DNA from: Frankiales bacterium
GTDB lineage: Bacteria; Actinomycetota; Actinomycetes; Mycobacteriales; Jatrophihabitantaceae
DNA: 64,000 nt
NCBI GenBank assembly: GCA_025966315.1
Contig: JAOPUZ010000034.1
Location: forward strand, 1-64,000
Direction of reading: 5' to 3'
Notes under the pieces: generated by a model
What the model saw: only the letters and a program-made list of their open reading frames with translations
The model's database searches: none
What the model was told of the DNA's origin: nothing
Position numbers and translations under genes: made by a program
Part shown: piece after piece, positions 1 to 64,000 of the stretch
Position numbering within the stretch: the first letter of the stretch is position 1
Layout of the letters: each line of letters opens with the position of its first letter

Positions 1-6
1 ACTATC

Positions 7-72
7 AGTGCCTTCTGGTACGGAACGGATCAAGAGCTCGACACTCCCGATTCTTCCGAGCCAGAAGGCACT
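7..72. other. Long imperfect hairpin, possible structured RNA
   Basis: Bases 7-18 (AGTGCCTTCTGG) are the exact reverse complement of 61-72. Inside, 21-25 pairs with 54-58, 27-31 with 49-53 (one G-T), and 34-36 with 44-46, leaving a small terminal loop. The 66 bases therefore fold into almost one continuous stem on either strand. There is no T-tract typical of a terminator and no tRNA-like layout. It lies about 120 bases past the stop of panB, at the window edge, so the gene it belongs to may be outside. Confidence 0.5.
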
Positions 73-192
73 TTCACGTGATCACCACGCCGTCAGGCGG
101 CTATCGGTCCACGGATCGAGGTTTAGCCAAGTCGCAGCGGCCGTAAGCGCAACGATGTGGACCGCCAGCAAGCACCGGTGGCCCGGTCTGAA

Positions 193-1074
193 TCAGTGGT
201 AGCTGTGCTCGTCACCCGGATAGGTGCCGGCCTGGACTTCGGCGGCGAACTGAGCTACCGCGCCGCGAAGCACACCGGCTAGATCGGCGTACTGCTTCAC
301 GAACTTCGCGGGCTTGCCGCCGGTTCGCAACCCGGCCATGTCCTGCCATACCAATACTTGGGCGTCGCATTCGACACCGGCGCCGATGCCGATGGTGGGA
401 ATGCGCAGATCGTGGGTGACCTTCTTGGCCAGGTCGGACGGGACGACCTCCATCACGACCGCGAAGGCGCCGGCATCCTGCAATGCCCGCGCATCGGACA
501 GCAGCTGGTGGCCGGCCTCTTCGCCGCGTCCTTGGACCCGGTACCCGGATAGTGTGTTCACCGACTGCGGGGTCAGCCCAATGTGCGCCATGACCGGAAT
601 TCCGGCCGCGTTCAGCAGGTCCACCTGCGGCGCCATCCGAGCGCCGCCTTCGAGTTTGACCGCCTGCGCGCCGCCCTCCTTCATGAACCGGCTGGCCGTG
701 TCGAGGGCCTGCTCGGGCGAGGATTGGTAGCTGCCGAAAGGCAGATCGGCGACGACGAGGGCCCGGCTGGTGCCGCGGACGACACCCTTCACCAGGGGCA
801 GCAGCTCGTCGATCGTGATCGGGACGGTGCTGTCATAGCCGTACACCACATTCGCGGCCGAGTCGCCGACGAGCAGAACCGGGACACCGGCCTCGTCGAA
901 AACGCGGGCGGTCGAATAGTCGTAGGCGGTGAGCATCGGCCAGCGATCGCCGGTCAGTTTGGCGGCCTGAAGATCGCGGATGGTCACTCGGCGGTTCGTA
1001 GCTCCGCCGCCGTACAGCGTCTCGCGGGGCTCAGCAGCGGGCACCGCGTGGGTGGGGTCTTGTGTTGCGGTCAT
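193..1074 (-). CDS. panB: 3-methyl-2-oxobutanoate hydroxymethyltransferase
   Basis: PanB transfers a hydroxymethyl group from methylene-tetrahydrofolate to 2-oxoisovalerate, making ketopantoate, the first committed step to pantothenate and coenzyme A. The 293-residue protein carries the family signature [17 protein letters not shown] (residues 47-63), the metal-binding region [14 protein letters not shown] from residue 70, and VKLEGG further on. It is about 25 residues longer than the E. coli enzyme, mainly from a poorly conserved N-terminal tail. The ATG is preceded by AAAGGA seven bases upstream. No panC or panD lies nearby. It is transcribed alone, with 162 bases separating it from nadE upstream. 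Confidence 0.95.
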
Positions 1075-1236
1075 CGTCGGATCCTTTGTCTCCTCGAGGC
1101 CGGCATGCCGGTCCCCGGGTCATTGGTGGACGCATCCATGGTGCACGCATACCGACATCGGCGGCACCGGGATGTGACTTCTGATTGGGAGACCTGCCTC
1201 ACGATTCGCTAGGACGTCCCAGTACTTGTGCGGGCG

Positions 1237-3012
1237 TCACCTGCTGGATGTTGCCGACGGCCCTTCGCGCCAGCGGTTGGTGATCGGCAGCCGACGGTCC
1301 TTGCCGAACGCTTTCAGGCTGATCTTTGGGCCCGGCGGGTACTGGCGTCGCTTCCATTCGGCCGAATCGGTCATGCGGGCGATGCGGCCCACCAGCTCGG
1401 CGTCGAAGCCCGCGGCGACCAGCTCCGCGAAGCCGCGGTCACCGTCGACGTACAGGGCGAGCACGTCGTCGAGCAGGTCGTAGTCGGGCAGCGAATCCGA
1501 ATCGAGCTGCCCGGGCCGCAGTTCGGCCGACGGCGGCTTGCTGATCGAGTTCGGCGGGATCGGAGCGGTCTGACCCATCCGTTCGGCTTCATCGTTGCGC
1601 CATTGCGCCAGCCGCCAGACCAACGATTTGGGTACGTCCTTGATCGGCGCGAAGCCGCCGACCGCGTCGCCGTAGATCGTCGAGTAGCCAACAGACAGCT
1701 CGCTCTTGTTCCCGGTGGCGAGCACCAGGTGGCCGTGCTGGTTGGACAGTCCCATCAACGTGGTGCCGCGCACCCGCGCCTGGACGTTCTCCTCGGCAAC
1801 GCCGGTGAGTTGCAGCGCCTTGACGAACGTACTGACCATCGGCTCGATCTCGACGATCTGATACTGAGCCCCAATCCGGGCGGCCAGATCGGCTGCGTCG
1901 GCGAGCGAATGGTCGGAGGAATATGCGCTCGGCAGGCCGACGCCGTACACATTGGCCCCGCCGATGGCGTCCGCGGCGACCGCCGCCACGACGGCCGAAT
2001 CAATGCCGCCACTCATTCCCAGGACGACGGAGGCGAAGCCGTTCTTGCGGGCGTAATCGCGCGTTCCCAGCACCAAGGCCGCCCAGACTTCGGCTTCGTC
2101 GCTGATTCGTCCGGCGATTCCGAACGAGATCGGCGCGCTCGGGGCTGCTAACGAAGCACGCGGTGGCAGCGGCGCGGTCGTCCGGACGATTTTCATGCCG
2201 GCCGCGATGTCGCCCGTCTCGCGCTCGGGATCGGCTACCTCGACGGTCAGGTCCATCAAGAACACGCCGGCCTCGAATTGAGCGGCCCGGGCGAGCAGCA
2301 CGCCGTCGGCCGCGACGACGAAGGAATCACCGTCGAAGACCAGCTCGTCCTGGGCGCCGACCTGATTGACGTAGACGACCGGGGAGTTGGCCTCGCGCGC
2401 CCGCCGTTGGACCAGCGGCAACCGGACGTCGTCCTTGTTTCGTTCGTAGGGCGAGCCGTTGATGTTGATCAGCAGGCCGACCCCGGCCTCGGCCGCGGCG
2501 GTGAACGGGCCGCCTTGTTGCCAGACGTCCTCGCAGATCGTCATCGCGATGTCCACACCACCGAAGCGGATCAGGCTGAGCTCGGTCCCCGCCACGAAGT
2601 ACCGGTCCTCGTCGAACACGCCGTAGGTGGGCAGGTGGTGTTTGAAGTACCGGTCGACGACGGTGCCGTTCTGCAGGAACGCGACGGCATTGCGTGGACC
2701 GAAGTGTTCGTCGAGATAGCCGACGACGACGCCGATGTCGGCTAGTCCGTCTTCGGCCAACGTCGCGGCGAGCTGATGCAGCGCCGCGATCGACGCGTTG
2801 CGGAACGATTCCCGGAAGATCAGATCTTCCGGCGGATAGCCGGTGAGTGTCATCTCCGGGAACACCACGAGCTGGGCGCCGCCGCCGGCGGCCGCGGCCG
2901 TTGTGGTCCGTACCAGCTCGGCATTGCCGCCCAGGTCGCCCACCGTCAGGTCGACCTGAGCCAATCCGAGGCGGATCGAGGTGGTTTCTGGTTGTCCGTC
3001 GTCATGAGCCAC
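1237..3012 (-). CDS. nadE: Glutamine-dependent NAD+ synthetase
   Basis: The enzyme amidates nicotinic acid adenine dinucleotide to NAD+, using ammonia released from glutamine. The N-terminal half is a nitrilase-type glutaminase with the Glu-Lys-Cys triad visible at E53 (FPEMTLTGYPPEDL), K124 (KHHLPTYGVFDED) and C160 (TICEDVW). The C-terminal half is the synthetase, with the ATP pyrophosphatase loop SGGIDS at 334-339. At 591 residues it is somewhat shorter than the mycobacterial two-domain enzyme but has both active sites. It links functionally to nadA at 41.5-42.8 kb. It stands as a single gene between panB and the divergent L,D-transpeptidase. Confidence 0.95.
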   Translation of the reverse strand: MAHDDGQPETTSIRLGLAQVDLTVGDLGGNAELVRTTTAAAAGGGAQLVVFPEMTLTGYPPEDLIFRESFRNASIAALHQLAATLAEDGLADIGVVVGYLDEHFGPRNAVAFLQNGTVVDRYFKHHLPTYGVFDEDRYFVAGTELSLIRFGGVDIAMTICEDVWQQGGPFTAAAEAGVGLLININGSPYERNKDDVRLPLVQRRAREANSPVVYVNQVGAQDELVFDGDSFVVAADGVLLARAAQFEAGVFLMDLTVEVADPERETGDIAAGMKIVRTTAPLPPRASLAAPSAPISFGIAGRISDEAEVWAALVLGTRDYARKNGFASVVLGMSGGIDSAVVAAVAADAIGGANVYGVGLPSAYSSDHSLADAADLAARIGAQYQIVEIEPMVSTFVKALQLTGVAEENVQARVRGTTLMGLSNQHGHLVLATGNKSELSVGYSTIYGDAVGGFAPIKDVPKSLVWRLAQWRNDEAERMGQTAPIPPNSISKPPSAELRPGQLDSDSLPDYDLLDDVLALYVDGDRGFAELVAAGFDAELVGRIARMTDSAEWKRRQYPPGPKISLKAFGKDRRLPITNRWREGPSATSSR

Positions 3013-3348
3013 CCGTCCAGTGTCCCGCGCACGCCCTTCGGTCGGTTCGCCGAGGTGCCGCCGGTCGAGCGAACTCGTCGCGTGGCGGCGGACGGGACAA
3101 AATTCACAGCTTTGTTATGCCCACAAATTACGGTAATTTGCCCTAAAACAGCCGCGCAGCTTGTCGGGCTGATCGCGAAAAATAGTTCACAATGATCGGG
3201 CAGCTTCTACAGCACGGCCGTTCCGGGGTCATCAGGCGGTGCTGTGCCGGTAGCTGGTAGGTCGGGTCCGGGCCGTCCGATCGTCTCAGTCTCGCCCGGT
3301 CACGGATGTGCGACACCGGCATTGGCCGGTCAATCAGGAGGACGGGTC
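3013..3348. promoter_or_regulatory. Divergent nadE/L,D-transpeptidase upstream region with a structured leader
   Basis: This 336-base stretch has no convincing gene. It is locally A/T-rich near 3105-3190. It contains a 15-base palindrome (listed separately) and a stem made by ACAGCAC (3209-3215) with GTGCTGT (3239-3245). The segment 3200-3335 is GC-rich and could form a folded leader for the transpeptidase mRNA. In actinobacteria such genes often carry a c-di-AMP riboswitch, but I could not match that consensus here. Confidence 0.4.
3125..3139. promoter_or_regulatory. 15-base palindrome, possible operator
   Basis: AAATTAC, a single G, then GTAATTT is a perfect inverted repeat in an A/T-rich patch between two divergent genes. 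Such a symmetric site in a promoter region is typical of a dimeric repressor, but the protein that might bind it is unknown. Confidence 0.35.
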
Positions 3349-4629
3349 TTGATCAGCACGCGTTTTCGGTCACTGCTGCTCTGCGGCATCGCAATCACCT
3401 TGACCGTCGGCCTGGTCGCCGGCTGCTCGGCCAAGAAGGATCCGGAAGCGGAGAAGGCAGCGGGCGCGACGAGCTCCCTCGGCCCGTCCGGCAGCGATGG
3501 GGCAAGCGCAGCGCCGAGTACGTCCGTGGCGGCCGAGCCTGCGGTACTGAGCGTGCCCGCGACGGGCAGCACCGCGGTGAGTCCCGTGAAGCCGATCAAG
3601 GTCTCGGTGACCGGCGGAACCCTGACCGCCGTCAAACTGACCACGCCCACCGGTGCGCTGGTCAAGGGCGGTCTCTCGGCGGATAAGGCCAGCTGGCTGT
3701 CCAGCGAGGTGCTGGGCTACGGCAAGACCTACAAGCTGACCGCGAGCGCGACCAACGCTGACGGCACGCCGACGGCCAAGAGCAGTTCGTTCACCACGGT
3801 CGCGCCCCGCGAGTTCACCATGCCTTACATCCAGACCGCCGCCGGGGGCGCGGTTCCGGCCGGGACGACCTTCGGCGTTGGCCAGGTCATCCGGATCCAC
3901 TTCGACGAGTCGGTCCCGAACCGGAAGGCCGCCCAGGCCGCACTGTCGGTCAAGACGGTGCCGGCCCAGGTCGGCGCCTTCAATTGGCTCAGCGACACCG
4001 ACGTGTACTGGCGGACGAAGGTGTACCTCAAGCCGGGCACCAAGGTCACGATCAACGCTCGCGTGTACGGCAAGGATCTCGGCGGCGGGTTGTACGGCCA
4101 GGCCGACGCTGCGACCTGGTTCAAGGTCGGCGACTCGCACGTCTCGATCGCGGACGACAACACCAAGCTGATCAAGGTCTATGACAACGGCAAGCTGGTC
4201 AAGACGATGCCGACCTCGATGGGCCGTGACGCCAGCATTCCCGGCGACAACGGATCCCAGATCGACCTGCGGACGAACTCGGGGCCGCACGTGGTCGTCG
4301 ACGGCGAAACCAACATCAATATGAACTCGGCCTCGTTCGGGCTGAGCAAGGGCGCCAACGCCTACAAGACCATCGTCCCGGTGGGCGTGCGAATCAGTTA
4401 CGACGGTGAGTACGTGCACTGGGCGGACTGGTCGGTGTGGGCGCAGGGCAACACCGACACCTCGCACGGCTGCCTCAACGTTTCGCCTGACAATTCCTGG
4501 TGGTTCTATCACTTCTCGGTTCCCGGCGACATCGTCGACGTTCGCAACACGGGTCGTCCGTTGCAGCTCTGGAACTCCGGCTACTGGACCGCCAGCTGGG
4601 CCAGCTGGGTTGCCGGAACGGCAAAGTAG
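3349..4629 (+). CDS. L,D-transpeptidase lipoprotein
   Basis: The protein forms 3-3 cross-links between peptidoglycan stems outside the membrane. I start it at TTG 3349 because GGAGGA lies about seven bases upstream and the product then opens with a lipoprotein signal, ending LVAGC before the acylated Cys. That gives 426 residues; longer upstream starts spoil the signal. A Ser/Ala-rich linker and Ig-like domains precede the YkuD catalytic domain, whose signature SHGCLNVS places the catalytic His at 373 and Cys at 375. The layout matches actinobacterial enzymes of the LdtMt2 kind. The aromatic C-terminal tail is also usual. It is monocistronic; glnA2 follows after 69 bases. Confidence 0.92.
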   Translation: MISTRFRSLLLCGIAITLTVGLVAGCSAKKDPEAEKAAGATSSLGPSGSDGASAAPSTSVAAEPAVLSVPATGSTAVSPVKPIKVSVTGGTLTAVKLTTPTGALVKGGLSADKASWLSSEVLGYGKTYKLTASATNADGTPTAKSSSFTTVAPREFTMPYIQTAAGGAVPAGTTFGVGQVIRIHFDESVPNRKAAQAALSVKTVPAQVGAFNWLSDTDVYWRTKVYLKPGTKVTINARVYGKDLGGGLYGQADAATWFKVGDSHVSIADDNTKLIKVYDNGKLVKTMPTSMGRDASIPGDNGSQIDLRTNSGPHVVVDGETNINMNSASFGLSKGANAYKTIVPVGVRISYDGEYVHWADWSVWAQGNTDTSHGCLNVSPDNSWWFYHFSVPGDIVDVRNTGRPLQLWNSGYWTASWASWVAGTAK

Positions 4630-4698
4630 ACCGCGATAAGCGCGTCTGACGGCGGGTCGTTACCACTAGGAAACCGGCACAGGGCAGACTTCGCGGTT

Positions 4699-6057
4699 GT
4701 GGACCGTCAGCAGGAGTTCGTCCTCCGCACCCTGGAAGAGCGCCAGATCCGGTTTGTCCGGCTCTGGTTCACCGATGTGCTCGGCTACCTGAAATCGGTG
4801 GCGGTCGCCCCGGCCGAGCTCGAGGGGGCATTCGCTGAGGGCATCGGTTTCGACGGCTCGGCGATCGAAGGGTTTGCGCGGGCCAGTGAATCCGACATGC
4901 TGGCCCGGCCGGATCCGTCGACGTTCCAGATCCTGCCCGGCGAAGACGGCACACCCAGCGACACGGCCCGCATGTTCTGTGACATCACGATGCCGGACGG
5001 AGCCGCGTCCTGGGCCGATCCGCGTTTCGTGTTGCGTCGCACGCTGTCCAAGGCCGCCGACCGCGGGCTGACGTTCTACACCCACCCCGAGATCGAGTTC
5101 TTCCTGCTCAAGGACCGGCCGTCCGACGGCAGTGAACCGGAGCCGATCGACAACGGTGGCTATTTCGACATGACGAGCCACGACACCGCGCACGATTTCC
5201 GGCGCAGTGCCATCACGGCCCTCGAGGCCTTCGGCATCTCGGTGGAATTCAGCCACCACGAAGTTGCGCCGGGTCAACAGGAGATCGACCTGCGTTACGC
5301 CGATGCGCTGTCCATGGCTGACAACATCATGAGCTTCCGGCACATCATCAAGGAGGTCGCGCGAGGCAAGGGCGTGCACGCGACGTTCATGCCGAAGCCC
5401 TTCCGGCACCAGCCTGGTTCCGGGATGCACACCCACCTGTCGCTGTTCGAGGGCGATCGCAACGCATTCCACGATCCGGCGGACGAGCTGTACCTCTCGG
5501 CCACCGCGAAGTCGTTCATCGCCGGCCTGCTGCGGCACGCCCGTGAGATCACCGCGGTGACCAACCAGTGGGTCAACTCCTACAAGCGACTGTTCGGATA
5601 CTCCTCGCCCGGTCAGATCGTCGAAGCGCCGACCTATGTGTGCTGGGGTCACGCCAACCGGTCGGCGCTGGTCCGGGTGCCGATGTACAAGCCGAGCAAG
5701 GCCAACTCGACCCGGGTCGAGGTCCGTTCGCTGGACTCGGCCTGCAACCCCTACCTCGCGTTCGCGGTGCTGCTGGCCGCCGGAATGAAGGGCGTCGAGG
5801 AAGGTTACGAGTTGCCGCCCGGCGCCGAGGACGACGTCTGGGCGCTGTCCGACACCGAGCGCCGGGCACTGGGTTACGACGAGCTGCCACATAACTTGGC
5901 CGATGCGCTCACCGCCATGGAGAGTTCGGAGCTGGTCGCCGAGACGCTGGGTGAACACGTCTTTGAATTCTTCCTGCGTAACAAGCGGGCCGAATGGGTC
6001 GACTATCGCGCCGAGGTAACCCCCTTCGAGCTGCGTCGCTACCTGCCGTCACTCTGA
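4699..6057 (+). CDS. glnA2: Glutamine synthetase family protein, GlnA2 type
   Basis: This 452-residue protein matches mycobacterial GlnA2 closely from its first residues (MDRQQEFVLRTLEER). It has the glutamine synthetase N-terminal motif GFDGSAIEGFAR, the ATP-binding stretch KPFRHQPGSGMHTHLSLFEG and NRSALVRVP. Where housekeeping GlnA1 has the adenylylated Tyr, the matching loop here reads EDDVWALSDTERRALGY with Trp, so GlnE should not modify it. Family members make D-glutamine/isoglutamine or act on polyamines in some genera; the substrate cannot be read here. The start is GTG at 4699. It lies near glnE and glnA1, as in Mycobacterium. Confidence 0.9.
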   Translation: MDRQQEFVLRTLEERQIRFVRLWFTDVLGYLKSVAVAPAELEGAFAEGIGFDGSAIEGFARASESDMLARPDPSTFQILPGEDGTPSDTARMFCDITMPDGAASWADPRFVLRRTLSKAADRGLTFYTHPEIEFFLLKDRPSDGSEPEPIDNGGYFDMTSHDTAHDFRRSAITALEAFGISVEFSHHEVAPGQQEIDLRYADALSMADNIMSFRHIIKEVARGKGVHATFMPKPFRHQPGSGMHTHLSLFEGDRNAFHDPADELYLSATAKSFIAGLLRHAREITAVTNQWVNSYKRLFGYSSPGQIVEAPTYVCWGHANRSALVRVPMYKPSKANSTRVEVRSLDSACNPYLAFAVLLAAGMKGVEEGYELPPGAEDDVWALSDTERRALGYDELPHNLADALTAMESSELVAETLGEHVFEFFLRNKRAEWVDYRAEVTPFELRRYLPSL

Positions 6058-6203
6058 CCGTTCGGCGCGAGGCGGCGGTGGATTCGGCGCGAAGCTGAGT
6101 CGGTGTCCGAACGGGCAGACTCGATGACAGGGCTGGCGAGTTCTGCGAGGATGATCGGACATTCCGGAATATTCCGCTTCCCTCACGCAATTAGGACTAA
6201 ATT

Positions 6204-6812
6204 GTGACCCAGCCGCCCGAGCACGACCCCTCGTGGTCACCGAGCCCGTCGAGCGCACCGCAGCCACCGACCGCAACGCAGCCACCGACCGCAACGCAGC
6301 CGCCCGCGACGGGCTTGCCGCCGCAGGAGGACTTGCCGCCGCAGGAAGATCCGTACGGTGCGGCGATGCCGCAATATCAAGCCGGGCAGCATCAATCCCA
6401 ACTGCCCCCGGGGCTGTGGACAGACCCGAACTCGGGTCTGGTGCTTCCCGCTGGTGTAGGGCTGGCCTCGACCGGACGTCGGATCGGCGGTTTCTTCCTG
6501 GAGTGCGTGCTCGCGGTGGTCACGCTGGGGATCGGCTATTTCATCTGGACACTCATCGTCTGGGCCCGCGGTCAGACGCCCGGAAAGCAGGTGCTGGGGA
6601 TGCGCTGCTATCGCACCGAGGATCAGCGGATCGCGGGCTGGGGCTGGATGTTCCTGCGTCAGTTCGTGGGCTACCTGATCTACTCGGTCACGGCCGATAT
6701 CGCGTTCCTGGTTTCCTGCTTCATGCTGCTCAGCCGGCAGGACCGGCGCACGATACCCGACCTCATCGCCGGCACGGTCGTGCTGCACGACCCCACCGGC
6801 GTGCTCCGCTGA
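6204..6812 (+). CDS. RDD family membrane protein with Pro/Gln-rich N-terminus
   Basis: The 202-residue product begins with about 75 residues rich in Pro, Gln and Thr, including two copies each of a TATQPP-like and an LPPQED unit encoded by short tandem DNA repeats at 6252-6350. The RDD-type domain follows: a membrane segment near FFLECVLAVVTLGIGYFIWTL, the conserved GQTPGKQVLGMR, and a second hydrophobic stretch ending in a short C-terminus. RDD proteins are poorly characterised; some are linked to ion exchange. The start is GTG. It lies between glnA2 and a glutamine amidotransferase, but nothing in the sequence ties its role to nitrogen metabolism. Confidence 0.8.
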   Translation: MTQPPEHDPSWSPSPSSAPQPPTATQPPTATQPPATGLPPQEDLPPQEDPYGAAMPQYQAGQHQSQLPPGLWTDPNSGLVLPAGVGLASTGRRIGGFFLECVLAVVTLGIGYFIWTLIVWARGQTPGKQVLGMRCYRTEDQRIAGWGWMFLRQFVGYLIYSVTADIAFLVSCFMLLSRQDRRTIPDLIAGTVVLHDPTGVLR

Positions 6813-6902
6813 TTGCCGCCCGGCTCTTCGACTCGGCCCCGTCGTACTGAGCCGTTGCTGCGCCGCGGGAACGCATACTCGGCAACGGCTAGCCTGGCTC
6901 GT

Positions 6903-7757
6903 ATGAGCGACAACGCTGCGCCCGGCGCGATCCTGGTCATCGAAAGCGGCTCGGACAACCCAGTCGGTCTGCTCGGACAGTGGCTGCGGGACACCGGCGC
7001 GACCCTCGACGTGCGGTCTGGTCCGGCCGGCGAACTGCCCGCTGACCTGTCCGGGTATGGCGGCCTGGTCGTGATGGGTGGCTCGATGGGCGCCCAGGAC
7101 GACGCCATCGCAGCGTGGCTGCCCGACACTCGCCGACTGCTTTCCGAGGCGGCCCGCGCGCAATTACCCACGCTGGGCGTCTGCCTCGGTGCTCAGCTGC
7201 TTGCCGCTGCCGTCGGAGGCCGGGTCGAGGTCGCCGCGGCACCGGTGATCGGGGCTCAGCTGATCGCCAAGCGGCAGGCCGCGGCGAACGACGTGTTGTT
7301 CGCCGAGCTGCCGATCACGCCGGACGTCTTGCAGTGGCACTTCGACGAGATCACCCGGCTGCCCGCCGCGGCCGTCTTGCTGGCTTCCTCGCCGGCGACG
7401 GAAGTCGAGGCGTTCCGCATCGGCGGCCGGGCCTGGGGCATCCAGTTCCACATCGAGACCACCCCCGAGCTGGTTCAGGACTGGGCCGCCGAGGACATCG
7501 ACCGGATCAAGCCGTTCTACGACGTCCCGGCCATCCTTGAGCGTGCCCGTGCGGTGCACCCGGATCTGGCCGAGGTCTGGGCCCCGTTTGCGGCCGCCTT
7601 CGCCCGGATCGTGGCCGATCCAGAGCTCGCCCCGGTATCGCGGACGTTGCCGATGGCCGGCGGGCAGACGGTCACAGCCGCGCCCATAACCGACCCGGCT
7701 GAGATCCGCGCCGCGTTGGCCGCCGAGATGAACGCCGCGCGTGGCCACCCCCACTGA
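6903..7757 (+). CDS. Class I glutamine amidotransferase
   Basis: A 284-residue protein of the GMP-synthase-like glutaminase family. The nucleophile elbow LGVCLGAQLL holds Cys94, and WGIQFHIETTPEL supplies His182 and Glu184, so the triad is complete. There is no synthetase domain, so it would deliver ammonia to a partner or hydrolyse a gamma-glutamyl bond. The true acceptor is unknown. ATG 6903 is preferred over earlier in-frame codons because homology starts just after it (AILVIESG). Its last 17 bases overlap the GTG of glnE, suggesting co-translation and a link to glutamine metabolism. Confidence 0.82.
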   Translation: MSDNAAPGAILVIESGSDNPVGLLGQWLRDTGATLDVRSGPAGELPADLSGYGGLVVMGGSMGAQDDAIAAWLPDTRRLLSEAARAQLPTLGVCLGAQLLAAAVGGRVEVAAAPVIGAQLIAKRQAAANDVLFAELPITPDVLQWHFDEITRLPAAAVLLASSPATEVEAFRIGGRAWGIQFHIETTPELVQDWAAEDIDRIKPFYDVPAILERARAVHPDLAEVWAPFAAAFARIVADPELAPVSRTLPMAGGQTVTAAPITDPAEIRAALAAEMNAARGHPH

Positions 7758-10700
7758 GCCATTGAGCACTGCGCCGTTGAGCGACCTACCCGGGTCAGCG
7801 GCGCCGGCCACCGCCGGGGTCGGCGGCCCGAACGGCGATGTGCCGGCCGATGTTCGCTCCGCCGGTCGGCTGGCCAGGATGGGGTTCACCAATCCAGCGC
7901 CGGTGGGCAACGCACTGGCCGCGGCCGGCGTGTGGGACCCCGTCCGCGCCCAGCCGGTGGACGATGCGTCGGCGTCCATCGTGTCGTCCCTAGCGCGGGC
8001 GTCGGACCCGGATCTGGCAGCCTCGGCCTTGGCCCGCTTGCTCGACACCGAGGCCGGTTCGCAACTGCGGGCCGAGCTGCGATCCGGCGGCACGTTCCGT
8101 ACCCGGTTGCTCGGCCTGCTCGGCGCCTCCATCGCGTTGGGTGATCACCTCGTCGCCTGGCCGTTGGACGCGCTCACCTTGGCCGGCCCGGTAGGGACGC
8201 TGGCCACCCCGCAGGACAGCGGTCGCGACATCTTGCGAGCCGTCGGGGTGCCCGAATCCGACGAGGACGGAACCACCGGCTTGCCGGCCACCAGCACCGG
8301 TTCGGACGCGGTTGCCGCCATCCGCAACGCCTACCGGCGCGGGCTCACGGTCCTCGCCGCGCAGGATCTGGCCGGCGAGCTCGAACTGGAAGAGGTCAGC
8401 GCCGCGCTGGCCGACCTGGCCGGCTACGTGTTGCGCGCCGGCCTGGCCGTGGCCCGAGCCGGCCTGCCCGCGAACGCGCCCGACTGTCGGCTTGCCATCA
8501 TCGCCATGGGCAAGACGGGCGGCCGAGAATTGAACTATGTGTCCGACGTCGACGTGGTGTTCGTCGCCGAACCGCCACTGGCTCCGGTCCCGAGCAGTGA
8601 CGTCGTCGCACCGTCCGCAAGCGAAGGCGATCAGGCCGCGCTGAGCATTGCGGGCAGGCTGGCCGGCGAGACCATGCGAATCTGCGGCGAGGCGGCCTGG
8701 GAGGTCGACGCCGCGCTGCGCCCGGAAGGTAAGTCCGGTGTCCTGGTCCGGACGCTGGCCAGCCACCAGGCCTACTACCGCCGGTGGGCGTCCACCTGGG
8801 AGTTCCAGGCGCTGCTCAAGGCGCGGCCGGTGGCCGGTGACCTCGACCTCGGCCAGGCCTACGTCGAGCTGCTTTCACCGATGATCTGGACGGCCGCCGA
8901 GCGACCCGACTTCGTCCCCGATGTGCAGGCCATGCGCCGCCGGGTGGTCGAGCATCTGCCCGCCTCCGTGGCACCACGCGAGATCAAGCTGGGTCCGGGT
9001 GGTCTGCGGGACGTCGAGTTCGCGGTGCAGTTGCTCCAGCTCGTCCACGGACGGGCCGATGAAGCGCTGCACGCCCAGAGCACGTTGGCGGCCTTGAGTG
9101 CCCTGTCCGACGGCGGTTACGTCGGACGCGACGACGCCCACAGCCTGGCCGATGCCTACCGGTTCCTGCGTTCGGCCGAGCATCGGCTGCAACTGGTGAA
9201 GCTGCGACGAACCCATCTGGTTCCCGAACCGGGGCCTGCATTGGTGCGCCTGGCCCGCGCCATGGGATTCCGCGCGGATCGACGGGGCGGTCCGGTTGCG
9301 GTGTGGGATGCGGAGTGGGCCCTGCACGTCCGCGAGGTTCGACGGCTGCACGAGAAGCTGTTCTACCGCCCATTGCTCGAGGCGGTGGCACGCGTACCCA
9401 GCCAAGCGCTGCGCCTGACACCGGACGAGGCGCGACGGCGACTGGAGGCGCTCGGCTATGCCGATCCGGCTGGTGCGCTCCGGCATCTGCAGGCCTTGAC
9501 GTCGGGTGTCTCGCGGCGAGCGGCTATCCAGCAAGCGCTGCTGCCGGTGATCCTGTCCGAACTCGCCGAGGCCCCCGATCCAGACGGGGGACTGCTGGCC
9601 TACCGGCAGGTCTCCGATGCGCTGGCCAGCACACCGTGGTTTCTGCGGTTGCTGCGTGACGAGGGCGCGGTGGCCACCCGGTTGTCCCGGATCCTGGGCA
9701 CCTCCCGGTATGCGGGTGCCCTGTTGGGTCGCGCGCCCGAGACGCTGCAGCTGTTGGCTGACAACGACCAGCTGGTGCCGCGGCGGACCGTCGAACTCGA
9801 GCTGACCATGGAAACCACCGCACGCCGCCAGGATGATTACGTCGAAGCCGCCGCGGCAATCCGGCGGCTGCGTCGGACGGAACTGCTGCGGATCGCTTTC
9901 GCGCAGCTGACCGACCGGCTCGGTGATTCAGCGACCCGGGTCGCCCTGACCGAACTGGCCGATGCGACCCTGGCGGCAACGCTGGCGGTCGCGCAGCGCA
10001 CCGTCGCGGCCGAGGCCGCTCTTGATGTCCTGCCGATCCGGTTCGCGGTGATCGCGATGGGCCGGTTGGGTGGCCAGGAAATCGGCTATGCCTCCGACGC
10101 TGACGTGATGTTCGTCTACACCGAACGAAGTGAGAGCGTTGATGAGGAGCGAGCCGCCCAACTGGCGCACGCGGTCGCGGTCCGGCTGCGCGCCATGTTG
10201 GAACGTCCGGGTCCTGATCTGCCGTTGGTGATCGACGCGAACCTTCGGCCGGAGGGCCGCAACGGGCCGTTGGTCCGGTCGCTGGCCTCCTACGCCGAGT
10301 ACTACACGCGCTGGTCGTCGGTGTGGGAAGCCCAGGCCCTGTTACGCGCCCGATTCTGTGCCGGTGATCCGCGGCTCGGTGAGGCATTCCTCGATCTGAT
10401 CGAGCCGTTCAGGTATCCCGAGGCTGGATTGCCGTCCGCTCAAGTGGTCGAGATCCGGCGGATCAAGGGTCGAGTGGACGCCGAACGCTTGCCCCGCGGC
10501 GCCGATCCGCTGACCCACACCAAGCTCGGGCGCGGCGGCCTGGCCGACATCGAATGGACGGCACAACTACTGCAGCTGCGGCACGCGCACGAGGTGCCCG
10601 GGCTGCGAACCACGGCCACGCTGCCGGCGATCTGGGCCGCGGCGGAGGCGCGGAAGCTCAGCGTTGACCAAGCGACCGCGTTGGAAGCAGCCTGGCGACT

Positions 10701-10908
10701 GGCGAGCCGGGTGCGGGACGCGATCATGCTTGTTCGCAATAAGCCGGACGACCAGTTGCCCACGCAGGGTCGATTACTCACGGCGGTGGGCCAGGTTCTC
10801 GGCTATCAACCGGGCTTCGATCCGGGACAGCTCGTCGACGACTATCGGCGGGCCACCCGCCGGGCCCGGCGGGTGGTCGAGACCGTGTTCTACGACGCGG
10901 CCGACTGA
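7741..10908 (+). CDS. glnE: Bifunctional glutamine synthetase adenylyltransferase/deadenylase
   Basis: GlnE attaches AMP to, and removes it from, the regulatory Tyr of glutamine synthetase I according to nitrogen status. The 1055-residue protein has two nucleotidyltransferase domains. The first carries IIAMGKTGGRELNYVSDVDV near residues 252-272; the second carries VIAMGRLGGQEIGYASDADV near 769-789. Both keep the paired acidic residues for metal binding. Each is followed by the alpha-helical domain (GPGGLRDVEFAVQLLQL, GRGGLADIEWTAQLLQL). Its likely target, glnA1, lies 1.2 kb downstream on the other strand. The GTG start overlaps the preceding amidotransferase gene. Confidence 0.96.
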   Translation: MATPTEPLSTAPLSDLPGSAAPATAGVGGPNGDVPADVRSAGRLARMGFTNPAPVGNALAAAGVWDPVRAQPVDDASASIVSSLARASDPDLAASALARLLDTEAGSQLRAELRSGGTFRTRLLGLLGASIALGDHLVAWPLDALTLAGPVGTLATPQDSGRDILRAVGVPESDEDGTTGLPATSTGSDAVAAIRNAYRRGLTVLAAQDLAGELELEEVSAALADLAGYVLRAGLAVARAGLPANAPDCRLAIIAMGKTGGRELNYVSDVDVVFVAEPPLAPVPSSDVVAPSASEGDQAALSIAGRLAGETMRICGEAAWEVDAALRPEGKSGVLVRTLASHQAYYRRWASTWEFQALLKARPVAGDLDLGQAYVELLSPMIWTAAERPDFVPDVQAMRRRVVEHLPASVAPREIKLGPGGLRDVEFAVQLLQLVHGRADEALHAQSTLAALSALSDGGYVGRDDAHSLADAYRFLRSAEHRLQLVKLRRTHLVPEPGPALVRLARAMGFRADRRGGPVAVWDAEWALHVREVRRLHEKLFYRPLLEAVARVPSQALRLTPDEARRRLEALGYADPAGALRHLQALTSGVSRRAAIQQALLPVILSELAEAPDPDGGLLAYRQVSDALASTPWFLRLLRDEGAVATRLSRILGTSRYAGALLGRAPETLQLLADNDQLVPRRTVELELTMETTARRQDDYVEAAAAIRRLRRTELLRIAFAQLTDRLGDSATRVALTELADATLAATLAVAQRTVAAEAALDVLPIRFAVIAMGRLGGQEIGYASDADVMFVYTERSESVDEERAAQLAHAVAVRLRAMLERPGPDLPLVIDANLRPEGRNGPLVRSLASYAEYYTRWSSVWEAQALLRARFCAGDPRLGEAFLDLIEPFRYPEAGLPSAQVVEIRRIKGRVDAERLPRGADPLTHTKLGRGGLADIEWTAQLLQLRHAHEVPGLRTTATLPAIWAAAEARKLSVDQATALEAAWRLASRVRDAIMLVRNKPDDQLPTQGRLLTAVGQVLGYQPGFDPGQLVDDYRRATRRARRVVETVFYDAAD

Positions 10909-10918
10909 TTGCGCGCAG

Positions 10919-11821
10919 CTAGGCCTCGCCGGGCTGCCATAGCCGCGACGGGGCGGCTACGGTCTTGGCGTCCGGGCGTAGCGGCGCCATGCGAAAGGCG
11001 CTACGGCCGGACAGGGCCAGTTGAATGCTGATGCCGCCGAGGAACACCGCCACGCCGCCGATGGCGTCGATGACGAAGTGGTTTGCCGTGCCCACGATCA
11101 CGAGCAAGGTGCAGAACGGGTAAAGCAAGCCCAGGATCCGGACCCAGAGCGGCTTGGCGCAGAAGAAGATCGCGGCGCCACACCACAGCGCCCAGCCGAT
11201 GTGCAGGCTGGGCATGGCGGCAAATTGGTTCGAATGCTCGGCCACCTTCGGGTCGGCCAGTGACCCCCAGGTGTGGAAGGTGGCCAGGGTGTCGATGTAG
11301 CCGTACTGCGGCAGCAGACGCGGGGGCGCCAGCGGGTAGAAGTAGAAGCCGGCCAGCGCCAGGACGGACGTCCCGAAGATGACCGTGCGGGCGCCCCGGA
11401 AGACCCGTGGGTGCCAGTGGTACAGCCACACCAAGACGCCGATCGTGATCACGAAATGCAGCGTCGCGTAGTAGTAGTTCATTACTTGCGCGAGCGGTTC
11501 ATGGTGCGCGACGAAGTTGTTCAGCGCCCGTTCAAAGTTGAGGTGCAGCGCATTCTGCAGCCGTTCGACCGCCCGGCCGTGCCGCAGTGCGATGCTCTCT
11601 TGGTGGGGGACAAGGTTACGGACCTGGCTATAGGCCCAGTAGCAGACGGCGATGATGGCGATTTCCTGCCACCACCGCGGATCGCGGTGATGCAGCAGCT
11701 TGTCCGGCATCAGACCGGAAAAGCGCCAGCGACGGCGCCCACTAGGGGGCTTGACCGTTTCATCGCCCGACAGTTTCGCTGCGCCGGTGGATCCGGTGCG
11801 GGGCGTCGTAACCGTCATCAA
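10919..11821 (-). CDS. PAP2-like membrane protein (Aur1/Ipt1-type phosphotransferase fold)
   Basis: This 300-residue integral membrane protein has about six hydrophobic segments and the two motifs of the PAP2 superfamily: AMPSLHIGWALW with the proton-donor His, and GTANHFVIDAIGG with the nucleophile His and its Asp. This arrangement is that of the PAP2_3 group, which includes inositol-phosphoceramide synthase relatives. In actinobacteria such proteins are presumed to act on lipid phosphates, but the substrate is unknown. The gene converges on glnE with ten bases between stops and is not obviously in an operon. Confidence 0.82.
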   Translation of the reverse strand: MMTVTTPRTGSTGAAKLSGDETVKPPSGRRRWRFSGLMPDKLLHHRDPRWWQEIAIIAVCYWAYSQVRNLVPHQESIALRHGRAVERLQNALHLNFERALNNFVAHHEPLAQVMNYYYATLHFVITIGVLVWLYHWHPRVFRGARTVIFGTSVLALAGFYFYPLAPPRLLPQYGYIDTLATFHTWGSLADPKVAEHSNQFAAMPSLHIGWALWCGAAIFFCAKPLWVRILGLLYPFCTLLVIVGTANHFVIDAIGGVAVFLGGISIQLALSGRSAFRMAPLRPDAKTVAAPSRLWQPGEA

Positions 11822-11986
11822 GCCATTGTTGCATCTCGGTCACGCTCAATTGAAAGGTCGATGGCGCGACTCGCGGCTGCGTGTAATCAAGCAGGCTCGC
11901 CAGCCCGGTGATTCGCGACAATCCGGTGCCTTGAACGCGGGCTGAGGTCTTTCGACCAGCGGTGGACGTTGCCCAAACAACGCGAA

Positions 11987-12008
11987 CGCGGACCCCGTGA
12001 GGTCCGCG
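11987..12008 (-). terminator. Stem-loop downstream of glnA1
   Basis: CGCGGACC (11987-11994) pairs perfectly with GGTCCGCG (12001-12008) around a six-base loop. It lies about 90 bases beyond the glnA1 stop and is followed on the minus strand by a mildly T-rich stretch with GTTGTTT. No gene is evident in the 278 bases around it. Confidence 0.5.
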
Positions 12009-12099
12009 CCCGCGGATGCTTGCTGGGTTAGGGATCCGGCGGTAGCCGCCCGGCCCGGTCTAGCGCTTGGGGCCGATCCAGCTGTCGGTTGAATCCGGT

Positions 12100-13524
<1,425 letters not shown>

Positions 13525-13717
13525 TCGGCGATCCTGTCTTTCTGCTCTTGCTTGCCTGGGTGGGATTTCGGCTTCACCGCTGGAGCCGAGGCTGGGGCTA
13601 TGTGGTGCTGTGGGCAATGGACGACGCTACGAGACCAGGTCCGGACAGCGACGCCCCGCCCCCCGGATCAGGCGATCCCAAATTAGGAACAACCGGTTGC
13701 CTGGTGGTGTCTCGCAT

Positions 13718-13748
13718 GTTTCGGCGCCGTTACGTCCGGCAATGTAAC
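13718..13748 (-). promoter_or_regulatory. GlnR-type binding site upstream of glnA1
   Basis: On the minus strand the sequence reads GTAAC, GGCGCC, GAAAC (13733 down to 13718), an exact fit to the actinobacterial GlnR half-site pair gTnAc-n6-GaAAc. A second GTTAC (13748-13744) lies just upstream, though not at the usual 22-base spacing. It sits upstream of glnA1, the classic GlnR target. No regulator gene is in the window. Confidence 0.6.
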
Positions 13749-13788
13749 CATGATCATGCGCACGAGGATCGAGGCAGATTTCTATTCG

Positions 13789-14232
13789 TCAGTGGGTGAT
13801 GACGGCCGTGGACGTCAACCGATCGTGCAGACCCCGCAAATCCCGGTCCACCACGACCGCGGGGACGAGCAGGATCAGCAGGACGGCACGAGCCGCGGCC
13901 CGCAGCGGCCCGATCGGCCGGTTGGCGTCGACCCGGATGATTCGAAGACCGGTCAGGTACATCCCCAGCGTCCGGCCCACCAGAACGGTGCCGAGCAGGT
14001 ATTCCACGGCCAGGGGCAGCAAGCTCCATTGACCGGGTAGGTGCGATGCGACGCCAGGCAGATCCGGCCGCCGGACGAACAGGGCCGCGACCAGGCTGGA
14101 GGCGAGGACGTCGATGATGAACGCGCCCACTCGGCGTCCGAACGGCGCGATCGAACCGGCCCCCTCGGCGGGCAGCCCGAGGCTCTCGCCCCGATACTTC
14201 TGGCGTGCTTTCGGCTGCGCGGGAACCGTCAT
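13789..14232 (-). CDS. RDD family membrane protein
   Basis: A compact 147-residue RDD protein. It has the opening GRRVGAFIIDVLASSLVAAL with the Arg and Asp that name the family, then GRTLGMYLTGLRIIRVD, and a final hydrophobic pair ending GLHDRLTSTAVI. Three membrane segments are likely. ATG 14232 is preferred because it falls just after the stop of the DUF4191 gene and its product fits family length; an earlier start would overlap that gene by 35 bases. It forms a two-gene unit with DUF4191, a pairing seen in other actinobacteria. Function is not known. Confidence 0.82.
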   Translation of the reverse strand: MTVPAQPKARQKYRGESLGLPAEGAGSIAPFGRRVGAFIIDVLASSLVAALFVRRPDLPGVASHLPGQWSLLPLAVEYLLGTVLVGRTLGMYLTGLRIIRVDANRPIGPLRAAARAVLLILLVPAVVVDRDLRGLHDRLTSTAVITH

Positions 14233-14248
14233 GACGTGCTCGGCCGGA

Positions 14249-15013
14249 TCAACCTCGGCGACGCGCGGCGCGCTGCACGCCACGCATCTTGGCGCCGGTC
14301 GGCATCGGTCCTTGCGGGATGGGCATGCGCTGGGCGCCCAGCGCGGCCAGGCGCCGGTCCAGTGCCACGACTTGCTCCTTCGAGAGGTTGCGCGGCAGCT
14401 TCATGATGTGCACGTTGAGCTTGCCCAGCGGGATCTCGCCCTCACCCCGTCCCACGACCAGGTCGTAGATCGGTGCGTCGCCGGCCAGCCGAGCCACCCG
14501 CTTCTTTTCTTGTGCGAGCAGCGGACGCACCCGATTCGGCGCGCCCTCACCGATGAGCACAACACCCGGACGTCCCAGGACTCGGTGAATGGCATCCAAT
14601 TGGGCGTTGCCCGCGACCGCGTCGGTCTTGTGCCAGTCGCCGCGCAGCTGCCCGAGGACGTAGGCGGCTGCTCCCGGTTGGCCCTCGGCTTGGTTGTATG
14701 CCGATGTCTGGGCGCGCCGGGAGAAGATGAACATCGCCGCGGCCACGCCGACCAGCAGCGCGGGCAGGATGGCGATCCAGACGTTGGACAGCGGCAGGTA
14801 AACCGCCAGGAAGCCCACCGCGGCGCCGACGACGAACGCGATGATCAGGAATGGCACCAACCGTGAATCGTTCTGCCGGGTCAGCGTGAACGCCTGCCCC
14901 ATCGAACTGAAGGTCTCCCGACGGCGTTGCCGCCGCTCTGCTCGGACTGCCTTCTTCTCTGCCCCGCTGAGCTTCACTTTGGCGGGTTTGCGTGCCCCTG
15001 ATAGTTGCGCCAT
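14249..15013 (-). CDS. DUF4191 membrane protein
   Basis: A 254-residue protein with a basic N-terminus, two adjacent hydrophobic segments (near LVPFLIIAFVVGAAVGFLAV and VWIAILPALLVGVAAAMFIF) and a cytoplasmic domain of about 150 residues (DAVAGNAQLDAIHRVLGRPG, VGRGEGEIPLGKLNVHIMKL). This is the actinobacterial DUF4191 family, commonly found beside lipA/lipB and glnA1, as here. No catalytic motif is recognisable. ATG 15013 is chosen because the product starts MAQLSGARKP, as is typical. The downstream RDD gene begins 16 bases after its stop, so the two are likely co-transcribed. Confidence 0.85.
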   Translation of the reverse strand: MAQLSGARKPAKVKLSGAEKKAVRAERRQRRRETFSSMGQAFTLTRQNDSRLVPFLIIAFVVGAAVGFLAVYLPLSNVWIAILPALLVGVAAAMFIFSRRAQTSAYNQAEGQPGAAAYVLGQLRGDWHKTDAVAGNAQLDAIHRVLGRPGVVLIGEGAPNRVRPLLAQEKKRVARLAGDAPIYDLVVGRGEGEIPLGKLNVHIMKLPRNLSKEQVVALDRRLAALGAQRMPIPQGPMPTGAKMRGVQRAARRRG

Positions 15014-15062
15014 GAGAACAGGATAGGTGGCCCCGCCAACCGCCTCGCGATTGTCTCTGCAA

Positions 15063-15131
15063 GTGTTATCGTCGCCGCGCCGTTGTGTTACCGGTGTTAA
15101 GCTTCTGCCGCGTACAGTTATCTCAGTGTTA
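15063..15131 (+). repeat. Four direct GTGTTA repeats upstream of a secreted-protein gene
   Basis: GTGTTA occurs at 15063-15068, 15085-15090, 15094-15099 and 15126-15131, all in the same orientation and all upstream of the GTG at 15186. Multiple direct hexamers in a promoter region suggest regulator half-sites, but spacing is irregular and the factor is unknown. Confidence 0.3.
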
Positions 15132-15185
15132 GGTTTGGTAGTGCATCGACTTATCAAACGGGGTAGTGGCAGGAGCTAAGAAGCA

Positions 15186-16403
15186 GTGGCGGTCCGTTGG
15201 CGTCTCGGCGCCGTGTCCGTAGCGCTTGCGAGCGCCGTTTCGGCGACCCTGTTCGCGCTGGCCACTCCAGCGTCCGCCGATGCGACAGCCCCGATCGACG
15301 GTTCTGTTCGCTACGGCTGCACCGATGGTGGCTACGTCGAGGTCACGGTCCGCAATGCGCAGAGCCAGGAGAACACCAGCGGGATCTACCAGATCGGCCT
15401 GACCGGATCCACCGCGCCGGACCCGAACGGGCCGTTTCCGGATGGCTGGCCGTCCCTGGTGCGGGTGAGTTCGTCACAGACCACAGTTCGATTGGCCGGC
15501 ACCGCGGACACCAATAAGCAGGTGTTCGTGCGTCCGCTCGGCAGCGATAGCGTCCAGTACTTCTCGTTGGGCTCGTCATGCCGCCAAAAGCGCCCGCTCG
15601 ACTTCAAATTGAGCCAGCCCACAGTCCAGCTCACGCAGTCGTCCTGCAACTCCGCCGCGCAACAGACGATCACGGCAAAGTTCTACAATCCCAATTCGCT
15701 AGAGCTCGTCTACCGCCGGCTCAGCGGCTTGGCCGACATCGACTACACCACGCTGTTCGTTCGGACCGATACCAGTGCCGCCACCGCGGTGAGTGCAAAT
15801 CATTTGCTCCGTTTCGACGGACCAGGCTGGCAAACGAGTGAACTCGTCGATGTCAACGCCAAGAAACCGGTGACCTACCAGGTTCGCCTGATCGGCATCG
15901 ACGGTGTCGCCACGACGGCCGAGCTCAAGCTCGACTGCTCGAGTGTGGCCTTGCCGACCTCAACGCCTTCCACGCCGTCGCCCGGTCCGACGACGTCCAC
16001 ACCTGCCCCCAAGCCGTCCGGTACGACCAGCCCGACGTCGAGCGGCAGCTCCTCGCCGTCCTCGACCGGAGGTACGCCGCCGCTGACGTCGATCTTCACG
16101 CCGCCCGCCCCTGGGTCGGTGACCGGCCCGATCCGGCCTAACGTCATCGGGTCCAACCCGCCGCGGCCGTCCAGTTCATCGAGTTCGTCAGGCGGCAGTC
16201 CGACGCCGTCGCCGGGCGTATCGAGTGGCGGCTCGCCGTCACCGTCGGCCTCCCGGGCGATCGCGCAAAACCTCACGTTGGGTGATGTCAAACAAGGCTT
16301 CGGCGGTGTCTGGTCGGCCGACGCCGCGCTGGTCGTCGGCATCGATGCGGTCGCCATCAGCGCGCTGGTCGGGGCGACGGTCATAGCGGCCCGCCGCCGC
16401 TGA
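15186..16403 (+). CDS. Secreted protein with Ser/Pro/Thr-rich linker and C-terminal membrane anchor
   Basis: I do not recognise this 405-residue protein. It starts (GTG) with a signal peptide ending near TPASADA. A globular part of about 230 residues follows, with four well-spaced cysteines that could form disulfides. Then come about 120 residues rich in Ser, Pro, Thr and Gly, and a final hydrophobic segment with the charged end AARRR. This is the plan of a surface protein spanning the cell wall. No enzymatic motif or LPxTG is present. It is flanked by divergent DUF4191 and convergent lipA, so it is probably expressed alone. Confidence 0.7.
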   Translation: MAVRWRLGAVSVALASAVSATLFALATPASADATAPIDGSVRYGCTDGGYVEVTVRNAQSQENTSGIYQIGLTGSTAPDPNGPFPDGWPSLVRVSSSQTTVRLAGTADTNKQVFVRPLGSDSVQYFSLGSSCRQKRPLDFKLSQPTVQLTQSSCNSAAQQTITAKFYNPNSLELVYRRLSGLADIDYTTLFVRTDTSAATAVSANHLLRFDGPGWQTSELVDVNAKKPVTYQVRLIGIDGVATTAELKLDCSSVALPTSTPSTPSPGPTTSTPAPKPSGTTSPTSSGSSSPSSTGGTPPLTSIFTPPAPGSVTGPIRPNVIGSNPPRPSSSSSSSGGSPTPSPGVSSGGSPSPSASRAIAQNLTLGDVKQGFGGVWSADAALVVGIDAVAISALVGATVIAARRR

Positions 16404-16470
16404 GACATCCGTGGGATCCGGTTAGTTACCGCTAAGGCCTCGCCGCCGCGGCACGAGTTGGGCGCGGTCG

Positions 16471-16534
16471 ATCAGCCGAGGCGTTGGCGATGCCGTTCAG
16501 CCGAGGCTGGGGCGATGCCGATCAGCCGCGGGCC
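16471..16534. repeat. 25-base tandem repeat
   Basis: Two adjacent 25-base units (16471-16495 and 16496-16520) share CAGCCGAGGC and GGCGATGCCG and differ at four positions; a third, truncated unit runs to 16534. It lies between the convergent stops of the secreted protein and lipA. Confidence 0.6.
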
Positions 16535-16566
16535 GACCTTGAAGCAGCAGCCAAAATGCGCTGAAT

Positions 16567-17538
16567 TCAGGCTGTCCGGGTGAGCGTGCGGGCGTCAAGG
16601 GCCTGCTGGTACAGCCGACCGGCGCGATAGGAGGAGCGAACCAACGGCCCGCTCAGGACGCCCGCGAAGCCGATGTCCTCGGCTTCCTCGCGCAATTCGA
16701 CGAACTCGTCCGGTTTCACCCAGCGATCGACCGGGTGATGCCGCTTGGACGGCCGCAGGTACTGGGTGATCGTGATGAGCTCGCAGCCCGCATCATGCAA
16801 ATCCTGCAGTGCCTGCGATATCTCGGCGCGGTGCTCACCCATCCCGAGGATCAGGTTTGATTTCGTGACCAGGCCGGACCGGCGCGCTTCGGAGATGACG
16901 TGCAGCGAACGGTCGTAGGTGAAAGCCGGCCGGATGCGCTTGAACACTCGCGGAACCGTTTCGACGTTGTGTGCCAATACCTGTGGCCGGCTCGCAAAGA
17001 CCTCGGCGAGTTGCTCCGGCACGGCGTTGAAGTCCGGGATGAGCAGCTCGACACCGGTGGCGGAGTTCAGCGCATGGATCTGGCGCACCGTCTCGGCGTA
17101 CAACCAAGCGCCACCGTCGGAAAGGTCGTCGCGGGCCACGCCGGTCACGGTGGCGTAGCGCAGACCCATCGTCGCGACGCTTTCTGCTACCCGTCGCGGT
17201 TCGTCACGATCCAGGGCCGCGGGCTTGCCGGTGTCGATCTGGCAGAAGTCGCATCGTCTGGTGCATTGGCTGCCACCGATCAGGAAAGTCGCCTCTCGGT
17301 CTTCCCAACATTCGTAGATGTTGGGGCAGCCGGCCTCCTGGCAGACGGTGTGCAGGCCCTCGGTCTTGACGAGGTTGCTGAGCTCGGTGAACTGCGGGCC
17401 CATCACGGCGCGGGTCTTGATCCACTCGGGTTTGCGTTCGATGGGAGTTTCGGCGTTGCGTGCCTCGATGCGCAGCATCTTGCGCGCACCGGGTGCCGGC
17501 GGGTTCACGGCAACGTCGCCCGCATCGGTCGTAGTCAT
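16567..17538 (-). CDS. lipA: Lipoyl synthase
   Basis: LipA is a radical SAM enzyme that inserts two sulfurs into protein-bound octanoyl groups. Both iron-sulfur sites are visible in the 323-residue protein: the auxiliary cluster cysteines C66, C71 and C77 ([14 protein letters not shown]) and the SAM cluster C92, C96 and C99 (CTRRCDFC). The conserved end [11 protein letters not shown] includes the Ser that ligates the auxiliary cluster. The ATG overlaps the lipB stop as ATGA, so the two are translated together. Its clients in the window are the E2 acyltransferase and, with gcvT, the glycine cleavage system. Confidence 0.96.
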
Positions 17539-18173
17539 GCGGCGACGCTCGCGATCAACTCGGGAAGTCGGGCCTCGACCACGGGCAATGCGTCCGCGAC
17601 CGTCACCTCTCGACCCAGTTCCTGGGTCAGGGACGTAACGCCGGCATCGGCAATCCCGCACGGCACAATCTGATCGAAGCCGCTCATGTCCGGATTGCAG
17701 TTCAGCGCGAACCCGTGCAACGTCACGCGCTGGGCGACCCGGATGCCGATGGCGGCGATCTTGCGTTCCGGACGGCCGCCCTCGGCCGGCAGCCACACGC
17801 CACTTCGACCGTCGACCTGGCCCGCGGTCAGACCGAGTTCTGCGCAGATGCCGATGAGGATGCCCTCCAGCCGGCGGACGTAGGCCACGACGTCGACGGG
17901 ATCACTCAGCTCGACGATCGGGTATCCCACCAGCTGCCCCGGACCGTGCCAGGTGATCTTGCCGCCTCGGTCGACATCGATCACCGGTGTGCCGTCGAGC
18001 GGACGTTCCCACGCTTCGGTCCGCTTGCCCGCGGTGTAGACCGGCGGGTGTTCCAGCAGCAACGCTGTGTCCGGAATGTCGCCGCGGACTCGTTGCTCGT
18101 GTAGTCGCCGCTGCCAGTCCCACGCTTCGGCATAGTCGACCAGCCCGGCCCGGATCGTGTTCAGTTCTCCCAC
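17535..18173 (-). CDS. lipB: Octanoyl-[acyl carrier protein] transferase
   Basis: LipB moves an octanoyl group from acyl carrier protein to lipoyl domains, the step before LipA. The 212-residue protein has the family motif [12 protein letters not shown] (69-80), the catalytic Lys138 (ERKIAAIG) and Cys172 (FDQIVPCGI), all at the expected spacing. It is the first gene of the lipB-lipA pair; its stop overlaps the lipA start. The short gap to the divergent MMPL gene probably holds both promoters. Confidence 0.95.
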
Positions 18174-18314
18174 CCCAACGACTCTAGTCGGCTGCGCCGA
18201 CAGCCGTTGATCCTGTGATCACGCTGTGGTGACGCAGCCCACTGTCGGAGCGTCATGGTCTGATTGCGGCTCGCTGACGACTCTGGGAGTCCCGATGTCT
18301 CTGACCGATGCGCC

Positions 18315-20684
18315 ATGACGGGCACCGACACCTCTGATCGTGGTCCCGCGGCCGAAGTCGTGACCGGTGGCGATCAGCCCACCCCGCGCCCGAGACGCGG
18401 GTGGCCATTCTTCGCGATCATTGCCGTTGGGGTCATCGCATTCCTGGCCGGCGGTGCTGGGGGCTCGTACGAAGGAAAGCTGAGCTCCGTCCAGAAGAAC
18501 GACAATGCGTCCTACCTGCCGGCATCGGCAGAATCGACCAAAGCATCAAACGAAGCCGCCAAGTTCATGACGATCGAGAGCATCCCGGGCTTCGTGGTGT
18601 TCCATCGCCCGACCGGCTTGACCTCGACCGATAAGCAGGCCGTCCAGCAGGCGTTCACGGCGATCAGTGGGATAGCCGGCGTGGACAAGCAGGCGATGAC
18701 CCCGCCGCAATTTTCCACCGACAACACCGCCGCCTCGTTGTACGCGCCCTTGGTAGGCAAGGACAACGGCGTATCGGTCAACGGCGACGATCTCGCCGAC
18801 ACCGAGAAGCGGGTCCTTGCTGCCGCGCGGACCGCCGCGGCGGTTTCGCCGAGTCCGCTGGAAACGCACTCGGCCGGCCCGGGCGGCCTGCTCGTCGCTT
18901 TCATCGATGCCTTCGGTGGCCTCGACAGCACGCTCCTGTTGACGGCCGTCATCGTCATCTTCGTGATTCTGTTGCTGGTGTACCGCTCGGTGATCCTGCC
19001 GTTCTTCCCGCTGGTGTCGGCCGGGCTGGCCATCGGCCTGTCCTCGATGGTCATCTATTTCCTGGCCAAGAACGAGACGCTCACGCTCACCGGGCAGAGC
19101 CAGGGCATCCTGTCCGTGTTGGTGCTCGGCGCCGGTACCGACTACGCGCTGCTGTTGATCTCTCGATATCGAGAAGAGCTCCACGAGTTCGAGAACCCGG
19201 TCGACGCGATGATTGCCGCTTGGAAGGCGTCGATATCGGCGATCCTGGCGTCCGCGTCGACGGTCATCATCGGGCTGCTGTGTCTTGGTTTCTCGCAGTT
19301 GGCCTCCAACAAGAGTCTCGGTCCGGTGGCGGCGATCGGTATCGCCTGCACGGTGTTGGTGATGACCACGTTCCTGCCGCTGTCGCTGGTGCTGATTCCG
19401 AAGATCTGGTTCTGGCCGATTGGACAGTTGCTGTCCTACGGGGTCCCGCGACTACGTGCCGCTCGGCCGGACGGAGCGCGCGGAATCTTCTGGCTGTACA
19501 AGGGCAGCTGGGTTTTCTGGCCCAAGATTCCGCGGTTCGATCATCAGACCGACCTCGCCTCGCACGGGCTCTGGGGGCGGATCGCCGCATTCGTGGGCCG
19601 ACGTCACCGACCGGCTTGGATCGCCGCTTTGCTTATTCTGTTTATCTGTCTGGCCGGCATCTCGTCGCTGAAGACCAACGGACTCACCACCGCGCAGGGC
19701 TTCACCAACAAACCGGACGCGGTCGTCGGACAAACTCTGTACGACGCCAAATTCGACAAGGGCGCCGGCGCACCTGCCGTCATCGTGACCAATACCAGTG
19801 CGCTGAACCAGGTCGTCTCAGTGGCCTCGAAGACTCCTGGTGTGTCCACCAAACCGGGCTCGGTCTGCGTTCAGATCGACTTCAAGAAGGCCGCGGCGAG
19901 CAGTGGTGGCGGCGGGTCGAGCGGCGCCGCCCCCGCTTCGTCGCAGGCCAGTTGTCCGCCGGCCGCGCTGCTGGTGGCGCCCATCGACGGCCGCATCGTC
20001 GTCAACGCGACGCTGGCTGATTCGTACGAATCGCCGGCCGCCTACGAGACGATCAAGCGACTACGTGTTGCCTTGCACGCGATCCCCGGGGCGGACGTGA
20101 AGGTCGGCGGTAACTCGGCGGCCAATCTTGATGTGCAGACCGCTTCGGTGCACGACCGGAATCTCATCATCCCGATCGTGCTGCTGGTGATCTTCGTGAT
20201 CCTGGCCCTGCTGCTGCGCGCCTTGCTGGCTCCGCTGCTGCTCATCGCCACCGTGGTCCTGTCGTTCTTCGCGACCCTGGGCGTGTGCGGATTCGCGTTC
20301 ACCCACGTCTTCGGTTTCGCCGGTGCCGATCAGTCGTTTCCACTGTTCGCGTTCGTGTTCCTGGTCGCGCTGGGCATCGACTACAACATCTTCCTGATGA
20401 CCCGGGTACGCGAGGAGACGATGGAACACGGCACCAGATCAGGAGTGCTGCGTGGGCTCTCGGTTACCGGCGGCGTCATCACCTCGGCCGGTGTCGTGCT
20501 GGCCGCGACCTTCACCGTCCTAGGGATTCTGCCGTTGGTGTTTCTCGCCGAGATCGGGTTCGCGGTGGCGTTCGGGGTGCTGCTCGACACGATCCTGGTG
20601 CGCAGCATCCTGGTTCCCGCGCTGACGCACGACATTGGACGCATGATCTGGTGGCCTTCCAAGCTCAGCCGAGCGGCGGACTAA
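18315..20684 (+). CDS. MMPL-family RND transporter
   Basis: A 789-residue transporter with two MMPL modules. A first membrane segment (WPFFAIIAVGVIAFLAGG) and an extracytoplasmic domain are followed by membrane bundles carrying GTDYALLLISRYREEL and later GIDYNIFLMTRVREE, the paired MMPL signatures. The overall shape is that of YdfJ-like proteins rather than the much larger mycobacterial MmpL3. The substrate is unknown; lipids or hydrophobic drugs are the usual guess. ATG 18315 is the likely start. It overlaps by ATGA the stop of a seven-codon reading frame at 18295-18318 (MSLTDAP) that has GGGAG upstream, perhaps a coupling leader. An alternative TTG lies at 18264. Confidence 0.88.
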   Translation: MTGTDTSDRGPAAEVVTGGDQPTPRPRRGWPFFAIIAVGVIAFLAGGAGGSYEGKLSSVQKNDNASYLPASAESTKASNEAAKFMTIESIPGFVVFHRPTGLTSTDKQAVQQAFTAISGIAGVDKQAMTPPQFSTDNTAASLYAPLVGKDNGVSVNGDDLADTEKRVLAAARTAAAVSPSPLETHSAGPGGLLVAFIDAFGGLDSTLLLTAVIVIFVILLLVYRSVILPFFPLVSAGLAIGLSSMVIYFLAKNETLTLTGQSQGILSVLVLGAGTDYALLLISRYREELHEFENPVDAMIAAWKASISAILASASTVIIGLLCLGFSQLASNKSLGPVAAIGIACTVLVMTTFLPLSLVLIPKIWFWPIGQLLSYGVPRLRAARPDGARGIFWLYKGSWVFWPKIPRFDHQTDLASHGLWGRIAAFVGRRHRPAWIAALLILFICLAGISSLKTNGLTTAQGFTNKPDAVVGQTLYDAKFDKGAGAPAVIVTNTSALNQVVSVASKTPGVSTKPGSVCVQIDFKKAAASSGGGGSSGAAPASSQASCPPAALLVAPIDGRIVVNATLADSYESPAAYETIKRLRVALHAIPGADVKVGGNSAANLDVQTASVHDRNLIIPIVLLVIFVILALLLRALLAPLLLIATVVLSFFATLGVCGFAFTHVFGFAGADQSFPLFAFVFLVALGIDYNIFLMTRVREETMEHGTRSGVLRGLSVTGGVITSAGVVLAATFTVLGILPLVFLAEIGFAVAFGVLLDTILVRSILVPALTHDIGRMIWWPSKLSRAAD

Positions 20685-20844
20685 CGCCTATTGGCAGCAG
20701 CCGCACTTCCAGGGCTTCATCGGCCCGCCTGTGGACAGCCGAATTCGTTGGATTCGTTCGCCGCGATCCTGTGGATAACCGCTTTTCCGGGGTTGGCGCT
20801 TTATAGCGTTGCCGTATGGAACTTCGCGCTGCGTTGGCGATCGC

Positions 20845-23064
20845 ATGACCTTGAGAGTGCCCGGCTATCAGGTCGGTGAGTTGATCGGCCGAGGCAGTCA
20901 GGCTGTTGTCTTCGCCGGCACGGTGGCGCGCTCCGGTCCCATCGCCAGGTCGGGCCAGCGGCTGCGTTCGTCCCGCATGGCGCGGCTGGGCGCCATCCTC
21001 GAACCGGGGCAACCCGTGGCGCTCAAGCAGTTCAATCCGATCACCGGGGTTCCGTCGGTGCTGCGCGAGGCAGACCTGCTTCGTGCGGCGCGGGCCGAGG
21101 CTGCGCTGCTAGCCGTATTCGATCATCCCAACCTGATCAAGCTTTACGACTTCGTCGTCACCGAGTCCGACCTCATCCTGGTTACCGAGGGCGGCTCGTT
21201 GGCTCAGCTGCAGCGACGGCGCACGCGGCTGAGCCCGGCGGAGGTCGCAGCGGCACTCAGTCCAGTCGCGGCCGCGTTGGCCCACGTGCACGAGCAGGGT
21301 GTACGCCACGGTGACGTCAGCGCCGGCAACATCCTGTTCACGGCGGACGGGGATCCGAAGTTGGCCGATCTGGGTGTGGCCCGGCTGATCGGGCAGGGCA
21401 GCTCAGCTTTGGGGACGCCGGCCTACCTCGACCCGAGAGTGGCCCGCGGGGCTGAGGCCGATGCCGGCAGCGACGTGTTCGCACTTGCGGCGGTTGGGCT
21501 CCATGCCCTCACCGGCGCCGGCCCGTGGCACGCGGCGGGACCCTGCTCGGCTCGCGGCGCCAGGACCATCATGGGCGAGCTGACACGTGATGCGCGCGAG
21601 CCCGGCCTCGGTGCTGACGCGATGATTGCGCTTGCTCGCCGCGGGGATCTGTCTGATCTCGCCGAGCGGCTGCGTGGAGTTCCGGCCGCGGTGAGCGCGC
21701 CTCTGCTGCGGGCCCTGGACGTCCAAGGCGCGGCACGGGGTACGGCAGCTGAGTTCGCCCTCGACCTGGCCGCCGCGGCACTAGGCGGCTCGGTCACGCT
21801 GACCGCCGGTCGTATCCACCCGTCGGGTGCGCCCAACTCGAGGGCGAGTGGGGCCGAGCCGCACGAGATCGGCGCGGCTGGGAACGATCGGAGCGACGGC
21901 CAGTGGACACGGCTTTCGGTTCGCGCGGCGACTCCGACCGCGGGCGCCTCGACCTCAGCCAGCGCGACTCGCCCCGGCCAGACCAGGGCCGCCTCGACCA
22001 GGGCCGCCTCGACCAGGGCCGCCTCGACCTCGACCGCGGCCAGGTCGGCCGCGACCAGGTCGGCCGCGGCCAGGTCGACCACCGCCAGGTCGGCGATGGC
22101 CAACCCGTCAGCGGCGAGTAGTGCTGACGTCGTGAACAGATCAGCCAGGCCGGTCGCGCAGCCCCGAACAGCAACAAACGTAAGGCCATTCGCTCGCTCC
22201 GCACGAGGTCGGCACGCCGCGGATGCCCACGCGAACAGCACGGTTGGTACGGGCGTGAAGGTGGTCGGCGGTGTGCTGCGCTCACTCCTCGGCAGGCAGC
22301 GGGCGGGAGGCCGTCGGAAGCTCGCTGCGGTCGCAGCGGTCCTGCTTGCAGCCGCGGCCATCGTCACGGTCACGTTGGCACGGAACGCTGGACCGGCTGA
22401 AGCCGCGCGGGGCGCCGCCGGACGAGCGATGGCCACCGCAAGCATGACGGGAGCGGCCGGCCACTCTTCGCCGGCTATGGCGCCAGGCCGGCCGGCTACT
22501 ACGCCGAGCGGGGCGCCAACTACGCCAACGAAATCGAGGAGTTCGGACGTTGGCTCAGGGCTTGGCCGGGCTGCTGCCGGCGGCGTCGAAGCCGGCTCCA
22601 GGTCGGCCCCACCTGGGGCGCGGGCTTCCGCGGCCGTGGCGATCGGCGCGTTGAAGCATCTGGATGCGCTGCGAACGGATGCTTTCGGGCGTCGCGACCC
22701 GCACGTCCTGTCGGCGGTGTACGACTCCCGCTTGCTGCTCGATCAAGATGTCGCACAGCTCGAGCGGCTGGTACCGGTCGGGTGCGGCCTGATCGGCCTG
22801 AGGACCCGGTTCAGTTCCCTCGCCGTGAGTGCCAGCACGACTTCTCGCATCGAGCTTCAGGTCGACGAGGCTGTGTCCCCGGCGCGGCGCGCCTGCCCCC
22901 TCCGCACGCTAACTCCAGCGTCCGACGCCGCAGGATTGGCTGCCGCATCTCAGAATTCGGCGGCCGGCGGCGGGGCACGCCGGGTGGCGCTCGTGCTGCT
23001 TCGATCAGCGGCGGGCTGGCGAATCTCAGCGCAACGCGTAATCGATCCGGCCGCCACGGGGTGA
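20845..23064 (+). CDS. Membrane-anchored Ser/Thr protein kinase
   Basis: A 739-residue Hanks-type kinase. The glycine loop is GRGSQAVVF (15-23), but about 37 extra residues, Arg-rich and Ser-rich, separate it from the ATP-anchoring Lys61 (VALKQF). The catalytic loop reads HGDVSAGN (155-162) and the metal loop ADLGVA (Asp175), so the key Asp, Asn and Lys are kept although HRD is HGD. Residues 330-480 are low complexity (Ala/Ser/Thr/Arg) built from 15-base repeats. A single membrane segment (about 491-512) leads to an external domain of about 220 residues of no known type. The target and signal are unknown. Confidence 0.87.
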   Translation: MTLRVPGYQVGELIGRGSQAVVFAGTVARSGPIARSGQRLRSSRMARLGAILEPGQPVALKQFNPITGVPSVLREADLLRAARAEAALLAVFDHPNLIKLYDFVVTESDLILVTEGGSLAQLQRRRTRLSPAEVAAALSPVAAALAHVHEQGVRHGDVSAGNILFTADGDPKLADLGVARLIGQGSSALGTPAYLDPRVARGAEADAGSDVFALAAVGLHALTGAGPWHAAGPCSARGARTIMGELTRDAREPGLGADAMIALARRGDLSDLAERLRGVPAAVSAPLLRALDVQGAARGTAAEFALDLAAAALGGSVTLTAGRIHPSGAPNSRASGAEPHEIGAAGNDRSDGQWTRLSVRAATPTAGASTSASATRPGQTRAASTRAASTRAASTSTAARSAATRSAAARSTTARSAMANPSAASSADVVNRSARPVAQPRTATNVRPFARSARGRHAADAHANSTVGTGVKVVGGVLRSLLGRQRAGGRRKLAAVAAVLLAAAAIVTVTLARNAGPAEAARGAAGRAMATASMTGAAGHSSPAMAPGRPATTPSGAPTTPTKSRSSDVGSGLGRAAAGGVEAGSRSAPPGARASAAVAIGALKHLDALRTDAFGRRDPHVLSAVYDSRLLLDQDVAQLERLVPVGCGLIGLRTRFSSLAVSASTTSRIELQVDEAVSPARRACPLRTLTPASDAAGLAAASQNSAAGGGARRVALVLLRSAAGWRISAQRVIDPAATG
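21981..22095 (+). repeat. 15-base tandem repeats inside the kinase gene
   Basis: Three exact copies of GACCAGGGCCGCCTC run from 21981 to 22025. A second block of four variants of GCGGCCAGGTCGGCC follows at 22036-22095. They encode RAAST-type and ARSAA-type pentapeptides in the juxtamembrane linker. Units of 15 bases keep frame, so copy number could vary between strains. Confidence 0.8.
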
Positions 23065-23068
23065 TCGA

Positions 23069-23968
23069 TTAGTGGTCTATTGCCCACTGCAGGGCGGCCT
23101 TCAGATCGGAATGTCGGAACTCGTATCCGTGCTGACTGAGCGCTTCGGGGATGACCCGCTGGCTGGCCAGCACTCCTTCGTTGGCGAATTCACCGATAAC
23201 GAGCCGGATTCCGAAGGCGGGAGTTGGGAAGATAGCGGGGCGGTGCAGCACTTCACCTAGGCAGCGACTGAACTCGGCGTTTCGAACCGGCGACGGACCC
23301 ACGAGGTTAACCGGGCCGCTGAGATCGGATTCGAGCACGAATCGGATGGCCGCTATTTCGTCGGCCAGCGTTATCCACGATTGGTATTGCACGCCCGACC
23401 CCAGCTTGCCGCCGAGGCCGGCCTTGTAGAGCGGAATCAACTTGGCCATCAGCCCGCCCCTGGCCGACAACACCAAGCCGGTTCGCAAGAACGCCACGCG
23501 CACGCCCGCCGCCGCGGCCGGAGCGGTCGCTGCCTCCCAGGCCTGAACCAGACCGGCGAGAAAGCCGTCTCCGGCGGCAGCAGTTTCCGGCAGCGGTTGG
23601 TCGCCACGCTCACCATAGAAGCCGATTGCCGACGCCGACACGAACGCCCCAGGCCGCAGGTGCGGGTCCAGCCGGGCGATCGCGTCGGCGATGGTCTTCG
23701 TCGGCGACACCCGGGAGTCCAGCAGTAGACGCTTGTACTCGGTATTCCATCGCTTGTCCGCAATACCGGCCCCGGACAGGCTGAGCACGCAATCCACCCC
23801 GCTGATCGTCGCCGGATCCAGCTCGCCTCGACCGGGGCGCCATTGGACCTCGTTGGCGATCGTCGGCGGGCGGCGGACGAGCACGGTCAGTTCGTGTCCA
23901 TGTTCGGCCAACTCCGCCGAGATCGCTCGCCCCAGGAAGCCGGACGCGCCGGCAAGGACAACCTTCAC
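23069..23968 (-). CDS. TIGR01777-family epimerase/SDR protein
   Basis: A 299-residue extended short-chain dehydrogenase of the YfcH/TIGR01777 family. The NAD(P)-binding loop GASGFLGRAI is at residues 8-17. FVSASAIGFYGERGDQPL carries the Tyr of the family active region, and the C-terminus has the typical LVIGEFANEGVLASQRVIPEAL. The substrate is not established for the family. It converges with the kinase gene, only four bases apart, and lies upstream of nothing in its own direction. Confidence 0.88.
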   Translation of the reverse strand: MKVVLAGASGFLGRAISAELAEHGHELTVLVRRPPTIANEVQWRPGRGELDPATISGVDCVLSLSGAGIADKRWNTEYKRLLLDSRVSPTKTIADAIARLDPHLRPGAFVSASAIGFYGERGDQPLPETAAAGDGFLAGLVQAWEAATAPAAAAGVRVAFLRTGLVLSARGGLMAKLIPLYKAGLGGKLGSGVQYQSWITLADEIAAIRFVLESDLSGPVNLVGPSPVRNAEFSRCLGEVLHRPAIFPTPAFGIRLVIGEFANEGVLASQRVIPEALSQHGYEFRHSDLKAALQWAIDH

Positions 23969-24059
23969 GTCCGACCTCCTGATGGTGCTTCTAAGGGCTA
24001 GCCCATCGCGCGGTTAGGAGCGATCGAGCCGATCGAGTCTGGCCAAGCGAGTGCCCCGA

Positions 24060-25556
24060 TCAGCTCAGTCCAAGCGCACGCTCGAAGGCACCGGCCTCGA
24101 GTCGCTCCTTGATCGTGGTCAGGAACCGCGCCGCGTCCCCGCCATCGACGATCCGGTGGTCATACGACAGGGCCAGGTACACCATCGAACGAATGGCAAT
24201 CGTCTCGCCCAGGTTCTCGTCGTCGATCACCACGGGACGCTTGACGACAGCACCGGTACCCAGGATGGCTACCTGGGGCTGGTTGATGATCGGCGTATCG
24301 AACAGGGCGCCGCGGCTGCCGGTGTTGGTGAGGGTGAACGTGCCGCCACCCAACTCATCCGGGCTGACCTTGTTCGTACGAGTGCGGTCGGCCAGATCGG
24401 CGATCTTGCGCGCCACGCCGGCCAGATTCAGATCGCCGGCGTTGTGGATCACCGGCACCAGCAGGCCGCGCTCGGTGTCCACCGCGATGCCCAGGTGCTC
24501 GGCCTCGTGGTAAGTCACCGTGCCCGCTTCGGTGTCCACCGACGAGTTCACGTTCGGGTGTGCCTTCAGCGCCTCGACGGCGGCCACCGCGAAGAACGGC
24601 AGGAACGACAGCTTCACGCCTTCGCGGCGTTCAAAGTCGGCTTTGGCCGCGGCACGCAGTCGCGCAATACGGGTGATGTCGACCTCGACCACCGTGGTGA
24701 GCTGAGCCGATACGTGCAGCGACTCGACCATCCGGGCGGCAATGACCTGGCGCAGGCGCGAGAGCTTGACCGTCTGTCCGCGAAGCGGCGACGCCGGGCT
24801 GCTGGCTACCGGTGCGGCGCTTGCCGCCGCCGGCTGGGCGGCCGGCGGGGTTGCCGCTTCTTCAGCGCGGGTGCGGGCAGCCTCGGCGGCGGCGAGAACG
24901 TCCGACTTTCGAATCCGGCCGCCGACGCCGGTGCCGCTGACGGAGTTCAGGTCGACGCCGTGCTCGCTGGCCAGTTTGCGCACCAGGGGAGTGACGTACG
25001 TCCCGGCGATCTCGTCGTCGCTGTCGTCGGAATCGGCGCTTGCCGGAACCGAAACCGGTGGTGCCGGCGCGGCGGCCGGGGGTGGCGGCGCGGGCTGAGT
25101 GGTGGCCGGCGGTGGCACCGAGGCCGGCGCAGCCGGCGCGGCAGCAGCCGGAGCGGGCGCGGCCGGGGCAGCCGGGGGTGGTGTGGCGGCGACGGGCGCA
25201 GGCTCGGGAGTCGGGGCCGGCTCAGCCGGTGCGGCGGGCGCTGGTGCGGCTGCCGGTGCTGCTTCTGCGGCGGCCGGTTCGGCCGGAGCCGGTGCGGGGG
25301 CACCACCCGATGCGTCGGCCGCGTCCCCGATGACCGCCAGTTCCACCCCGACTTCGACCGTCTCGTCCTCAGCGACCTTGATCGACGTGAGCACGCCGGA
25401 AGCGGGCGAGGGGACTTCGGTGTCGACCTTGTCGGTGGAGACCTCGAGCAATGGCTCGTCGGCCGTGACCTGGTCGCCCTCCTTCTTCAACCACCGCGTG
25501 ACGGTTCCTTCGGTCACGCTCTCACCGAGGCGCGGCATGGTCACTGAGACCGGCAT
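24060..25556 (-). CDS. sucB: Dihydrolipoamide acyltransferase (E2) of a 2-oxoacid dehydrogenase
   Basis: E2 carries acyl groups on a lipoyl arm and passes them to coenzyme A. The 498-residue protein has one lipoyl domain with Lys43 (STDKVDTE), a long Ala/Pro-rich flexible linker (about 85-175), a peripheral subunit-binding domain ([17 protein letters not shown]) and the catalytic domain ending in [16 protein letters not shown] with the active His. It has one lipoyl domain, where several actinobacterial homologues have two or more. Pyruvate and 2-oxoglutarate types cannot be told apart here; the mycobacterial counterpart is called dlaT. It follows lpd by 94 bases on the same strand. Confidence 0.93.
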
Positions 25557-25650
25557 GTCCTATGACTCCTTTATCGATAAGGGAAACGCTGTGCTCGCAT
25601 CGTTGACGACGTCACGGTGCGGATCCGTCGCCGGCCGGGGCCGGCCCGGC

Positions 25651-27030
25651 TTACTCGTGAACGTGCAGCGGCTTGCCGGCGAGCAGCATGTGCGCTTCGC
25701 CGATCGCCTCGGACTGCGTCGGGTGCGGGTGCACCAGCTGAGCCACTTCACTGGGCAGGGCCTCCCAGTTGTAGATCAACTGAGCTTCGGCGATCAGCTC
25801 GCCGACCCGGTCACCGACGATGTGGATACCCACCACCGGGCCGTCCTGCTGGGCGATCAGCTTGACCGCGCCCTTGGTGTTCAGGATCGCGCTGCGTCCA
25901 TTGCCGGACAGGTCGTACGTCACCGTCTTGATGCCGTCCGCGCCGTACTTCTCGGCCGCTTGGGCCTGGGTGAGGCCGACCGACGCCACCTCGGGTTGGG
26001 AGTACGTGATGCGCGGCACGCCGGCGTAGTCGATCGGCGCGACGGGAAGGCCGGCGATCTGCTCCGCCACCATGATTCCCTCGGCGAAGCCGACGTGGGC
26101 CAACTGCAAGGTCGGGATCAGATCGCCGACGGCGTAAACCCCGTCCACGCTCGTGCGGCAGTACTCGTCGACGATCACGAAGCCGCGGTCCATGGTCACA
26201 CCGGCCTGCTCGTACCCGAGATCGGCCGACACCGGCCCGCGGCCGACCGCCACCAGCATCAGTTCGGCTTCCAGGGTCTCGCCGTTCTCCAGGGTTACTC
26301 GTACACCGGTGTCGGTCTTCTCGACCCCGGCGAAACGCGCACCCAGCTTGAAGTTGATGCCCCGGCGGCGAAAAGCCCGCTCGAGCAGCTTGGAATTGTC
26401 CTCATCCTCGAGCGGCACCAGGTGCGGCAGCGCCTCGACGATGGTCACCTCGCTGCCGAAGGACTTCCACGCACTGGCGAACTCGACGCCGATCACGCCG
26501 CCGCCCAGCACGATCGCACTCGTCGGCACGTGGTCGAGCACCAGCGCGTGGTCACTGGCGATCACCCGCTGACCGTCCACCTCGAGGCCCGGCAGCGTGC
26601 GTGAATAGGAGCCGGTCGCGAGAATGACGTTGGTGCCGGTGTACGTGTCGTCGCCGACCGCAACTGTCTTCGCCCCGACCAGCCGGCCGGAGCCCTCCAC
26701 GATCTGGATGCCACGGGACTTGATCAGCCCGGTCAGGCCTTTCCAGTTCTTCGAGATCACGCCGTCCTTGTACTTGTGGACGCCCGCCATGTCGATGCCC
26801 TCGAAGGTGGCGTTCACGCCGAACTGGGCGCTCTCACGGGCGCCGTCGGCGATCTCACCGGCGTGCAGCAGCGCCTTGGTGGGGATGCAGCCACGGTGCA
26901 GACAGGTACCGCCGACCTTGTCCTTCTCGATCAGCACCACGCTCTTGCCAAGCTCGGCCGCCCGCAGCGCCGCTGCGTACCCACCGCTCCCGCCACCCAG
27001 GATGACCAGATCACAGGTGTTGTCTGCCAC
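25651..27030 (-). CDS. lpd: Dihydrolipoyl dehydrogenase (E3)
   Basis: E3 re-oxidises the lipoyl arm of E2, passing electrons through FAD to NAD+. The 459-residue protein begins VADNTCDLVILGGGSGGYAA with the FAD-binding loop, then has the redox disulfide GGTCLHRGCIPTK, an NAD-binding loop at LGGGVIGVEFA, and the C-terminal HPHPTQSEAIGEAH with the catalytic His-Glu pair. GTG 27030 is chosen because GGGAGA lies about seven bases upstream and homology starts directly after it; an earlier ATG adds 17 unrelated residues. It forms a unit with the E2 gene, and its product could also serve glycine cleavage. Confidence 0.96.
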   Translation of the reverse strand: MADNTCDLVILGGGSGGYAAALRAAELGKSVVLIEKDKVGGTCLHRGCIPTKALLHAGEIADGARESAQFGVNATFEGIDMAGVHKYKDGVISKNWKGLTGLIKSRGIQIVEGSGRLVGAKTVAVGDDTYTGTNVILATGSYSRTLPGLEVDGQRVIASDHALVLDHVPTSAIVLGGGVIGVEFASAWKSFGSEVTIVEALPHLVPLEDEDNSKLLERAFRRRGINFKLGARFAGVEKTDTGVRVTLENGETLEAELMLVAVGRGPVSADLGYEQAGVTMDRGFVIVDEYCRTSVDGVYAVGDLIPTLQLAHVGFAEGIMVAEQIAGLPVAPIDYAGVPRITYSQPEVASVGLTQAQAAEKYGADGIKTVTYDLSGNGRSAILNTKGAVKLIAQQDGPVVGIHIVGDRVGELIAEAQLIYNWEALPSEVAQLVHPHPTQSEAIGEAHMLLAGKPLHVHE

Positions 27031-27286
27031 GAGGATGTCTCCCTGCTCCGGGCCCTCAGGCCCCCATCGATGAAGTTTCACCTTGTTATGTGTAGCCGTT
27101 GTCTGTAGCCGTTTCGGGCCTCTACCATCTTGTCACTTCGAGCGGCCGGCAGGTGCACCCGGGCTCGCGCTGCTGGCTGGTGCTGGCTCAGCTGCTGGCC
27201 AGGGCTTACATCCGGATGGGACCATCGACAGCGACCGTCGCCTGGCGGTTGTCGTCGTGGCTGTGTCGTCCGGATCGAGGTCCGCA

Positions 27287-27610
27287 ATGGGAATGTTCGG
27301 CCGTCTGGGCCGTCGCGGTGGCCGCGGGGACGGTCGGCTGCGAACTGGCACCAGCGACGATGCCCGCCATTTGGAGCAGTTCATCTCGACCAGGACGGGC
27401 GTCGAGGCGTACGTCGAACCGCGTACGACTGTGACGGACACGACGATCCTGCTGGTCGCCCACGACGGTGAATGGACGCGTCGGCGGGTGGACGGCCCAC
27501 GTGGGGCGTCCGACTTCGCCCGCAAGCAGTCAATCCCGCTCTACGACGCAGCCGTGGTCGGTTATCCGCAGCGCATGCGTGACTACAACCAGCGCAACAA
27601 ACGGCGCTGA
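27287..27610 (+). CDS. Small conserved actinobacterial protein, function unknown
   Basis: A roughly 107-residue basic protein. A Gly/Arg-rich start (MGMFGRLGRRGGRGDGR) leads into a compact domain with HLEQFISTRTGVEAYVEPRT, LLVAHDGEWTRRRV and a conserved-looking end YDAAVVGYPQRMRDYNQRNKRR. This protein type commonly lies between lpd and pepA in actinobacteria, but I know no function. GAGG precedes ATG 27287; ATG 27293 is an equally possible start. Earlier in-frame codons give low-quality sequence. The upstream 256 bases to lpd hold no other gene. Confidence 0.65.
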   Translation: MGMFGRLGRRGGRGDGRLRTGTSDDARHLEQFISTRTGVEAYVEPRTTVTDTTILLVAHDGEWTRRRVDGPRGASDFARKQSIPLYDAAVVGYPQRMRDYNQRNKRR

Positions 27611-27659
27611 AGGATCGGCACGGACCGGCACGGATCTGAACGCGCGACGGGTCGAGTGC

Positions 27660-29204
27660 TCAGCCACCGGCCAGGTCGGTGAGCGTGGCCAGGATCGTCC
27701 GCACGATGGCTCCCGTACCGCCGCGCGCGTTGTAGCCGCTCGCCGAATTGGCGAACGATGGCCCGGCGATGTCGAGGTGTACCCACTCGACGCCCTCAGC
27801 GACGAATTCGGCCAGGAACAGACCCGCGACGAGCATCGAACCCCAGCGTTCCTTGGGCAGGTTCGTGATGTCGGCAACCGGTGAATCGAGTCCTGCCCGC
27901 AGCGCCGGCGGTAACGGCATAGCCCAAACCGACTCGCCGGCCACGGCGGCCAGGCCGGCGACTCGATCGCGGAAGTCTTCGCTGCCCATCACTCCGCTGG
28001 TGCTCGGACCCAGCGCCACCAGTTGGCCACCGGTGAGCGTCGAGGTCTCGATCAGGAAGTCAGGGACGTCCTCGCAGGCCCGCAACAGCGCGTCGGCCAG
28101 GATCAGCCGGCCCTCCGCGTCGGTGTCGTCCACCTCGACCGTCCGGCCGTCACGCAGGGTCAGGACGTCGGAGGGCCGGTAGGACGAGCCCGACACCGCG
28201 TTCTCGGCCATCGGCACCGTCGCCGTCACCTCGACCGGCAGCCGCAGTTGCGCGGCGGCAATCACGGACGAGATGACGGCGGCCGCGCCGCCCATATCGG
28301 ACTTCATCTGCGCCATCATCGCGACCTTCAGGTTCAGGCCGCCGGTGTCGAACGTGATGCCCTTGCCGACGAGGGCCACCCGGGCCCTGGGCCGGGGCGG
28401 CGAATACGTGATCCGCACCATCCGCGGCGGGGTTGCCGATCCGGCGCCGACCGCGAGGACGCCACCGAAGCCGCCGCGGGCCAGCTTGCGCTCGTCCAGC
28501 ACCTCGACCGAAAGGCCCGCGGCCTCGGCACGCCGCCGGGCGTAGTCGGCGAACGTCACCGGGTTCAGGACGCTGGCGGGGATGTTCACCAGATCGCGAG
28601 TCGCGTTGACCGCCTCGGCGATGGTGCGGGCCCGCCGTAGGGTCGCGCGCGCCGCCCGGTCGGCGGGGTCGGCCACCACGATCTGCACGCGACGGAGCTT
28701 GCTCGGCGTCGCCCCTGACTTGTAATGCTGGAAGCGGTAGCTGCCGAGCAAGGCGCCTTCGGCGATGGCGGAAACCAGCGCCGGGTCCGTCCCATCGCCG
28801 ATCGCGATCGTCACCCGGCGCGCGGAGCTGATCGTGCGGACCACTGAGCCGACGGCGCGGCGCACCGATTCCAGGTCGAGGGCCGGCAAGCCGTCGCCGT
28901 CGGCCACCTTGCCGAGCCCGACCGCGACGACCACCGGCACGTCCAGCAAGCCCAGCGTCGGTATCTTCACCAGCTCGTCCGTTCGGCCGCCGGCGTCTAC
29001 CGCCCGAAGCGCGGCTAGCAGCCGGCCGCCCAGCGCGGTGTCGGCAAGCCCGGCGCCTGGGGCCAGCGCCAGACCACCCGAACCGGCCACGGTACCGACC
29101 ACCAGCAGGTCCGCGCCGAGCGAGCCCGTACCGGACACCAAGGCCAGTTGCGGCAACGGAGAACCCTCGGTCAGCCCGCTCAACAACGTGCCTGGCTTCG
29201 TCAT
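27660..29204 (-). CDS. pepA: Leucyl aminopeptidase (M17)
   Basis: A cytosolic two-metal aminopeptidase of 514 residues. The C-terminal catalytic domain has the metal-binding Lys and Asp in [14 protein letters not shown], a further Asp in [11 protein letters not shown], and the signature [15 protein letters not shown] with the Asp-Glu metal ligands. The residue before that motif is Asp where Asn is more usual (NTDAEGR), probably tolerated. The N-terminal half is the poorly conserved M17 domain. ATG 29204 starts MTKPGTLLS, preferable to an upstream codon. It is divergent from gcvT with a 67-base shared promoter gap. Confidence 0.95.
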
Positions 29205-29271
29205 GGCCGCCACTGTATGTGACCGCGATGCCAGCATCCGCGCCGCGTCTGGCGCTCGGTACGGTTACGCC

Positions 29272-30381
29272 ATGACCGGACTGCGCCATTCTCCATTGCA
29301 CGATCGTCACGTCGATCTCGGAGCGAAGATGGCGGACTTCGGCGGATGGGAAATGCCCATCGAGTACGGGGCGTCCGGGGGCGGCGTACTGGCCGAACAC
29401 GCGGCGGTGCGTGAGGCGGTCGGCGTTTTCGACGTCTCGCACCTGGGCAAAGCCACGGTGGCGGGAGCGCGTGCCCGTGATTTCGTGAATCGGTGCCTGA
29501 CCGCTGACCTCGGCCGCATCTCGAGCGGCCAAGCGCAGTACACCTTGTGCTGCGCTGATGACGGTGGCGTCATCGACGACGTGTTCAGCTACCTCGTCTC
29601 CGACGAGGAGGTCTTCCTGATGCCGAACGCCGCCAACGCCGACGAGGTGATCGAGCTGATTGCGGACGCAGCGCCGCACGGGGTGCGGGTCACCAACCAG
29701 CACACCGATTTCGCGGTTATCGCGGTACAGGGACCGCGCTCGGCCGAGGTACTGCAGGCACTGGACCTGCCCTCGGACATGAAATACGTGTCCTTCGTGG
29801 ACACCGATTTCGATGGCCGCCCGGTTCGGGTCTGCCGTACCGGCTACACGGGCGAGCACGGGTACGAGCTCATCCCGGCCTGGTCGGACGCAGCGGCGTT
29901 GTGGGATGCGTTGACCCAAACCGCGCGGCAATTCGGCGGGATGCCCGCCGGCCTGGGCGCGCGCGACACGCTGCGGACCGAAATGGGCTACCCGTTACAC
30001 GGACAGGACCTGTCGCGCGCCATCACACCGGTACAGGCCGGGTCGAGCTGGGCGGTGGGGTGGCAGAAGGCCGAGTTCTGGGGACGGGACGCCCTGCTCG
30101 CCGAACGAGCCAGCGGTGCGTCCCGGCGGCTGCGTGGTCTGGCCGTCACCGGCCGTGGCATTCCCCGAGCCCATATGCCGGTGGTGGACGGTGCCGGGAT
30201 CTTGATCGGTGAGACCACGTCCGGCACCTTCTCGCCGACCTTGAAACATGGCATCGCGCTGGCGTTGCTGGATTCAGCCGCCGGCCTCGAGGTCGACAGC
30301 CTGGTGTCCATCGACGTACGCGGCCGGTTCATCCCGGCCGCGGTGGTGGCGTTGCCGATGGTGCCATCGCACGTCCGCTGA
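29272..30381 (+). CDS. gcvT: Aminomethyltransferase, glycine cleavage T-protein
   Basis: GcvT takes the aminomethyl group from lipoylated H-protein to tetrahydrofolate, releasing ammonia. The 369-residue protein opens with the typical [26 protein letters not shown] and has [43 protein letters not shown] and [19 protein letters not shown], which mark a true GcvT rather than the related YgfZ. The start is ATG 29272, close after the pepA promoter region. No gcvH or gcvP is in the window. It converges with the cobalamin operon. Confidence 0.95.
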
Positions 30382-30382
30382 A

Positions 30383-30446
30383 CCGTTGCGCCGACCGGCC
30401 GTTGTGCCTATCTGCCGTTGCGCCTACCGGTCGCCGGCTTACCGGT
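30383..30446. repeat. Three imperfect 16-base repeats and a short stem between gcvT and cobS
   Basis: Units at 30383-30398, 30399-30414 and 30415-30430 share CCGTTG(C/T)GCC. The last overlaps ACCGGT (30426-30431), which can pair with ACCGGT (30441-30446) to form a weak stem between the convergent genes. A terminator role is possible but not shown. Confidence 0.4.
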
Positions 30447-30466
30447 TACGGCAACCCGGCTACCGG

Positions 30467-31255
30467 CTATCGCGCGCTCAGCACGATCAGCGCGGCGGCC
30501 GTGGACAGCTCGCACAGCGCGCCCATGACATCGCCGGTCACGCCGCCCAGTCGCTGGATCAGATGTCGTAACAGCAGCGCACACAACCCGGCGACGAGCG
30601 CCAGCGCAATAACCGTGCGCAGCGTCGCGGGCCACCAGCTCTGCTCGAACGCGTTCGAGCACGCCAGCGCCGCGCCAGCCAGGATCGCCCACCAGACCGG
30701 CGGCCAGCCGCGGCGAACCGTCCCGGCCACCATCGCCCCCAGACCGTCAGGTCGAGCCGCTGGTACGCCGGTCAAGCAGCACCAGGTGATGGCCGTCCGG
30801 CCGATGCCCAGCGCCAGGACCAATTCCCACCAGCGATGGGAACCGACCAGGGCCCGGGTGGCGGCCACCTCGAGCAGCAGGGTCAACACCACGGCGGCAA
30901 CGCCGAGCGGCCCAACCTCCGGCGAGGCCATGATGCGCAACGCCCGGTCGCGGTCGGCGTAGGACGCCAGCGCGTCGGTGGTGTCGGCCAACCCGTCGAT
31001 GTGCAACCCACGGGTCAACAACACCAATAGGGCCACCACCAGCACAGCCACGACCAGCGGATCCAACCCCGTCTGAGCCAGTCCGTAACCGGCCGCCGAC
31101 ACGAACCCGCCGAGCAGCAGGCCGACCGCAGGTGCGCTGGCCATCGCCGTGGCCGCCGTCCGGCGGTCCACCCGTCCAGTCGGCAAGGGCAGCACGGTCA
31201 GCGTGCTCAACGCCAGGCGTGGTGCGTCCAGACGTCGGGTGGCGGCCAGCTTCAC
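30467..31255 (-). CDS. cobS: Adenosylcobinamide-GDP ribazoletransferase
   Basis: CobS joins alpha-ribazole (phosphate) to adenosylcobinamide-GDP at the membrane, the last assembly step of cobalamin. The 262-residue, highly hydrophobic protein has the family motif LHIDGLADTTDAL with its acidic residues about one third of the way in, and MASPEVGPLGVAA. It is the last gene of the riboswitch-controlled operon; its ATG begins one base after the cobT stop codon. With cobU and cobT it completes the nucleotide loop, so imported cobinamide can be turned into cobalamin. None of the early corrin-ring genes is present here. Confidence 0.94.
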   Translation of the reverse strand: MKLAATRRLDAPRLALSTLTVLPLPTGRVDRRTAATAMASAPAVGLLLGGFVSAAGYGLAQTGLDPLVVAVLVVALLVLLTRGLHIDGLADTTDALASYADRDRALRIMASPEVGPLGVAAVVLTLLLEVAATRALVGSHRWWELVLALGIGRTAITWCCLTGVPAARPDGLGAMVAGTVRRGWPPVWWAILAGAALACSNAFEQSWWPATLRTVIALALVAGLCALLLRHLIQRLGGVTGDVMGALCELSTAAALIVLSAR

Positions 31256-31256
31256 C

Positions 31257-32516
31257 TCAGGCGATGTCGTCGATGTTGAACTGGCTGATCGCCGGCCCGG
31301 AATCCCGCTCCGATACTGACGCCTCGCTGAACGTGGCCATCTCGGCCAGGGTGCTTACTGCGGCCCGCAGCAACGGCAGCGCCACCAGTGCGCCGGACCC
31401 CTCGCCGAGCCGCATGTCCAGCTCGAGCAGCGGCTTGAGCCCGAGACGTTCCAGGGCGTAGTGGTGCGCGGGTTCGACCGACAGGTGCCCGGCCGTCATC
31501 CACCGCACGACGCGGGTGTTGGCCCGATGCGCGACCATTGCCGCCGCGGTCACGACCACGCCGTCGAGCAATACCGGTGTTCGGCGGTAGGCCGCCTGCA
31601 CCAGGAAGCCGGTGATGGCGGCGAAGTCCGCGCCGCCCACCTTGGCCAGCAGTTCGGCCGGATCGTTGGTGGAATCGAAGCCCCGGCGGCGGGCGTCGCG
31701 GACCGCCGCGCATTTGCGGATCCAGGCGCTGTCATCAATGCCGGTGCCGCGACCGATCACCTTGACCGGTTCGACGTCGGTGAGCAGCGCGATCAGGACG
31801 GCGGCCGGGGTGGTGTTGCCGATGCCCATGTCGCCGGCGATGAGCAGGTCGGCCCCGGCGTCGATCTCCTGGTCGGCAATCGTCATGCCCGCCGCGATCG
31901 CGCGGTTCGCCTCGTCGATGGTGAGTGCGTCCTCGATGTCGATGCGGCCGCTGCCCCGCCGGACCTTGAACTCCGATACCGACGGATCGGTCTCGGCGTC
32001 GACGGCCATGTCCACCACTCGGACGCTGGCCCCGACCGAGCGGGCCAGGACGTTGACCGCGGCGCCACCGGCGACGAAGTTGGCCACCATCTGAGCGGTC
32101 ACCTCCGGCGGGTAGGCCGACACTCCGGCGCTGGCGATGCCGTGATCACCGGCGAACACGACCACCCGGGGACGTTCGAAATCATGCGGTGGGCACTGGC
32201 CCTGAACGGTGGCTACCCACACGCTCAGCTCTTCCAGCCGGCCCAGCGAGCCCGCCGGTTTGGTCAGCTGCGCCTGGCGTTGCTGGGCCGCGTAACCGAT
32301 GTCGAAGTCCGGGTATTCGATGCCGTGCACCGCTCGCAGCCAGGGGTCTTCGGCCGGCTCCGTCGCACCGGCCGCTTCGTCGCCGCCCGGCGCCACGTCG
32401 GCTGGCCGTTGGCTCACGGCGCTCACGGCGTCGGGTGCAGCCTCGTCCGAGGACGCGGCGTCGCGGGACGGCACGTTGGCATCGTCCGGGCCGCTGGCAT
32501 CGGGCACTTCGGTCAC
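31257..32516 (-). CDS. cobT: Nicotinate-nucleotide-dimethylbenzimidazole phosphoribosyltransferase
   Basis: CobT activates the lower-ligand base as alpha-ribazole phosphate. The 419-residue protein has about 60 acidic, Ala-rich N-terminal residues beyond the usual enzyme, then [48 protein letters not shown] and the C-terminal [14 protein letters not shown] containing the catalytic Glu. The extra N-terminus is low complexity; a later start is possible but no better ribosome site is evident. The start overlaps the cobU stop as ATGA. Confidence 0.95.
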
Positions 32517-33094
32517 GGTTTGTCTCCAGTTCGATCGTGCGGTTCGGACGGCCTCGGCGTTCGGGGCTTGATCCAGGTTGGAATACCGGCGACGAGCAGC
32601 ACCACCTCGTCGGCGTGTCGTGCCAGTCTGGCGTTCAGTCTGCCCATCTCGTCTTGGAACACGCGGCCCGCCCTCGTCTCGGGGTGGATTCCGCTGCCGA
32701 CTTCATTGCTCACCAACAGTGCGGTACCGCCGAAATCGGCCCACGCCGCCTCGAGTTCGTCGCTCGCCTGGCGGAAGCGGGTGAGCGGACCGACCCACTC
32801 GCCGACCTCGTCGATGGTGCGCGCCACCCAGTTGCCGAGGTCGTCGATCAGCAGTGGCCGGTCGGCGTCTCGCAGTAGCCGAGCGACGGCCACCGATTCC
32901 ACCGTCCGCCAGTGCCGCGGCCGGCGCTCCCGGTGCAGGGCGAGCCGGTCGGCCCAGTCAGCGTCGTCCCGGCCGGCCGCGGTCGCCAGGTAGTCCACCG
33001 AACCGGCGTCGTTCAGCTCCCACTCGGCCCACTGTGATTTGCCCGAACGGGCGCCACCGAGCACGAGGGTGCGCCGGGTGCTGGCACTGGTCAT
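32513..33094 (-). CDS. cobU: Adenosylcobinamide kinase/guanylyltransferase
   Basis: CobU phosphorylates adenosylcobinamide and attaches GMP, preparing it for CobS. The 193-residue protein begins with the P-loop [15 protein letters not shown] and has [14 protein letters not shown], where the GMP-accepting His is expected, then [16 protein letters not shown] and [29 protein letters not shown] in consecutive shorter segments typical of the family. Its ATG overlaps the stop of the ECF S-component gene (ATGA), so import and processing of corrinoids are translated as one unit. Confidence 0.94.
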
Positions 33095-33984
33095 GCGGGC
33101 ACGCCCGGGAATTGCACGGCGGCTCCGAACGCGGCACGCCGGGAGGCCCGACGCAATGCCAGCAGGACCGGTTTGCCCAGCACCAGCAAGGCGATCAGGG
33201 TGGACAACGCCCGGGGGACGTCGAAGGTCAGGCCGGTCGTGACGGAGTACACCAGCCAGCGATGCAGGTTGTCCTGCAGTGGTGAACCAGGCACGAACGC
33301 CACCGCGGCGGCCGCACCGACATTGCTCTGCGCGAACGGCCAGAACCACAGGTTCATCACGAAGCCGTACCCGATGCTGGCCAGAAACCCGTATCCGGCC
33401 AGCATCGGCAGTTCGAGTCTGCTCAGTCGTGTCGATCCGGCCGCACCGGTTGAGCCTGCTCCGGTCCCCAGCGCGGGCAACAATCCTGCGCCCAGCCCGA
33501 TCCAGCCCGCGGCCAGCATCTGGAACGGCAGCCAGGGGCCGCCGCCGCCCGTCAGGATCGCCGAGGCGAACATCGCCACGTTGCCGAGCAGGAAACCGAA
33601 CCCCGGGCCGAACACCCGGCCAGCCGGAATCAACAGGAAGAACATGAACTGGACGCCGGTGACGCCGCCGGTGAGCGGGCGAAGCAGGGCCGAAATACCA
33701 CCGAGCACACCGAGCAGGGCCACCGCTTTGGCGTCCAGTCGTCCGCTACTCAGCTGAGTGCTCGCGACCAGCAGCAAGGCCGGCAGCATGAGTACGAAGA
33801 TCCAGGGGGAATCGGCACTGTGGCCGGCGTCGCCGTGGGTGACGATGAGCAGCGGCCAGGCGAAAGCGGCGATGCCGACCAGGGTCACCACGGTGAGGGT
33901 CACGCCGGCCAGCGGTGAGATGCGTAGCGCGTTGCCCGCGTTGCTACGAGCGGATCGGTCGCGCCGCATCGGTCGCCCAGTCAT
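33091..33984 (-). CDS. ECF transporter S component, probably for cobalamin or precursor
   Basis: A 297-residue membrane protein with six or more hydrophobic segments and no ATPase motif, in the position of the substrate-binding S subunit of an ECF transporter. Features such as LRPLTGGVTGVQFMFFLLIPAGRVFGPG (conserved GG and PGRVFG region) and a Trp-rich C-terminal half fit the CbrT-like group of actinobacteria. Substrate assignment rests on its place between ECF T/A genes and cobU behind a cobalamin riboswitch. ATG 33984 is preferred, 13 bases after the ATPase stop. A 17-base direct repeat (GGCCGGACCGATGAC core) spans the junction. ATG 34026 would overlap. Confidence 0.8.
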   Translation of the reverse strand: MTGRPMRRDRSARSNAGNALRISPLAGVTLTVVTLVGIAAFAWPLLIVTHGDAGHSADSPWIFVLMLPALLLVASTQLSSGRLDAKAVALLGVLGGISALLRPLTGGVTGVQFMFFLLIPAGRVFGPGFGFLLGNVAMFASAILTGGGGPWLPFQMLAAGWIGLGAGLLPALGTGAGSTGAAGSTRLSRLELPMLAGYGFLASIGYGFVMNLWFWPFAQSNVGAAAAVAFVPGSPLQDNLHRWLVYSVTTGLTFDVPRALSTLIALLVLGKPVLLALRRASRRAAFGAAVQFPGVPA

Positions 33985-33997
33985 CGGTCCGGCCCCG

Positions 33998-35712
<1,715 letters not shown>

Positions 35713-35716
<4 letters not shown>

Positions 35717-36846
35717 GTGTGCATCACCGGTCGGGCGTCATCGGCGACCCGAGCCGATCGCATGGCGGGTACCGATTCGTAGTCGTCCGGATCGGCCGTG
35801 GGCGGTGTGATCGCCCCCGGCAGGGCCGCGCACAGGGTGGCCAGGAACGGGATGAGCGGCAGCGTCGGCCATTGCCAGGCCACCGCCCCGTTGTCGCCCA
35901 GGTGCGGATGTCCGATCACATAAGCGCAAACCGTGACGACGGCCGGCAGCACGGTCAGCCAATCGGACCGTCCCCAGGATTCGCGGCGGTAGCGGGTGCG
36001 GTGGACCTGCCGGCCGGTCCACACCGACGCCGCGACGGCCAAGGCGGTACCCAGGATCAAAGCAATCACCCCGAGACGGTGGGGTCGGGCCGGATCGATG
36101 ACGAGGAAGGTGCCGGCCAGGGCGGCACAAACTCCCAGCAGCAGTACCAGCCGGGTGAGTCGCCGTAGTCGCGGATCGATGGCGCCGCTACGGCCATATC
36201 CTCGAGAATCCATCGACGCGGCCAGGGTAATCGCCCGCTCCAGTGACTGCTCCAGCACGGGTACGAGCAGCCCGCGCAGGGATCGGATGCCGGTCAGGCT
36301 TCGACCACGAAGCCGCTGCGCGCGCCGCACCCGGGCGATGGATTCGGCCAGCTGTGGGACCAGGGTCAGGGCGACCACCGCGGCCACGCCGAGCTCGTAC
36401 AACGCCGCCGGCAGCAGGTTGAGCAGCCGCCCCGGATGGGCGAGTGAGTTGGCGGCACCGAAGCACAGCACCAGAACCGCGAGTCGCAGGCCGGCGGTGC
36501 CGGCCGACAGCAGGGCCTCGCCGGTCACGGGGCCGCCGACGCTGAGCCCGTCCGTCCAGCTCGGCAACTGCCAGCTGGGCAACCTGAACAGGACATGACC
36601 AGGCACCCTCGTGCCGAGCACGACCTGGAGCAGCACGGTGAACGCGATGGTCACCACGCCCAGGCCGAGCATGATCCGGAACGCGCTGCCCCACACCGCG
36701 CGGCTGCGCCGGTTCACCACGACATAGCCGACGACTGCGGCAATGACCGCCAGCAGGATCGGGTTGGACGTACGCATCGTCGCCCACGCCAGCAACAGCG
36801 CCCACAACCACCAGGCGGCGGGGTGGATGGTGCGGGAACGGGACAT
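35713..36846 (-). CDS. ECF transporter T component
   Basis: The 377-residue membrane scaffold that couples ATPases to the S subunit. Multiple hydrophobic segments surround the two cytoplasmic coupling helices with the EcfT signatures: RRAQRLRGRS (Ala-Arg-Gly type) and AASMDSRGYGR. It is longer than minimal EcfT proteins because of extra C-terminal membrane segments and a polar tail, as in CbrU-type proteins. ATG 36846 follows the DUF4430 stop by 12 bases and its stop overlaps the ATPase start as ATGA. Confidence 0.9.
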
Positions 36847-36858
36847 GGTGACTCGACG

Positions 36859-37776
36859 CTATCGCTCGTCCGATGCGCCGAAGCCGGCTGCGCGCCGCCG
36901 GCGTTGCCCGACGGACGCACCGCCGAGGACCACGATTGCCGCGGCGCCGACGCCGATGCCGACGAACGGACCCGGGTGTTGCCCGCCGCCGCCCGTTGCC
37001 GGCAACGAGAGGGGGCTGGCCAAGGCCGCGGCGATGCTCGGCTCAGGGGTGGTACCCGGCGGGCTGACGGCACCGAGCGGCGTGGCCGATCCGCTCGCGG
37101 TGGCCGAAGTTCGGCTGGCCACGCTCGTGGTCGAGGTGGCCGCGGAACTCGGGTGGAGCGCCGGCGGGGCGGCGGACGAACGGCTGGCTGTGCTCAAGCT
37201 CGCCGCCGCGGACGCACTGGTGGCCGGTTTGGAAGCCGGTACCGCCTTGATCGGGGGCGGCTTCGGACGGGCCGAGCTACGGCTGGGCGCGGGCGCGGTG
37301 TGCGTCGGCGCGGGTGGCGGGACTGCGGCGGCGTCGGCGGAGCTGCAGATGGCGGCGTACCCGACCGCAGGCGGCGGGGTCGAGCCGTCGTTGTAGATCC
37401 AGCCCTCGACCGATCCCGCGCTCGGCCGGTACGTGTCCGCGCCGACCTGGCTGAAGGCCCAGCCGCCGCCGGTGTTGTGCCAGTACGCCCAGTAATCGGG
37501 CAGCACCTTGCCGTCCGTCGGAAGGCCGCCGATCTTGTTGATCAGACCGTCCGTTCGGCGGCGACTCACGCTGGTGACGGCGCTCAGCACGTCCGCCCCG
37601 GTCATGCCGTCGTGCCAGCTGACACAGGCCGTCTGCTGCTGCGATATCACGATGCCGACATGGGTCACCCGGGGGACAGCCGCGGCGGCGCGGGTGGGTG
37701 ACACGGCGCCGCTGAGCACGAGCGCGCTGAACGCCGCGATCGCACCGCTTGCGACCCGCAGATTGCGTGCGGTCAT
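36859..37776 (-). CDS. LPxTG-anchored DUF4430 (transcobalamin C-terminal-like) protein
   Basis: A 305-residue secreted protein. A signal peptide (ending near SPTRAAAA) leads into a domain of about 110 residues with MTGADVLSAVTS, DYWAYWHNTGGGWAFSQVGA and GSVEGWIYNDG, the pattern of DUF4430, the family equivalent to the small beta domain of intrinsic factor and transcobalamin. About 100 Ser/Ala/Thr/Pro residues follow, then LPATG, a hydrophobic stretch and RRRR: a sortase sorting signal. No sortase gene is in the window. Its ATG overlaps the stop of the barrel protein gene. I infer it caps a corrinoid bound by that partner at the cell surface. Confidence 0.82.
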   Translation of the reverse strand: MTARNLRVASGAIAAFSALVLSGAVSPTRAAAAVPRVTHVGIVISQQQTACVSWHDGMTGADVLSAVTSVSRRRTDGLINKIGGLPTDGKVLPDYWAYWHNTGGGWAFSQVGADTYRPSAGSVEGWIYNDGSTPPPAVGYAAICSSADAAAVPPPAPTHTAPAPSRSSARPKPPPIKAVPASKPATSASAAASLSTASRSSAAPPALHPSSAATSTTSVASRTSATASGSATPLGAVSPPGTTPEPSIAAALASPLSLPATGGGGQHPGPFVGIGVGAAAIVVLGGASVGQRRRRAAGFGASDER

Positions 37777-39209
37777 CGAGCTCGGCGGCGACCGCTGTGG
37801 ATGAGGGCGACGCCCAAGCCGATCAGCATCGCGGCCAGGGCGGCCAGTCCGGTCTCACGGCCCAGATCCAGGCCCGTCGCCGGCAAGGTGACCGCATCCA
37901 CCGTCACCGTGCCGGTGGACGATGCGGTGGCGGCGGCCGCGTTGGTCGTTGCCGTCATCGCGACGGCGGCTGAACTGCTGGCCGTTGCAGTCGGTGCCGG
38001 TGCGCTGGACGAGGGAGCGGCGCACAGCAGGGTCGGCAACGCGGTCGCTGCTCCGGTGCTGCTGAGCGTGAGCAGGTTGGCTCCCGCGACTGCGGCAACG
38101 GCCTGATTGGTCGCGCGCACGTCGGCGGCGCCGGCGAACTTGAACGCGCCGAGCGACGCGGGCGCCGACCCGCAGCCGAACTGGTTCGCGGCCAGGTACG
38201 CCAACGGCTTGGTCACCGGGCTGCCGGCCAGCCGGAGGGCGGCGACCGCCAACGCGGTCGAGTTGACGTTGGAAACGCTCGGCGGCAAGGCGTTGACGTA
38301 GCTGCCGTCGCTGCGTTGCTGGCTGAGCAACCAGGCCACGGCGTGGTTGGCGGCCACGGTTTGGACCGACCCGGGGGCGGCGAGCAGCCCCTGGATGGCG
38401 GCGGCGGTTGCGTCGACGTCACCGCCGGAGGCACACACCGTGGTGTTGTCCTTGAAATCATTGGCGAAACTGCCGTCGGCGCACTGCTGCGCGGCCAGGA
38501 ACGCCGACCCGGCGGTGGCCGCCGCGGTGGCTCCTGCTCGCTGGGTCGCGATGACGTCGTAGGTTTGCGCGACCACGCCGGGGAAGCCGGCGCCGTTGGC
38601 CAGGTTGCCGCTCTTGAACTCGCCCGACTCCCAGGTCGCGCATGCACCGGGGGTGGCTAGGGCCGGGCACTGCAGGCTGGTCAACTGAGCGATCAGGTCG
38701 GTGCCACCGAAGGCGGCCGGGTTGCGACCGGTGATTTCGGCCGCCAGGGCCAGCTTCGCGTACGAGCCGGGGTACGGGCCGCCGAACGTGACATCGGACG
38801 GGTCGGCGTAGTCAGCCACCACGGCCGGGGTGGCCAGGTAACTGATCATGGCGGTGATGGCCGCGCCGCCGACCTTGGCGGCCGACAGGGCAACGATTGC
38901 GTCGACCGTGCTGCCGTAGTCCGGTGTGGTGCCGTCGAAGGCGAAGACCAGGTGGTCGGTCTTGAGTTGCGCGCCGAGATATACCGCGCCGGCAACCGGA
39001 TCGCCGGCGGTGGGCGCGTGGGTGGCCGCGACCGCGGAGGTCGGACCGGCCAACAGCAGCGCGGCGGCGGTGGCTGTCGCGGCGAGGACGACGGACAGCC
39101 GGCGGCTCGTGCGGAAGAGGCGCGCCGTCCGGTGGCTGATGATCGGCATTGTCGCGGGCGGCATCGACTGCCTCGCCCAGTGGCTGCGGCGCTTCGTCGA
39201 TTGGTTCAT
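37773..39209 (-). CDS. LPxTG-anchored alpha/alpha-barrel protein (prenyltransferase/intrinsic-factor fold)
   Basis: A 478-residue secreted protein, first gene of the cobalamin operon. After a long signal peptide ending near TSAVAA come helical repeats of the squalene-cyclase/prenyltransferase type: FLAAQQCADGSFAND, WLLSQQRSDGSYVNA and YLAANQFGCGSAPASLGAF. No cyclase DxDD acid motif is visible, so it is likely a binding protein; the same barrel forms the N-terminal half of intrinsic factor and transcobalamin. An Ala/Thr-rich stretch leads to LPATG, a membrane segment and GRRRAR, a sortase signal. ATG 39209 has GAGGAA six bases upstream. The preceding in-frame sequence is the riboswitch, not protein. 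Confidence 0.82.
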   Translation of the reverse strand: MNQSTKRRSHWARQSMPPATMPIISHRTARLFRTSRRLSVVLAATATAAALLLAGPTSAVAATHAPTAGDPVAGAVYLGAQLKTDHLVFAFDGTTPDYGSTVDAIVALSAAKVGGAAITAMISYLATPAVVADYADPSDVTFGGPYPGSYAKLALAAEITGRNPAAFGGTDLIAQLTSLQCPALATPGACATWESGEFKSGNLANGAGFPGVVAQTYDVIATQRAGATAAATAGSAFLAAQQCADGSFANDFKDNTTVCASGGDVDATAAAIQGLLAAPGSVQTVAANHAVAWLLSQQRSDGSYVNALPPSVSNVNSTALAVAALRLAGSPVTKPLAYLAANQFGCGSAPASLGAFKFAGAADVRATNQAVAAVAGANLLTLSSTGAATALPTLLCAAPSSSAPAPTATASSSAAVAMTATTNAAAATASSTGTVTVDAVTLPATGLDLGRETGLAALAAMLIGLGVALIHSGRRRAR

Positions 39210-39309
39210 GACATTCCTCTTCCGGGACGCGTCACCGCTGAACCCGAAGGGTTGGACTGCCACCCCGACGGCACCCAGAGACTCCGCACCGCGTTCCTCG
39301 ACGGCGTTG

Positions 39310-39480
39310 TTTGGAGACGCGCCAACGAGTGGGCATTCCGGCTTACCCACGCTGTTTCGCCCCGGCCACTTCGGGCGCCGGACGAGGACAGCAGCGGGCT
39401 CACGGTTGCGGGTCAGCGCCGGTGTCACACCGGCTTCCCCCGCCCATCGGCGTGTGCTGGCCCCATGGGAACACATGCCT
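39310..39480 (-). promoter_or_regulatory. Cobalamin riboswitch
   Basis: Read on the minus strand, 39440-39397 contains GGGGAAGCCGGTGTGACACC, GGCGCTGACCCGCAACCGTG and AGCC in order, the conserved core of the adenosylcobalamin aptamer. 39344-39329 (AAGCCGGAATGCCCAC) matches the B12 box. The segment lies 120-270 bases before the first gene of the cobalamin operon. A small hairpin AACCC-TTC-GGGTT follows near 39240-39252 ahead of the ribosome site, so control of translation or early termination is possible. The ends are approximate. High cobalamin should shut the operon off. Confidence 0.92.
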
Positions 39481-39545
39481 GGATCGAGGGTCAAACGCCG
39501 TCAGCGCTAGCGTGACTCAACAGCACCGACGAGAGGAAGTCCCAG

Positions 39546-39734
39546 ATGTCCTGGACCTGGCGGTACGAGCCGGCCGAGAGCACGGCGGCGGAGCCCGGCG
39601 TGTTCACCAGCCAGTCTGACGCCGAGAGCTGGCTGGGCGAGGCGTGGCGGGAGCTGGCCAACGCCGGCGTAGTCGGGGTCTTCCTGGTGCACGACGGCAC
39701 CGACGTGTACGGCCCGATGCCACTGTCGGAGTAG
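39546..39734 (+). CDS. Small conserved protein, 62 residues
   Basis: A short acidic protein rich in Trp (MSWTWRYEP; DAESWLGEAWRELANAG) ending VFLVHDGTDVYGPMPLSE. The ATG follows GAGAGGAAG at a good distance, which supports real translation, and short actinobacterial proteins of this type are widespread. No function is known to me. It lies divergently from the cobalamin operon, upstream of an aldo/keto reductase. Confidence 0.72.
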   Translation: MSWTWRYEPAESTAAEPGVFTSQSDAESWLGEAWRELANAGVVGVFLVHDGTDVYGPMPLSE

Positions 39735-39798
39735 CGGCCGGGTGCCGTGCCGAGGCCTGGTCGGCCTCGAATAGGCTGCTGGGCATGGAATTCCGTAC

Positions 39799-40794
39799 TT
39801 GGGCAACAGTGGCTTCAAGATCTCCGAGATCACGTACGGGAACTGGCTGACCCACGGGTCCCAGGTCGAGAACGAGGTCGCGACCAAATGTGTACGAGCC
39901 GCCCTCGATGCCGGGATCACGTCGTTCGACACGGCTGACGTCTACGCCAACACCGCCGCCGAGTCCGTGTTGGGCGAGGCGCTCAAGGGCGAGCGGCGCG
40001 AGTCTGTCGAGATCTTCACCAAGGTCTATTGGCCCACCGGCCCCAAGGGACCGAACGACAGCGGCCTGTCCCGCAAGCACATTCTCGAGGCCATCGACGG
40101 TTCCCTACGACGGCTGCAGACGGACTACGTCGAGCTGTACCAAGCCCACCGCTACGACATCGACACACCGTTGGAAGAAACGATGCAGGCTTTTGCCGAC
40201 GTCGTGCGAGCGGGCAAAGCCCTCTATATCGGGGTCAGCGAGTGGACCGCGGATCAACTCCGCGCCGGTCACCGGCTCGCAAACGAACTCGGCATCCAGC
40301 TGATCTCCAGCCAGCCGCAGTACTCGATGCTCTGGCGCGTCATCGAAGCAGAGGTCGTGCCGGCGTCCGCCGAGCTGGGCGTCAGTCAGATCGTCTGGTC
40401 GCCGATCGCCCAAGGGGTACTGACCGGCAAATATCTGCCGGGCCAACCGCCGCCGGCCGGATCACGAGCCACCGATACGAAGGGCGGCGCGGACACCGTC
40501 AAGCGCTTCCTCGGCGACGACGTGCTGACCCGGGTCCAGCAATTGGTGCCGATCGCGGACGAGCTGGGCTTGTCGATGTCGCAGCTGGCCGTGGCATGGG
40601 TTCTGCAGAACGACAATGTCGCTGCCGCGCTGATCGGCGCCTCGCGTCCCGAGCAGGTGTCGGAGAACGTCAAGGCCGCGGGCGTCCGGATCCCGGCCGA
40701 AGCGATGAAGCGGATCGATGAAACCCTCGGCGAAATCGTGGAACGCGATCCCGAGAAGACGCGTCAGACAACGCCCAAGCGCCGTCCCTCGTAA
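39799..40794 (+). CDS. Aldo/keto reductase (potassium-channel beta-subunit-like), N-terminus disturbed
   Basis: The body is a normal NADPH-dependent (beta/alpha)8 reductase: FDTADVYANTAAESVLGEAL with the catalytic Asp and Tyr, a Lys in FTKVYW, QAHRYD and the NADPH-binding C-terminal end ALIGASRPEQV. Family members begin MEFRYLGNSGFKIS. Here ATG 39785 gives MEFR and then runs out of frame: one base is missing near 39797 compared with the family, and the rest of the match resumes in the next frame at TTG 39799 (LGNSGFKIS). Either there is a real or sequencing frameshift, or translation starts at TTG with GGAA upstream. The substrate is unknown. Confidence 0.78.
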   Translation: MGNSGFKISEITYGNWLTHGSQVENEVATKCVRAALDAGITSFDTADVYANTAAESVLGEALKGERRESVEIFTKVYWPTGPKGPNDSGLSRKHILEAIDGSLRRLQTDYVELYQAHRYDIDTPLEETMQAFADVVRAGKALYIGVSEWTADQLRAGHRLANELGIQLISSQPQYSMLWRVIEAEVVPASAELGVSQIVWSPIAQGVLTGKYLPGQPPPAGSRATDTKGGADTVKRFLGDDVLTRVQQLVPIADELGLSMSQLAVAWVLQNDNVAAALIGASRPEQVSENVKAAGVRIPAEAMKRIDETLGEIVERDPEKTRQTTPKRRPS

Positions 40795-40879
40795 GCCAAT
40801 GACCGCGGGCCATTCGGCCCGGCTGAGCCGCGCGAGGCCGCTGCGACTCGACGGCCCGCGGGTCAGTCGATCGAGCGCC

Positions 40880-41500
40880 TCAGACGGGGTCGCCCATCTT
40901 CACGCGCGGGGTTGGACGACGCCAGTTGCGTAGGAAGTAAGCGCGACTGCCCGCGTAGAACCCGATGGCCACGGCGCCCTCTCGGGTCTCCAGACCGCGA
41001 CTCTTGGCGATCTTGAGGACCCGGGAACCGGTGTAGACCCACTCCAGCAGGAGTAGCACAAAGAGGCCGAGGGTGACGATCTGTAGCGGTGGGATCTTGT
41101 AGCCGATGATCATCAGCGGAAAGAGCAGCAGCAGATAGTTCGACGCCATTCGCCGCGAGTCCACATAATCGCGCGCCAGCGCTCTTACCGGCCCCTGATC
41201 TCGGCGGGGGAGCACGCTCGGGTCGCCGGACTTCATCGCCTGGCGGTACTCGGCCGAGGACAGTTTCTTCTGGCCGCCCACCTTGGCCCGCGCGCCGTTC
41301 TGCTTCTGCCAGGCCACCGCTTCTTTGCGGGTCTTGGGAGCCGGCGGGGCCGGGATGGAATTCGTTCGGCGCTTGGGCGTCGGACGACCCTTGGGTGCCG
41401 TCGAACCGGCGGAGGCCAGCTCGCGGTCGAGTTGTACCGATTCATCCACTTCGGAATCGGTGGCGGTGCTGTCAGCGGTCGAGCGGCGGCCTAATTTCAC
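40880..41500 (-). CDS. DUF3043 membrane protein
   Basis: A 206-residue protein with about 100 polar, basic N-terminal residues (RTNSIPAPPAPKTRKEAVAW), the conserved RDQGPVRALARDYVDSRR, and two adjacent membrane segments (YLLLLFPLMIIGYKI and LQIVTLGLFVLLLLEWVY). These features match DUF3043, an actinobacterial family of unknown function. The start is GTG at 41500. It lies 43 bases after the nadA stop on the same strand and may be co-transcribed with it. Confidence 0.85.
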   Translation of the reverse strand: MKLGRRSTADSTATDSEVDESVQLDRELASAGSTAPKGRPTPKRRTNSIPAPPAPKTRKEAVAWQKQNGARAKVGGQKKLSSAEYRQAMKSGDPSVLPRRDQGPVRALARDYVDSRRMASNYLLLLFPLMIIGYKIPPLQIVTLGLFVLLLLEWVYTGSRVLKIAKSRGLETREGAVAIGFYAGSRAYFLRNWRRPTPRVKMGDPV

Positions 41501-41543
41501 GTGCTCATCTTAGTGCCGCCCACCGCCGTATCAATCGCGGTCC

Positions 41544-42785
41544 TCAGACGACTTCTGGTAACGCCAGCATCCGGTCCAGAGCCAAGCGGGCGTACTTGGC
41601 CACCGTGTCGTCGACCGTGATCCGGTTGATGACCTGGCCGGCCACCAGCGACTCGAGGGCCTGGACCAGGTGCGGCAGGTCGATCCGGTTCATGGTCGCG
41701 CAATAGCAGACGGTCGACTCGAGGAACGTGATCGTCTTGTCCGGGTGCTGATCGGCCAACCGGCGGACCAGGTTCAGCTCGGTGCCGATGGCCCACGCCG
41801 AACCGGCCGGGGCGGCCTCGATCGTCCGGATGATGTACTCGGTCGAGCCCGCGAGGTCGGCCTTGGTAACCACCTCGTGCGTGCACTCCGGGTGGACCAG
41901 CACCTGCACCCCGGGGACCCGCTCGCGAACGGCGTCGACCTGGGCCGCGGTGAACCGTCCGTGCACCGAGCAGTGCCCACGCCACAGGATCATTTTCGCG
42001 TCCCGTAGCTGCTGCACGGTCAGGCCGCCGTTCGGACGGAACGGGTTGTAGACGACGCAGTCGTCCAGGCTGAGACCGAGCTGGAGCACCGCGGTGTTGC
42101 GGCCGAGGTGCTGGTCGGGCAGGAACAGCACCTTCTGGCCCTGCTCGAACGCCCAGCGCAGCGCCCGCTCGGCGTTGGACGAGGTACAGATCACGCCGCC
42201 GTGTTCGCCCGTGAAGCCCTTGATAGCCGCCGAGGAATTCATGTATGTCACCGGGATGGTGACGTCGGCGATGCCGGCATCGGTCAACGCGTCCCAGGCA
42301 TCCTCGACTTGGTGATCCTTGGCCATGTCGGCCATCGAACAGCCGGCGGCTAAGTCGGGCAGGATCACCTGCTGTTTCGCGCTGGTGAGGATGTCGGCCG
42401 ATTCGGCCATGAAGTGCACACCGCAGAACACGATGTAATCAGCGTCCGGGCGTGCCGCGGCGTCGCGAGCCAGCTTGAACGAGTCGCCGGTCACGTCCGC
42501 GAACTGGATGACCTCGTCCCGTTGGTAATGGTGGCCCAGCACGAACACCTTGCTGCCCAGCGTCGCCTTGGCCGCGACCGCTCGGGCGACCAGGTCGGGG
42601 TCCGAGGCCAACGGCAGATCACCGGGACAGTCGACGCCGCGTTCGGAATTCTCATCCGTGCCCTGACCGAGCAACAGCAGCGCGAGCGACGTCCCGGAGG
42701 GCAGCGTGGGAGGTGTCGGGGCCGAGATTGAACCATCTGCCCCGTGGGATACGTAGGAATCAGAAGACACGTCGGTGCTAGTCAC
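41544..42785 (-). CDS. nadA: Quinolinate synthase
   Basis: NadA condenses iminoaspartate with dihydroxyacetone phosphate to quinolinate, in NAD biosynthesis. The 413-residue protein has VLGHHYQRDEVIQFADVTGDS near the front and the three cluster-binding cysteine regions: FCGVHFMAES, HPECTHEV and ESTVCYCATMNRIDLP. About 60 N-terminal residues precede the conserved core, common in actinobacterial forms. nadB and nadC are not adjacent. Its downstream partner in the pathway, nadE, is in the same window but 39 kb away. Confidence 0.95.
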   Translation of the reverse strand: MTSTDVSSDSYVSHGADGSISAPTPPTLPSGTSLALLLLGQGTDENSERGVDCPGDLPLASDPDLVARAVAAKATLGSKVFVLGHHYQRDEVIQFADVTGDSFKLARDAAARPDADYIVFCGVHFMAESADILTSAKQQVILPDLAAGCSMADMAKDHQVEDAWDALTDAGIADVTIPVTYMNSSAAIKGFTGEHGGVICTSSNAERALRWAFEQGQKVLFLPDQHLGRNTAVLQLGLSLDDCVVYNPFRPNGGLTVQQLRDAKMILWRGHCSVHGRFTAAQVDAVRERVPGVQVLVHPECTHEVVTKADLAGSTEYIIRTIEAAPAGSAWAIGTELNLVRRLADQHPDKTITFLESTVCYCATMNRIDLPHLVQALESLVAGQVINRITVDDTVAKYARLALDRMLALPEVV

Positions 42786-42988
42786 ACCAAACAGTCTGCC
42801 TCTTGGCTCCGATGTGCTGAAATGGAATGTGTCTCACTGTCCCATCTACCACAGGCGTCACAGCACGGGTCAGGAGATACGGCAGGACATGGATCCCAGT
42901 AAACGCAGATGAGCGAACTACAGCTAACGGGCACACGGTGCTCAAGGACTAGCGCCAACGGGCTGCCAGCCGAGAGGACACGCCATAA

Positions 42989-43870
42989 ATGAGTACCAAC
43001 AGGACAACTAACGAGGGCGGTTCGACCGTCGCCGGCACCGACGCCACGGTGGTCAAGACCCATCGTTTTCGCAACACCTGGCCGACCGTGCCGTTGCGGA
43101 TCTTCCTGGCCGCGCTGTTCCTTTTCGCCGGCTACGCCAAGCTCAGCTATCCCAGGTTCTTCGATACGACGTCCCAGATCGGCTTCAAGGCGACGATCGA
43201 CTCGGCCAAGGCCGACTCGCCCATCAGTGGCCTGCTCGGTCCGCTCTCGGACCATTCATCGCTCTTCGGCCACATCACCGCCTACGCCGAGCTAGCCATC
43301 GGGCTGGGTCTGCTGGTCGGCTGCCTCACCCGGCTCGCCGCGCTGGGCGGCATGGTGCTCACTGCGCTGATCGCATTGTCGGTCAACTGGAATGGCATCA
43401 AGGAGTACACCGGCAACAGCGGCTGGTTCACGTCGGTGGACCTGGCGGTGGCGGCCGCCCTGAGCGTCTACCTGTTGGGTGGGGCCGGGCCGCTTTCCAT
43501 TGATCGGGGCTGGGTGATGATGCGGGAACGGCGCAATGCGAAAGCGGAGGCCGAGCCGCACTTCGTCGGCTCGTCCGACTCGGAGTTGGAGGACTCCAAG
43601 CGCCGCCTACGCGGGGACGAATCGACTCCGGACTTCTCGACCGAGACGATGCCGGCTTATCACGCGCCCGAGCCGAACTCGCTGTGGAGCCAGGGCCGGC
43701 CGGTCCCGGGCAGTGCGAACGCGCCGACGGACGCGGGCACCAACGCCAACGCGCCGGCCGCTGCCAATGCCCCGGCCGCGGCCGGGGCTCAGGGGGTCGG
43801 CCAGAGTGGCACGCAAACCGGGCGAATCGAGCCTCCGCCCGCTGATCGGACGCCGCCGGAGCGGACCTGA
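42989..43870 (+). CDS. DoxX-family membrane protein
   Basis: A 293-residue protein. After about 30 polar residues comes the DoxX domain with four membrane segments (LRIFLAALFLFAGYAKL, ITAYAELAIGLGLLVGCLTR, GGMVLTALIALSVNWNGI, VDLAVAAALSVYLLGGAG). A hydrophilic tail of about 115 residues rich in Pro, Ala and Asn follows (NAPAAANAPAAAGAQ), with no known fold. DoxX proteins are linked to membrane redox and thiol balance in some actinobacteria. The gene is divergent from nadA with a 203-base gap; AGAGGA lies upstream of ATG 42989. Confidence 0.82.
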   Translation: MSTNRTTNEGGSTVAGTDATVVKTHRFRNTWPTVPLRIFLAALFLFAGYAKLSYPRFFDTTSQIGFKATIDSAKADSPISGLLGPLSDHSSLFGHITAYAELAIGLGLLVGCLTRLAALGGMVLTALIALSVNWNGIKEYTGNSGWFTSVDLAVAAALSVYLLGGAGPLSIDRGWVMMRERRNAKAEAEPHFVGSSDSELEDSKRRLRGDESTPDFSTETMPAYHAPEPNSLWSQGRPVPGSANAPTDAGTNANAPAAANAPAAAGAQGVGQSGTQTGRIEPPPADRTPPERT

Positions 43871-43919
43871 CCGGGTTCCCGGCACGCCGCGGCGCAAGCC
43901 GGATCACGAGAGGCGTGCA

Positions 43920-44029
43920 ACAGTGCTCCGATTCGGCCGATCAACGAAGTAGAGTGGGAATGCGACCGGCGGTGAGCCGGTTGGCACCGAATGAAGGCAA
44001 CCGCTGAGCCCCCGGCTCACGAGCACTGT
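43920..44029 (+). promoter_or_regulatory. Structured leader upstream of the A-type Fe-S carrier gene
   Basis: ACAGTGCTC (43920-43928) is the exact complement of GAGCACTGT (44021-44029) and would close a 110-base domain. Inside, ATTCGG (43931-43936) pairs with CCGAAT (43987-43992), enclosing the stem ACCGGC/GCCGGT (43965-43970 and 43976-43981). TGAGCC/GGCTCA (44005-44010 and 44014-44019) forms a separate hairpin. The ribosome site GGGGAA and ATG 44041 follow directly. This resembles a riboswitch-like multi-branch fold, but I cannot assign it to a known class. Confidence 0.45.
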
Positions 44030-44040
44030 TTGGGGAACGA

Positions 44041-44433
44041 ATGACCGCCACCGAGATCACCATCGAGACCGCTGCCCCCGTCGAGACGGCTCCGATCAGT
44101 TTGTCCGATCTGGCTGCGCTCAAGGTGCGGGAACTGCTTGACCTCGAAGGTCGCGACGACCTTCGTTTGCGCGTCGCGGTTCAGCCTGGGGGTTGTGCCG
44201 GGATGCAGTATCAGCTCTTCTTCGACGAGCGCAGCCTCGACGGTGACGTCGTCATCAACCAGTCCATCGCCGAGGGCGAAGGCACAGTACCGCTGGTGAT
44301 CGACCGGGCCAGCGCACCGTTGCTGGCGGGTTCGACCATCACCTTCACGGACACCATCGAGAAGCAGGGCTTCGAGATCGACAACCCGAACGCCGGCGGC
44401 GGTTGCGCCTGCGGCAACTCGTTCTGCGGCTGA
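44041..44433 (+). CDS. erpA: A-type iron-sulfur carrier/insertion protein
   Basis: A 130-residue HesB/IscA-family protein that delivers Fe-S clusters to target enzymes. The three ligand cysteines are present: Cys52 in QPGGCAGMQY, and Cys124 and Cys129 in the end CACGNSFCG. About 20 extra N-terminal residues precede the domain. Clients could include LipA, NadA and the Rieske protein encoded in this window. The gene has a folded leader upstream and a strong terminator downstream, so it is an isolated unit. The symbol follows usual actinobacterial annotation; iscA-like is equally fair. Confidence 0.9.
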   Translation: MTATEITIETAAPVETAPISLSDLAALKVRELLDLEGRDDLRLRVAVQPGGCAGMQYQLFFDERSLDGDVVINQSIAEGEGTVPLVIDRASAPLLAGSTITFTDTIEKQGFEIDNPNAGGGCACGNSFCG

Positions 44434-44474
44434 TCCGCAGCCATCGTTCTCGGTTAACAGCTAGACATCCGCTC

Positions 44475-45525
<1,051 letters not shown>

Positions 45526-45578
45526 CCGCCCGGTCGGGCCGCTCCACGCTGACGACCAGTCCGACCCACACCCCAGCG

Positions 45579-47504
45579 TTAGACCGCGACTGGGTACACC
45601 GGTGCCGGGATGGCCGGCTGGATCCGGCCTTCGACGAAGATGCCGTGCCAGATTATGAACACCAGCAACGTCCACACCTTGCGGGAGTAGTCGTGCTGGC
45701 CGTCCCGATGCGCCTGCAGCAAGTCGAGCGCACCCTGCGTCCGGATCAGGTGATCGGCACCCGACTCGGCGATCGTTTGATAGGCCCAGTCGTACATGAT
45801 GTCTTTCAACCACGGGCGGGTCGGCACCGGGAAGCCCAGTTTGGGACGGTTCAACACATGCGCCGGGATGATCTCGGCCAGCGCACGGCGCAATGCGTAC
45901 TTGGTCGTCTCTTTGGTCAGCTTCTGCTCGACCGGGATGGTGCTGGCCACTTCGAAGACGGCGGTATCCAAGAACGGCACCCGCAGCTCCAGCGAATTGG
46001 CCATCGTCATCTTGTCGGCCTTCACCAGGATGTCGCCCCGCAACCAGGTGAACAGGTCGATGTACTGCATCCGGGTGGAATCGTCCAGGTGCTGGCTGGC
46101 CGCATAGTGCGGTGCGGTCACGTCGGTGTAGCTGACGTCGGGGGAGTAGGTGCGCAGTAGTCCACTGTCGCGTAGTTCGTCGTCCCGGAAGATTCGCGCG
46201 TTGCCGTAGTAACGCTCCTCGATGCCGATGGCCGAACGGCGCAGCAGATCCTTGCCACGCATGCCTTCGGGAAGCTGGCGGGACAGGGACCCGAGCGCGC
46301 GGCGTACCGGGTCCGGCGCGGCGGTGAGGTGGCGCAGCGAAATCGGCTCGCGGTAGATGGTGTAGCCGCCGAACAACTCGTCCGCGCCCTCGCCGGACAG
46401 CACGACCTTGACGTGCTTGCGGGCCTCGCGGGCAATGAAGTACAGCGGAACCAGCGCCGGGTCGGCGACTGGATCGTCGAGATACCAGACGATCAACGGC
46501 AGGATGTCCATCATTTCCTGCGGCGTGACCACCTTGGTGATGTGCTCGACGCCGATGGCGCTGGCCGATTCGGCGGCCACGTCGATCTCGGAGAATCCCG
46601 CCCGCTCGAACCCGGTCGTGAAGGTGAGCAGTTTGGGGTTGTGCTCGCGAGCCAACGCGGCAATGGCGGTTGAATCGATGCCGCCGGACAGGAAGGCTCC
46701 CACCGTGAAGTCGGAGCGCATGTGTTTGGCCACCGAGTCGCGCAGGGCCTCGGCAATCTCGTGGTACAGGCGCTCCGGTTCGGCCACCGGCTTGATCGGG
46801 AAATCCGGGTTGAAGTAACGCCGCACCACGGGTGCCTCGCCGGGGCGCACCGTGAAGCTGCTGCCGGAATCGATGCGGGTGATGGCGGTGTGCATCGAGG
46901 CCGGCTCCGGAACGTACTGCAGCGTCAGATAGTGCTGCAGCGCAACGATGTTCACCGCGTCCTCGCCGTCGACCAAGGCCGGCGCGGCAACGGACAGCAG
47001 GGCCTTCTTCTCGGAGGCGAAGAACGACCCGCGCTCATCGGTGTACGTGTAGAGCGGCTTGATCCCGAACCAGTCACGAGCACCGAAGACCACGCGGTCG
47101 ACGCTGTCCCAGATCAAGAACGAGAACATGCCGCGCAGGTGGTTGACGATGTCCTCGCCGAGATAGTGGTAGCCGGCGACGATCGCCTCGCCGTCGCCCT
47201 CGGTGGCAAAGGTTGCGCCGAACTTCTCGGCCAGCATCTCGCGCAGCTCGAGGTAGTTGTAGATTTCGCCGTTGAAGATCAGGTGATACCGGTTGTCCAG
47301 GTAGGGCAGCGGCTGATGGCTGTGTTCCCAGTCGATCAGCGAGAGTCGACGGAAGCCGATCACCGCGTCGTCGTCGGACCAGCTGCCGCCATCGTCTGGT
47401 CCACGGTGCCGCATCAGGACCAGCGAGGCTTCGATCGCCGCCCTTATGTCAGGCGTGTCCGGTGCGTCAGAGCGGGCGGCCAGAAAGCCGATCAGGCCAC
47501 ACAT
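45579..47504 (-). CDS. asnB: Asparagine synthetase (glutamine-hydrolysing)
   Basis: AsnB makes asparagine from aspartate, ATP and glutamine-derived ammonia. The 641-residue protein begins MCGLIGFL, so Cys2 is the glutaminase nucleophile, with RHRGPDDGG and FNGEIYNYLELR in the N-terminal domain. The synthetase domain carries the P-loop SGGIDSTAI and LSGEGADELFGGY. Length and motifs are those of the long actinobacterial AsnB, orthologous to the mycobacterial gene beside ctaC. An RmlC-like gene lies only three bases upstream on the same strand, suggesting co-transcription. Confidence 0.94.
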   Translation of the reverse strand: MCGLIGFLAARSDAPDTPDIRAAIEASLVLMRHRGPDDGGSWSDDDAVIGFRRLSLIDWEHSHQPLPYLDNRYHLIFNGEIYNYLELREMLAEKFGATFATEGDGEAIVAGYHYLGEDIVNHLRGMFSFLIWDSVDRVVFGARDWFGIKPLYTYTDERGSFFASEKKALLSVAAPALVDGEDAVNIVALQHYLTLQYVPEPASMHTAITRIDSGSSFTVRPGEAPVVRRYFNPDFPIKPVAEPERLYHEIAEALRDSVAKHMRSDFTVGAFLSGGIDSTAIAALAREHNPKLLTFTTGFERAGFSEIDVAAESASAIGVEHITKVVTPQEMMDILPLIVWYLDDPVADPALVPLYFIAREARKHVKVVLSGEGADELFGGYTIYREPISLRHLTAAPDPVRRALGSLSRQLPEGMRGKDLLRRSAIGIEERYYGNARIFRDDELRDSGLLRTYSPDVSYTDVTAPHYAASQHLDDSTRMQYIDLFTWLRGDILVKADKMTMANSLELRVPFLDTAVFEVASTIPVEQKLTKETTKYALRRALAEIIPAHVLNRPKLGFPVPTRPWLKDIMYDWAYQTIAESGADHLIRTQGALDLLQAHRDGQHDYSRKVWTLLVFIIWHGIFVEGRIQPAIPAPVYPVAV

Positions 47505-47507
47505 GAG

Positions 47508-48071
47508 TCAGCTTCCGCCGCTCGCACTGAACTTCGCCGCGCTGGCGTCCTTCACCGAAATCTGCGCCGGGTCGCCCGCATCTATCGGCACCGGCCAGTC
47601 GATTCCGAGTGCTCCGTCAAGGGGGGTGAAGGCAGTGCCGGCCATGCCGGGGCGCCACTCGTCGTTGAAGCAATAGAGGTACTGGCAATCGGTCACCGCC
47701 TGGAAGCCGTTGCACACCCCGGCCGGCACCAGCACCTGGATGCCCGGTGTCAGCGCGATGGTCACGACTTTGCCGTACGAACTGGAATCGGGCCGGGCGT
47801 CGAGGTACGCACCGAAGGCCTCGCCGCTGACGCAGGCCACCAGCTTGGTCATCGCCTCGCCGTGCAAGCCGCGAATACCGCCGCGGGCCGTTTCGGTGAC
47901 GTTGATCTGCTGCCAGGCGCCGACCTCGGCGAACGGGCCATCGGCGTAGGCGGATGCACGGAAGAATTCCCGCACGGTGCCGCGTTCATCGCGTACCTGC
48001 TTGAGGGTGAGGACGACCAAACCCTCGATCTCGGTCTCGGTCCGGGCCAGCTCAGTGATGTCGACAGTCAC
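47508..48071 (-). CDS. dTDP-4-dehydrorhamnose 3,5-epimerase-like protein
   Basis: A 187-residue cupin of the RmlC type. TARGGIRGLHGE contains the catalytic His70 of the family, and LVPAGVCNGFQAVTDCQYLYCFNDEW matches the later beta-sandwich strands with the conserved Gly and Tyr. No other dTDP-rhamnose genes are nearby, so the substrate may differ. It sits between a cysteine desulfurase-like gene and asnB, all on the minus strand with short gaps, which hints at a shared transcript but not a shared pathway. Confidence 0.8.
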   Translation of the reverse strand: MTVDITELARTETEIEGLVVLTLKQVRDERGTVREFFRASAYADGPFAEVGAWQQINVTETARGGIRGLHGEAMTKLVACVSGEAFGAYLDARPDSSSYGKVVTIALTPGIQVLVPAGVCNGFQAVTDCQYLYCFNDEWRPGMAGTAFTPLDGALGIDWPVPIDAGDPAQISVKDASAAKFSASGGS

Positions 48072-48098
48072 CCCACAATCTTCACACGCCAGCCGACG

Positions 48099-49574
48099 TC
48101 AGCGAATCCGGCGCACCAGGTAGGCGGACGAGCCGTCTGGCTGCTCGATGCTGCTCAGCAGCAGTTGGCCCTGCATCCGGCACCAGGCGGCAATGTCGCT
48201 GGCCGCGGCGGGGTCATCGGCCAGCACGGTCACTTCGGCACCGACGGCGACCTGCGGCAAGTAGCGGGCCAGATCCAGGATAGGCAGCGGGCAACGCCGT
48301 CCGCGGCTGTCGACGATGTCGCTGGTGGTCAGCCCTGACCGCATCGGCGCCGGGCTGGCGGCGTTCGTTTCCGGACGGGGCGCCGGATGGTTGATCGGCT
48401 GCGGCAGTTGCGCCCGTACCGCGGCGACGGCGCCGGGCAATACCCGCAGGAAGTACTCGATGTCGGCCTCGCTGGTCCAGGGCGGCAGCGAAACGCGCAC
48501 GTTGCCCGAGGTCAGCGCCCCCATCGCCACCAGCACGTGCGAGGGCGTCAACGTGTCCGATGTGCATGATGAGCCGGAGGACACGGCGATGCCCCGTCGA
48601 TCGAGCTCGGTCAGCAACGCCTCACCGTCGACGTACAGGCACGAGAACGTGACCAGATGGGGCAGCCGCCGGACCGGGTCGCCCAGGACTACGGCGTCGT
48701 CCATCAGAGCCGGAACCCGCGCCCTGATGTCGTCGATGAAACGGCTCAGCCGGGGCGCCGCCTCGGCCGCCTCTTTGCGGGTCGCCAGCAGTGCGGCGGC
48801 GGCGGCGACGATGGCTGGGACCGCAACTGTGCCTGGGGAGTACCCCGACTCTGCTTCATCCGAGGGAAAGGGATTGCGCCACCGCGTGCCGCGCCGCACG
48901 ACCAGCACGCCGACGCCGGCCGGACCGCCCCAGAGCCGGGCGTCGGCGGTGAACACCGGGCTGGTCGGGGCCTGACCGTGCACCAGTTCGTGGCTGGCGT
49001 CCACGATTAGCGGTACACCGGCGGCCCGCAGCGCGGCTCCGATCGACTCGAGCGGTTGCCGGGTGCCTACTTCGTGGTTGGCCGCCTGCAGGACGGCCGC
49101 GGCCACGCCCGGTTCAGTAGCGGCCCGGATGAATTCGTCCTGGTGTACTCGACCGGCCTCGTCCACCCCGACGACCCGCACCGTGCCGCCGTGGCTCTCG
49201 TGCCAGTCGGCCGCCTTGAACACGGCCGAATGCTCAACCGCGGAATGGACGAGGGTGTCACCGGCCCGGCGGCGTCCGAGCAAGGTGCCGAGCACCGCGA
49301 GATGTATCGCATGCGTTCCGCTGGGAGTGAAATGCACCTCGTCGGCGCGCACCTGCAACGTCGTGGCCACCGACTCCCGGGCGGCATCGAGTAGCACCGC
49401 GCTGCGACGGCCCGGACCGGTCAGCCGGCCCGGATCAGCCCAGCCGTCTTCGGCCGCGGCCGCCAGCGCTTCGGCGGCGACGGCATGTAGTGGTACCCCG
49501 GCGGCAGCGTCTAGATAGCCGCCGTAGCGATGCGACGTGGATGGATTCAGCGGTGTGGGCGGCGGCACATCCAT
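48099..49574 (-). CDS. Cysteine desulfurase-like/TusA fusion lacking the PLP lysine
   Basis: The N-terminal 390 residues follow the class V aminotransferase fold of cysteine desulfurases: HSAVEHSAVF (His115 stacks on PLP), ANHEVGT, LIVDASHE (Asp192), and SSGSSCTSDT with the persulfide Cys337. But the motif that should hold the PLP-binding lysine (SAHKWGGP in close relatives) reads DARLWGGP at 211-218, with Leu214 replacing Lys and Arg replacing His. After a Pro-rich linker, residues 420-491 form a TusA/SirA domain with CPLP (428-431). The protein may trade sulfur or persulfide rather than perform PLP chemistry. ATG 49574 is preferred; GTG 49598 is possible. Confidence 0.8.
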   Translation of the reverse strand: MDVPPPTPLNPSTSHRYGGYLDAAAGVPLHAVAAEALAAAAEDGWADPGRLTGPGRRSAVLLDAARESVATTLQVRADEVHFTPSGTHAIHLAVLGTLLGRRRAGDTLVHSAVEHSAVFKAADWHESHGGTVRVVGVDEAGRVHQDEFIRAATEPGVAAAVLQAANHEVGTRQPLESIGAALRAAGVPLIVDASHELVHGQAPTSPVFTADARLWGGPAGVGVLVVRRGTRWRNPFPSDEAESGYSPGTVAVPAIVAAAAALLATRKEAAEAAPRLSRFIDDIRARVPALMDDAVVLGDPVRRLPHLVTFSCLYVDGEALLTELDRRGIAVSSGSSCTSDTLTPSHVLVAMGALTSGNVRVSLPPWTSEADIEYFLRVLPGAVAAVRAQLPQPINHPAPRPETNAASPAPMRSGLTTSDIVDSRGRRCPLPILDLARYLPQVAVGAEVTVLADDPAAASDIAAWCRMQGQLLLSSIEQPDGSSAYLVRRIR

Positions 49575-49712
49575 GACGCTAGTACCGTCCCACTCCACAC
49601 CCCTGCGGCCCTGACGCCACAGGGTCAGATAGTCTCAGCAGACGCTTCGCAGGTGGCCGTTCGACGACACTCGACGACCCCCGCCCGGAAAGTGTGAAAG
49701 GCGGTTTCGCCC

Positions 49713-50642
49713 GTGCAACGCTCGACCCGGTCTCGTGTCTCACGGCTAGCACTGCTGGCCGGTTCGACGGTGTTGCTCAGCGGTTGCTCCGCCCAGCAAT
49801 GGGAGACAAAGCTTCGGTTCGGCTGGCCCACCGGCGTCACCCATCAGGCCGACCGCATGCGCACACTATGGACCTGGTCCTCGGTGGCCGCGCTGGTCGT
49901 CGGCGTGATCGTGTGGGGACTGATCTTCTGGGTATGCGCGCGTTATCGCAAGAAAGACGACGTCCTGCCCAAGCAGACGAAGTACCACTTGCCGATCGAG
50001 GTCGCTTACACGATCGCACCGTTCTTCATCATCGCCGGACTGTTCTACTACACGGCCGTCACCGAGAACTACGTCGACAAGCTGTCGCCCAACCCGGACG
50101 TGACGGTGCAAGTCGATGCCTTCAAGTGGAACTGGCAGTTCGAATACACGAACCAGAAATACCAGGGCACCGATCCAGCCGCCGGCACTCCGGTATCGAC
50201 GGTGGGCACCTCGACCGAGATTCCGATCCTGGTCCTGCCGATCAACAAGTCGGTGCGCATCGTCGAGGTGAGCCGGGACGTCATCCACTCGTTCTGGGTG
50301 CCCGAATTCTTGTTCAAGCGCGACGTCATCCCGCAGAAGAAACCGAACCAGTTCGAGTTCACGGCGACCAAGATCGGCCACTACGTGGGTCGTTGCGCCG
50401 AACTGTGCGGGACTTATCACTCGCAGATGAACTTCGAAGTCCGCGTCCTGTCCGACAGTGATTACCAGAAGTACCTCGATGCGCTGACGAGCATCGGTTC
50501 ATCCGACCCGGCCCGTCAGAGCAAGGCGTTGTTGGCCATCGGTCAGGATCGCTGCGCGACGACCACGCACCCGTTCAACACCGACCGCAACCACAAGACG
50601 GCATCGACAACGCCGCTGTGTCCCGTCAGTACCACGAGCTGA
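49713..50642 (+). CDS. ctaC: Cytochrome c oxidase subunit II
   Basis: Subunit II of the aa3 oxidase receives electrons at the CuA site. The 309-residue protein has a lipoprotein signal ending LLSGC (Cys25), two membrane segments (SVAALVVGVIVWGLIFWVC and YTIAPFFIIAGLFYYT), the aromatic DAFKWNWQF, and the CuA ligands in DVIHSFWVPEF and GRCAELCGTYHSQM. The start is GTG 49713. ctaF follows 12 bases later. ctaD, which encodes subunit I, is absent, as in Mycobacterium, where it lies elsewhere. The C-terminal extension with a Cys pair is usual in actinobacteria. Confidence 0.96.
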   Translation: MQRSTRSRVSRLALLAGSTVLLSGCSAQQWETKLRFGWPTGVTHQADRMRTLWTWSSVAALVVGVIVWGLIFWVCARYRKKDDVLPKQTKYHLPIEVAYTIAPFFIIAGLFYYTAVTENYVDKLSPNPDVTVQVDAFKWNWQFEYTNQKYQGTDPAAGTPVSTVGTSTEIPILVLPINKSVRIVEVSRDVIHSFWVPEFLFKRDVIPQKKPNQFEFTATKIGHYVGRCAELCGTYHSQMNFEVRVLSDSDYQKYLDALTSIGSSDPARQSKALLAIGQDRCATTTHPFNTDRNHKTASTTPLCPVSTTS

Positions 50643-50654
50643 GGTGACTGATCG

Positions 50655-51077
50655 ATGAAGCTCGAAGCTCGCATCTTTCTCTGGATCGCACTGTTCTGTT
50701 TCGCGACCACCGCCGTGTACGCGTGGTGGACCGATCACGACTTGCACGAAATCGAATGGGCCGGCACGGCCGCGCTGGCGCTGTCGGGTGGCCTGCTCGG
50801 GCTGGGCGGCACGTTCTTCTGGTTCGTGTCTCGTCGCATCGACGCCCGTCCCGAGGATCGCAATGACGCCGAGATCGCCGAAGGCGCCGGTGAACTGGGA
50901 TTCTTCTCGCCCGGCAGCTACTGGCCGGTCGGCATTGCGCTGGCCGCATTGGTAACCGGGTTCGGCTTCGCGCTCGTGCAGTACTGGCTGGTGGCCTTCG
51001 GGGTCATCCTGATCCTGGCTACCGTGGGCGGGCTGCTGTTCGAGTACTACGTGGGTGCCCGCGCCCCGCTGCGCTGA
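50655..51077 (+). CDS. ctaF: Cytochrome c oxidase subunit IV, actinobacterial type
   Basis: A 140-residue membrane protein with four hydrophobic segments (IFLWIALFCFATTAVYAWW, LALSGGLLGLGGTFFWFV, YWPVGIALAALVTGFGFAL, YWLVAFGVILILATVGGLL) and the loop EDRNDAEIAEGAGELGFFSPGSYWP that marks actinobacterial CtaF. It stabilises the bc1-aa3 supercomplex. It forms an operon with ctaC. The conserved order would lead toward the qcr/ctaE block, but here 6 kb of unrelated genes intervene. Confidence 0.95.
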   Translation: MKLEARIFLWIALFCFATTAVYAWWTDHDLHEIEWAGTAALALSGGLLGLGGTFFWFVSRRIDARPEDRNDAEIAEGAGELGFFSPGSYWPVGIALAALVTGFGFALVQYWLVAFGVILILATVGGLLFEYYVGARAPLR

Positions 51078-51105
51078 TCGCCTTCCGCACCGTCCCGCAT
51101 ACATT

Positions 51106-51125
51106 GTTCGCTCGATCGAGCGAAC
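51106..51125. terminator. 20-base perfect palindrome after ctaF
   Basis: GTTCGCTCGA followed immediately by TCGAGCGAAC is fully self-complementary. It lies 29 bases past the ctaF stop, in the 247-base gap before the convergent flavoprotein gene. With no loop and no T-tract it could be a weak bidirectional terminator or a protein-binding site. The rest of the gap shows no gene. Confidence 0.45.
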
Positions 51126-51324
51126 GGCGGATATGAATCAATCGGTAGCGGGCCGGCGCACCCGGCAGCCAAGAAAGCCCCTCGCCGAGATCTGGGGCGC
51201 CGAGGACAGGACCCACGCACGCGCGGCGGTCATCGTATTCATCGAGATCACCGGCGGGCCGGGTTCGCGCGCGGAAGCCGAACTACGGCCCTTGGTTGTG
51301 GTCCTGGCACCGGGTCGGCTTGCG

Positions 51325-52881
51325 CTACTCGGATGCGGCGTTCTCGGTGCGGTGATGAATCTCGGCGATATCGCCGTCGCGCACCGCTTCCGACACCGAG
51401 GCGTCTACAGCTGCGTCGCCCGTAACGCCACCATCTCTATGTGGTCCGGCAACCTTACTGTCGAGGCAGCCCTTACCAGCGCGATCGGAAGCGTCAGCTA
51501 CGGTCGAATTTTGTGACTCCATCATGCGAAGAACGTTGTCGGCGGTGAGCTTTCGCCATAAGACCAGAACTTTGGTCAGGGTTGTTGGAGCAAGCATCCA
51601 TGCCGAGGAGCGGACAAGCTGCGTTGTCTCTTCCATCTTCTTCGTCGTGCTCAGGTCTGCCAGGGAGAGGACAGCGACTCGCTCGATATAGGCGAGCAAG
51701 ATGCGAGTGGCGGGACGCTGCAGGGGCTTGCCCCCGCCAAGCCTGTCCACTACATAATCGGTTCCGGTGCTCAACGTCCAGGGCAGCCACGTCGCACGGG
51801 CAAGACGCCTCTGATATCGCCGAGAAAACCCCCGCCGATCCGTGCGGCGCCGGGATATTCGTCGCAGTTCAGTGCCTAACAGATCTGCCGCGATGGCCGC
51901 GACCGTCATTCCCTGTCCATGGGCCGGATTCAACGCACAAGCCGAATCTCCCACGACGATGAACCCCTCGACACCATGGCCGCGGTGGTAACGGCGTATT
52001 CGGTTCTCGGTGGAATGGCTGATGTGTATTACGTCCGCCGGAGTGGCCGTATCCAGTACCTGCGCGGCTTCCGGAGACGGAATGCTCGCGACGAATTCCC
52101 GGAAACCTACGTCATCCCGCGGCGGGTAGTCCTTCCGAATACCGACCAATTGGACGAAGGATTTACCGTCCTCAACCGGGAAGACATTCGCGGACCGCAA
52201 CGTAGGCAAGGACACGGAACCGATGATGAGTCTGTCGCCATCGGGGTCTGCCGGTGTGTGGTAGAGCCGGCTGGCGTAGCCGCTGTGGTTGGTGAAGGTC
52301 GTTTCAGTCGGCGGCTGGAAGCCGATGCGAGTTAGCCACTGGGGGGCTGAGGATCCACGCCCACTGGCATCCACCACGAGATCGGCGACGATAGCTTGTG
52401 TGTGACTGCCGTCGTCGGCTTGTGCTATCTCGACACCGCTTATGCTGCTCTTTCGTATCCCGGGGAGTAATTCGTTCACAACAACGCCGGCCAGCACAGT
52501 CACATTGGGAATCCCGGCGACCCGCTTACGAATCTGCCACTCCAGCATCGGCCTAGTCGCCAGCAGAACCCGCGGCGATGCCGCGGCTGTCCCGGCCTGG
52601 GTATCCGCCGGGTCTGGCGGCTTCAGCGGCCACGGCGCAGTCACAACTGCGCCACCGGCGAGCAGCTCATCACCGAGTCCAGGCAGCAGCTTTTCGAGCA
52701 CCGCCCGGCCGCCCGCAAGAAGGACATGATTGTGATGTCCTTGTGGAACGCCTCGGCGCGCCTCGGGCACGTCGGTGAGCTCATCGCGTTCGAAGATGGT
52801 GACCCGTTCAAAGTAGTCACTGAGGACGCGCGCGGCTAACAGACCAGCTATGCCGCCACCGACGACGACAGCGTGGTCCAT
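51325..52881 (-). CDS. FAD-dependent monooxygenase/epoxidase-like protein
   Basis: A 518-residue flavoprotein of the class A monooxygenase superfamily. VVVGGGIAGLLAARVL (5-20) is the FAD-binding loop, RRGVPQGHHNHVLLAGG (42-58) is typical of the branch near terpenoid epoxidases, DASGRGSS (181-188) is the middle motif, and GDSACALNPAHGQGM (311-325) is the GD motif. The last 50 residues are poorly conserved. ATG 52881 gives the natural start; longer versions add no homology. It is divergent from the peptide gene 53189 across a 307-base shared region. I infer it oxidises the prenyl group or the peptide of that cluster. Confidence 0.82.
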   Translation of the reverse strand: MDHAVVVGGGIAGLLAARVLSDYFERVTIFERDELTDVPEARRGVPQGHHNHVLLAGGRAVLEKLLPGLGDELLAGGAVVTAPWPLKPPDPADTQAGTAAASPRVLLATRPMLEWQIRKRVAGIPNVTVLAGVVVNELLPGIRKSSISGVEIAQADDGSHTQAIVADLVVDASGRGSSAPQWLTRIGFQPPTETTFTNHSGYASRLYHTPADPDGDRLIIGSVSLPTLRSANVFPVEDGKSFVQLVGIRKDYPPRDDVGFREFVASIPSPEAAQVLDTATPADVIHISHSTENRIRRYHRGHGVEGFIVVGDSACALNPAHGQGMTVAAIAADLLGTELRRISRRRTDRRGFSRRYQRRLARATWLPWTLSTGTDYVVDRLGGGKPLQRPATRILLAYIERVAVLSLADLSTTKKMEETTQLVRSSAWMLAPTTLTKVLVLWRKLTADNVLRMMESQNSTVADASDRAGKGCLDSKVAGPHRDGGVTGDAAVDASVSEAVRDGDIAEIHHRTENAASE

Positions 52882-53188
52882 ACCACTCGTCCGCACCCTC
52901 AATTCTGACACTTGACGACTCCACTCCCCGCGACTGATGTTGAACAGCACAACAACTGAAGCCGCAGTCTGCGCCCTGAACCCGCTATGCCGCAAGGGAC
53001 TTCCCACCTAAAGGCGCTGCCCCTGCGCGCGCGCACACGAAGAGTCCCGGCCTCGTATGCCATTAGGCCCTCGGGCCCTCGCGACGCGACTCCTAGCAGA
53101 TGCAAACTTCCGCCATGCCGCGCGGGTGCCCATAATCGCGGCTACCTACCCGTAACACTTTCTCTCGATTAAAGAAGGAGCAAATGTC
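52882..53188. promoter_or_regulatory. Shared upstream region of the flavoprotein and peptide genes
   Basis: This 307-base gap separates two divergent starts and should hold both promoters. The right end, from about 53125, is A/T-rich relative to the surroundings and leads into the ribosome site AAAGAAGGAG at 53171-53180. TTGACG (52913-52918) could be a -35 element. No operator or riboswitch can be named with confidence. Confidence 0.4.
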
Positions 53189-53341
53189 ATGAATGAATCC
53201 ACGATCTACGCTGCAACACTGGAAGATATTAATCGGGTCCTCGACGGAGAAGTTGAGCTTCTCGATGTAGCTGCGGATGGGGAAGAAACCGGGATCGGCT
53301 TCCAGCCCATGACGGACTGGCGTCCCGGCGGCTACTGCTGA
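53189..53341 (+). CDS. Putative prenylated-peptide precursor (ComX-like), 50 residues
   Basis: A short reading frame with one of the best ribosome sites in the window: AAGAAGGAG ends eight bases before ATG 53189. The product has 50 residues. The first 33 are acidic and look like a leader (ATLEDINRVLDGEVELLDVA, with Asp and Glu dominant). The C-terminal part, GFQPMTDWRPGGYC, is neutral to basic and aromatic, with its only Trp at 44 and its only Cys at the end. It stands 36 bases before a ComQ-like gene and in the same frame. ComX precursors in Bacillus have the same size, leader nature and a near-terminal Trp that is prenylated. Homology to ComX is not demonstrable by eye. Confidence 0.7.
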   Translation: MNESTIYAATLEDINRVLDGEVELLDVAADGEETGIGFQPMTDWRPGGYC

Positions 53342-53377
53342 CGTTGGAGGGAATGCCACTCCGCGTCGACGGCTGTA

Positions 53378-54427
53378 ATGGCCATACTGAATGAAACAGA
53401 GATTCACGCCGAGCAACTCGGTGGGTTTGGTCAGCGGGTTGTCTGGGCTGCGCATGCCGCGGCTCAGACGACCTGCGGGCTAACCCGAGCGGGGGAGTTA
53501 GCCTGCCGCGTAATCGACGTGACTGGTCGCCGAGGCGTTTCCGCTCATCGCCTGATGTCCGGTGCGGTCGCCGGATGCATACACGGCGAGGTCGAAAGGG
53601 CGGTACCGGTGGCGGCAGCGTCACTGCTCTGGTGGGAAGGCGCCGAATTGCTGGACGATCTCATCGATGGGGCCGATCCGGCTCTGTCGTTGGGCTTCGG
53701 TCACTCCGACGGTGAGCATCAGCCGAGCGAAATCACCCGATCGGAGTTGATGATAACCGCGATCACCCTGCTCACCTTGGTGCCAGCCAGCCTGGTTGCG
53801 GCGCTACCGGTGGCGGCGCAGGTGCGTGGTCGCCTTACTGACGAGCTGACCGGCGCATCAGTTGAGGCGGCCGAAGGACAGTTGGCGGACCTATATCGCG
53901 GTCCCGATGACCTGTCCTGGGCTCGCGTGATGGTCACCTACGGAGCCAAGACTGGCGCCGCCTATGGAAGAGACGCAGCTATGGTCGCGATCCTGGCTGG
54001 GCTGGACGAGCAAGTCGTCGCTGCCTGGCGGGCTTTCGGCCGGATCTTCGGGGTCCTGTTCCAGTTGAGCAACGACAACCATGGCCTGCATAGTGGCGGA
54101 AGCGAGGACCTGTCCAACGCGACGCCGACGTTGCTATTGGCGTATGCGGCGAATTCGTTGGAACCGCAGCGGCGTCATACCCTGCTGCGGTTGAGGTCGG
54201 AGTCGGTCTCTGACGCCTCCGCCCGAGCGGAGTTGCGGCAGCTGCTTTGCTCGCCGGAAGTCCGATCGGGTTACGTTGAGCGTGTGCGGGTCTTACTGCT
54301 TAAGGCCCGCGCTCTGCTCGAGCAGCTTGCGCAACCATCACAACATCGTGACGTGCTGTCGAACTGGCTGGGTTCGGCGGCATGGTCTGCCTCTGTCGAA
54401 CCCGATGGCGAAGGTGGTCGACCATGA
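53378..54427 (+). CDS. Isoprenyl diphosphate synthase-like protein, ComQ-like
   Basis: A 349-residue all-helical protein of the trans-isoprenyl synthase fold. The first Asp-rich motif is intact: WWEGAELLDDLIDGADP with DDLID at 93-97. KTGAAYG (191-197) occupies the place of the conserved Lys-Thr. The second motif is degraded: QLSNDNHGLHSG (229-240) has ND but lacks the last acid, as in ComQ proteins, where QLxND is usual. ComQ binds an isoprenyl diphosphate and attaches it to Trp of ComX. ATG 53378 has no strong ribosome site; a 13-codon frame at 53353 behind GGAGG may couple it to the peptide gene. A plain polyprenyl synthase is the alternative. Confidence 0.78.
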   Translation: MAILNETEIHAEQLGGFGQRVVWAAHAAAQTTCGLTRAGELACRVIDVTGRRGVSAHRLMSGAVAGCIHGEVERAVPVAAASLLWWEGAELLDDLIDGADPALSLGFGHSDGEHQPSEITRSELMITAITLLTLVPASLVAALPVAAQVRGRLTDELTGASVEAAEGQLADLYRGPDDLSWARVMVTYGAKTGAAYGRDAAMVAILAGLDEQVVAAWRAFGRIFGVLFQLSNDNHGLHSGGSEDLSNATPTLLLAYAANSLEPQRRHTLLRLRSESVSDASARAELRQLLCSPEVRSGYVERVRVLLLKARALLEQLAQPSQHRDVLSNWLGSAAWSASVEPDGEGGRP

Positions 54428-54513
54428 AGACCGGCACCGGGGTTCCTGCTTTCTCCCACGAGGCACGAGGTCGCAGCGACGGCCATTCCGCGAAGAGCGG
54501 GCAAGCCCAGTGA
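54424..54513 (+). CDS. Possible 29-residue reading frame linking the ComQ-like and DUF2332 genes
   Basis: ATG 54424 overlaps the ComQ-like stop as ATGA, and its own TGA overlaps a GTG that is in frame with the DUF2332 gene. The product is basic (MKTGTGVPAFSHEARGRSDG at its start) and resembles nothing I know. The ribosome site is weak. It may be a coupling device, a second small peptide, or chance. Confidence 0.25.
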   Translation: MKTGTGVPAFSHEARGRSDGHSAKSGQAQ

Positions 54514-54533
54514 GTGTGCGCGCGGAGGATGCG

Positions 54534-55493
54534 ATGCAGAAGAGCTCCGAGTGCCGAGCCTTTGCGGCCGGTCTGGTTGAGACGGCGCCGCTGGCTGCCT
54601 ACTTCTTCAATTCACTGGCGCGCGAGATTGATGACGGCGGTGAGCTCGGAAATCTTGTAGTCGATCACCCGAGTAGCGCGATTCCGCTGGCTGGTGTCCG
54701 AATGCTCTCGGCTGCTTATCAGCTGACCCTGCGCGGAAAGACCCCTGAGCTGGCGGCCGTTCTGGATGAGGTCATTCATTCCCAAGTGCCGGTCGACTCG
54801 GCGTACGCGAAGGCCTGGGATTTGACCCGCCAAGCCGTCCTCGCCTATCCGGACGAGGTGTATGCCGCGATGTCGACGCCGGTGCAGCAGCAACATCCCG
54901 GGCGGGCTTCAGCACTTTTACAGGGTTTGGCGATGCTGGCGTTCCGCCGCGTGCGGTTGCTGGAAATCGGTGCGTGCGCCGGACTCAGTCTCGCCTTGGA
55001 CCGCTACCACTGGATCGGATCCGGCTGGGAATGGGGCGACCCGTCCTCACCCGTGAAGCTGCCCGCGGACGGTTACTGGCGGCCGCGCGCTGAAATCGTG
55101 CAGCGCGCTGGATGTGACCTGCTGCCCCGGAACGCGGGCAGCCCCGAGGATCGGTTAATCAGTCAATCCTTCGTTCCGCTCGAGCAGCCGGCGTACCAGC
55201 AGCTCCTCGAGCAGGCCATGGTTCTGACCGAACAGGCCGGTATCAAGGTCGAAGCCTCAGCAGCTGCTCCTTGGCTGCGAAGAGCCTTGTCCGAGCGGGC
55301 AGATCCTGGTGTTGCGACCGTGGTCTGGCATTCAATGATGTGGGGCTACGTTGAGCCCAATGAGCAGCGCGAGATCGAAAGCATCTTGGCCGATGCCTCA
55401 TCTCGGATGCCGTTGGCTCGCGTATCGTTCGAACCGGCGGCATGGGGTGACCTCCCGTTACTGCGGGTCTCGGTCTACCCATCAATGTCGTAG
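54534..55493 (+). CDS. DUF2332 family protein
   Basis: A 319-residue protein of the DUF2332 family, common in actinobacteria and uncharacterised. The central RLLEIGACAGLSLALDRYHW (141-160) has the strand-Gly-loop look of a SAM- or nucleotide-binding motif, and HSQVPVDSAYAKAW and VVWHSMMWGYV flank it, but no methyltransferase activity is proven for the family. ATG 54534 is chosen because GGAGG lies six bases upstream; GTG 54510 is the alternative. It sits between the ComQ-like gene and the P450, so a tailoring role in peptide maturation is possible. Confidence 0.8.
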   Translation: MQKSSECRAFAAGLVETAPLAAYFFNSLAREIDDGGELGNLVVDHPSSAIPLAGVRMLSAAYQLTLRGKTPELAAVLDEVIHSQVPVDSAYAKAWDLTRQAVLAYPDEVYAAMSTPVQQQHPGRASALLQGLAMLAFRRVRLLEIGACAGLSLALDRYHWIGSGWEWGDPSSPVKLPADGYWRPRAEIVQRAGCDLLPRNAGSPEDRLISQSFVPLEQPAYQQLLEQAMVLTEQAGIKVEASAAAPWLRRALSERADPGVATVVWHSMMWGYVEPNEQREIESILADASSRMPLARVSFEPAAWGDLPLLRVSVYPSMS

Positions 55494-55579
55494 CTGCCAC
55501 CGTAGCGGCCGGACCCGCAGCGTCTTATGCCTGGTCACTATCGAAAGTCATCGGCTATTGCCGGAAGCAAGGAGTCATC

Positions 55580-56797
55580 GTGGACCTAGCCTCGGTTGCG
55601 GCTGGCCTGTTTACGGCAGAGGGACGCGAGAATCCTTATCCGTATTACCGCGAGTTGCACAAGCGTGGTCCGATAATTCAGGTCGCGCCGGGTCGATTCG
55701 TGGCGGTCGGGTATCACGAGGTGAATCAGCTGATACGGGACACGAACTTCCTGGTCGAGGACGCTGCCCGTGACGACACGGTCTCACTCGACTGGCGCCG
55801 ACATTCCTCACTGGCAGCGGTGAAGAATTCGCTCTTGTTCACCAACTCGCCGGATCACGAACGGATGCGGGGGATGGTGAATGGCGCGTTCACCGCACGC
55901 CGGATCCTGGAAATGCAACCCCGAATAGCCCACCTGGCCGAAGCTCAGCTCGATCAGATGCTCCGCTCGGCTGATGGGGACGGAGTGGTCGACTTCAGCG
56001 CCGACTTCGCCCTGGCTTTTCCCCTCACTATCTTGGGTGAACTCCTGGGTATACCGGAGGTAGATTGCCGCTGGCTACGTCCGCGAGTCGGCGAGTTGAC
56101 CGCGGTCCTTGAGCCGAAGACAGGCAGGAACGACCTCAGCGCCGCCGACGCCGCCGCCTGCGAGCTAACGGAATATCTTGCCAAACTCATCGAGAATCGA
56201 CGCCGGGAGCCACAGGCAGATCTCGTTAGTCAAGTAGCGCATTTCCGGGACACCACCGATAGCACGCTGAGCCGGGACGAGCTGATCGGAAACCTGATCG
56301 CCCTGATGCTCGCGACCGAGTCCACGGGGAACCTGCTCAGCAACGGCGTCGCCATCCTGCTAGAACGGCCTGAGCTATGGACCCAACTTCATGAGCGACC
56401 GGAATTGGTGGACGATTTTATAACCGAAGCCATGCGCTACGACCTGCCCGTGCAGCTGACCAGCCGCAGGGCTCGACATGACTCGGTCCTGGCCGGCTCA
56501 GCCATCACAGCCGGCAGCGCAGTCCTGATCGGCTTGGGTGCGGCCAACCGGGACCCTCGACGGTTTGACAAACCGGACGTCTTCGATCTTCAACGACACG
56601 ACAACCGGCCGATCACTTACGGCGGCGGTAGCCACTTCTGCCTCGGCGCCGCCCTCGCAGCCGTCGAAGTGCGAGCGGTGTTCAGCAGCATGTTCGCCCG
56701 GTTCACGGCGATCGGTAAGGCTGGCGTGCCGGTTCGCCGCGACCGGTCGACGGTGCGTGGCTACGGATCTCTACCCGTAGTGTTCTCGACGCTTTGA
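55580..56797 (+). CDS. Cytochrome P450
   Basis: A 405-residue soluble bacterial P450. The heme loop YGGGSHFCLGAALA places the thiolate ligand at Cys354. The K-helix ExxR is EAMR (283-286), and the I-helix reads LMLATESTGN (242-251), where an acid-Thr pair normally activates oxygen (here Glu-Ser-Thr). No ferredoxin or reductase gene is adjacent, so electrons must come from elsewhere. GTG 55580 has AAGGAG five bases upstream. It is the last gene of the four-gene plus-strand set and is presumed to oxidise the cluster product. Confidence 0.93.
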   Translation: MDLASVAAGLFTAEGRENPYPYYRELHKRGPIIQVAPGRFVAVGYHEVNQLIRDTNFLVEDAARDDTVSLDWRRHSSLAAVKNSLLFTNSPDHERMRGMVNGAFTARRILEMQPRIAHLAEAQLDQMLRSADGDGVVDFSADFALAFPLTILGELLGIPEVDCRWLRPRVGELTAVLEPKTGRNDLSAADAAACELTEYLAKLIENRRREPQADLVSQVAHFRDTTDSTLSRDELIGNLIALMLATESTGNLLSNGVAILLERPELWTQLHERPELVDDFITEAMRYDLPVQLTSRRARHDSVLAGSAITAGSAVLIGLGAANRDPRRFDKPDVFDLQRHDNRPITYGGGSHFCLGAALAAVEVRAVFSSMFARFTAIGKAGVPVRRDRSTVRGYGSLPVVFSTL

Positions 56798-57166
56798 GCT
56801 TGTCCAAGCTTCGCACTGGAATGGCCGCGCGGGCAGTCTCGACAGATTGCCTCATCCCAAGTGCGCACCATCGGCGATCCGGCGAAAGTGCAGCGAGCTG
56901 CGTTGCTGCCTGATCTAACCCCGCGGAGTGCGATGGCCTCCCGAAGTTTCCAGCGCCAAACGATGATCGGCCAGGTTGGCGGGGCGAGCCCGGACCCGAT
57001 GGCGCCAGTTACGTGACCGTTGCCTGCTGGCCTCGGCCTATGTCCGGAACCCGTGCAGGCGAGCCGGAACGCGCCGGAAACACATTGTCCGCGTCCACGA
57101 GCACCTGTGGACGCGGACAATTGCGTACGACCCGAAACGCGGTATGCGCCAGCCGTGGAGGTCGAG
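56798..57166. other. Region between P450 and qcrB without a recognised gene
   Basis: Apart from the terminator at its right end, this 369-base stretch holds only short reading frames with no recognisable motif, for example a Cys- and Trp-containing frame on the minus strand at 56761-57120. It may be a decayed fragment marking the edge of the inserted cluster. Confidence 0.4.
57085..57120 (-). terminator. Strong terminator of the qcr operon
   Basis: TTGTCCGCGTCCAC (57085-57098) pairs over all 14 bases with GTGGACGCGGACAA (57107-57120), loop eight bases. It lies 46 bases past the qcrB stop and is followed on the minus strand by TGTGTTT. It could also stop transcription coming from the P450 gene. 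Confidence 0.85.
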
Positions 57167-58816
57167 CTAGTCCGTGAGTTCGCGATGTTCTTCGCGGATA
57201 CGTTCCTGCTCGGTCGCTTCGATCGCAGCCAGCTCCGCTTCGATTTCGGCCTTCTCGCGTACCGGGTAGAAGAATCCGCGGACCTTGGAGGTGTGTGGGT
57301 TGCCCAGCTTGTTCATCTTCTTGGGTACCGGCGTTCCTGCGTACTGCAGCAAACCGTGACCATGATCGTCAACCGGACCGAGCGGCTGGTGAATCTCGAT
57401 GAACTCGCCGTTGGGCAGCCTTCGGATGATGCCCGTCTCGATGCCGTGCTCGAGTACCTCACGGTCGTGCCGTTGTAGACCCAGGCAGACCAGGTACGCG
57501 AACGCATAGGCGATAGGAGGCAGGATCAGCAATCCGATACGGCCACCCCACGTCATCGCGTTCAGCGAGATGTCGAAGGCCTTCGCGATCAGGTCGTTGC
57601 CGCCGGACAGCAGCAGCACAGCGTAAAAGGTGATCGCCATCGCGCCCAGGCCGGTACGTACCGGAACGTCACGCGGTCGCTGCAGCAGGTTGTGCTTGGC
57701 TCGATCCTTGGTCAGCTTGGCTTCCAGGAACGGATACGCCCCGGCGAAGGTGAACAGGATTCCCGGCAGCACGACCGTGGGCCAGAACACCGCGGGGATC
57801 GTGTGGTGCCAGACCCGAATCTCCCACGAGGGGAACAGCCGGGTGGAGCCATCGAGGAAGCCGATGTAGAAGTCAGGCTGCGACCCGGATGACACCTGAG
57901 CCGTGTTGTACGGCCCGTACAACCAGACCGGGTTGATCTGGGCCAGGCCGCCCAGAGCCGCACAGACCGCGAACACCAGGAAGAAGAAGCCACCGGCCTT
58001 GGCGCTGTACGTCGGGTACATCCGCTCGCCGGACACGGTGTGCTCGGTCTTGCCCGGGCCGGGGAATTCGGTGTGCTTCTGCTTGATCAGCAACGCCATG
58101 TGGGCGCCGATCAACCCGGCCAGGATGCCCGGAATCAGCAGCACATGCACGATATAGAGACGTCCGATGATCTCGTTCCCGGGGAATTTGCCTCCGAAGA
58201 CGAGGAACGACACCCAGGTGCCGATCACCGGGATAGACTGCATGATCGCCTCCGCAATCCGCAGCCCGGTGCCGGACAACAGGTCGTCAGGGAGCGAATA
58301 GCCGGCGAAGCCCTCGAGAATACCGAGGGTGATCAGGCCCAGACCGATCAGCCAGTTCAGCTCACGCGGCTTGCGGAAGGCGCCGGTGAAGAACACCCGG
58401 AACATGTGGATCGTCATAGAGGCGACGAACAGCAACGCGGCCCAGTGGTGGATCTGGCGAAGGATGAGGCCGCCGCGGACATCGAAGGAAATGTGCAGCG
58501 TGGACGCGTAGGCCCGCGACATCTCGACCCCGTTGAGCGGGATGAACGAGCCGTCATACCGGACCTCGGTCATCGAGGCATCGAAGAAGAAGCTCAGGAA
58601 CGTGCCAGTGAGAATCAGAATGATGAACGAGTACAGCGCGATCTCGCCCATCATGAACGACCAGTGGTCGGGGAAGACCTTGTTCAGCTGCTTACGCGCG
58701 CCGCCGGCCAGGCCGAGTCGCTCGTCCGCCCACTTGCCCGCTTTGCCCTGCGGTGTACGGGGATTCTCGTACCGCTTCGGTCCCTTTACTGTGGGCCCGT
58801 TTGCTGTGACGCTCAT
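57167..58816 (-). CDS. qcrB: Cytochrome bc1 complex cytochrome b subunit
   Basis: QcrB oxidises menaquinol and holds the two b hemes. The 549-residue protein has a soluble N-terminal part, then the membrane core with [20 protein letters not shown] and [20 protein letters not shown] (heme-ligand His pairs), a Qo-site GWLxWPE-equivalent loop, and [16 protein letters not shown]. The charged C-terminal extension is normal in actinobacteria. Its ATG overlaps the qcrA stop as ATGA, so this is the final gene of ctaE-qcrC-qcrA-qcrB. The strong terminator follows. Confidence 0.96.
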
Positions 58817-59892
58817 GGACGCTCCCAAAATGCCGGACCGATTGCCTCCGGGAAATCACCCTTGGCAACAAAGTACTGCTTCCCGTCGACCTCTTCGACC
58901 CCGATCGGGAGCTTGGGCAGGCTTCGGGTGGCCGGGCCGAAAATCGGCTTGGCATCCTCGAGGACGTTGAACTGGGACTGGTGGCACGGGCAGAGCAGCC
59001 GGCCGGTCTGCTGCTCGTACAGCGACGCCGGGCAACCCGCGTGCGTGCAGATCTTGGAGAACGCGACGTAGTCGCCGAACCCGAAGCCGGCCTGGCCTTT
59101 GCGGGCACGCACCGTCTGACCGGGACGCAGGCGGATCAGCAGCGTCGGCGAGTCACCGGCCTTGACTCCACCGGGCACGCCCGGGAAGACCGTTTCGATG
59201 CCACCCGGCAGCAGGTCATCCGTGCTGATCCGTCGTCCGTCCGCGTAGACCAGCGGCGTGCCGGCGGTGTACAGCGTGTGGAACAGGCTTTGGCCTGGTC
59301 CCTTGTTCGGCTTCTTGATCATCGCGCCGACCAGTGCGACGAGCGGCACCGCGGTCAAGGCGCCGACGGCTAAGCCGATCGTGGACTTCAGGATGGAACG
59401 ACGACCGACGCCCAGGTCGTTGAACCCGGAGATGAGGGTGGCCGAGGTCATGATCTGCTCGGTCACCGGCGACGGCTCGTCGTGCCGGTCCTGCACGGCT
59501 TCTTCCTCGGGCAGCAACCACTTGGCCCACAGGACTACGCCGATGCCGATCGCCGCCAGCGAGATCGCCAGCAGAATGCCGAGCAGCGGGGTGAAGTAGC
59601 GGAAGTCCTGGCTGCCCTGTGAGGGCAGGTGCCATTCGAACGGCACGGCGCCGCAGAACACCACGATGAACCCGACCGCGGCCAGGAAACCGATCAGGAA
59701 CGTCAGGGCGATGATGCGTTCAGCCCGGCGCTCGGCCCGGGTGCCGGCAATCGGGAAACGCTCACGACGATGGACGATGTGGACGCCATCGGCCTCGGCG
59801 CCGAGAATCATCGCCTCTTCGGTGCTCATCTCTGCCAGTTCGTCGGCCGAGGGCACCGCGATCTCGTCGGCCGGATGCTGAGTCTGGCTCAT
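58813..59892 (-). CDS. qcrA: Cytochrome bc1 complex Rieske iron-sulfur subunit
   Basis: QcrA passes electrons from quinol to the c-type heme. The 359-residue protein has three membrane segments in its first two thirds, typical of actinobacteria, and a C-terminal Rieske domain with both cluster motifs: [16 protein letters not shown] and [13 protein letters not shown], giving two Cys and two His. ATG 59892 overlaps the qcrC stop as ATGA; starting six residues earlier would overlap more. The protein works in the bc1-aa3 supercomplex with CtaC, CtaE and CtaF from this window. Confidence 0.96.
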
Positions 59893-60788
59893 GATTTCCG
59901 TCCGATCCACAGAATTGTCACCATCAGCAGGCCCAACCCAACCGTCCCGACCACCAGACCTTCGGTCACCGGGCCGACCCGATCCAAGCTCGCGCCGCCC
60001 GGATCCTTCTGCGCCTTCATGCTTTGCACGTAGGCGATGATCGCCTTCTTCTGATCCGGCGTGACCTGATTGTCGGAGAACACCGGCATCTGGCCCGGGC
60101 CTGACAACATCGCCGCGTACATCTGGGAATCGGTCGCCTCGTTCAGGCCCGGAGCGGTCTTGCCAGCCGACAGCGGCGCGCCCTTGGCGGTCGCTCCGTG
60201 GCAGGAGGCGCAGTTGAGCCGGAAGAGCTCGCCGCCTTCGGCGAGATCGGCATCATCGGCACGCAGGTTCCCGGCCGGCACCTGGACGCCGCCACCGACG
60301 GACTGGACGTAGGCCGCGATCCATTGGGTTTGATCCTCGGTGAACTTCGGATCCTTGCGCAGGTTGTTCGCGCCCTGGGACACCGCAGGCATCCGGCCGG
60401 TGCTCACCTGGAAGTAAGCCGATGCGGATCCGACTCCGATCAGGCTGGGTCCGCGGTCCGCGACGCCCTGCAGGTTGGCGCCGTGACAGGTGATGCAACT
60501 CGTCTCGTACAGCTGACGGCCTTTTTCGACATCGGCCGCGCTCACCGCGGTGTCAGCCGCGCCGGAGGACGGGGCCAGCAAGGCGTACCCGCCGCCGACC
60601 GCGGTCAGCGCACCAACCAGGATCGCGATGCTCGTCAGCTTGCGACGCAGGGAACCGCGACCGCCGCGCTTGGCTCGGATTCGCGGTGCGCTCGTCGACG
60701 CAGCCGTGTCCGCCACGGCGGGACCGAAGCCGTACTCGCTGTCTGTGCTGCTGTCGGCAGCGTCCGAGTCGACGTTGTCGTCGGTCAT
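59889..60788 (-). CDS. qcrC: Cytochrome bc1 complex diheme cytochrome c subunit
   Basis: QcrC replaces a soluble cytochrome c by linking the bc1 complex to the oxidase directly. The 299-residue protein has an acidic N-terminus, one membrane segment (about 53-71), two covalent heme sites, CITCH (98-102) and CASCH (193-197), each followed by its Met-containing lobe (GRMPAVSQ, GPGQMPVF), and a C-terminal membrane helix (VVGTVGLGLLMVTILWIG). The two-heme arrangement is diagnostic of actinobacteria. It lies 55 bases after ctaE. Confidence 0.96.
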   Translation of the reverse strand: MTDDNVDSDAADSSTDSEYGFGPAVADTAASTSAPRIRAKRGGRGSLRRKLTSIAILVGALTAVGGGYALLAPSSGAADTAVSAADVEKGRQLYETSCITCHGANLQGVADRGPSLIGVGSASAYFQVSTGRMPAVSQGANNLRKDPKFTEDQTQWIAAYVQSVGGGVQVPAGNLRADDADLAEGGELFRLNCASCHGATAKGAPLSAGKTAPGLNEATDSQMYAAMLSGPGQMPVFSDNQVTPDQKKAIIAYVQSMKAQKDPGGASLDRVGPVTEGLVVGTVGLGLLMVTILWIGRKS

Positions 60789-60843
60789 GGACGTCCTTTC
60801 GCTGTTTGCCGTGAGCTGGCTGAGCGTCGCGGGGTGGCCATCG

Positions 60844-61452
60844 TCAATGAATCAGATAGATGGTCGCGAATAGACCGATCCACACGATGTCGACGAAATG
60901 CCAGTAATACGAGACCACGATCGCGGCGGTGGCCTGGGCCGGAGTGAACCGGCCCAAGGCTGTTCGGATCAGATAGAACACGAAAGCAAGCAGGCCGCCT
61001 ATGACGTGCAGGCCGTGGAAACCGGTGGTCAGGAAAAAGACCGAGCCGTAGCCGGAGGACGACAGCGTCAGGTGCTCGTGCGTGACCTGCATCCGGTATT
61101 CGTTTACCTGGCCTAGGACGAAGATCAGGCCCATCACAAAGGTGAGGGAGAACCAGCGGCGCAGGCTGTAGACGTTGCCCCGCTCAGCCGCGAAGACGCC
61201 GTACTGACAGGTCACCGACGACAGCACCAGGATGACGGTGAAAGGCGTTGCATAGGCGACGTTCAGTTTGGTGCCAGGCCAGTCGGCGAGATTGTTGGCA
61301 CGCACCGTGAAGTACATGGCGAACAAGCCCGCGAAGAACATGAGCTCGCTCGACAGCCACACGATGGTGCCGACGCTGACCAGGTTCGGTCGCGTAAGCG
61401 AATGAACCCGGGACGAGGAGAAGTGCTCAGCCGGTGCAGTCGAGGTCACCAC
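60844..61452 (-). CDS. ctaE: Cytochrome c oxidase subunit III
   Basis: Subunit III of the aa3 oxidase, a 202-residue protein with five membrane segments. [22 protein letters not shown] with its conserved Glu, [14 protein letters not shown] and the end [21 protein letters not shown] are characteristic. It is the first gene of the ctaE-qcrCAB operon. The start is one of two adjacent GTG codons at 61452 or 61449. Confidence 0.96.
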
Positions 61453-61844
61453 CGCATTATTGCCTGACGCTTCCCGGTTGTCTGGCCCTGGGGTACTCGC
61501 GTCGCGACATCAGCGCGATCTTTACCGTCCGGTGATCGGCTTGCCGCGCTGATCCGGCGTTGCCAGGCCCGTATGTGGCGGCGTCGCAAGGCATTTCGCG
61601 GCCACCGGCAGCGCACTCGCTGTGGCCTTCGTCGCAAGCTCGGCGGGTGTGATTGCAATCGCCGCCGCGCGACCGGGCGGGGGCTTGTTCGCCACGGCCG
61701 CGCTGCTGCCGGCTCAGGCCCCCCGGGTAGCTCGGGTCCGGCGGATATCTCTGCTCGCTGCCCGATACGATGCGACCAAGCGAAGGTACGCAGCGTGGGC
61801 GACGTCCGGTCACGCTCGACAGTCGAGAAGGAAGTCACCCGGGT
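61453..61844. promoter_or_regulatory. Divergent ctaE/receiver-protein upstream region
   Basis: These 392 GC-rich bases hold no gene I can support; the small frames within lack motifs and compete with each other on both strands. Promoters for ctaE (left) and for the receiver-like protein (right) should lie here, but I see no clear -10/-35 pair. Confidence 0.35.
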
Positions 61845-62285
61845 ATGAGTGCGACTACGAGTTCGCGGCTAGATTCCGGCGCCAGCGCGGTCGTGCTGGT
61901 CTACAGCCAGCGCGACGAGGTCCGAAACGCGGTACGCAGCGCTGTGGGTCGGCGGCCGGCCGCGGACGCGCCCCGCATCGAATGGGTGGAATGCGCCAAC
62001 TACAGCCAGGTTAAGGATCAGCTCGACTCCGGTGACATCGATCTGGCGATTCTTGACGGGGACGCTCAGCCCACGGGCGGTGTCGGCCTGTGCCGCCAGT
62101 TTAAGAACGAAATCACCGACTGCCCCCCGATCATGGTGACCCTGCTGCGACAGGTCGACCGGTGGCTCGCAGCTTGGTCGCAAGCCGACGGGGTGCTGCT
62201 TCGCCCGTTCGATCCGGTTATAGCGGCCAGTACGGTTGCCGACATCCTGCGCACCCGCGACAGCGCGATCCCGCTGATTCGCTAG
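61845..62285 (+). CDS. Atypical response-regulator receiver-like protein
   Basis: A 146-residue single-domain protein with the receiver fold pattern: strand 1 SAVVLVYSQRDE, strand 3 DLAILDGDAQPTGG with a possible phospho-acceptor Asp71, strand 4 PIMVTLLRQ with the Thr, and VLLRPFDP, where the usual invariant Lys-Pro is Arg-Pro. The strand 1 acids are shifted. It has no output domain. With Lys replaced, it may not be a normal phosphorylated switch. It lies between ctaE and trpD, a place where actinobacteria often carry such a gene. Confidence 0.72.
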   Translation: MSATTSSRLDSGASAVVLVYSQRDEVRNAVRSAVGRRPAADAPRIEWVECANYSQVKDQLDSGDIDLAILDGDAQPTGGVGLCRQFKNEITDCPPIMVTLLRQVDRWLAAWSQADGVLLRPFDPVIAASTVADILRTRDSAIPLIR

Positions 62286-62313
62286 ATGCGTGCTGTCCGC
62301 CGGCTGGTTCGCC

Positions 62314-62374
62314 CGACTTGCCCCCGACTTGCCCCCGACTCGCCCCCGCCCCGCCCCGCCCCGACCCGACCCGC
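62314..62374. repeat. C-rich tandem repeats, G-quadruplex-prone on the minus strand
   Basis: Three 11-base units (CGACTTGCCCC, CGACTTGCCCC, CGACTCGCCCC; 62314-62346) run into short CGCCC and CGACC units up to 62374. The minus strand therefore has at least six runs of three or more G close together. The block ends just before the trpD start. Confidence 0.8.
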
Positions 62375-62377
62375 TAG

Positions 62378-63454
62378 GTGCCTAGAGTGATTTCTTCTGC
62401 GGTGGCGACGACGACGTGGCCGGCGCTGCTCGGTGCCTTGATGCGCTCAGAAGCGCTGCCCGCCGAGCAGACCGCCTGGGCCATGAACGAGATCATGGCC
62501 GGCGAAGCAACCTCGGCCCAGATGGCGGCCTTCGCGGTGTTGTTGCGTTCAAAAGGCGAAACCCCGGCGGAGGTGGCCGGTCTGGTGGCCACCATGCTGG
62601 CTCGTTCGGTCCCGGTCTCGCTGGCCGGCCGGGCGGTGGACGTGGTCGGTACCGGCGGGGATCGCGCGCAGACCGTCAACATCTCGACCATGGCCGCGCT
62701 GGTGACCGCGGGTTCCGGGCGCAACGTAGCAAAACACGGCAACCGGGCTGCGTCCTCGGCCTGCGGGACCGCCGACGTGCTCGAGTACCTCGGCGTCGTC
62801 ATCGACCTGCCGGCGGACGGGGTAGCCGCCACGCTTGCCGAGGTGGGTATCGGATTCTGCTTCGCGCCCGTCTTCCACCCTGGATTCCGATTCGTCGGTC
62901 CGACTCGCCGAGAGCTGGGTGTGCCGACCGTGTTCAACTTCCTCGGCCCGCTCACCAATCCGGCGCGGCCTACGGCGGCCGCGATCGGCTGCGCGGACGC
63001 GGCCATCGCCCCGGTGATGGCTAAGGTACTGGCCGATCGTGGCGACAGCGCGCTGCTCTTTCGTGGTGACGACGGCCTCGATGAGCTCACCATCACCACC
63101 ACCTCCCAGCTCTGGTTGGTCGCCGACGGGCAGGTACGGAGCGACGTCGTGCGGCTATCGGACTACGACATCCCGCCCGCCGAACCGTCGGCGTTGCGTG
63201 GTGGTGACGCGACCGTCAACGGGCGGGTCGTTCGTGAGGTGCTGGACGGGGCCCGCGGTCCGATCCGGGACGCGGTGCTGCTGAATGCCGCCGCAGCCAT
63301 CGCAGCCTTCGATCAGGTCACGGGCTCGGCTGCTGAGGCGCTGGGCCACGGCCTGCCGATTGCTACCCAGGCCGTGGATTCCGGGGCCGCGGCCGAGCTG
63401 CTGACCAACTGGGTGGCCGCGAGCCAGCGGGCGGCGGCCAAGCTCGGCCGGTAA
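62378..63454 (+). CDS. trpD: Anthranilate phosphoribosyltransferase
   Basis: TrpD joins anthranilate to phosphoribosyl pyrophosphate in tryptophan synthesis. The 358-residue protein has VVGTGGDRAQTVNIST (89-104) for PRPP binding, KHGNRAASS (119-127), and FNFLGPLTNPARP. The start is taken as GTG 62378, directly after the C-rich repeats; internal GTG 62387 is also possible, and the first dozen residues are not conserved. No other trp genes are adjacent. Its place beside ctaE-qcrCAB agrees with Mycobacterium. Confidence 0.95.
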   Translation: MPRVISSAVATTTWPALLGALMRSEALPAEQTAWAMNEIMAGEATSAQMAAFAVLLRSKGETPAEVAGLVATMLARSVPVSLAGRAVDVVGTGGDRAQTVNISTMAALVTAGSGRNVAKHGNRAASSACGTADVLEYLGVVIDLPADGVAATLAEVGIGFCFAPVFHPGFRFVGPTRRELGVPTVFNFLGPLTNPARPTAAAIGCADAAIAPVMAKVLADRGDSALLFRGDDGLDELTITTTSQLWLVADGQVRSDVVRLSDYDIPPAEPSALRGGDATVNGRVVREVLDGARGPIRDAVLLNAAAAIAAFDQVTGSAAEALGHGLPIATQAVDSGAAAELLTNWVAASQRAAAKLGR

Positions 63455-63459
63455 GCGGT

Positions 63460-64000
63460 TCAGTCCTGCCGGCGCTCGCGGTCCGGTCGTACGCGGCCCG
63501 GAATGCGCTGGGCCGAAAGGGGGATTTCTTCCATCGTGAACGAACCCCGGTAGCTGAACAGGGCGCCGACGGCGGAGGCGATGGTGACCGAAATACTGAA
63601 CGCGGCCTTGTCGTCGTCCCAGGTTTCGATCACGTCGGCCGTTGCCGCAACTCGACTCGGCAGTGCAACCCGCAGCGGCCCGAGGAAGAGACGCTGGCTA
63701 CCGCCGATCATCCGGATGCCGCCATGCGCGGTCACCTCGCAGCGTATGTCGGCGGCGATGTCCTGGTGCGAACCCAAGTAGTTCACGATGCTGCTGCGAC
63801 CTTCGCTGTAGATCATCGTGTCGTCGAACTTCTGCACCCCGTCGGGAAGATCGAAGCGACGGGAAAAGGCAATGGTCTCGCGTCCGTAGGTGTCCTGGTA
63901 GGCGTAATTGGCCAGCTCGAAACGCACGTCGCGCGCAGTGGCCGGGATCTGCAGCCGTCGGGCCGCGCCGAGGAGCGTGACCGGGACCGCCACGAGGCGC
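63460..64000 (-). CDS. Partial conserved protein, resembling DUF4166
   Basis: The C-terminal 180 or so residues of a protein that continues beyond the window. It has YGRETIAFSRRFDLPDG, FDDTMIYSEGRSSIVNYLG, GSQRLFLGPLRVALP and FSYRGSFTMEEIPL, mostly beta strands. The pattern resembles DUF4166, an actinobacterial family of unknown function, but I am not certain. It converges with trpD, five bases apart. A possible internal start at 63993 is not reliable, since homology-like sequence runs to the edge. Confidence 0.45.
   Translation of the reverse strand, partial: RLVAVPVTLLGAARRLQIPATARDVRFELANYAYQDTYGRETIAFSRRFDLPDGVQKFDDTMIYSEGRSSIVNYLGSHQDIAADIRCEVTAHGGIRMIGGSQRLFLGPLRVALPSRVAATADVIETWDDDKAAFSISVTIASAVGALFSYRGSFTMEEIPLSAQRIPGRVRPDRERRQD

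Follow-up and report, generated by a model that had tools for sequence, protein, structure and literature searches.

We propose that two neighbouring genes of the window (the whole stretch of 64,000 nucleotides analysed here) probably encode a surface module of corrinoid capture for an ECF-type B12 importer, in which the predicted folds of a transcobalamin-type carrier are split between two putatively anchored proteins. Predicted counterparts of both transcobalamin halves, a riboswitch that senses B12 and a neighbouring membrane pump, taken together, suggest that the pair probably catches B12-like molecules outside the cell and passes them to the pump.

Operon organisation and predicted surface anchoring

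The following features, all on the minus strand, are considered:

39311..39481: cobalamin riboswitch RF00174, operon leader (Rfam 36.7 bits, gathering cut-off 31.5)
37773..39209: barrel protein with signal peptide, alpha/alpha barrel and putative LPATG anchor (NCBIfam SCO2321_fam, E 1.5e-31, 109.7 bits, cut-off 300)
38007..39017: alpha/alpha-toroid domain in the barrel protein (fold match to intrinsic factor 3kq4_A and transcobalamin 2bb6_A)
37872..37886: LPATG sorting-signal motif of the barrel protein (sequence)
36859..37776: DUF4430-like protein with signal peptide, small beta domain, a stalk rich in Ser, Ala and Pro, and putative LPATG anchor (NCBIfam SCO2322_fam, E 1.8e-11, 44.6 bits, cut-off 85)
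37336..37680: DUF4430-like beta domain (Foldseek against PDB; haptocorrin 4kki and intrinsic factor 3kq4_A)
36991..37005: LPATG sorting-signal motif of the DUF4430-like protein (sequence)
35713..36846: EcfT (CbiQ family), ECF energising membrane subunit (PF02361, 38.8 bits, cut-off 25)
33998..35716: EcfAA', double ABC ATPase in one protein (PF00005, two stretches, E 5.5e-46)
33091..34026: ECF S component, substrate-binding membrane subunit (PF12822, E 4.7e-6, 27.2 bits, cut-off 30.7)
32513..33094, start codon not settled: CobU, cobinamide kinase/guanylyltransferase (PF02283, E 4.2e-47)
31257..32516: CobT, DBI phosphoribosyltransferase, DBI_PRT (PF02277, E 3.9e-134)
30467..31255: CobS, cobalamin-5-phosphate synthase (PF02654, E 2.5e-47)

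The riboswitch, which exceeds its gathering cut-off and is one of four RF00174 matches in the whole genome, contains a 15-base core, CTGACCCGCAACCGT, that occurs once in the window and never in shuffles. Behind it lies an operon of eight genes, for the barrel protein, the DUF4430-like protein, EcfT, EcfAA, EcfS, CobU, CobT and CobS, with gaps at the seven junctions, in gene order, of -4, 12, -4, -29, -4, -4 and 1 bases, while the two surface protein genes overlap by 4 bases (ATGA). Gene calls, RF00174 and Pfam thus confirm the original prediction of an adjacent gene pair placed between a cobalamin riboswitch and an ECF transporter with cobUTS, and the signal-like N-terminal segment and LPATG that it ascribed to both surface proteins are present in the sequence.

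Both surface proteins end in LPATG, a hydrophobic stretch or membrane helix and an Arg-rich tail, and the genome encodes four sortases; the LPXTG model TIGR01167 gives 13.1 bits for the DUF4430-like protein (cut-off 15.9) and does not list the barrel. Wall anchoring, as the same prediction had it, does not extend to relatives as a rule: among small-domain ORFs with both ends in the fetched stretch a sortase-like tail was found in only 3 of 106, and a plain C-terminal membrane helix in 87 of 106. Barrels of relatives are often sortase-like in anchoring and small domains mostly carry the plain helix, so LPXTG anchoring of the small protein is unusual.

Predicted folds of the two surface proteins

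The two proteins are homologous to the NCBIfam families SCO2321_fam and SCO2322_fam, yet both score under the curated cut-offs, and Pfam DUF4430 gives E 0.24 and 12.3 bits (cut-off 23.8) for the small protein; with such scores both family assignments were tested in other ways, by comparing profiles and folds and by the conservation of gene order. By hhalign, the family of the small protein matches Pfam-DUF4430 proteins with probability 89 and E 2.1e-6. A Pfam DUF4430 search of the organism's own genome at E 0.001 returned zero matches, because the window copy is beyond the reach of the model. The small domain of the window is devoid of a cysteine that is present in 36 of 37 aligned members.

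The model of the small domain, of moderate confidence (pLDDT 74.9, pTM 0.68), retrieved only transcobalamin or haptocorrin in rows 1-15 of a Foldseek search over PDB, and it fits haptocorrin 4kki with Z 9.0 and intrinsic factor 3kq4_A with Z 8.0 at chain positions 308-417. The barrel, modelled by AlphaFold with pLDDT 92.1 and pTM 0.92, fits positions 30-299 of the same intrinsic-factor chain (Z 21.6, rmsd 2.7, 244 aligned), so that each half of one chain is matched by one of our two proteins; transcobalamin 2bb6_A was also retrieved with the barrel by fold comparison at E 2.5e-4. The alpha/alpha-barrel fold is common to many enzymes. Terpene cyclases score even higher for the barrel model (Z about 25 versus 21.6), and the barrel fold alone is therefore no pointer to B12. 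In the small-domain search there also occurred PDB entry 5np4, whose title, "Beta domain of human transcobalamin bound to cyanocobalamin", suggests that cobalamin can be held by the small domain on its own.

The link to transcobalamin came solely from fold comparison, and the sequence-only route was dropped: transcobalamin was not found in PDB profile searches with the barrel sequences, with the small domain or with Pfam-type DUF4430, and a Pfam scan of the pair at E up to 1 contained none of the eukaryotic cobalamin-binding families.

Conserved linkage, fusions and permutation

In the survey anchored on EcfT (54 named loci with more than 3 kb of upstream DNA) the small domain was present in 54/54, the cobalamin riboswitch in 48/54 (no match in L132, L177, L183, L188, L193 and L194) and the barrel in 26/54. 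The other 28 loci have no upstream barrel, and 11 of 14 genomes of barrel-less loci tested have none anywhere at E 1e-5, so the two-protein clamp of the original prediction is not supported as a general rule; with about half of these loci lacking the barrel, we count this against a universal clamp.

Among barrel-anchored loci, ecfT was found in 30/30. In the two barrel-anchored sets with room, ecfT or ecfA lies on the barrel's strand in 37/40 (all except L239, L261 and L274) and 20/22 (all except L297 and L300), and the riboswitch was matched in 43 of 48 (not in L251, L266, L272, L281 and L282) and 27 of 30 (not in L284, L299 and L300). L111 and L112, of L089-L118, have no riboswitch match, and in the DUF-anchored region L119 an ECF gene is absent from the DUF strand. 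A small-domain gene was the neighbour in 82 of the 126 barrel rows listed, prior to any closer inspection, and Streptomyces loci have an operon order identical to that of the window. The pair was found in soil and water actinobacteria.

Pfam-type DUF4430 loci elsewhere in the phylum gave at first an impression of being riboswitch-free (cobalamin riboswitch in 0/20 with flanks of about 1.5 kb), which was overturned with flanks of 12 kb, where 6 of 12 regions of the same kind possess a cobalamin-type riboswitch (RF00174 in five, AdoCbl-II in one) and the other 6 showed none. Five of these 12 contain the set DUF4430-ecfT-ecfA-ecfS-barrel, four of them behind a cobalamin riboswitch; no ECF gene was found with the queries used in L319 and L316, and L322 has only an ecfA-like gene on the opposite strand. 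Rearranged operons elsewhere in the phylum thus retain the parts. The pair is almost without exception tied to an ECF importer and accompanied by a cobalamin riboswitch. Frequent occurrence apart from B12 genes, which would have refuted the original prediction, was looked for in the survey and is not the case.

Natural fusions of the two halves exist as well. One 513-aa ORF (L104) has the barrel followed by the small domain, which is the vertebrate order, and is the only relative so ordered; L021, L091 and L106 are fused in the opposite order, with the small domain followed by two barrels. The two halves of the small domain are circularly permuted in 36 of 72 of these domains, including most Streptomyces small domains examined and those of Intrasporangiaceae relatives; the domain of the window is not permuted.

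The ECF genes and other B12-related genes of the genome

The ECF set is complete in the window, with CbiQ above cut-off, two ABC domains and a candidate S component. Relatives of the latter, kept at 43-64 percent identity, match PF12822 at E 0.01 in 16 of 27, and the Pfam matches are to general ECF S families only. The S-component profile matched no chain in PDB; it was therefore set aside as a guide to the substrate, which its sequence does not give. Since the genome also encodes CbiC and has a riboswitch-led biosynthesis cluster elsewhere, it need not rely on uptake.

Discussion

Vertebrate transcobalamin, intrinsic factor and haptocorrin are secreted and combine, like the window pair by predicted fold, an alpha/alpha barrel with a small beta domain; in TCN proteins a DUF4430 domain stands at the C-terminus, according to PMC4350170. 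The proposal that our pair are counterparts of the two halves of these carriers is supported by the predicted folds, and by the existence of natural fusions. Unlike the vertebrate carriers, which are single chains with the barrel first and pair with a receptor, the window has two genes whose products each bear a predicted anchor, and their link is with an ECF importer. The NCBIfam families SCO2321 and SCO2322, bearing S. coelicolor names, are named without a function.

Extracytoplasmic capture of B12 ahead of an importer is also carried out by BtuG in Bacteroides, and both BtuG and BtuF differ in fold from the window pair and serve other transporter types. BtuG is named in PMC12713380, and BtuF is given as the periplasmic binding protein of BtuFCD, which captures B12 outside the cytoplasm (PMC5997447). 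ECF-CbrT of Lactobacillus delbrueckii, likewise built of EcfT, EcfA and an S component, carries cobalamin and cobinamide; its S component is the substrate-binding part, and an extracellular binding protein is not named in the sections available (PMC5997447). No bacterial transcobalamin-like protein is described in the accessible parts of the literature searched, including PMC4350170, PMC2667541, PMC5997447 and PMC12713380 and with subscription journals and preprints outside its scope, and the same holds for a circular permutation of a DUF4430-type domain.

It can be argued that each protein works on its own, the small one as an ECF-docked binder and the barrel as a surface protein that scavenges or stores corrinoids independently, with no clamp between them. 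Barrel-less EcfT loci and genomes, a small domain present throughout, the unlike anchoring of the two proteins and stand-alone barrel genes under their own riboswitch (L136, L140, L178, L182) would all agree with this; we nevertheless hold it to be rather unlikely in view of the frequent adjacency of the genes, their overlap in the window and the barrel/small-domain fusions. Less probable still, and in our opinion improbable, is that the module serves another compound of the B12 pathway, be it cobalt, alpha-ribazole or a lower-ligand base, and has only its fold in common with transcobalamin. A lower ligand brought in from outside would be of use to CobT and CobS as well, and the S component, with its general family matches, has no close solved relative, but among all PDB chains the small domain is nearest in fold to B12 binders, the substrate of CobU is a corrinoid, and a separate riboswitch of this genome precedes a gene that we take to be the cobalt transporter CbtA.

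That the barrel is an enzyme, a terpene cyclase or a sugar-active toroid that is merely regulated by B12, we regard as very improbable. Its top structural scores and best Pfam matches are indeed terpene cyclases (SQHop_cyclase_N, E 1e-4, 22 bits, below the cut-off of 26.2). However, class II terpene cyclases possess the catalytic motif DXDD, and at the positions defined by alignment to squalene-hopene cyclase the third Asp is present in 0/37 aligned barrels and the second in 18/37, by which we rejected membership of this class; furthermore, the barrel is predicted to be secreted and anchored, and in the regions studied its gene goes together with a riboswitch and ECF genes. Relatives of squalene-hopene cyclase (L025, L026 and L028, and from the family search L007, L009-L012 and L015) matched the barrel query weakly and were not considered further; a cobalamin riboswitch was absent from them at the Rfam gathering cut-off within the fetched DNA.

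Returning to the capture module, we infer binding, sandwiching, release, direction of transport and substrate from observed genes, riboswitch, linkage and fusions together with predicted folds. Shortage of cobalamin, judging from the riboswitch class, would permit expression of the operon. The small DUF4430-like protein, on its stalk near the membrane, would act as conserved partner to the ECF transporter, and the barrel protein would extend further outward. The small domain may bind a corrinoid (cobinamide, cobalamin or another cobamide), which in the presence of a barrel would be sandwiched between the two domains as in transcobalamin; the corrinoid would then be handed to the S component and imported by EcfT/EcfAA, after which CobU, CobT and CobS could complete or remodel an incomplete corrinoid.

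On a larger scale, we lean towards the suggestion that these loci represent a class of actinobacterial B12 importers not described in the literature searched, namely an ECF transporter with dedicated extracellular corrinoid-binding proteins homologous to the halves of transcobalamin and intrinsic factor. In this class the small domain would be constant (and permuted in Streptomyces and Intrasporangiaceae relatives) and the barrel optional, the two occurring as separate proteins or joined in one or the other order, and the vertebrate carriers would be the soluble version, fused into one chain, of an ancient bacterial uptake module.

Uptake of corrinoids by actinobacteria, including B12-producing and antibiotic-producing genera, is largely an open question, and the SCO2321- and SCO2322-type families gain here a proposed function that can be tested in a tractable host. 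The one-chain (L104), two-chain (window) and small-domain-only (Terrabacter type) forms allow one to ask about the role of each half. If our proposal is true, an ECF importer would use a separate extracellular binding protein, and the origin of vertebrate B12 carriers would be tied to a bacterial operon.

Operon structure and genomic setting

Eight tightly packed minus-strand genes follow a cobalamin riboswitch in the window, the gaps between them being, in order, -4, 12, -4, -29, -4, -4 and 1 bases:

39311-39481, minus strand, cobalamin riboswitch (RF00174, 36.7 bits against a cut-off of 31.5)
37773-39209, minus strand, barrel protein (SCO2321-like)
36859-37776, minus strand, DUF4430-like protein carrying the small domain (SCO2322-like)
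35713-36846, minus strand, EcfT
33998-35716, minus strand, EcfAA'
33091-34026, minus strand, EcfS
reaching down to 30467, minus strand, CobU, CobT and CobS

Both surface proteins possess an N-terminal signal-like segment and a C-terminal LPATG followed by hydrophobic residues and an arginine-rich tail, and the arrangement originally described, two such genes behind a cobalamin riboswitch and ahead of an ECF importer and CobU/CobT/CobS, is indeed seen. The nearest named relative of EcfT (58% identical) comes from a Jatrophihabitans MAG, and no solved relative of EcfS was found in the PDB by sequence. An aldo/keto reductase gene (39799-40794) adjoins the operon, with relatives in, for instance, regions L109, L114, L247 and L312; it occurred at E <1e-80 in 8/40, 1/67 and 13/78 of the regions fetched from other genomes.

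The source genome has four RF00174 riboswitches, one of them heading this operon. Two others, G000:C16:36148-36269 and G000:C63:22260-22378, head a CbtA-like cobalt transporter gene and a corrinoid-synthesis cluster (cobD/cobQ-like and cobaltochelatase-like), the genes being named by eye. Precorrin-8X methylmutase CbiC and a B12-dependent methionine synthase are both encoded, so the organism is a B12 user and may also synthesise the cofactor. Four sortases scored above cut-off in the same genome.

Predicted folds

By sequence, all family matches stay under the curated or family cut-offs: the DUF4430-like protein to Pfam DUF4430 (E 0.24) and NCBIfam SCO2322_fam (E 1.8e-11), the barrel protein to SQHop_cyclase_N (E 1e-4) and SCO2321_fam (E 1.5e-31). 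Over 96 columns, a profile of 41 SCO2322-like domains aligned with one made from 20 DUF4430 domains that exceed the cut-off elsewhere in the phylum; the probability was 89 and the E value 2.1e-6, which refers to one single comparison with no database correction. Transcobalamins have a C-terminal DUF4430 domain, according to the portion of PMC4350170 available.

Each protein was modelled from the window sequence and 36 relatives (barrel pLDDT 92.1, pTM 0.92; small domain pLDDT 74.9, pTM 0.68). When the small-domain model was compared by Foldseek with 350,542 PDB chains, rows 1-15 were each transcobalamin or haptocorrin, two of them being, by PDB title, the human beta domain on its own (5no0 in apo form, 5np4 with cyanocobalamin). 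VIA-align gave Z 9.0 for haptocorrin 4kki, 8.9 for transcobalamin 7qbe and 8.4 for intrinsic factor 2pmv; as SAMP1 and other beta-grasp proteins come within one Z unit of the best scores, the lead of the B12 carriers is small by Z alone. The barrel model scored best with terpene cyclases (Z 25.8), and transcobalamin 2bb6_A appeared at Foldseek row 32. Judged from the models, the likeness to B12 carriers is specific for the small domain, by Foldseek rank, and not for the barrel. Since intrinsic factor 3kq4_A fits the barrel model at residues 30-299 (Z 21.6, rmsd 2.7) and the small-domain model at 308-417 (Z 8.0), the two predicted folds match two non-overlapping halves of one chain, which agrees with the mammalian-carrier likeness first proposed for both proteins.

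The cyclase DXDD motif is disrupted and two cysteines are invariant in 37/37 aligned barrels. At aligned position 54 the window small domain (37336-37680) has Asn where 36/37 members have Cys, and so has lost a probable disulphide.

Conservation of the linkage

In a survey of 394 genomes of the class, 165 genomes matched the barrel profile and 172 the small-domain profile; 126 barrel rows and 150 small-domain rows were used, and 82 of the 126 barrel rows had a small-domain row on the same strand at most 3 kb away. We fetched 30 barrel loci picked for breadth, all with ecfT, 48 more pairs and 30 barrel rows listed without partner, 24 of which on a closer look do have the small domain. Among regions with at least 1.2 kb downstream, ecfT/A lies on the same strand in 37/40 pairs and 20/22 rows without listed partner.

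When named genomes were scanned with EcfT alone, 67 loci were obtained (L129-L195; Streptomyces, Kitasatospora, Kribbella, Umezawaea, Terrabacter, Intrasporangium, Cellulomonas and Acidimicrobiia MAGs among them). Where upstream DNA exceeded 3 kb, in 54 loci, the small domain was present in 54 and the barrel in 26; the small domain of locus L133 was overlooked by a narrower profile and recovered by a wider one. Riboswitch model R1 was trained on 19 riboswitches from this analysis, 14 of them from the L089-L118 loci, where its 28/30 matches are not independent of training; the EcfT-anchored loci, the 48 pairs and the 30 rows without listed partner were excluded from training. The proposed riboswitch-linked co-occurrence was borne out by this survey: R1 found a riboswitch in 43/48 pairs and 27/30 rows without listed partner, and 48/54 EcfT-anchored loci have one on the same strand.

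DUF4430 itself exceeded its cut-off in 51/296 genomes of a phylum sample, and in 27 of the 30 loci fetched an ecfT- or ecfA-like gene lies no further than about 1.5 kb away. In 5 of 12 regions of about 12 kb the order is DUF4430-ecfT-ecfA-ecfS-barrel, unlike that of the window; 6 of the 12 have a cobalamin-type riboswitch, 4 of these being full-set regions.

Elsewhere in the phylum, the first gene of the riboswitch-led operon encodes a large secreted protein (L325:1333-5946, L321:3050-5752, L323:3433-5991). That of L325 combines two stretches of DUF4430 with a match to a beta-propeller; those of L321 and L323 look propeller-like by eye. Such a protein is possibly a third surface part. Bacteroides BtuG is a beta-propeller as well.

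Variation in domain architecture

In L104:4803-6341, a locus of a relative, barrel and small domain follow each other in a single 513-aa open frame, the domain order of vertebrate transcobalamin. One frame encodes small domain, barrel, barrel in L021, L091 and L106, and double-barrel single frames occur in three further loci (L131, L136, L140). Stand-alone barrel genes near the operon, each behind its own cobalamin riboswitch, are:

L136:11890-12828
L140:12156-13085
L178:11546-12457
L182:11628-12548

Among 72 small-domain proteins of EcfT-anchored loci, searched with a profile of the canonical ones, 36 matched as one piece (model about 3 to 132) and 36 matched about 78-130 first and then about 9-77, the halves being swapped at the YWxYW motif. 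Half-profiles split ahead of this motif gave the same division (36 N-C, 36 C-N), with 0/1,440 shuffled proteins at domain E 0.01 (best 0.081). Permuted loci include Streptomyces, Kitasatospora, Terrabacter, Humibacillus and Intrasporangium (for example L155:6960-7964, L158:5861-7933, L169:7082-7945), and the window domain is canonical. Permuted proteins retain both halves, which argues that the whole small-domain fold matters.

The two-part clamp of the original prediction is not supported as a general rule: even with the wider profile, the upstream DNA of 28/54 EcfT-anchored loci shows no barrel. When 14 of these 28 genomes were searched in full, 11 gave no barrel match at E 1e-5, two gave weak partial ones and Tetrasphaera australiensis gave good ones elsewhere; two control genomes known to carry barrels gave matches. 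The importer thus always comes with the small domain in these loci, and the barrel is an optional addition. Human intrinsic factor fragments matching its two domains reportedly assemble around cobalamin, the small one being the better binder, which would suit both forms, with and without barrel.

Wall anchoring is suggested for the window, where both proteins have LPATG, but is not supported as a general rule. By simple motif and hydropathy rules, 87 of 106 small-domain ORFs with both ends inside their region end in a plain C-terminal helix, 3 in a sortase-like tail and 16 in neither, so that LPATG on both window proteins is unusual for the small one; the 71 barrel ORFs divide into 25 sortase-like, 12 helix and 34 neither.

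Proposed function

Genes, riboswitch, linkage, fusions and permutation are observed and the folds are predictions. We propose that the small domain would capture a corrinoid, with the barrel, where encoded, acting as a lid, and that the corrinoid would be handed over to EcfS, imported and finished by CobU, CobT and CobS. Cobalamin, a different cobamide or cobinamide could each be the cargo; that CobU is encoded in this operon and in some related ones speaks for an incomplete corrinoid as one of the cargoes (16/67 named EcfT loci gave cobU, cobT or cobS).

In the portions of open PMC literature consulted we found no description of a bacterial transcobalamin-like protein, no function for SCO2321/SCO2322 and no report of a permuted DUF4430-like domain, and the part of a 2025 mycobacterial cobamide review available (PMC12713380) names no such bacterial protein. 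We rate the window system as a putative B12 carrier with the two domains of the known ones, here found in a bacterium, divided between two proteins predicted to be anchored, and linked to an ECF importer.

Follow-up and report, generated by a model that had tools for sequence, protein, structure and literature searches.

A rare actinobacterial gene cluster that appears to make peptides prenylated on a C-terminal cysteine

In the comQXPA system of Bacillus, ComQ prenylates a Trp of the short precursor ComX. ComQ has a trans-IDS-like form with an intact DDxxD and a degenerate second motif (pseudo-SARM), and mutagenesis shows that NDxxx or GDxxx is needed for Trp prenylation, while an Asn to Asp change drastically lowers it (PMC5331326). 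PalQ of Paenibacillus alvei is an enzyme of this type that requires its target at the very C-terminus of its precursor, and it accepts only Trp, rejecting other nucleophilic residues (PMC10853753, PMC13290415). Ord1 farnesylates free Trp, and according to a 2026 review all characterised trans-IDS-like prenyltransferases target Trp (PMC13290415). A 2017 review states that cysteine isoprenylation had not been detected in prokaryotes (PMC5331326), and no report of this cysteine chemistry in bacteria was found in the literature searched, although the coverage was partial and an unseen report is possible. In eukaryotes, by contrast, prenylated C-terminal cysteines are found in fungal mating pheromones (a-factor, tremerogen A-10) and CaaX proteins.

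The locus was analysed in a 64,000-nt window, the whole stretch at positions 1 to 64,000 of contig JAOPUZ010000034.1 (assembly GCA_025966315.1, Frankiales bacterium). The initial annotation had described a 50-codon peptide gene with a strong ribosome site, a ComQ-like isoprenyl synthase homologue, a DUF2332 protein and a P450 in one direction, with a divergent flavin monooxygenase, and this observation is confirmed for all five genes. The precursor gene (53189-53341, +) encodes 50 aa (MNESTIYAATLEDINRVLDGEVELLDVAADGEETGIGFQPMTDWRPGGYC), with AAGGAG (53175-53180, +) 8 nt before its ATG and the codon of the C-terminal Cys at 53336-53338 (+). Of 9 strongly SD-led small ORFs in the window it is the only one ending in Cys, and homologous peptides sit beside related synthases in other species, so it is more than a chance frame. 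The synthase homologue (53378-54427, +, 349 aa) matches Pfam polyprenyl_synt (PF00348, E 4.6e-11). The DUF2332 gene (54534-55493, +, 319 aa; PF10094, E 5.2e-52) has its likely start at ATG 54534, although the frame is open from 54276. The P450 (55580-56797, +; PF00067) carries the haem motif GGGSHFCLGA and ExxR, and is 38-40% identical to the P450s of two related clusters (L006 and L010, see below). The divergent FAD monooxygenase (51325 to about 52881, -) hits PF01494 and the geranylgeranyl reductase superfamily; the originally listed start at 53007 is probably too early, and 52881 is the probable start.

The cluster fills a segment (51078-57166) between ctaF and qcrB. These genes are 6.1 kb apart here, but only about 0.4 kb apart in the nearest relative (L143), a genome of the same genus. 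The synthase homologue is absent from the 8 other genomes of the genus and the other 23 of the family, so the segment is an insertion, probably acquired, although GC content gives no sign of foreign origin. The flanking genes are ctaC-ctaF and qcrB-qcrA plus a cytochrome c gene, and no kinase or regulator lies between 51.1 and 57.2 kb. Elsewhere in the window (48099-49598, -) a class V aminotransferase (cysteine-desulfurase-like) is fused to a C-terminal TusA sulfur-carrier domain.

To find relatives, tblastn on plasmids was carried out first, and gave homologues in Streptomyces, three of them near DUF2332, a P450 and small ORFs. A search of genome contigs with the single protein found nothing, while a profile scan based on an alignment, over one genome each for 84,980 species, gave 80 loci. 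In the resulting tree, the window enzyme falls in a strongly supported clade of 11 (SH-aLRT 99), on a deep branch apart from canonical sequences. The other members are S. clavuligerus (L004), Streptomyces sp. NBC_01497 (L005), NBC_00271 (L006), hyaluromycini (L009), LS1784 (L010), MJM8645 (L011) and hygroscopicus (L013), two Lentzea (L008 and L034, the latter L. waywayandensis) and Streptosporangium subroseum (L012). Several rows have long branches, so the order inside the clade is unsure. DUF2332 is found within 10 kb in ten of the 11 (not L008), and in none of 75 sister loci, 67 of which have at least 3 kb of downstream sequence. The sister family (L014-L087 except L034, plus L007 and L089; for example L017:9785-10786), from Streptomyces, Actinomadura and Mycobacterium, keeps DDxxD and NDxxD and has no Cys-ending peptide; 14 of its 75 loci have an FMO and 17 a P450 nearby. 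Searches over the genus, family, order, class, Streptomyces, Streptosporangiales and the Lentzea family showed only that the clade is rare (2 of 393 Streptomyces genomes, 1 of 299 in the Streptosporangium order and 2 of 390 in the Lentzea family).

In all 11 clade enzymes the first motif DDxxD is intact (DDLID in the window, residues 93-97, 53654-53668, +) and the second is reduced to NDxxx with the last Asp lost (QLSND in the window, Q229 to D233, 54062-54076, +), with Q..ND in 11/11. Only this clade has the NDxxx form with the last Asp lost, and it is the form that ComQ needs. The paralogue in the window's own genome (L090) has DDxxD twice. The Lys of GGKxxR and the RR after the first motif, which serve IPP and diphosphate binding in ordinary synthases, are missing from the clade. 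An AF2 model of the window enzyme (pLDDT 90.9) has the trans-IDS fold (Z up to 31.4), and also resembles Ord1 (Z 25.8). R58, S82, E90, W181 and D199 (11/11) and R198, R302 and R324 (10/11) set the clade apart from its sisters, and are putative candidates for peptide binding from sequence alone.

Related precursor peptides were found in 10 of the 11 loci. The annotation of L004, L005 and L006 gave small ORFs that all end in Cys; in S. clavuligerus these are six tandem genes (L004:6428-7381) on the strand opposite to the synthase, with near-identical leaders in five and different ends. To avoid selection by the ending, 700 nt around each synthase start was scanned for SD-led small ORFs of any ending. 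This gave 7 ORFs in ten clade loci (L004 was left out, its genes being on the other strand), of which 6 end in Cys and one in Thr (L012), and 55 in 74 sister loci, none of which ends in Cys (Fisher 1e-7). As clade members are related, this p-value is optimistic. A profile of the leaders with the last 12 residues removed, which therefore never saw the C-terminus, recovered the precursors of eight training loci (the L010 frame was outside the ORF set) and one untrained paralogue (L013:3107-3253, MNCTSATAIAEQILAGDRDVEVLDFTDEEDYTVTNETAGQGTGVFWYC, E 1.8e-7), about 6 kb from the prenyltransferase homologue in S. hygroscopicus, which also ends in Cys (GVFWYC). The L009 precursor was found by its Cys ending, 5 kb away on the other strand, and was then part of the training set. 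L010 and L011 share a TTG start and the end FYTYC. In total 15 of 16 peptides end in Cys and none in Trp. The exception (L012:2957-3088) has the family leader but ends in Thr (GYT), and may indicate a different acceptor or a decayed gene. The peptides share a leader pattern around [AI]E..L[LD]G and most are strongly acidic, whereas outside the leader only the last residue is conserved. No precursor was recognised in L034, which lies near a contig end. The window peptide matches no Pfam or NCBIfam family, and six other precursors match none in NCBIfam.

The DUF2332 protein (predicted METHYLTRANSFERASE) carries LLEIGACAGL, a glycine-rich SAM motif, and its model (pLDDT 81.6) aligns over residues 112-319 with class I SAM methyltransferases at Z 8-10 (VIA-align), although the Foldseek E-values are weak (best 4e-3). 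BioC and PPM1, both carboxyl methyltransferases, are among the matches but do not stand above the others. The assignment as a methyltransferase is good, while the carboxyl as target is inference. A second DUF2332 gene in the same genome (L094, contig C61) scores higher against the Pfam model than the cluster copy (284 against 178 bits), showing that the wider family has other roles. No mention of DUF2332 was found in the literature searched.

A P450 lies in 7 of the 11 clusters, and an FMO in the window and L009. ABC exporter genes lie near L005, L006, L009, L012 and L013, terpene synthases (Terpene_syn_C_2) near L010 (6421-7413) and L009 (16255-17451), and a canonical prenyl diphosphate synthase and a TauD-type oxygenase flank L034 (8064-9233 and 3359-4480). 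The window cluster has no exporter or protease of its own.

The best reading is that the cluster makes a RiPP with an S-prenylated C-terminal Cys, probably methylated and oxidised. In this view, the precursor is recognised through its acidic leader, and the ComQ-like enzyme transfers a prenyl group (C10-C20) from its diphosphate, held at DDxxD, to the thiol of the C-terminal Cys, with the degenerate NDxxx motif placing the peptide where IPP would normally sit. DUF2332 would then methylate the product, most simply as the C-terminal carboxyl methyl ester, by analogy with fungal farnesyl-cysteine pheromones. The P450 and flavin monooxygenase would oxidise the prenyl chain, a protease from outside the cluster would remove the leader, and the product would be exported (a DrrAB-type ABC exporter accompanies several related clusters, but not this one). 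The clade, its motifs, the precursor family, the conserved terminal Cys, the methyltransferase fold and the gene linkage come directly from the analysis, whereas prenyl transfer, Cys as the acceptor, the carboxyl as methylation site, the order of steps, the site of oxidation and export are inferred. That the peptide is a RiPP precursor acted on by this enzyme is considered very likely, Cys as the acceptor is held with moderate confidence, and carboxyl methylation is tentative. Weighing against this reading, no enzyme of this type is known to act on Cys, the L012 precursor ends in Thr, L034 and L008 lack a recognised precursor and a nearby DUF2332, respectively, and the window peptide also has a Trp.

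The initial annotation had inferred a Trp- or Cys-prenylated, further oxidised ribosomal peptide, possibly a natural product rather than a quorum-sensing signal given the lack of comP/comA, and this interpretation is partly supported. The ComQ signature, the conserved precursor, and the recurrence of P450, FMO or exporter genes nearby are borne out. Conservation of a Trp had been set as a test, and a ComX-type Trp site is not supported for the family: Trp is absent from the L006, L008, L010, L011 and first L013 precursors and from five of the six L004 precursors, and L009 has one only in the leader. The Cys alternative is the better supported. DUF2332 had not been identified as a methyltransferase, nor had the likeness to farnesyl-cysteine pheromone processing been seen.

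Among the alternatives, prenylation of a Trp on the indole ring as in ComX (W44 of the window peptide, at -7), with another role for the terminal Cys such as a disulfide or recognition signal, survives best, although it appears unlikely. The window, L005 and second L013 peptides have a Trp near the end, so Trp is not excluded in this one species, and all characterised enzymes of this type act on Trp. The Gln next to the second motif that recognises indole in PalQ is also present here, but it is present in the canonical paralogue too, and so does not discriminate. Most precursors of the clade have no Trp in the C-terminal part. Somewhat less likely, the enzyme may prenylate a small molecule, as Ord1 does, with the peptide as a separate product or unrelated scaffold. 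Ord1 has the same fold, and the sister synthases have no such peptide while some have an FMO or P450 nearby; however, homologous precursors accompany 10 of 11 clade members across Streptomyces, Lentzea, Streptosporangium and the window genome, and only this clade has lost the last Asp. Similarly doubtful is a scaffold role, in which the terminal Cys is modified by all the enzymes and cut off as a small S-prenyl-cysteine-derived product, as amino acids are built at the end of the TglA scaffold. The free variation of the residues before the Cys is consistent with this, but no peptide aminoacyl-tRNA ligase or dedicated protease was found in the cluster, and the different ends of the S. clavuligerus precursors suggest that the end sequences matter. 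An ordinary prenyl diphosphate synthase (such as a GGPP synthase) supplying a terpenoid pathway beside a chance peptide frame, although compatible with the Pfam match and with a fold that is that of GGPP synthases, is very unlikely given the NDxxx motif, the missing GGK and RR, the deep branch and the conserved precursors, and the best NCBIfam hit, a family 2 encapsulin cargo polyprenyl transferase, is rejected at 41.6 bits against a cut-off of 450.

A clade whose putative substrates share a C-terminal Cys makes bacterial Cys prenylation directly testable with two proteins and a peptide. If the reading is correct, it would give a function to a DUF2332 subfamily, offer a one-protein route to prenylate a C-terminal Cys, and point to unexplored lipopeptides in Streptomyces, including S. 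clavuligerus with its six precursor genes. It remains possible, though tentative, that this is the first bacterial S-prenylation of a peptide cysteine, evolved in a trans-isoprenyl-synthase-like enzyme independently of the eukaryotic farnesyltransferases and followed by carboxyl methylation by a DUF2332 enzyme, giving a bacterial counterpart of fungal lipopeptide pheromones and a new RiPP class.

The locus has the short precursor with conserved leader, variable core and adjacent modifying enzymes expected of a RiPP cluster. With ComQ/ComX, compared on motifs and gene content, it shares a short precursor next to a trans-IDS-like enzyme with DDxxD and an NDxxx pseudo-SARM; there is no conserved Trp and no comP/comA, two defining features of comQXPA, the apparent target is the terminal Cys, and DUF2332, P450 and FMO are added. 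With PalQ/PalX, it shares a trans-IDS-like enzyme and conservation of the C-terminal residue of the precursor, but that residue is Trp in PalX, which also has a long nitrile-hydratase-type leader, a histidine kinase in the cluster, and an enzyme with both Asp kept in the second motif. ChrPC-type polycyclic isoprenoid RiPPs and Ord1 share the trans-IDS-like prenyltransferase fold and, as inferred here, tailoring of the prenyl group, but have Trp or free Trp as acceptor, and ChrPC carries a fused cyclase where oxidases and a predicted methyltransferase are found here. With the eukaryotic farnesyl-cysteine pheromones and CaaX proteins, the predicted product is shared (prenylated C-terminal Cys, methyl ester and oxidised prenyl chain), but the enzymes are unrelated: in place of the FTase/GGTase heterodimer, CaaX box, Rce1-type protease and ICMT, there is a trans-IDS fold, a Cys that is already terminal so that no -aaX removal is needed, and a soluble class I methyltransferase fold.

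Follow-up and report, generated by a model that had tools for sequence, protein, structure and literature searches.

A predicted RiPP precursor gene beside ComQ-like and DUF2332 genes in a Frankiales bacterium: a candidate system for C-terminal cysteine prenylation

The cassette between ctaF and qcrB and its peptide gene

The window analysed in this study, that is, the whole stretch of 64,000 nucleotides from a Frankiales bacterium, contains a cassette with the following features.

51105..57160, no strand assigned: approximate span of the cassette, flanked by ctaF (50655-51077) and qcrB (57167-58828)
51325..52881, minus strand: FAD-dependent oxidoreductase of divergent sequence, with weak likeness to geranylgeranyl reductases and FAD_binding_3
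53172..53180, plus strand: ribosome-binding site AAGAAGGAG, 8-base spacer to the ATG (from the sequence)
53189..53341, plus strand: predicted precursor peptide gene, 50 aa (from the sequence, leave-one-out profiles and a whole-genome profile search)
53378..54427, plus strand: ComQ-like (trans-IDS-like) putative prenyltransferase, 349 aa (PF00348, fold, motifs and clade)
54513..55493, plus strand: DUF2332 protein, predicted class I SAM-dependent methyltransferase (PF10094, E 2.6e-52; model and fold search)
55580..56797, plus strand: cytochrome P450 (E 1.8e-26; relatives of it occur in five sister loci)

The peptide, PF00348 prenyltransferase-like, DUF2332 and P450 genes follow one another in this order on the same strand with short gaps, and are probably one operon headed by the peptide gene; no protease gene was found in it. 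The start of the DUF2332 gene is the GTG at 54513 or the ATG at 54534. The P450 is 41% identical to the P450 of a Streptomyces plasmid cluster (L066), and the FAD protein is 27% identical to one near the S. hyaluromycini cluster. Since the latter likeness is weak, membership of the FAD oxidoreductase in the cluster is uncertain.

At the same ctaF-qcrB site in five relatives, the two genes are separated by about 0.4 to 3.2 kb and the cassette genes are absent. Given this absence and the G+C content of the region (about 62%, below that of most of the window), the cassette was likely gained at this site, with loss from the relatives as the alternative. One relative (G001) carries about 3.2 kb of other DNA there (L233 7030-10257), and insertions may recur at this site.

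The 50-codon reading frame at 53189-53341, translated as MNESTIYAATLEDINRVLDGEVELLDVAADGEETGIGFQPMTDWRPGGYC, is present on the plus strand just as the first-pass annotation of this DNA had claimed, and so is the excellent ribosome site described with it, AAGAAGGAG followed by eight bases (CAAATGTC) before the ATG. The charged leader noted at that stage was also borne out, its charge being mainly acidic; it contains the motif VLDGE and is followed by a variable tail and a C-terminal Tyr-Cys. The peptide has a single Trp (position 44), a single Cys (position 50, the last residue) and a GG at 47-48. It had no match in Pfam or NCBIfam, and no sigma-70 promoter, terminator or Rfam match was found around its gene, which carries little weight in an actinomycete. 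When a peptide-only search of 60 related genomes had given no credible match, relatives were reached with the prenyltransferase-like protein as the query.

Sister loci and the peptide family

A tblastn search of plasmids with the protein encoded at 53378-54427 led to clusters in Streptomyces clavuligerus (L064), Streptomyces sp. NBC_01497 (L065) and Streptomyces sp. NBC_00271 (L066). Each enzyme gene has one or more annotated small CDSs of unknown function nearby, and the translations of the small CDSs in the three clusters are all Cys-terminal. The S. clavuligerus plasmid encodes six tandem peptides (...GNPTNHC, ...GNPTNGC, ...RPQNNC, ...KPTHQC, ...NPGGSC and ...VSPPGC), and the tails in the other two clusters are ...GGGSNTWC and ...NSYTSKIC. 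The prediction that such a gene was likely to be missed by automatic annotation was thus only partly right, because the plasmid-borne relatives are annotated, as 'hypothetical protein'. The six tandem Cys-ending precursor genes of S. clavuligerus (L064 5428-6381) adjoin one enzyme pair, which suggests several products from one cluster.

Of the 80 loci recovered when 84,980 species genomes were scanned, seven are further members of the same enzyme group, from Lentzea sp. (L072), S. hyaluromycini (L073), Streptomyces sp. LS1784 and MJM8645 (L074 and L075), Streptosporangium subroseum (L076), S. hygroscopicus (L077) and Lentzea waywayandensis (L098). Six of them encode peptides, and S. hygroscopicus has an additional one (...GVFWYC). 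In total, matching small peptides occur in 9 of 10 sister loci from Streptomyces, Lentzea and Streptosporangium, and 15 of the 16 peptides, counting the window's own and the paralogues, end in Cys. The one departure is a clear family peptide ending in Thr (...GNIGYT) in Streptosporangium subroseum, in whose genome no second copy was found. The locus of L. waywayandensis has both enzymes and no recognisable peptide; a 12-codon ORF ahead of its enzyme gene (L098 5773-5811, MNELLVEGELSA) resembles a truncated leader and is possibly a decayed precursor.

The surroundings of these genes vary. In S. hyaluromycini, about 5 kb separates the enzyme gene from the peptide gene, which lies upstream on the opposite strand, and L072 has a peptide and a prenyltransferase-like gene with no DUF2332 gene nearby. 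Five sister loci have related P450s, and ABC-2 exporters are encoded in L065, L077 and L073, with one more recognised by eye in L076. Three clade members are plasmid-borne, one of them amid insertion sequences. In the NBC_00271 plasmid cluster (L066 1937-13237), several transposases interrupt the cluster and the DUF2332 and P450 genes are displaced from the enzyme gene. At high score, the clade was found in 2 of 392 Streptomyces genomes and 2 of 297 Pseudonocardiaceae genomes, and no other member reached a comparable score among 200 relatives of the window. The cluster is rare and patchy, and probably mobile.

Wider searches of the relatives and the phylum with the prenyltransferase-like protein returned mostly other synthases. 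Four loci reached through weak matches (L068-L071) were discarded since they hold no such cluster, and an orphan homologue in L192 (7615-8460), in which both Asp motifs are decayed, has no peptide or DUF2332 gene nearby.

Alignment of the peptides revealed a common leader with a Leu-x-Gly near the middle (VLDGE, LLDGD, VLAGQ, LLEGE, ILAGD and ALSGD), followed by a variable tail. Because several peptides had first been picked by their last residue, the leaders were tested alone: each locus was left out in turn, and all its stop-to-stop segments were scored with a profile of the peptides from the remaining loci, trimmed of their last 12 residues. The window peptide ranked first of 1,409 segments in 64 kb. 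Among the eight other loci, the true peptide ranked first in five, second in L065 and fourth in L072; the S. clavuligerus peptides, which are divergent, failed the test (ranks 4-15), and their membership rests on position, annotation and the terminal Cys. A full-length profile run against whole genomes gave strong matches only at these gene clusters, a result that is circular for the training members. In the single close orthologue pair (L074/L075), changes by codon position number 3, 4 and 10, a third-position excess, and the leader and the last five residues (FYTYC) are conserved around an indel. The peptides thus show the features of RiPP precursors, namely a short gene, a conserved leader, a variable core and modifying enzymes nearby, and are a rare, unnamed family.

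A chance reading frame would explain the lack of a close homologue of the window peptide in the 60 related genomes and the low absolute value of its leave-one-out score (6.4-6.8 bits), although low scores are expected because the leaders are short and divergent. Such an origin is, however, extremely improbable in view of the first rank in the leader-only test, the strong ribosome site, the operon position and the conserved C-terminal Cys. The ORF at 53189-53341 is almost certainly a real gene, as first proposed, lying directly upstream of the prenyltransferase-like gene as in most relatives. The general reading given then, of a peptide modified by a ComQ-like enzyme with a DUF2332 gene nearby, is supported, and we consider it very probable that the peptide is a substrate of the neighbouring enzymes.

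The prenyltransferase-like and DUF2332 proteins

The protein encoded at 53378-54427 matches PF00348 (E 4.6e-11), and its predicted model (pLDDT 88) has the isoprenoid-synthase fold; the top PDB matches of the model are polyprenyl synthases, with the Trp prenyltransferase Ord1 among them. The eleven members found here form one clade with a support of 100/100, separate from 74 other homologues. All eleven keep the first Asp motif DDxxD (DDLID in the window). In the alignment to a geranylgeranyl diphosphate synthase, the window's NDNHG falls at the second DDxxD, the IPP site; the last Asp of this motif is lost in 10 of the 11 (NDxxx; NDRxx, NDGxx or NDNxx in the sister loci) and the 74 other homologues have NDxxD. 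The loss is a matter of degree, because the NDxxD of the sister group already departs from the canonical DDxxD. The large sister group (L078-L151 except L098) consists of polyprenyl-synthetase homologues from Streptomyces, Actinomadura and mycobacteria; these have an NDxxD second motif and are often near P450 or FAD genes, and no matching peptide was found beside them.

The clade shares with the trans-IDS-like peptide prenyltransferases (ComQ, ChrPC and PalQ) the fold, the intact first and altered second Asp motif and a nearby precursor gene, the last in the window and in 9 of the 10 sister loci. It lacks the second Asp-rich DDxxD of canonical trans-isoprenyl diphosphate synthases. The conserved acceptor Trp that marks the precursors of the peptide prenyltransferases and of the ComX type is missing from most of these peptides, which conserve a Cys instead, and for this reason we describe the clade as probably working like the ComQ/PalQ class and do not file it as a member.

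The DUF2332 protein matches PF10094, an uncharacterised Pfam family, with an E value of 2.6e-52 (178.8 bits against a cut-off of 25); no PDB relative was found by sequence. Its model (pLDDT 77.5, low at 157-184) has a helical N-terminal half, while the C-terminal half (about 117-319) matches class I SAM methyltransferases. In the VIA comparison (Z 9.8, rmsd 2.9 over 139 residues), the chains listed as matches were nearly all methyltransferases or spermidine synthases; Foldseek alone gave weak matches (best E 5.5e-3), the second being Ppm1. Ppm1 is a protein C-terminal carboxyl methyltransferase. The protein contains LLEIGACAGL, and the alignment keeps LLE[IL]GAC.GL, which corresponds to the usual motif I. 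With a Rossmann-like fold and a Gly-rich motif I, the model has the hallmarks of class I SAM-dependent methyltransferases, and DUF2332 appears to carry a domain of this type. The simplest guess is that it methylates the terminal carboxylate.

The acceptor residue, the proposed pathway and known systems

The first-pass annotation had named both Trp and Cys as plausible prenyl acceptors and had proposed conservation of the frame and of Trp44 as a check. The frame is conserved. Trp44 is not: Trp is missing from most family peptides, several of which have none at all, and for lack of conservation we rejected it as the acceptor. The C-terminal Cys, in contrast, is kept, as described above. Cys precedes the stop in 128 of 3,841 background segments (3.3%), and seven of the eight loci in which the choice of peptide ignored the last residue (it was either an annotated CDS or ranked first with the leader-only profile) are Cys-terminal, for which a simple binomial gives a chance of about 4e-10. 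On this sequence evidence, the terminal Cys, rather than Trp, is the most likely acceptor. The suggestion that GG 47-48 might be a processing element found no support, there being no conserved site; tails are Gly-rich in several relatives (GGGSNTWC, GGGFYTYC and GDGGYNYC) and not in others.

Given that the characterised enzymes of the trans-IDS-like peptide prenyltransferase class all act on Trp (PMC13290415, an April 2026 review), the enzyme might prenylate Trp44 in the style of ComX or PalQ, with the Cys serving otherwise. A Trp does follow the leader in the window, L065, one L077 peptide, L076 and one S. clavuligerus peptide; nevertheless, this reading is very unlikely, because the tails of L066, L072, L073, L074, L075 and five of the six L064 peptides are free of Trp and these loci carry the same enzyme clade. 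Prenylation of an aromatic residue at -1 (Tyr or Trp), with the Cys needed for recognition or modified at a later stage, would fit the Tyr or Trp found there in the window, L065, L073, L074, L075, both L077 peptides and L076, the last of which retains the Tyr and not the Cys. We regard it as quite unlikely, however, since the Cys is kept where the preceding residue is not aromatic, in S. clavuligerus (H, G, N, S, Q and G at -1), L066 (Ile) and L072 (Gly). It is also conceivable that the product of the isoprenoid-synthase homologue is a free terpenoid or prenyl diphosphate, destined for a small-molecule pathway that includes the P450 and the methyltransferase, the peptide being a co-located RiPP or regulator that is modified in another way. 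Small-molecule clusters commonly pair a P450 with a terpenoid enzyme, and sister enzyme clades have P450 or FAD genes nearby and no such peptides; the joint occurrence of peptide and enzyme clade in 9 of 10 sister loci from three families, together with the loss of most of the IPP motif in the clade, makes this explanation unlikely.

The preferred reading is that the peptide is a RiPP precursor whose C-terminal Cys is S-prenylated by the neighbouring enzyme, with DUF2332 acting next, and we hold this mechanism to be somewhat better than an even bet. The chemical steps and the biological role that we infer would run as follows. The conserved N-terminal stretch ending in LxG[EDQS] would serve as the leader through which the enzymes recruit the peptide. 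The isoprenoid-synthase homologue would ionise a prenyl diphosphate at its intact DDxxD and, its IPP-binding motif being lost, would prenylate the C-terminal Cys at its thiol. Next, the DUF2332 methyltransferase would modify the peptide; the simplest target is the alpha-carboxylate of this Cys, which is probably carboxyl-methylated. The P450 may oxidise the prenyl chain or an aromatic residue beside the Cys, the leader would be removed by a protease encoded outside the operon, and export could use the ABC-2 exporter at hand in some sister loci. The outcome would be a small prenyl-cysteine lipopeptide that is secreted and serves as a signal or an antibiotic, with an end structure like that of yeast a-factor. 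More tentatively, and at rather less than even chances, the system may represent a CaaX-independent bacterial prenyl-cysteine pathway, in which, through trans-IDS-like S-prenylation of a RiPP and a methyl ester made by DUF2332, bacteria would have reached a-factor-like lipopeptides separately from eukaryotes.

Our literature search on DUF2332, on bacterial prenyl-Cys RiPPs and on polyprenyl synthetases with a P450 and a precursor, partial in coverage so that an earlier description is possible, yielded no account of the system and no paper on DUF2332. If the proposal is true, prenyl-cysteine peptides, known from fungi and other eukaryotes, have a bacterial version, with a bacterial route of S-prenylation, a new RiPP class and, in Cys, an acceptor new for the enzyme class; it could also provide a tool for C-terminal Cys modification. 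As far as this search went, the role suggested here would be the first proposed for DUF2332.

The enzyme clade resembles canonical trans-isoprenyl diphosphate synthases (PF00348) in its fold and first Asp motif and differs from them in the IPP-site motif, changed to NDxxx in 10 of 11. In the trans-IDS-like peptide prenyltransferase class the second motif has taken on the task of recognising the acceptor, and PalQ accepts an acceptor residue only at the very C-terminus (PMC13290415); by analogy, the clade described here fits this mechanism with Cys replacing Trp. As in ComX/ComQ, the Bacillus quorum-sensing pheromone and its Trp prenyltransferase, a short precursor with a variable C-terminal part is encoded next to an isoprenoid-synthase homologue in which the first Asp motif is intact and a proper second one is lacking; ComQ, too, has the first and not the second (PMC10853753). 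The acceptor of ComX, however, is an internal Trp, whereas the C-terminal Cys and not Trp is conserved in the actinomycete peptides, whose clusters also contain DUF2332 and often a P450. In PalX/PalQ of Paenibacillus, the acceptor is at the exact C-terminus of a RiPP precursor and a trans-IDS-like enzyme is adjacent, as predicted here, but PalX has a Trp and a large NHLP-type leader (PMC10853753) in place of the Cys and the short acidic leader. The likeness to yeast a-factor and CaaX processing lies in the predicted C-terminal S-prenyl-Cys, possibly a methyl ester, on an exported peptide, although no aaX follows the Cys in these peptides. The eukaryotic farnesyltransferase and the membrane ICMT have folds unrelated to those of the isoprenoid-synthase homologue and the predicted soluble class I methyltransferase of the present system.
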